From contig CAKKQL010000188.1 in the NCBI GenBank assembly GCA_919902095.1, positions 1-11,124 of the forward strand: a stretch of 11,124 nucleotides of DNA, in the 5' to 3' direction. The translations under genes and the position numbers were made by a program. Under the pieces are notes generated by a model, which did no database searches, was not told where the DNA came from, and saw only the letters and a program-made list of their open reading frames with translations. Source of the DNA: Acidiferrobacterales bacterium (GTDB taxonomy: Bacteria > Pseudomonadota > Gammaproteobacteria > Acidiferrobacterales > Sulfurifustaceae). Positions 1 to 11,124 of this stretch are shown piece by piece (position 1 is the first letter of the stretch; every line of letters starts with the position of its first letter).

Positions 1-41
1 ATCAGTTCGATCAGGGTGAAGCCTTTTTGCAATGCTTTCAT
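1..41 (-). CDS. Second type IV pilin gene, 5' end only (cut by window edge)
   Basis: Only the first 13 codons and part of the next are present. They read [13 protein letters not shown], identical to the start of the complete pilin gene at 176-628. This is a class III (prepilin peptidase PilD) leader, with cleavage expected between Gly7 and Phe8 and the conserved Glu5 of the mature protein. A GGAGG ribosome binding site lies 5 nt before the ATG. The gene follows the first pilin in the same direction, but a strong intrinsic terminator (111-148) lies between them, and I see no convincing promoter of its own in 42-110. It may therefore depend on readthrough and be less expressed. Whether the rest is intact, and whether it is a true second major pilin or a minor pilin, cannot be seen here. 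Confidence 0.8.
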   Translation of the reverse strand, partial: MKALQKGFTLIEL

Positions 42-71
42 TTAAGCCTCCATGAAGTGTTAAATGCGTTT
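1..71. repeat. Direct repeat copy 1: pilin 5' end and ribosome binding site
   Basis: Positions 1-71 match 588-658 in the same orientation with only three mismatches (56, 62 and 64). The match covers the pilin leader codons, the GGAGG site and about 20 bases further upstream, then stops abruptly. The copy may continue to the left of the window. Confidence 0.9.
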
Positions 72-110
72 GTTATCCGGTGGGACGCATAACGAAGATT
101 ATGAGATTGT

Positions 111-148
111 TAGAAAAAAGAGCCCGCTGACTGACAGCGGGCTCTTTT
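111..148 (-). terminator. Intrinsic terminator after the pilin gene
   Basis: A perfect 14-bp inverted repeat (116-129 with 135-148, stem core AGCCCGCTG, 5-nt loop) is followed on the minus strand by a T-run (complement of the A-run at 114-119). It lies 27 nt beyond the pilA stop codon and separates pilA from the second pilin gene. Confidence 0.93.
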
Positions 149-175
149 GAATCGCGAAATACATCAGGTAAATAA

Positions 176-628
176 TTATGTGCTCGGACGGTATTTCGCC
201 GACACCGTGGAGCCGGTATTAATGGCCTTGGTGGTCCCGGTGCTGGAGCAGACCATATCGTAATCGACATATTGACCTGCAGTAATGGCAGTGCCCATGG
301 CGAGGTACGCGATGCGAACGGTGACCGTCGAAGCGGCTACGCTCTGCAGCGTGATGGCAGATATGTATCTGGAGGAAGGTACCGTGTAGGCCGTGCCGCT
401 GCCGGGCAGGTTCAGGGAGGCCACGGTCATGGTCGCGGACCAGGTCGCGTCCGAGCAGGCCAGCCCGAGCGCGGTGAATACCGGCGCCGCCATGGCCGGG
501 CCTTCGCTCACCTTCGCCTTGACGGTGTAGTCCTGGTACGCAGGGATCGCGATGGCCGCGAGGATGCCGATGATCGCGACGACGATCATCAGTTCGATCA
601 GGGTGAAGCCTTTTTGCAATGCTTTCAT
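176..628 (-). CDS. pilA: Major type IV pilin PilA (prepilin)
   Basis: Structural subunit of the type IVa pilus, 150 residues as prepilin, exported and assembled from the inner membrane. The leader MKALQKG is the short, positively charged class III type cut by PilD. The mature protein starts Phe-Thr-Leu-Ile-Glu, with the Glu5 needed for methylation and assembly, followed by the hydrophobic helix to about residue 35. The head domain is Thr/Ser/Ala-rich and contains exactly two cysteines (58 and 127 of the prepilin). These probably form the pilin disulfide, but they enclose about 68 residues, a wider loop than the C-terminal disulfide loop of Pseudomonas PAK-type pilins. The start is fixed by the leader and by a GGAGG site 5 nt upstream. 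It lies downstream of pilSR, behind a sigma-54 promoter and a long leader. FimA-type naming is equally possible. Confidence 0.95.
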
Positions 629-658
629 TTAAGCCTCCATGAGGTGTTGAGTGCGTTT
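588..658. repeat. Direct repeat copy 2: pilin 5' end and ribosome binding site
   Basis: Second copy of the near-identical 71-base segment at 1-71. It includes the first codons of pilA, its Shine-Dalgarno sequence, and the overlapping mini-frame ATG-GAG-GCT-TAA just before the pilin ATG. Sequence similarity ends near 658, so the upstream control region (660-960) was not copied with it. Confidence 0.9.
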
Positions 659-678
659 ACGGAACGAGGCCACCCCGG

Positions 679-703
679 AAAAAACCGTCCCTTTATCGAC
701 GGT
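679..703 (-). terminator. Intrinsic terminator / attenuator inside the pilA leader
   Basis: On the minus strand ACCGTC (703-698) pairs with GACGGT (689-684) around an 8-nt loop and runs directly into six T residues (684-679). This is a compact Rho-independent terminator. It lies downstream of both candidate pilA promoters and about 50 nt upstream of the pilA start codon, so transcripts must pass it to reach pilA. That arrangement suggests attenuation or a short leader RNA. Termination in vivo is inferred. Confidence 0.6.
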
Positions 704-724
704 ACTACTTTTTACTTTGATGTT

Positions 725-838
725 CCCGGAACAATTCCGGGCCGATGCTTTCCGAGATTTCCTCTGATGATAATTAGCAGAGTTGCAATCGTTGTCAAAG
801 CGACTGAAACGCGATGAAACTCTGCTTATCTGTCCAAC
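725..838 (-). promoter_or_regulatory. Structured 5' leader RNA of pilA (candidate cis-regulatory element)
   Basis: If transcription starts near 838, as the sigma-54 promoter predicts, the RNA opens with a long stem. AGCAGAGTT (minus strand, 826-818) pairs perfectly with AACTCTGCT (784-776), extended by GATA/TATC (830-827 with 772-769) across a 3-nt bulge. Short inner pairings (ATCG/CGAT and GCG/CGC) are possible in the loop. A second perfect hairpin, CCCGGAA-TTG-TTCCGGG, follows at 741-725, and then comes the terminator at 703-679. I do not recognise a known riboswitch class. Regulatory function is inferred from the stem-stem-terminator-gene layout. Confidence 0.45.
770..798 (-). promoter_or_regulatory. 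Possible sigma-70 promoter upstream of pilA
   Basis: On the minus strand a perfect -35 hexamer TTGACA (798-793) is followed after 17 bp by AATTAT (775-770), which matches the -10 consensus at four of six positions. It lies downstream of the sigma-54 site and inside the predicted leader stem, so part of this match may serve RNA structure instead. Transcripts from it would still have to pass the terminator at 703-679. Confidence 0.35.
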
Positions 839-848
839 ACAGGATTTA

Positions 849-864
849 TGCACAAAATATGCCA
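849..864 (-). promoter_or_regulatory. Sigma-54 (RpoN) -24/-12 promoter of pilA
   Basis: The minus strand reads TGGCAT-ATTTT-GTGCA from 864 to 849. It keeps the invariant GG and GC pairs with exactly the 10-nt spacing of the TGGCAC-N5-TTGC consensus, with two mismatches elsewhere. The predicted start is near 838. Transcription of pilA from a sigma-54 promoter by the enhancer-binding protein PilR is established in Pseudomonas, and pilR is the next gene upstream here. The roughly 210-nt distance to the pilA ATG is long for this system. Confidence 0.75.
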
Positions 865-899
865 TTCATTTTCAATACGACGTGTAAAGTTAGCTCATA

Positions 900-948
900 T
901 ATCATATTGATAGAAAAAGGAAATTTTATCACCCCATTTTAATTTTCC
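900..948 (-). promoter_or_regulatory. Candidate PilR upstream activating region and IHF-like site
   Basis: This is a visibly AT-rich block just upstream of the sigma-54 promoter. An imperfect dyad with arms 919-928 and 939-948 (GGAAATTTTA and TTAATTTTCC) is centred about 95 bp before the predicted start, within the range where PilR binds in Pseudomonas. Between it and the promoter, minus-strand TATCAATATGATA (912-900) matches the IHF consensus WATCAANNNNTTR with one mismatch. IHF commonly bends DNA between enhancer and sigma-54 promoters. Both assignments rest on pattern and position only. Confidence 0.4.
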
Positions 949-953
949 TGAGA

Positions 954-991
954 GACAAAAACCGGATGACGGCAAGCTGCCGTGTTTTGTC
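954..991 (-). terminator. Probable weak terminator after pilR
   Basis: ACGGCA-AGC-TGCCGT (969-983) forms a 6-bp stem flanked by GACAAAA (954-960) and TTTTGTC (985-991), which can extend it. On the minus strand a run of five T follows seven bases after the core stem. It lies 65 nt past the pilR stop and just upstream of the pilA enhancer region, so it may insulate pilA from pilSR readthrough. Confidence 0.45.
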
Positions 992-1056
992 AGACGTTGA
1001 CGCAAAGCGGCTGCGTGACATCGGAAAGAATGGGTGAAATACCCGACAAGCGGTGA

Positions 1057-2421
<1,365 letters not shown>

Positions 2422-2422
2422 C

Positions 2423-4081
2423 TCAGACGGCACCGAATTCAAGACAGTCTTCCGGCCGGGCGAAGGTCACACGGAAACGGGAGCCCACCTTGCCTTCACC
2501 GGCGTGGTATCCCAGGGCGGCGCCGTTGCCTTCGCACAGCTCCTTGGCGATATACAGGCCCAGCCCGGTGCCCTTGGGGGTCGTGGTGAAGAACGGGTCG
2601 AAGATGAAATCCACGATGTCCGGCGCGACGCCCGCGCCCCAGTCGATGACATCCAGGTAGGGCCGCTGCTCCGGATCGTGACCGGTATCGAGACGGATCA
2701 GCGGCGTGCCGGTGAACGGCGGGCTGTGGCGCAGCGCGTTCTGGCACAGGTTGCTCACCACCTGATAGAGCTGCTCCGGGTCCATGCAAACCTCGACGCC
2801 GTCGGCGCGCTCGCTGAGGGTGAAGATTTCGTGCGCGACCCGCGCGGTGTCCGCGTACTGGCGCATGAATTCGCCCAACCACGGGTCAAGCAGGAAGCGC
2901 GCCGGGCTTACGTGGTCGCGCCGGCTGAGTTGGGTGACGTTCTCGACGATCACGTTCATGCGCCGGCTCTGGTCCTCAATGATCTTGACCAGGCGCTTTT
3001 CCTGGTCGTTCTGCTGTGCCGCCTCCCCGAGTAGTTGCGCGGCATTGGCCAGGGCGCCGAGGGGATTGCGGATTTCGTGGGCGATCGAGGCGGTGAGGCG
3101 GGCCAGCGAGGCCATCTTCAGCTGTTGCGCCTGTTGCTTCAGTACCGCCATGTCCTCGAGGAAAATCAGCGCGCCGGCGGCCTTGTCCTCGCCAAGCGCC
3201 ACGAACCGGGGCAGGACGGTATAGCCGGCGCGTGTCGTGAACACGCTGCGCCCACGGCCGCTGCTCTGTTCTTCGCCCAGCCAGCGGAACAATTGGATGG
3301 CGAGATCGGGAGAAACCGCCGTGAGCGGGGACAGTTTGCCGGACGCCAGCGCCTGGCCGAGGAATTTCTGCGCTGCCTGGTTGCCGAGGCGGACGTGGCC
3401 GTCGGCGTCGCAGACCAGAACGCCGATCTGCATGTGCTGGATGACGAGCGCATTAACCTGGGTGAGATTGGCGAGATCGACGCCGCGGCGCTCGGCGATC
3501 GCCTCGGTCGCGCGCAGCCGCTCGGCGAGGGTGTAACCGAGAAAGGCGGTGACGAAGAAACCGATGCCGAGCATGCCCACCTGGGGGTAGTCTTGGCTCA
3601 GTCCGGCCAGGGAAGTCACGTTGCCGGTAAGGTAATCCCAGGAGTGCTCCAGTATCACGGCAATGCTCGCCAGTGAGGCGTAGAAGATGGTGATGAGACG
3701 TGAAAGCAGCAGACTGCCGCCGCCGATGGCCACCACCAGCAGCAGGCCGAGTCCGCTCCCCAGCCCGCCGCTTGCATGCATCAGCACCGTAAGCAGTACG
3801 ATGTCGGCGAAGGTGAGCAGCGTGGTGTGTGTCTCGAAATTGAATCGGCGCTCGCGTATGGTCAGCAAACCGGCGGTACCGAGAGCGGCATAAACGATCG
3901 CGGCGGCCTGAAACAGCCCCGGTGTGCGGCTACCGAACGGCGGGATAGCGGGCGCGAAGAAACTGATTCCGACGGCGGCAAGCGCGATCGCCAGCCGGTA
4001 GTAGTTAAAGAAGCCGAGCAGCTTCCAGTTCTGGGCCTCTACCGCGGCCCGGCTTTCTTCCCGGCTCAAGCCTGATTCCAT
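2423..4081 (-). CDS. pilS: PilS, membrane sensor histidine kinase
   Basis: Inner-membrane kinase that phosphorylates PilR, 552 residues from the chosen ATG. Six hydrophobic segments fill residues about 24-186. A PAS-like region (about 204-310) begins after a short linker helix. The dimerisation/phosphoacceptor helix contains SIAHEIRNPLGAL with His335, and the ATPase domain has the N box (Asn448 in NLCQNALRH), the G1 box with Asp480 (DWGAG), an F box (DPFF) and the G2 box GTGLGL (504-509). All catalytic motifs are intact. The ATG at 4081 is preceded by GGGGAG. A GTG 69 nt upstream would add an atypical tail and is less likely. In Pseudomonas PilS senses the pilin pool in the membrane through its transmembrane part; applying that here is inference. 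It overlaps or abuts pilR, so the two form an operon. Confidence 0.95.
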   Translation of the reverse strand: MESGLSREESRAAVEAQNWKLLGFFNYYRLAIALAAVGISFFAPAIPPFGSRTPGLFQAAAIVYAALGTAGLLTIRERRFNFETHTTLLTFADIVLLTVLMHASGGLGSGLGLLLVVAIGGGSLLLSRLITIFYASLASIAVILEHSWDYLTGNVTSLAGLSQDYPQVGMLGIGFFVTAFLGYTLAERLRATEAIAERRGVDLANLTQVNALVIQHMQIGVLVCDADGHVRLGNQAAQKFLGQALASGKLSPLTAVSPDLAIQLFRWLGEEQSSGRGRSVFTTRAGYTVLPRFVALGEDKAAGALIFLEDMAVLKQQAQQLKMASLARLTASIAHEIRNPLGALANAAQLLGEAAQQNDQEKRLVKIIEDQSRRMNVIVENVTQLSRRDHVSPARFLLDPWLGEFMRQYADTARVAHEIFTLSERADGVEVCMDPEQLYQVVSNLCQNALRHSPPFTGTPLIRLDTGHDPEQRPYLDVIDWGAGVAPDIVDFIFDPFFTTTPKGTGLGLYIAKELCEGNGAALGYHAGEGKVGSRFRVTFARPEDCLEFGAV

Positions 4082-4168
4082 GATCTCCCCATTCCTAAGT
4101 ACTGTGGCATCGTGTCTGGTCGTGGTGCCATACCATACTTGAAGTAGCACAGTTCCGGGCCGGGGGCA

Positions 4169-4238
4169 AAATTTCGTCAGGAACGAAATTTGGCGCGCTT
4201 TAGCGCGTCCCGGAGGGGCGAGCCACAGGGGATGTGGC
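4169..4238. repeat. Cluster of three hairpins between the zinc-ribbon gene and pilS
   Basis: Three palindromes sit side by side. The first is AAATTTCGT-CAGGA-ACGAAATTT (4169-4191), perfect 9-bp arms. The second is CGCGC-TTTA-GCGCG (4193-4206). The third is GCCACA-GGGGA-TGTGGC (4222-4238), preceded by GGAG. Read on the minus strand, the cluster follows the stop codon of the 4250-4483 gene, and the first hairpin ends in TTTT, so it could act as a terminator. The compact palindromes with a GGAG head also resemble REP-type dispersed repeats. Confidence 0.55.
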
Positions 4239-4249
4239 GAGTCAAAACG

Positions 4250-4483
4250 CTAGCCAGATCCGGCCGCCCGGCGGTGTTCCTCGCTGCAGTAGGTTTTGCC
4301 GGCCGCATGTACGGCCTCGGATTCAGGAACATGGGTGCCGCAGACGGAGCAGGTCAGCATGGGCGCCGGACGGTCCGGCCTCGGCTCGGCGGAGCTACGG
4401 CGCCGGGCGAGGGCGCGGCGGATGTAATGCACCACCAGCCATAAGCCGAGCAGAATGATAATGATGCGGATCAGCTGTCCCAT
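4250..4483 (-). CDS. PP0621-family small membrane protein with zinc-ribbon-like motif
   Basis: A 77-residue protein with one N-terminal membrane helix (about residues 5-19, almost all Ile/Leu/Val), a basic Arg-rich cytoplasmic stretch, and a C-terminal CxxC...C-x3-H motif (Cys45, Cys48, Cys66, His70: CSVCG and YCSEEH) that could bind one zinc. The layout matches the uncharacterised PP0621 family of Proteobacteria, and I know of no established function. It precedes pilS in the same direction, but a hairpin cluster lies between them. There is no Shine-Dalgarno before the ATG. The bases directly upstream are pyrimidine-rich because they belong to the heptad inverted repeat at 4488-4592. Confidence 0.8.
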   Translation of the reverse strand: MGQLIRIIIILLGLWLVVHYIRRALARRRSSAEPRPDRPAPMLTCSVCGTHVPESEAVHAAGKTYCSEEHRRAAGSG

Positions 4484-4487
4484 GAAG

Positions 4488-4592
4488 AAGGTACGAGATA
4501 CGAGGGGCGAGATGCGAGGCAGTAAGACGTGGATGACGGGAGCATGAGGATGAGATTTTTCCTCGTACCTTGTATCTCGCGCCTCGTCCCTT
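4488..4592. repeat. Heptad inverted repeat, element 1
   Basis: Two 32-base arms, 4488-4519 and 4561-4592, are inverted copies matching at 22 of 32 positions when the second is reverse-complemented. Each arm is AAGG followed by four 7-base units of the form NNCGAGR, with one unit per arm diverging. Examples are TACGAGG and TGCGAGG in the left arm and GACGAGG and CGCGAGA in the right arm read in reverse complement. The 41-base spacer (4520-4560) shows no clear heptads. On the minus strand the pyrimidine-rich arm ends 4 nt before the ATG of the 4483 gene, and the other arm starts 5 nt after the end of tRNA-Pro. No gene is visible in this interval. Confidence 0.75.
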
Positions 4593-4597
4593 AAATT

Positions 4598-4674
4598 TGG
4601 TCGGGGTGAGAGGATTCGAACCTCCGGCCCCTTGCTCCCGAAGCAAGTGCTCTACCAGGCTGAGCTACACCCCG
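4598..4674 (-). tRNA. tRNA-Pro (anticodon CGG)
   Basis: The minus strand folds as a complete 77-nt cloverleaf. The acceptor CGGGGTG pairs with CACCCCG, followed by discriminator A and an encoded CCA. The D arm has GCTC/GAGC, the anticodon stem CTTGC/GCAAG encloses the loop TTCGGGA, and the T arm is GGAGG-TTCGAAT-CCTCT with a G-T pair. The anticodon CGG reads CCG. The overall sequence closely resembles E. coli tRNA-Pro. It starts 15 nt after the ispB stop, so it may be co-transcribed with ispB. No T-run terminator follows it directly. Confidence 0.97.
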
Positions 4675-4689
4675 AATGGTGACCTAACT

Positions 4690-5658
4690 TTAATGATCGC
4701 GATGGACGGAAAAATGGGCCAGATCGTGAAGCGCCTGCTTGTAAGGCGAATCCGGGATGACGGCCAGGGCCTGTCTCGCGAGCGCGGCCTCCGCTTCGGC
4801 CCGGCGCGCAGTGTACGCGAGCGACCCCGTGGATTCAATGGCATCCAGCACGGCCTCCGCCTGCGACATCCCCCCGTCGAGGATCGCCTGGCGCAGCAGC
4901 GGGCGTGATTTCCCGTCGGCATGCGCCAGGGCGTGGATCAGGGGCAGCGTCGGTTTGCCCTCCGCCAGGTCGTCGCCAATGTTCTTGCCGAGCGCCGGAT
5001 TGTTGCGGCCATAGTCGAGGGCGTCGTCAATGAGCTGGAACGCCGTCCCGAGGTGCATCCCGTAGGCCGTCATGGCCGATTCGATGCCGGCGTCCGAGCC
5101 GCTGATGACGGCGCCGAGGCGGGCGGCGGCTTCGAACAGCTTGGCGGTCTTGTTGCGGATGACCTCGAGGTAGCGCTCCTCGGTGGTCTCCGGGTCGTGG
5201 CAGTTGAGCAGCTGCTGAACCTCGCCCTTGGCGATGGTATTGGTGGCATGCGAGAGGACGTCCATCACGCGCATGTTGTCCACCTCGACCATCATCTCGA
5301 AGGCGCGCGAGTAGAGGAAATCGCCGACGAGCACGCTCGCCTCGTTGCCCCAGATGACGTTGGCGGTCGATTGACCGCGGCGCATTTCCGAGGCGTCCAC
5401 GACGTCGTCATGCAGCAGGGTGGCGGTATGAATGAATTCGACAATGGCGGCGAGCAGGATATGGGTCTGCCCGCGGTAACCGAGCGCGCGGCAGGCGAGC
5501 AGCACCAGCACCGGCCGCAGGCGCTTGCCGCCGCTGCGGATGATGTAACTCCCGAGTTGGTTGATCAGGACCACCTCGGATTGCAGCCGGGTCAGGATCT
5601 CGCGATCGACGTGCTCGAGGTCGTTCAGGGCCAGGGCCTTGATGCGGTCAAAATCCAT
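4690..5658 (-). CDS. ispB: Octaprenyl (all-trans polyprenyl) diphosphate synthase
   Basis: Extends farnesyl diphosphate with isopentenyl diphosphate to make the long side chain of ubiquinone or menaquinone. It is a 322-residue, soluble, all-alpha trans-prenyltransferase. The first aspartate-rich motif is HDDVVD (Asp84, Asp85, Asp88) and the second is IDDALD (Asp211, Asp212, Asp215). GGKRLRP near residues 43-49 is the diphosphate-binding GGKxxRP motif. I chose the ATG at 5658 because its N-terminus aligns with E. coli IspB and because the upstream ATG at 5706 overlaps the -10 box of a good promoter. No Shine-Dalgarno is evident. It is divergent from rplU, as in many Gammaproteobacteria. Product chain length cannot be read from sequence with certainty. 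Confidence 0.95.
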   Translation of the reverse strand: MDFDRIKALALNDLEHVDREILTRLQSEVVLINQLGSYIIRSGGKRLRPVLVLLACRALGYRGQTHILLAAIVEFIHTATLLHDDVVDASEMRRGQSTANVIWGNEASVLVGDFLYSRAFEMMVEVDNMRVMDVLSHATNTIAKGEVQQLLNCHDPETTEERYLEVIRNKTAKLFEAAARLGAVISGSDAGIESAMTAYGMHLGTAFQLIDDALDYGRNNPALGKNIGDDLAEGKPTLPLIHALAHADGKSRPLLRQAILDGGMSQAEAVLDAIESTGSLAYTARRAEAEAALARQALAVIPDSPYKQALHDLAHFSVHRDH

Positions 5659-5704
5659 GGGCAGAAGCGGTAGCGGGTGAGGCCTGAATCGATGCCGGGC
5701 CGGC

Positions 5705-5734
5705 ATGCTAGGGGTCGGGGTTGCCGGTCGTCAA
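5705..5734 (-). promoter_or_regulatory. Sigma-70 promoter of ispB
   Basis: On the minus strand TTGACG (5734-5729), an 18-bp spacer and TAGCAT (5710-5705). Start expected near 5698, about 40 nt before the ispB ATG at 5658. The alternative ATG at 5706 lies in the -10 box and so would not be on this transcript. Confidence 0.65.
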
Positions 5735-5773
5735 CCCTCGCGATTCCGGTCGCGCCGCGCCGCGGGCGGAAGT

Positions 5774-5802
5774 TTGACGCCACCGGCGGCAACCGCTAGA
5801 AT
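5774..5802 (+). promoter_or_regulatory. Sigma-70 promoter of rplU-rpmA
   Basis: TTGACG (5774-5779), exactly 17 bp, then TAGAAT (5797-5802), five of six consensus bases at each element. Start expected near 5809. The short leader then contains a hairpin TCAGGG-7 nt-CCCTGA (5814-5832) ahead of the GGGAG ribosome binding site. I cannot tell whether that hairpin is regulatory. Confidence 0.8.
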
Positions 5803-5853
5803 TGCCGGCCTTTTCAGGGTAATACGCCCTGATTTACCGGATCGGGAGCGAAC

Positions 5854-6165
5854 ATGTACGCGGTCATTGAAAGCGGCGGCAAACAGTACCGGGTATCCCC
5901 CGGCGATGTCATCCGGGTCGAGAAGCTCGACGCGCAGGCGGGCGAGGCCATCCAGCTCGACCGCGTGCTGCTCGTCGCCGGCGAGAGCGGCGTGCAGGTC
6001 GGCAATCCGATGCTGGCGAACACCGCGGTGACGGCGACCGTGAAGGGCCACGGACGCGGCGAGAAAATTCGCGTCTTCAAGCGCCGCCGCCGCAAACATT
6101 TCCGTAAGACCATCGGTCACCGGCAGGATTTCACCGAAATTGAAATCACCCGCATCGGCGGCTGA
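5854..6165 (+). CDS. rplU: 50S ribosomal protein L21
   Basis: A 103-residue protein of normal family length. It starts MYAVIESGGKQYRV, the diagnostic N-terminus of L21, and has the basic KRRRRKHFRKTIGHRQ stretch in the C-terminal half, which contacts 23S rRNA and ends in the L21 signature. GGGAG lies 5 nt before the ATG. First gene of the rplU-rpmA unit, 25 nt before rpmA. Confidence 0.98.
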   Translation: MYAVIESGGKQYRVSPGDVIRVEKLDAQAGEAIQLDRVLLVAGESGVQVGNPMLANTAVTATVKGHGRGEKIRVFKRRRRKHFRKTIGHRQDFTEIEITRIGG

Positions 6166-6190
6166 TTAAGCATCGGACGAGGAAGCATCC

Positions 6191-6448
6191 ATGGCACATA
6201 AAAAAGCAGGCGGCAGTTCGCGCAACGGCCGCGACTCCCACGCCCAGCGACTCGGGGTCAAGCGTTTTGCCGGTGAGGGAGTGCTCGCGGGCAACATTCT
6301 GGTGCGCCAGCGCGGCACGCAGTTTCATCCCGGCACCAACGTCAGCATCGGCAAGGACGATACCCTGTTCGCCACCCGCGACGGCAAGGTGTTGTTCGAA
6401 CAGAAGGGCCCGCGCAACCGCAAGGTGGTCAGCGTCATCGCGGGCTGA
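6191..6448 (+). CDS. rpmA: 50S ribosomal protein L27
   Basis: An 85-residue protein starting [16 protein letters not shown]. The flexible basic N-terminus reaches the peptidyl transferase centre in bacterial ribosomes. It begins directly as mature-type MAHKK, so the Firmicutes-type cleaved N-terminal extension is absent. Family blocks LGVKRFAGE and [10 protein letters not shown] are intact. GAGGAAG lies just before the ATG. A strong terminator follows. Confidence 0.98.
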
Positions 6449-6468
6449 GTCCTGACCGTCCGGAATCC

Positions 6469-6506
6469 AAAACCCCGCCCTGGCAACACGGCGGGGTTTT
6501 TGTTTT
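6469..6506 (+). terminator. Intrinsic terminator after rpmA
   Basis: AAAACCCCGCC (6469-6479) pairs with GGCGGGGTTTT (6490-6500) across a 10-nt loop, followed by a T-rich tract to 6506. It separates rplU-rpmA from obgE, so obgE needs readthrough or its own promoter, which I cannot identify. Confidence 0.92.
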
Positions 6507-6512
6507 ATTGGG

Positions 6513-6597
6513 AGAGAAAAGATGCAAGAGAAAAGAGAAAAGGAGGACAGTGCTGTACCAGGTTCTTCGCCGCTCTTTTCTCTTTACTCTTTTCTCT
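6513..6597. repeat. Heptad inverted repeat, element 2
   Basis: Left arm 6513-6540 consists of four 7-base units, AGAGAAA three times and AGATGCA once. Right arm 6570-6597, read in reverse complement, has AGAGAAA twice plus AGAGTAA and AGAGCGG. The arms match at 22 of 28 positions, including uninterrupted 10-bp and 12-bp pairings. The spacer 6541-6569 begins with AGGAGGA. The pyrimidine-rich right arm ends 6 nt before the obgE ATG at 6604 and occupies the place of its ribosome binding site. The layout is the same as at 4488-4592, with unrelated bases. Confidence 0.8.
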
Positions 6598-6603
6598 GAT
6601 GCC

Positions 6604-7653
6604 ATGAAATTCGTTGACGAAGTCACGATTCGCGTGCAGGCCGGTAGCGGCGGCAACGGCACGCTGTCGTTCCGGCGCGAGAAATTCGTTCCGCTCGGCG
6701 GGCCGGATGGCGGCGACGGCGGCGACGGCGGCAGCGTCTATCTCGTCGGGCGCGAGGGACTGAACACGCTCGCCGACTACCGGCACACGCGCCGGTTCCA
6801 GGCGCAGAATGGCGCAAAGGGCGGCGGCGCCGACCGCAGCGGCAAGCAGGGCGCGGATCTGTTCCTGCCGGTTCCGGTAGGCACGAAGGTCACGGAAGCC
6901 GATACCTCCGAGGTCATTGGCGAAATCACGCGCGAGGGCGAGCAGTTGCTGGTGGCGCGCGGCGGCCGGCACGGGCTGGGCAATACGCGCTTCAAGTCGA
7001 GCGTCAACCGCGCGCCGCGCAAGACCACGCCCGGGCAGCCCGGCGAAGTGCGCGAACTCGCGCTTGAGCTGCAGGTGCTGGCCGACGTGGGTCTGCTCGG
7101 GCTGCCGAATGCCGGCAAGTCGACGTTGCTGCGCGCGGTGTCGCAGGCGCGGCCCAAGGTGGCGGACTATCCGTTCACCACGCTGCATCCGCATCTCGGG
7201 GTCGTGCGCGTCGGCGAGCATCGCAGCTTCGTCGCCGCCGACATCCCCGGGTTGATCGAGGGCGCGGCCGAGGGCGCCGGCCTCGGCATCCAGTTCCTGC
7301 GCCATCTGGCGCGCACGCGCATCCTGCTGCACCTGGTGGACATGAGCGCGGCGGAATCGGGCAAGGAGCTGGCGCTGGCCGTGCGCGCCATCGAGGGCGA
7401 GCTCAAGAAGTTCAGCAAGGAGCTGGCGGCGCGCGAGCGCTGGCTGGTATTGAATAAAATGGACTTGGTGCCGGCGACGGAGCGCGAGGCGCGCGCCCGG
7501 GAACTGGTCAAGGCGCTGCGCTGGAAACGGCCGGTGTACCGCATCAGCGCCATCGCGGGTGAGGGTTGCCGCGAGCTGACGTATGATTTGATGCAACGCC
7601 TGGATGAACTGAACAAGAAAGCCGAGAGCCATGTCACCGAACAAAACATCTGA
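6604..7653 (+). CDS. obgE: ObgE/CgtA GTPase, ribosome-assembly factor
   Basis: Essential Obg-family GTPase that binds the 50S subunit and links ribosome maturation to growth and stress; 349 residues. The glycine-rich Obg domain occupies about residues 1-159. The G domain shows G1 GLPNAGKST (166-174), the G2 Thr pair (TT at 192-193), G3 DIPG (213-216), G4 NKMD (284-287) and G5 SAI (315-317). The tail is short. MKFVDEV is the typical Obg start, which supports the ATG at 6604, but there is no Shine-Dalgarno in front of it. The frame is open upstream, and a GTG at 6550, preceded by AGGAGG, would add 18 unrelated residues. The 3' end overlaps proB by 23 nt. Confidence 0.95.
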
Positions 7654-8770
7654 CCGGCGCCAGACGCTCGTGCACACGCGCCGCGTGGTGGTCAAGATCG
7701 GAAGCGCACTGCTCACGCGAGATGCTCAGGGCCTGAACGTCGAGGGCATCGGCGATTGGGCGGCGCAGATTGCCGGCCTGCGCCAGCGGAAAATCGACGT
7801 CGTACTGGTCACCTCCGGCGCGGTCGCGGCCGGCATGCAGCGCCTGGGACGCAAGACCCGCCCGCATGCGTTGCACGAACTGCAGGCCATGGCCGCGATC
7901 GGCCAGATGGGGCTGGTGCAGGCATATGAAACCGCGTTCCAGCGCCACGGGTTGCACACGGCGCAGGTGTTGCTCACGCACGAGGATCTGGCCAGCCGCA
8001 ACCGCTATCTCAACGCCCGCAGCACGCTCACCACGCTGCTGGCGCTCGGGGCGGTGCCGGTGATCAACGAAAACGACACCGTGGCGACGGACGAGATTCG
8101 CTTCGGCGACAACGATACGCTGGCGGCGCTCGTGGCCAACCTGGTCGAGGCCGATCTGTTGGTGATTCTCACCGACCAGGCCGGACTCTACGAGCGCGAT
8201 CCGCGTCAGGACCCGGCCGCCAGACTGGTGCACGAGGGTGAGGCCGGTGACGTGCGCCTGCTGGAAATGGCCGGCGGCTCGGGCGCGCTCGGGCGCGGTG
8301 GCATGCGCACCAAGCTGCTCGCGGCCGAGCGCGCGGCGAACTCGGGCGCGGCGACCGTGATTGCCCCGGGGCGCGAAATCGACGTGCTCGCGCGCGTGCT
8401 GGGTGGCGAGACCCTCGGCACGCATCTGCGCCCGGCGCAGGAGCGGCTCGCGGCGCGCAAGCAATGGCTCGCGGCGCACGCGCACACCGCCGGCAAGCTG
8501 GTGCTGGACGAGGGCGCGGTGCGGGTTATCCGTGAGGCCGGCAAGAGCCTGCTGCCGGTGGGGGTGAAGGCCGTCGAGGGCAGTTTCACGCGCGGCGAGA
8601 TCGTGGCCTGCTGCGATGCGCACGGGCGCGAGGTCGCGCGCGGGCTTGTCAATTACGGTGCCGACGATACGCGCCGTATCATCGGCAAGCCAAGCGACCA
8701 GATTGAAACTATCTTGGGATACGTGGACGAGCCCGAACTCATCCATCGGGACAACATGGTGGTGATGTAA
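7631..8770 (+). CDS. proB: Glutamate 5-kinase
   Basis: First enzyme of proline synthesis: phosphorylates L-glutamate to gamma-glutamyl phosphate with ATP, in the cytoplasm. It has 379 residues. The amino-acid kinase domain holds VVKIGS with Lys22, TSGAVAAG with Ser62, INENDTV with Asn148 and Asp149, and TDQAGLY. A C-terminal PUA domain (about 287-366) is present, as in E. coli ProB, where the kinase is inhibited by proline. The start overlaps the end of obgE by 23 nt, so the two are probably coupled. A bidirectional terminator follows. proA is not adjacent in this window. Confidence 0.96.
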
Positions 8771-8781
8771 GCAGGTTGTAA

Positions 8782-8817
8782 AAACAAAAAAGCCGGCGCA
8801 AGCCGGCTTTTTTGTTT
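8782..8817. terminator. Bidirectional intrinsic terminator between proB and rpsT
   Basis: A perfect 16-bp inverted repeat (8782-8797 with 8802-8817) with core GCCGGC-GCAA-GCCGGC, a GNRA-type tetraloop, and runs of six A before and six T after. Because the genes converge, it can end transcription of proB on the plus strand and rpsT on the minus strand. Confidence 0.95.
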
Positions 8818-8832
8818 GGAGTCCCGGTTGAA

Positions 8833-9102
8833 TCAGGCTTTCGCCAGAACGCGCACCTTGCTGTTCAGGCCGCTCTTGTAGCGTGCCGCGGCGTTCTTGT
8901 GGATGAAGCCCTTGCGTGCCATGCGGTCGATGACCGAGGACGCCGTGCGGAACGCCGATTGCGCGCCGTCCTTGTCTTTCTTGTCCACGGCCACGCGGAC
9001 GGTCTTGATGGCGCTGCGCAGCGCCGAACGCTGGGCGGCGTTGCGCGCGCGATGCGCCTCGGCCTGACGCGCGCGTTTCTTTGCCTGGATGGTATTGGCC
9101 AA
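8833..9102 (-). CDS. rpsT: 30S ribosomal protein S20
   Basis: An 89-residue, very basic helical protein that binds the 5' and 3'-minor domains of 16S rRNA. The N-terminus MANTIQAKKRARQAEAHR and the block DRMARKGFIHKNAAARYKSGL are diagnostic of S20. The start codon is TTG (9102-9100), with AAGGAG six nt upstream. E. coli rpsT also starts with UUG, and that rare codon takes part in S20 autoregulation. The gene is divergent from murJ and has its own strong promoter. Confidence 0.97.
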   Translation of the reverse strand: MANTIQAKKRARQAEAHRARNAAQRSALRSAIKTVRVAVDKKDKDGAQSAFRTASSVIDRMARKGFIHKNAAARYKSGLNSKVRVLAKA

Positions 9103-9149
9103 GTTCGACTCCTTAAAATAAACGGCCCGGAACGTCTGGGAAGGCGCGC

Positions 9150-9178
9150 ACTATGCTGATTTTGCTGCTTTTTGTCAA
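9150..9178 (-). promoter_or_regulatory. Sigma-70 promoter of rpsT
   Basis: On the minus strand a perfect TTGACA (9178-9173), 17 bp, and CATAGT (9155-9150). It is followed by GCGCGCC, the GC-rich discriminator usual at stringently controlled ribosomal promoters. Predicted leader about 40 nt. Confidence 0.8.
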
Positions 9179-9246
9179 CCCGGGCGCGAATCGCACCAGC
9201 CTCTCATATACCTTATGATTCAAGACGTTTACCGGACCTCTCTGGC

Positions 9247-10875
9247 GTGACACGCAAACTGATCCAGTCCACGGCCGTGACCGGCGGGATGACGCTCATC
9301 TCGCGCATTACCGGCCTCGTGCGCGACATCGTGTTCGCCGGGCTCATCGGCGCCGGCGCCGGTGTCGCCGCCGACGCCTTCTACGTCGCCTTCCGCATCC
9401 CGAACTTCCTGCGCCGCATCTTCGGCGAGGGCGCCTTCTCGCAGGCGTTCGTGCCAGTGTTCACCGAATACAAGACCCGCGCCACGCCGGAAGACACCCG
9501 CGCCTTCGTCGATCACATGACCGGCGTGCTCGGCGTCATCCTGTTTATCGTGACGCTGATCGGCGTGCTGGCGGCGCCGATTCTGGTGATGGTGTTGGCC
9601 CCCGGGTTCCTCGACGAGCCGCACAAGTACGACCTCACGGTGCAGATGCTGCGCATCATGTTTCCGTACCTGCTGTTCGTCTCGCTGGTGGCGATGGCCG
9701 CCGGCATTCTCAATACCTACGGCAAATTCGCCGCCGCCGCGTTCACGCCGGTGCTGCTCAATCTGTGCCTCATCGGCGCGGCCCTGTGGCTCGCGCCGCG
9801 GATGGCGGAACCGGTGCTGGCGCTGGCCTGGGGCGTGTTCCTGGCGGGCGTTGTGCAACTGCTTTTCCAGCTGCCGTTCCTGCGCGCCCTGCGCATACTG
9901 CCGCGCCCGCGCCTGAAACCGGTGCACGACTCCAGGGATGGAGGAGGTAGAGCAACGCCGGGAGCAGTTGCCGGAACAGCGGTCGGCGACGGGGTCGTGC
10001 GCGTGTTCAAGCTGATGCTGCCGGCGATCTTCGGCGTGTCCGTTTCGCAGATCAACCTGCTGGTGAACACGCTGCTGGCCTCGTTTCTCGTCACCGGCAG
10101 CGTTTCCTGGCTTTACTACTCCGACCGCCTGATGGAATTTCCGCTCGGCGTGTTCGGCATCGCGCTCGCCACGGTCATCCTGCCGAGCCTGTCGCGCAAA
10201 CACGCGACCAATTCGCACGAGGAATTCTCGCAGCTGCTCGACTGGGCGCTGCGCTGGGTGGTGCTCATCGGGCTGCCGGCGTCGGTGGCGCTGGTGGTGC
10301 TCTCCGGTCCGTTGCTGGCCACGCTGTTTCATTACGGCGCCTTCAACGCCCACGACGTGCGCATGAGCGCGCAGGCATTGATGGCGTTCTCGACCGGGCT
10401 GCTGGCGTTCATTCTCATCAAGGTGCTGGCGCCCGGCTTTTACGCGCGCCAGGACACGAAGACCCCGGTGCGCATCGGCATCGTCGCCATGCTCGTCAAC
10501 ATCGTCCTGAGCCTGGTGCTGGTGTTCCCGCTCAAGCACACCGGGCTGGCGCTCGCGATTTCATTCGCCGCGTTCGTCAACGCGGCGCTGTTGTACCGCC
10601 GGTTGCGCGCGCTGAACGTCTACCGGCCGCTGCCGGGCTGGGGCGCGTTCCTGCTGCGCGTTACGCTGGCCACCGCCGGCATGGGCGCGTTGCTGGCCTG
10701 GGGCGCGGGGGATATCGGGCGCTGGCTCGCGGCGCCGGCGCAGGAGCGGGTGATACAATTAACAATATGGGTCGTCGCGGGATTGCTGGCCTACGGCGGC
10801 CTGATGCTGGCGCTGGGCGTGCGCCCGGCGCAGATGCTGCTGCGCAAACCGGACGGGCCGCGAGGCGATGACTGA
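9247..10875 (+). CDS. murJ: MurJ (MviN), lipid II flippase
   Basis: Polytopic inner-membrane MOP-superfamily protein that moves lipid II across the membrane for peptidoglycan synthesis; 542 residues, about 14 membrane helices. Conserved MurJ blocks are present: SRITGLVRD with Arg20 and Arg26 (equivalent to essential E. coli Arg18 and Arg24), ADAFYVAFRIPNFLRRIF with Asp43 and Arg56/57, GVSVSQINLL, YYSDRLMEFP, and KVLAPGFYARQD. I chose GTG at 9247 because VTRKLIQSTAV aligns with family N-termini; the frame stays open to 9172, but that would run back through the rpsT promoter. The loop between helices 6 and 7 is about 22 residues longer than in E. coli (around 227-248), Gly/Ala-rich, and encoded by REP-like DNA. 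It overlaps the next gene by 8 nt. Confidence 0.95.
   Translation: MTRKLIQSTAVTGGMTLISRITGLVRDIVFAGLIGAGAGVAADAFYVAFRIPNFLRRIFGEGAFSQAFVPVFTEYKTRATPEDTRAFVDHMTGVLGVILFIVTLIGVLAAPILVMVLAPGFLDEPHKYDLTVQMLRIMFPYLLFVSLVAMAAGILNTYGKFAAAAFTPVLLNLCLIGAALWLAPRMAEPVLALAWGVFLAGVVQLLFQLPFLRALRILPRPRLKPVHDSRDGGGRATPGAVAGTAVGDGVVRVFKLMLPAIFGVSVSQINLLVNTLLASFLVTGSVSWLYYSDRLMEFPLGVFGIALATVILPSLSRKHATNSHEEFSQLLDWALRWVVLIGLPASVALVVLSGPLLATLFHYGAFNAHDVRMSAQALMAFSTGLLAFILIKVLAPGFYARQDTKTPVRIGIVAMLVNIVLSLVLVFPLKHTGLALAISFAAFVNAALLYRRLRALNVYRPLPGWGAFLLRVTLATAGMGALLAWGAGDIGRWLAAPAQERVIQLTIWVVAGLLAYGGLMLALGVRPAQMLLRKPDGPRGDD
9930..9971 (+). repeat. REP-like palindromes inserted in the murJ coding region
   Basis: Two stems lie inside the extra segment of murJ. 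CTCCA-GGGA-TGGAG spans 9930-9943, and GCAAC-10 nt-GTTGC spans 9952-9971. The second is headed by GTAG (9947-9950), the tetranucleotide that marks REP elements mobilised by RAYT transposases. The frame is preserved. The assignment is by pattern; copy number elsewhere is unknown. Confidence 0.45.
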
Positions 10876-11124
10876 CATAGCGGACATCATTCAGATCTCG
10901 GCGTGCAGCGACCCGCGCGTGTTCACGCTTGCGGAGGCGCAGGAGCTGTTTCCGGTGGTATGGAAACTCACACGCACGGCGCAGCGCGAACTCGAACCCG
11001 TGCGCCGCCAGCTCGAAGCCATGGTGCCGGCCAACCCCCAGATCCGCGAAGCGGAGCAGCGCTACGAGTCCATCGTGCGCCGCTGGGTCGGCAAGATGGA
11101 GCGTCTCGGGCTCGTGGTCAAAGG
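10868..11124 (+). CDS. DUF2203-type protein, N-terminal part (cut by window edge)
   Basis: The first 85 codons of an open frame that runs off the right edge. After a short head (MTDIADIIQISACSDPRV) it reads FTLAEAQELFPVV, then a charged helical stretch and KMERLGLVVKG. This is the order typical of DUF2203 proteins, in which a KG(x)-WLVDF segment usually follows; that part is missing here. Function of the family is unknown. The ATG lies within the end of murJ (8-nt overlap), so translation is probably coupled. There is no clear separate promoter. The family call is from recall of its pattern. Confidence 0.7.
   Translation, partial: MTDIADIIQISACSDPRVFTLAEAQELFPVVWKLTRTAQRELEPVRRQLEAMVPANPQIREAEQRYESIVRRWVGKMERLGLVVK

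Follow-up and report, generated by a model that had tools for sequence, protein, structure and literature searches.

Two heptad-armed inverted repeats in the window

The window, i.e., the whole stretch of 11,124 nt that was analysed, contains two intergenic inverted repeats, E1 and E2, each lying a few nucleotides from the start codon of a gene. The features concerned are the following.

4250..4483, minus strand: PP0621-family gene (NF041023, 73.4 bits, cut-off 45), start codon 4 nt from E1
4488..4592: E1, heptad-armed inverted repeat of C-type (NAGNNNC units), between tRNA-Pro(CGG) and the PP0621-family gene
4488..4519, plus strand: E1 arm read first on this strand, A-AG-GTACG-AG-ATACG-AG-GGGCG-AG-ATGCG-AG-G
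4520..4560: E1 loop, 41 nt, geneless
4561..4592, minus strand: E1 arm read first on this strand, A-AG-GGACG-AG-GCGCG-AG-ATACA-AG-GTACG-AG-G, 4 heptads, 5 AG
4598..4674, minus strand: tRNA-Pro(CGG), 3' end 5 nt from E1
6513..6597: E2, heptad-armed inverted repeat of A-type (AGAGAAA-like units), between the rpmA terminator and obgE
about 6513..6542, plus strand: E2 first arm, AGAGAAA-AGATGCA-AGAGAAA-AGAGAAA-AG, 4 heptads, 5 AG
about 6573..6597, minus strand: E2 second arm, the plus strand showing four CT at a spacing of 7
6604..7653, plus strand: obgE, start codon 6 nt from E2

On either strand the E1 arms read A-AG-N5-AG-N5-AG-N5-AG-N5-AG-G, and the loop of E2 is about 30 nt long. The window derives from a Muproteobacteria-like gammaproteobacterium: its IspB protein is 75% identical to that of one Candidatus Muproteobacteria genome, and its ObgE is 80% identical to that of the relative G058. 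Elsewhere in the window, positions 1-71 and 588-658 are 96% identical start regions of two adjacent minus-strand genes, named by eye as pilin-like.

The initial annotation described both features as inverted repeats with arms of degenerate heptads, and named a comparison of the 7-nt periodicity with shuffled sequence as a check. The two repeats, with arms of about four heptads, are real by this measure. Their lag-7 identity is 0.46 (E1) and 0.51 (E2), compared with 0.25 (standard deviation 0.04-0.05) in shuffles, and none of 2000 mononucleotide shuffles reached the value of whole E1 or of whole E2. Parts taken alone are weaker, the left part of E1 with the loop being reached by 25 and the right part by 3 of 2000 shuffles, and the left and right parts of E2 by 58 and 1. 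These single-part values and the purine richness of the arms are what speaks for chance low-complexity purine tracts; however, the behaviour of the whole elements, the 123 regions of period 7 compared with 12 of period 8 in 0.87 Mb of the related genome G056 (some of the 123 being runs of N), and the pool comparison in the next section refute that explanation, to which we give virtually no credence. Relative to dinucleotide shuffles, the RNA folds have z = -3.3 and -4.5 on the two strands of E1 and z = -3.8 and -3.9 on those of E2. The tRNA-Pro was the sole match to Rfam 15 at gathering score, with none for E1 or E2. Both elements have a tandem period of 7, as heptameric simple sequence repeats do; however, the C-type units differ at three of seven positions, and thus lack the near-identical units of simple repeats.

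Related elements in other genomes

We surveyed 57 genomes from the order of the relative G001. Matches to GAG(N4)x4 occur in 22 of them, with 244 in G056 alone. The 1.46 Mb covered by 100 contig stretches of G056 yielded 296 inverted repeats, a density of 203 per Mb, compared with 53 or 39 per Mb in a pool of 79 ispB-centred loci from other proteobacteria (1.36 Mb). Arms of period 7, 8, 9 and 10 are carried by 39, 20, 61 and 30 of the inverted repeats in G056, respectively, and by 0, 2, 1 and 0 of those in the pool. The scan of related genomes that had been proposed as a check therefore does yield further elements, and the 39 period-7-armed repeats of G056 vs none in the pool uphold the proposal of a family with a common period whose arms agree in length and orientation. 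Within the first 60 contigs of G056, all 17 GAG array pairs are GAG-first and none is CTC-first; 61 further arrays in these contigs, counted under the same permissive rule, are unpaired, some of them evident chance matches within genes. The period and layout that E1 and E2 have in common are found with many more unit sequences than these two: the period-7 arms comprise many unit types, those of E1 and E2 included.

The arms of E2 recur in G055, G056, G057 and G061, and its rare second unit (GATACAA-like) recurs in G056. Loops of same-type copies are mostly near the shuffled level, a few recent duplicates excepted, and transposition of whole elements with a conserved loop was rejected because most loops are unrelated. 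G056 also contains compound arrays in which successive heptad unit types keep a period of 7 throughout (L155:4021-4171, L196:4510-4705), and a heptad-free palindrome family built on GTGGGTGGCTGACCCACGGCAGG (L149, L160, L185, L272, L297).

Short intergenic palindromes in many copies could also be of REP/BIME type and owe their movement to a Y1 (RAYT) transposase, and G056 does have three Y1_Tnp matches. However, the Y1_Tnp counts (3 in G056, 2 in G061, 1 in G068, 0 in G052 and 16 in G025) do not follow the copy number of the elements, and G025, with its 16, has no GAG-heptad match and one period-10 match; we rejected this link and consider it very improbable.

S23 genes lie between heptad arms

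In the 57 genomes, 16 loci of PF05635 (23S_rRNA_IVP, S23, 'four helix bundle protein') were found in 11 genomes, and at 13 of the 16 the gene is flanked left and right by inverted heptad arms (11 detected by script, two by eye). The three others are L369, with heptads in direct orientation on both sides, L378, a broken gene with heptads on one side, and L377, with none. Each of the four PF05635 genes of G056 is enclosed by heptad arms, and the arm type differs from gene to gene. One of them (G056:C21), which adjoins tRNA-Gln, has C-type arms, one of which is identical to an E1 arm at 26 of 32 positions. At L379 (in G046), heptad arms enclose only part of an S23 gene, which may be an intermediate on the way to the gene-less state. 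Among 371 G056 genes of 240-560 nt taken as a control, periodic inverted arms enclose 6, namely, three S23 genes, one GxxExxY gene and two others.

The association extends to a class-level sample, for which the S23 and heptad tallies, agreeing in size, centre and the 66 genomes listed, were taken as one draw of 229 genomes. GAG(N4)x5 matches are present in 36 of these, PF05635 above the cut-off in 41, and both in 21, i.e., S23 occurs in 21 of the 36 genomes with GAG heptads vs 20 of the 193 without (Fisher p = 1.2e-9, in which the relatedness of the genomes overstates independence). Within the order, PF05635 was found in 5 of the 9 genomes with at least three GAG-heptad matches vs 6 of the 48 others (Fisher p = 0.009, kinship ignored). 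The S23 gene is 36-48 nt from the heptad repeat in G209, G150 and G157. The overlap is incomplete in both directions: 15 of the 36 heptad-positive class genomes, many of them drafts, have no S23 gene above the cut-off, 20 have S23 without heptads of the GAG type, which alone was counted, and G057, G061 and G068 have arm matches but no PF05635 match, many such genomes again being drafts.

On plasmids, S23 genes were found in 29 records, 23 of them cyanobacterial, and 25 of the 29 were covered (three Riemerella and one Trichormus were omitted). In 20 of these 25 loci the best tandem period is 7 in the left and the right flank alike, although one flank of L400 and of L417 shows it weakly, and in 18 of the 20 the script found the flanks to be inverted. 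Heptads flanking plasmid S23 genes include AGGGAAC in Nostoc, AGGGTGT in Calothrix and AGGTGAC in Anabaena. Two more are truncated genes with period 7 on one side, and three have period 8 (Gemmatirosa, Leptolyngbya and Picosynechococcus). Hence, the period-7 rule at S23 loci is strong but not absolute. Three cyanobacterial plasmid S23 genes separate cas6 from cas4 (L398), the beta from the alpha gene of ribonucleotide reductase (L399), and cas10 from cmr3 (L423); they part seemingly natural neighbours, as expected of insertions.

An AG core shared by the arms

The strand bias of the units, originally read as GAG-N4, does reflect a repeated core, but the core held in common with other arm types is AG-N5. 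Of 30 first arms from S23 loci, 27 keep AG at one phase, compared with a mean of 16.7 and a maximum of 24 in 2000 trials in which the seven columns were shuffled, and we accordingly dropped GAG as a universal core. The 30 arms, hand-copied and several of them trimmed by eye, were taken from 13 loci of the order and, on plasmids, from 17 of the 22 loci with period 7 (L401, L416, L422, L425 and L426 were omitted). Five AG are present in 6 of them, four in 14 and fewer in 10; in the window, five at a spacing of 7 are present in both E1 arms and the first arm of E2, and four in its second arm.

GxxExxY genes and arms of period 8 to 10

In the same order, all 19 loci of PF13366 (PDDEXK_3, GxxExxY) lie between inverted arms of period 8-10, and both PF13366 genes of G056 have arms of period 9. 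Five of the PF13366 and two of the PF05635 loci were judged by eye, and one arm of the GxxExxY locus L382 is a single unit. No crossover between family and period was seen among the 16 PF05635 and 19 PF13366 loci of the order. On plasmids, clear inverted periodic arms flank GxxExxY genes in 2 of 5 cases and none are clear in the other 3 (5 of 8 records covered). An amplification of the period-10 unit CGCAGATNAACGC, to between 16 and 212 matches, is seen in nine genomes of the order; elsewhere the unit has at most 4, and its reversed-pattern control gave at most 2. PF13366 is present in 7 of these nine genomes vs 6 of the 48 others (Fisher p = 1.9e-4, kinship ignored). The pattern suggests that, as a general design, small proteins and arm periods are matched to each other. 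In two contig ranges of G056 (L140-L199, L260-L299), we also observed a second and larger set of inverted repeats, whose arms have a period of 8, 9 or 10 (GACGCAAAG, ACACAGAGG, ACAGGATTA and CGCAGATGAA types).

Pairing and orientation of the arms

The purine-rich arm had been reported to come first relative to the downstream gene. However, this order holds automatically on both strands of any such inverted repeat, and is thus uninformative about that gene. The arms had also been thought to be kept complementary by copying. In strict register, the true partners of 15 C-type elements form 344 of 465 Watson-Crick pairs, compared with a mean of 358 when arms are randomly re-paired, i.e., re-paired arms fit equally well, at odds with this idea (15 of the 21 C-type pairs were used; four of G013, one of GTTTCGA type and one with a short arm were omitted). 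A shift-tolerant test gave 0.736 for the 21 true C-type pairs vs 0.696 (p = 0.029), and no excess matching for seven A-type pairs. The first unit of the C-type arms is distinct, its N4 being GTAC in 16 of 30 first units, compared with 5 of 30 second, 4 of 30 third and at most 2 of 30 fourth units. The arms follow a degenerate consensus and are not copies of each other.

These results bear on whether E1 and E2 are simple sequence repeats, in which polymerase slippage would grow the heptads, 7 nt being favoured, and template switching would make the arms complementary. Slippage has been proposed for the heptanucleotides over-represented in many bacteria (PMC4692102 and PMC4679880, citing Mrazek 2007), and agrees with the changing unit number (the first arm of E1 has four heptads in the window and seven in its G056 orthologue), with long perfect arrays in G056 and G213, and with the slight excess of C-type arm matching in one of the two tests. 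It does not predict S23 genes between the arms, nor does it sit well with C-type arms that mostly have four units, including a distinct first one, or with true partners no better than random in strict register. Since re-paired arms match as well in this register, slippage with arm-to-arm copying is not the main account, and we regard it as unlikely.

Orthologous sites and the position of the elements

The E1 site holds an orthologous element in G056, 88.7% identical over 106 bp. The E1 loop as a whole was matched only at this locus, with 36 of 41 aligned bases identical. In the same comparison, the PP0621 gene is 68% and the ispB-tRNA stretch 78% identical; the higher conservation of E1 may reflect either constraint or a recent transfer of the element. 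By eye, the E1 site of G068 has an element of similar type, that of G001 a degenerate one, and that of G060 a CGCCAAG remnant, and there is no heptad element at this site in G058, the closest relative. The obgE site was compared in 97 loci with placeable rpmA and obgE, identical spacers being counted once. Other inverted repeats of E2-like size are found there in G058 (ACAGAG-type), G056 (CGCAGAG), G001 (CGCAAAG) and G060 (CGCCAAG), and heptads in G046 (AAGTNNC) and G047 (CAAGATG); A-type-like heptads were found by script in L031 and by eye in L025, both of them more distant. In G063, G065 and G002 there is no element, and obgE starts about 20-50 nt past the terminator. Elements at orthologous sites thus differ or are absent, indicating that they turn over there. 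No target-site duplication was seen by eye, nor a clean empty site in a close enough genome. Downstream of tRNA-Pro in L230, L240, L247 and L252, we observed repeated copies of the tRNA-Pro 3' end (CTCTCACCCCGACC) in hairpin-rich spacers of about 90-120 nt, which look like short tRNA-targeting insertions.

The initial annotation had also linked the elements to nearby start codons that lack a Shine-Dalgarno sequence, and suggested a role as 5' leader structures. E1 and E2, which fold stably, do end 4-6 nt before an ATG. However, between same-direction genes in G056, for 13 of 15 period-7 elements the upstream stop is closer than the start (p = 0.007), the median distances being 3 nt to the stop and 22 nt to the start (genes were called by a simple script, so that starts are approximate), although E2 itself is nearer to the start. 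The upstream stop is also the nearer one for 59 of all 82 periodic elements and for 36 of 49 aperiodic inverted repeats; the bias is weak at period 8 (9 of 12) and absent at period 10 (11 of 20). As the aperiodic repeats show it too, it is partly a general feature of such spacers rather than element-specific, and no rule of position at start codons emerges. A Shine-Dalgarno-like motif precedes obgE at 0 of 9 occupied sites vs 19 of 82 others, the latter being all sites outside the nine listed occupied ones, a few of which may hold partial repeats. The remaining 63 of the 82 lack the motif as well, and several element-free relatives have PP0621 and obgE starts without Shine-Dalgarno, so that a link between SD-less starts and the elements is not supported. 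Conservation of E1 above its neighbours and the 0 of 9 occupied sites would fit cis-regulatory leader hairpins of obgE and the PP0621 gene, as would the TAACTGA heptamers of one marine Beggiatoaceae genome, most of which lie just upstream of starts (PMC4679880). Against this stand the upstream-stop bias, the 63 of 82 motif-less regions, the differently built inverted repeats of other species at the obgE site, and the missing elements of G058 at the E1 site and of G063, G065 and G002 at obgE. A leader role is therefore not supported, and we consider it distinctly unlikely.

Origin of E1 and E2

Taken together, we conclude that E1 and E2 are probably gene-less, non-autonomous, MITE-like relatives of small S23 insertion elements. 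A full element would consist of an arm of about four AG-N5 heptads, an S23/IVP gene of roughly 350 nt, and the inverted arm. E1 and E2 have the inverted AG-N5 heptad arms of this class, about 31 nt long, but no S23/IVP gene between them, nor is there an S23 gene within the window; since loops of 41 and about 30 nt are too short for a gene, we call them gene-less relatives and not full members. They may have arisen by gene loss, or as short forms that spread separately. The S23 protein or a partner would recognise the arms, and copies might settle in short spacers by gene ends, where an insertion would be nearly harmless. Once transcribed, a copy would form a hairpin that might be cleaved by RNase III, as described for the S23-coding intervening sequence of 23S rRNA. 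Several observations speak against an S23-element origin: the window has no S23 gene, loops of same-type elements are mostly unrelated, unlike those of classic MITEs, no target-site duplication was recognised, S23 genes and heptads overlap incompletely among genomes, period 7 is not absolute at S23 loci, and the identity of E1 to its G056 counterpart (88%, vs 68% for PP0621) is higher than expected from neutral decay.

By sequence, the closest solved S23 structure is XCC0516 (2gsc). One S23 protein matches bAvd, a family of accessory proteins of diversity-generating retroelements, weakly (E = 1.6e-4, below the cut-off), which might leave room for an RNA route of element movement. The Xanthomonas S23 protein is a homopentamer of four-helix bundles, and S23/IVP proteins were described as solved in structure but of no known function (PMC4990558; the available text names the X. 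campestris protein and does not give the code 2gsc).

Comparison with known systems

MITEs are short, gene-less elements with terminal inverted arms that have gene-bearing relatives with similar ends. E1 and E2 share the terminal inverted repeats and the lack of a gene, and G056:C21 is such a gene-bearing relative with matching ends, albeit in the genome of a relative. They differ from MITEs in that their internal sequences are mostly unrelated between copies and there is no known transposase. No target-site duplication was seen by eye.

The closest described relative is the intervening sequence (IVS) in the 23S rRNA of Coxiella burnetii. This IVS of 428 nt carries the S23/IVP gene in a stem loop, is excised by RNase III and has been called selfish, and it has two or three tandem GACAGAT heptamers before the gene, their number depending on the strain (PMC4990558). 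Like the class of E1 and E2, it is small and has an S23 gene and AG-N5 heptamers (GACAGAT). However, it sits in 23S rRNA, whereas E1 and E2 are geneless and intergenic, between tRNA-Pro and PP0621 and between rpmA and obgE, respectively.

The GGGNATC repeats of Xanthomonas are degenerate intergenic heptads, mostly of four units, on average 28 nt from the upstream gene; they form 70 and 75 convergent pairs, i.e., inverted repeats, in two species, and mostly occupy the same gene pairs with differing sequence and length (PMC4692102). They resemble E1 and E2 in being degenerate, intergenic, mostly four units long and paired in inverted orientation, but their unit is G-rich and without AG, and the S23 gene goes unmentioned in the available text of PMC4692102. 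In Beggiatoaceae, the TAACTGA heptads form 169 sets, one of them indirect, mostly near start codons (PMC4679880). Like E1 and E2 they are intergenic, and their reverse complement contains AG; unlike them, they are direct repeats of a single unit close to starts.

Heptanucleotide repeats have also been described in Calothrix, and the cyanobacterial heptads appear as tandem repeats, with the S23 link absent, in the available text of PMC4692102. On the plasmids analysed here, heptads of filamentous cyanobacteria flank S23 genes like the arms of S23 elements. Heptanucleotide repeats in these cyanobacteria go by the name of STRR.

Heptameric repeats have been reported as over-represented in bacteria with neither their function nor their source settled, and in 2015 the authors of the closest study were aware of no detailed literature on them (PMC4692102). 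Among the matches listed for the repeat-unit strings in the open-licence literature, there is no bacterial-titled paper. Our broadest conjecture, which we hold to be doubtful, is that much of the unexplained bacterial heptad load (cyanobacteria, Xanthomonas GGGNATC, Beggiatoaceae TAACTGA, and E1 and E2) would be arms of one S23/IVP mobile class, with a sister class of period 8-10 based on the GxxExxY nuclease-like protein, and that the S23 ring would read AG at a spacing of 7, each subunit of the homopentamer taking one, in the manner of TRAP, a ring protein that reads GAG triplets at intervals. As most arms have three or four AG, they agree only loosely with one AG per subunit. If true, a ring reading spacing more than sequence would explain how the period stays fixed while the rest of the unit drifts. 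The S23-heptad link itself may explain the source of many puzzling seven-base repeats in bacteria, and raises the question of whether the S23 protein binds, moves or processes the arms. It also cautions against taking every short hairpin ahead of a gene such as obgE for a regulatory leader, since it can be the remnant of an insertion.
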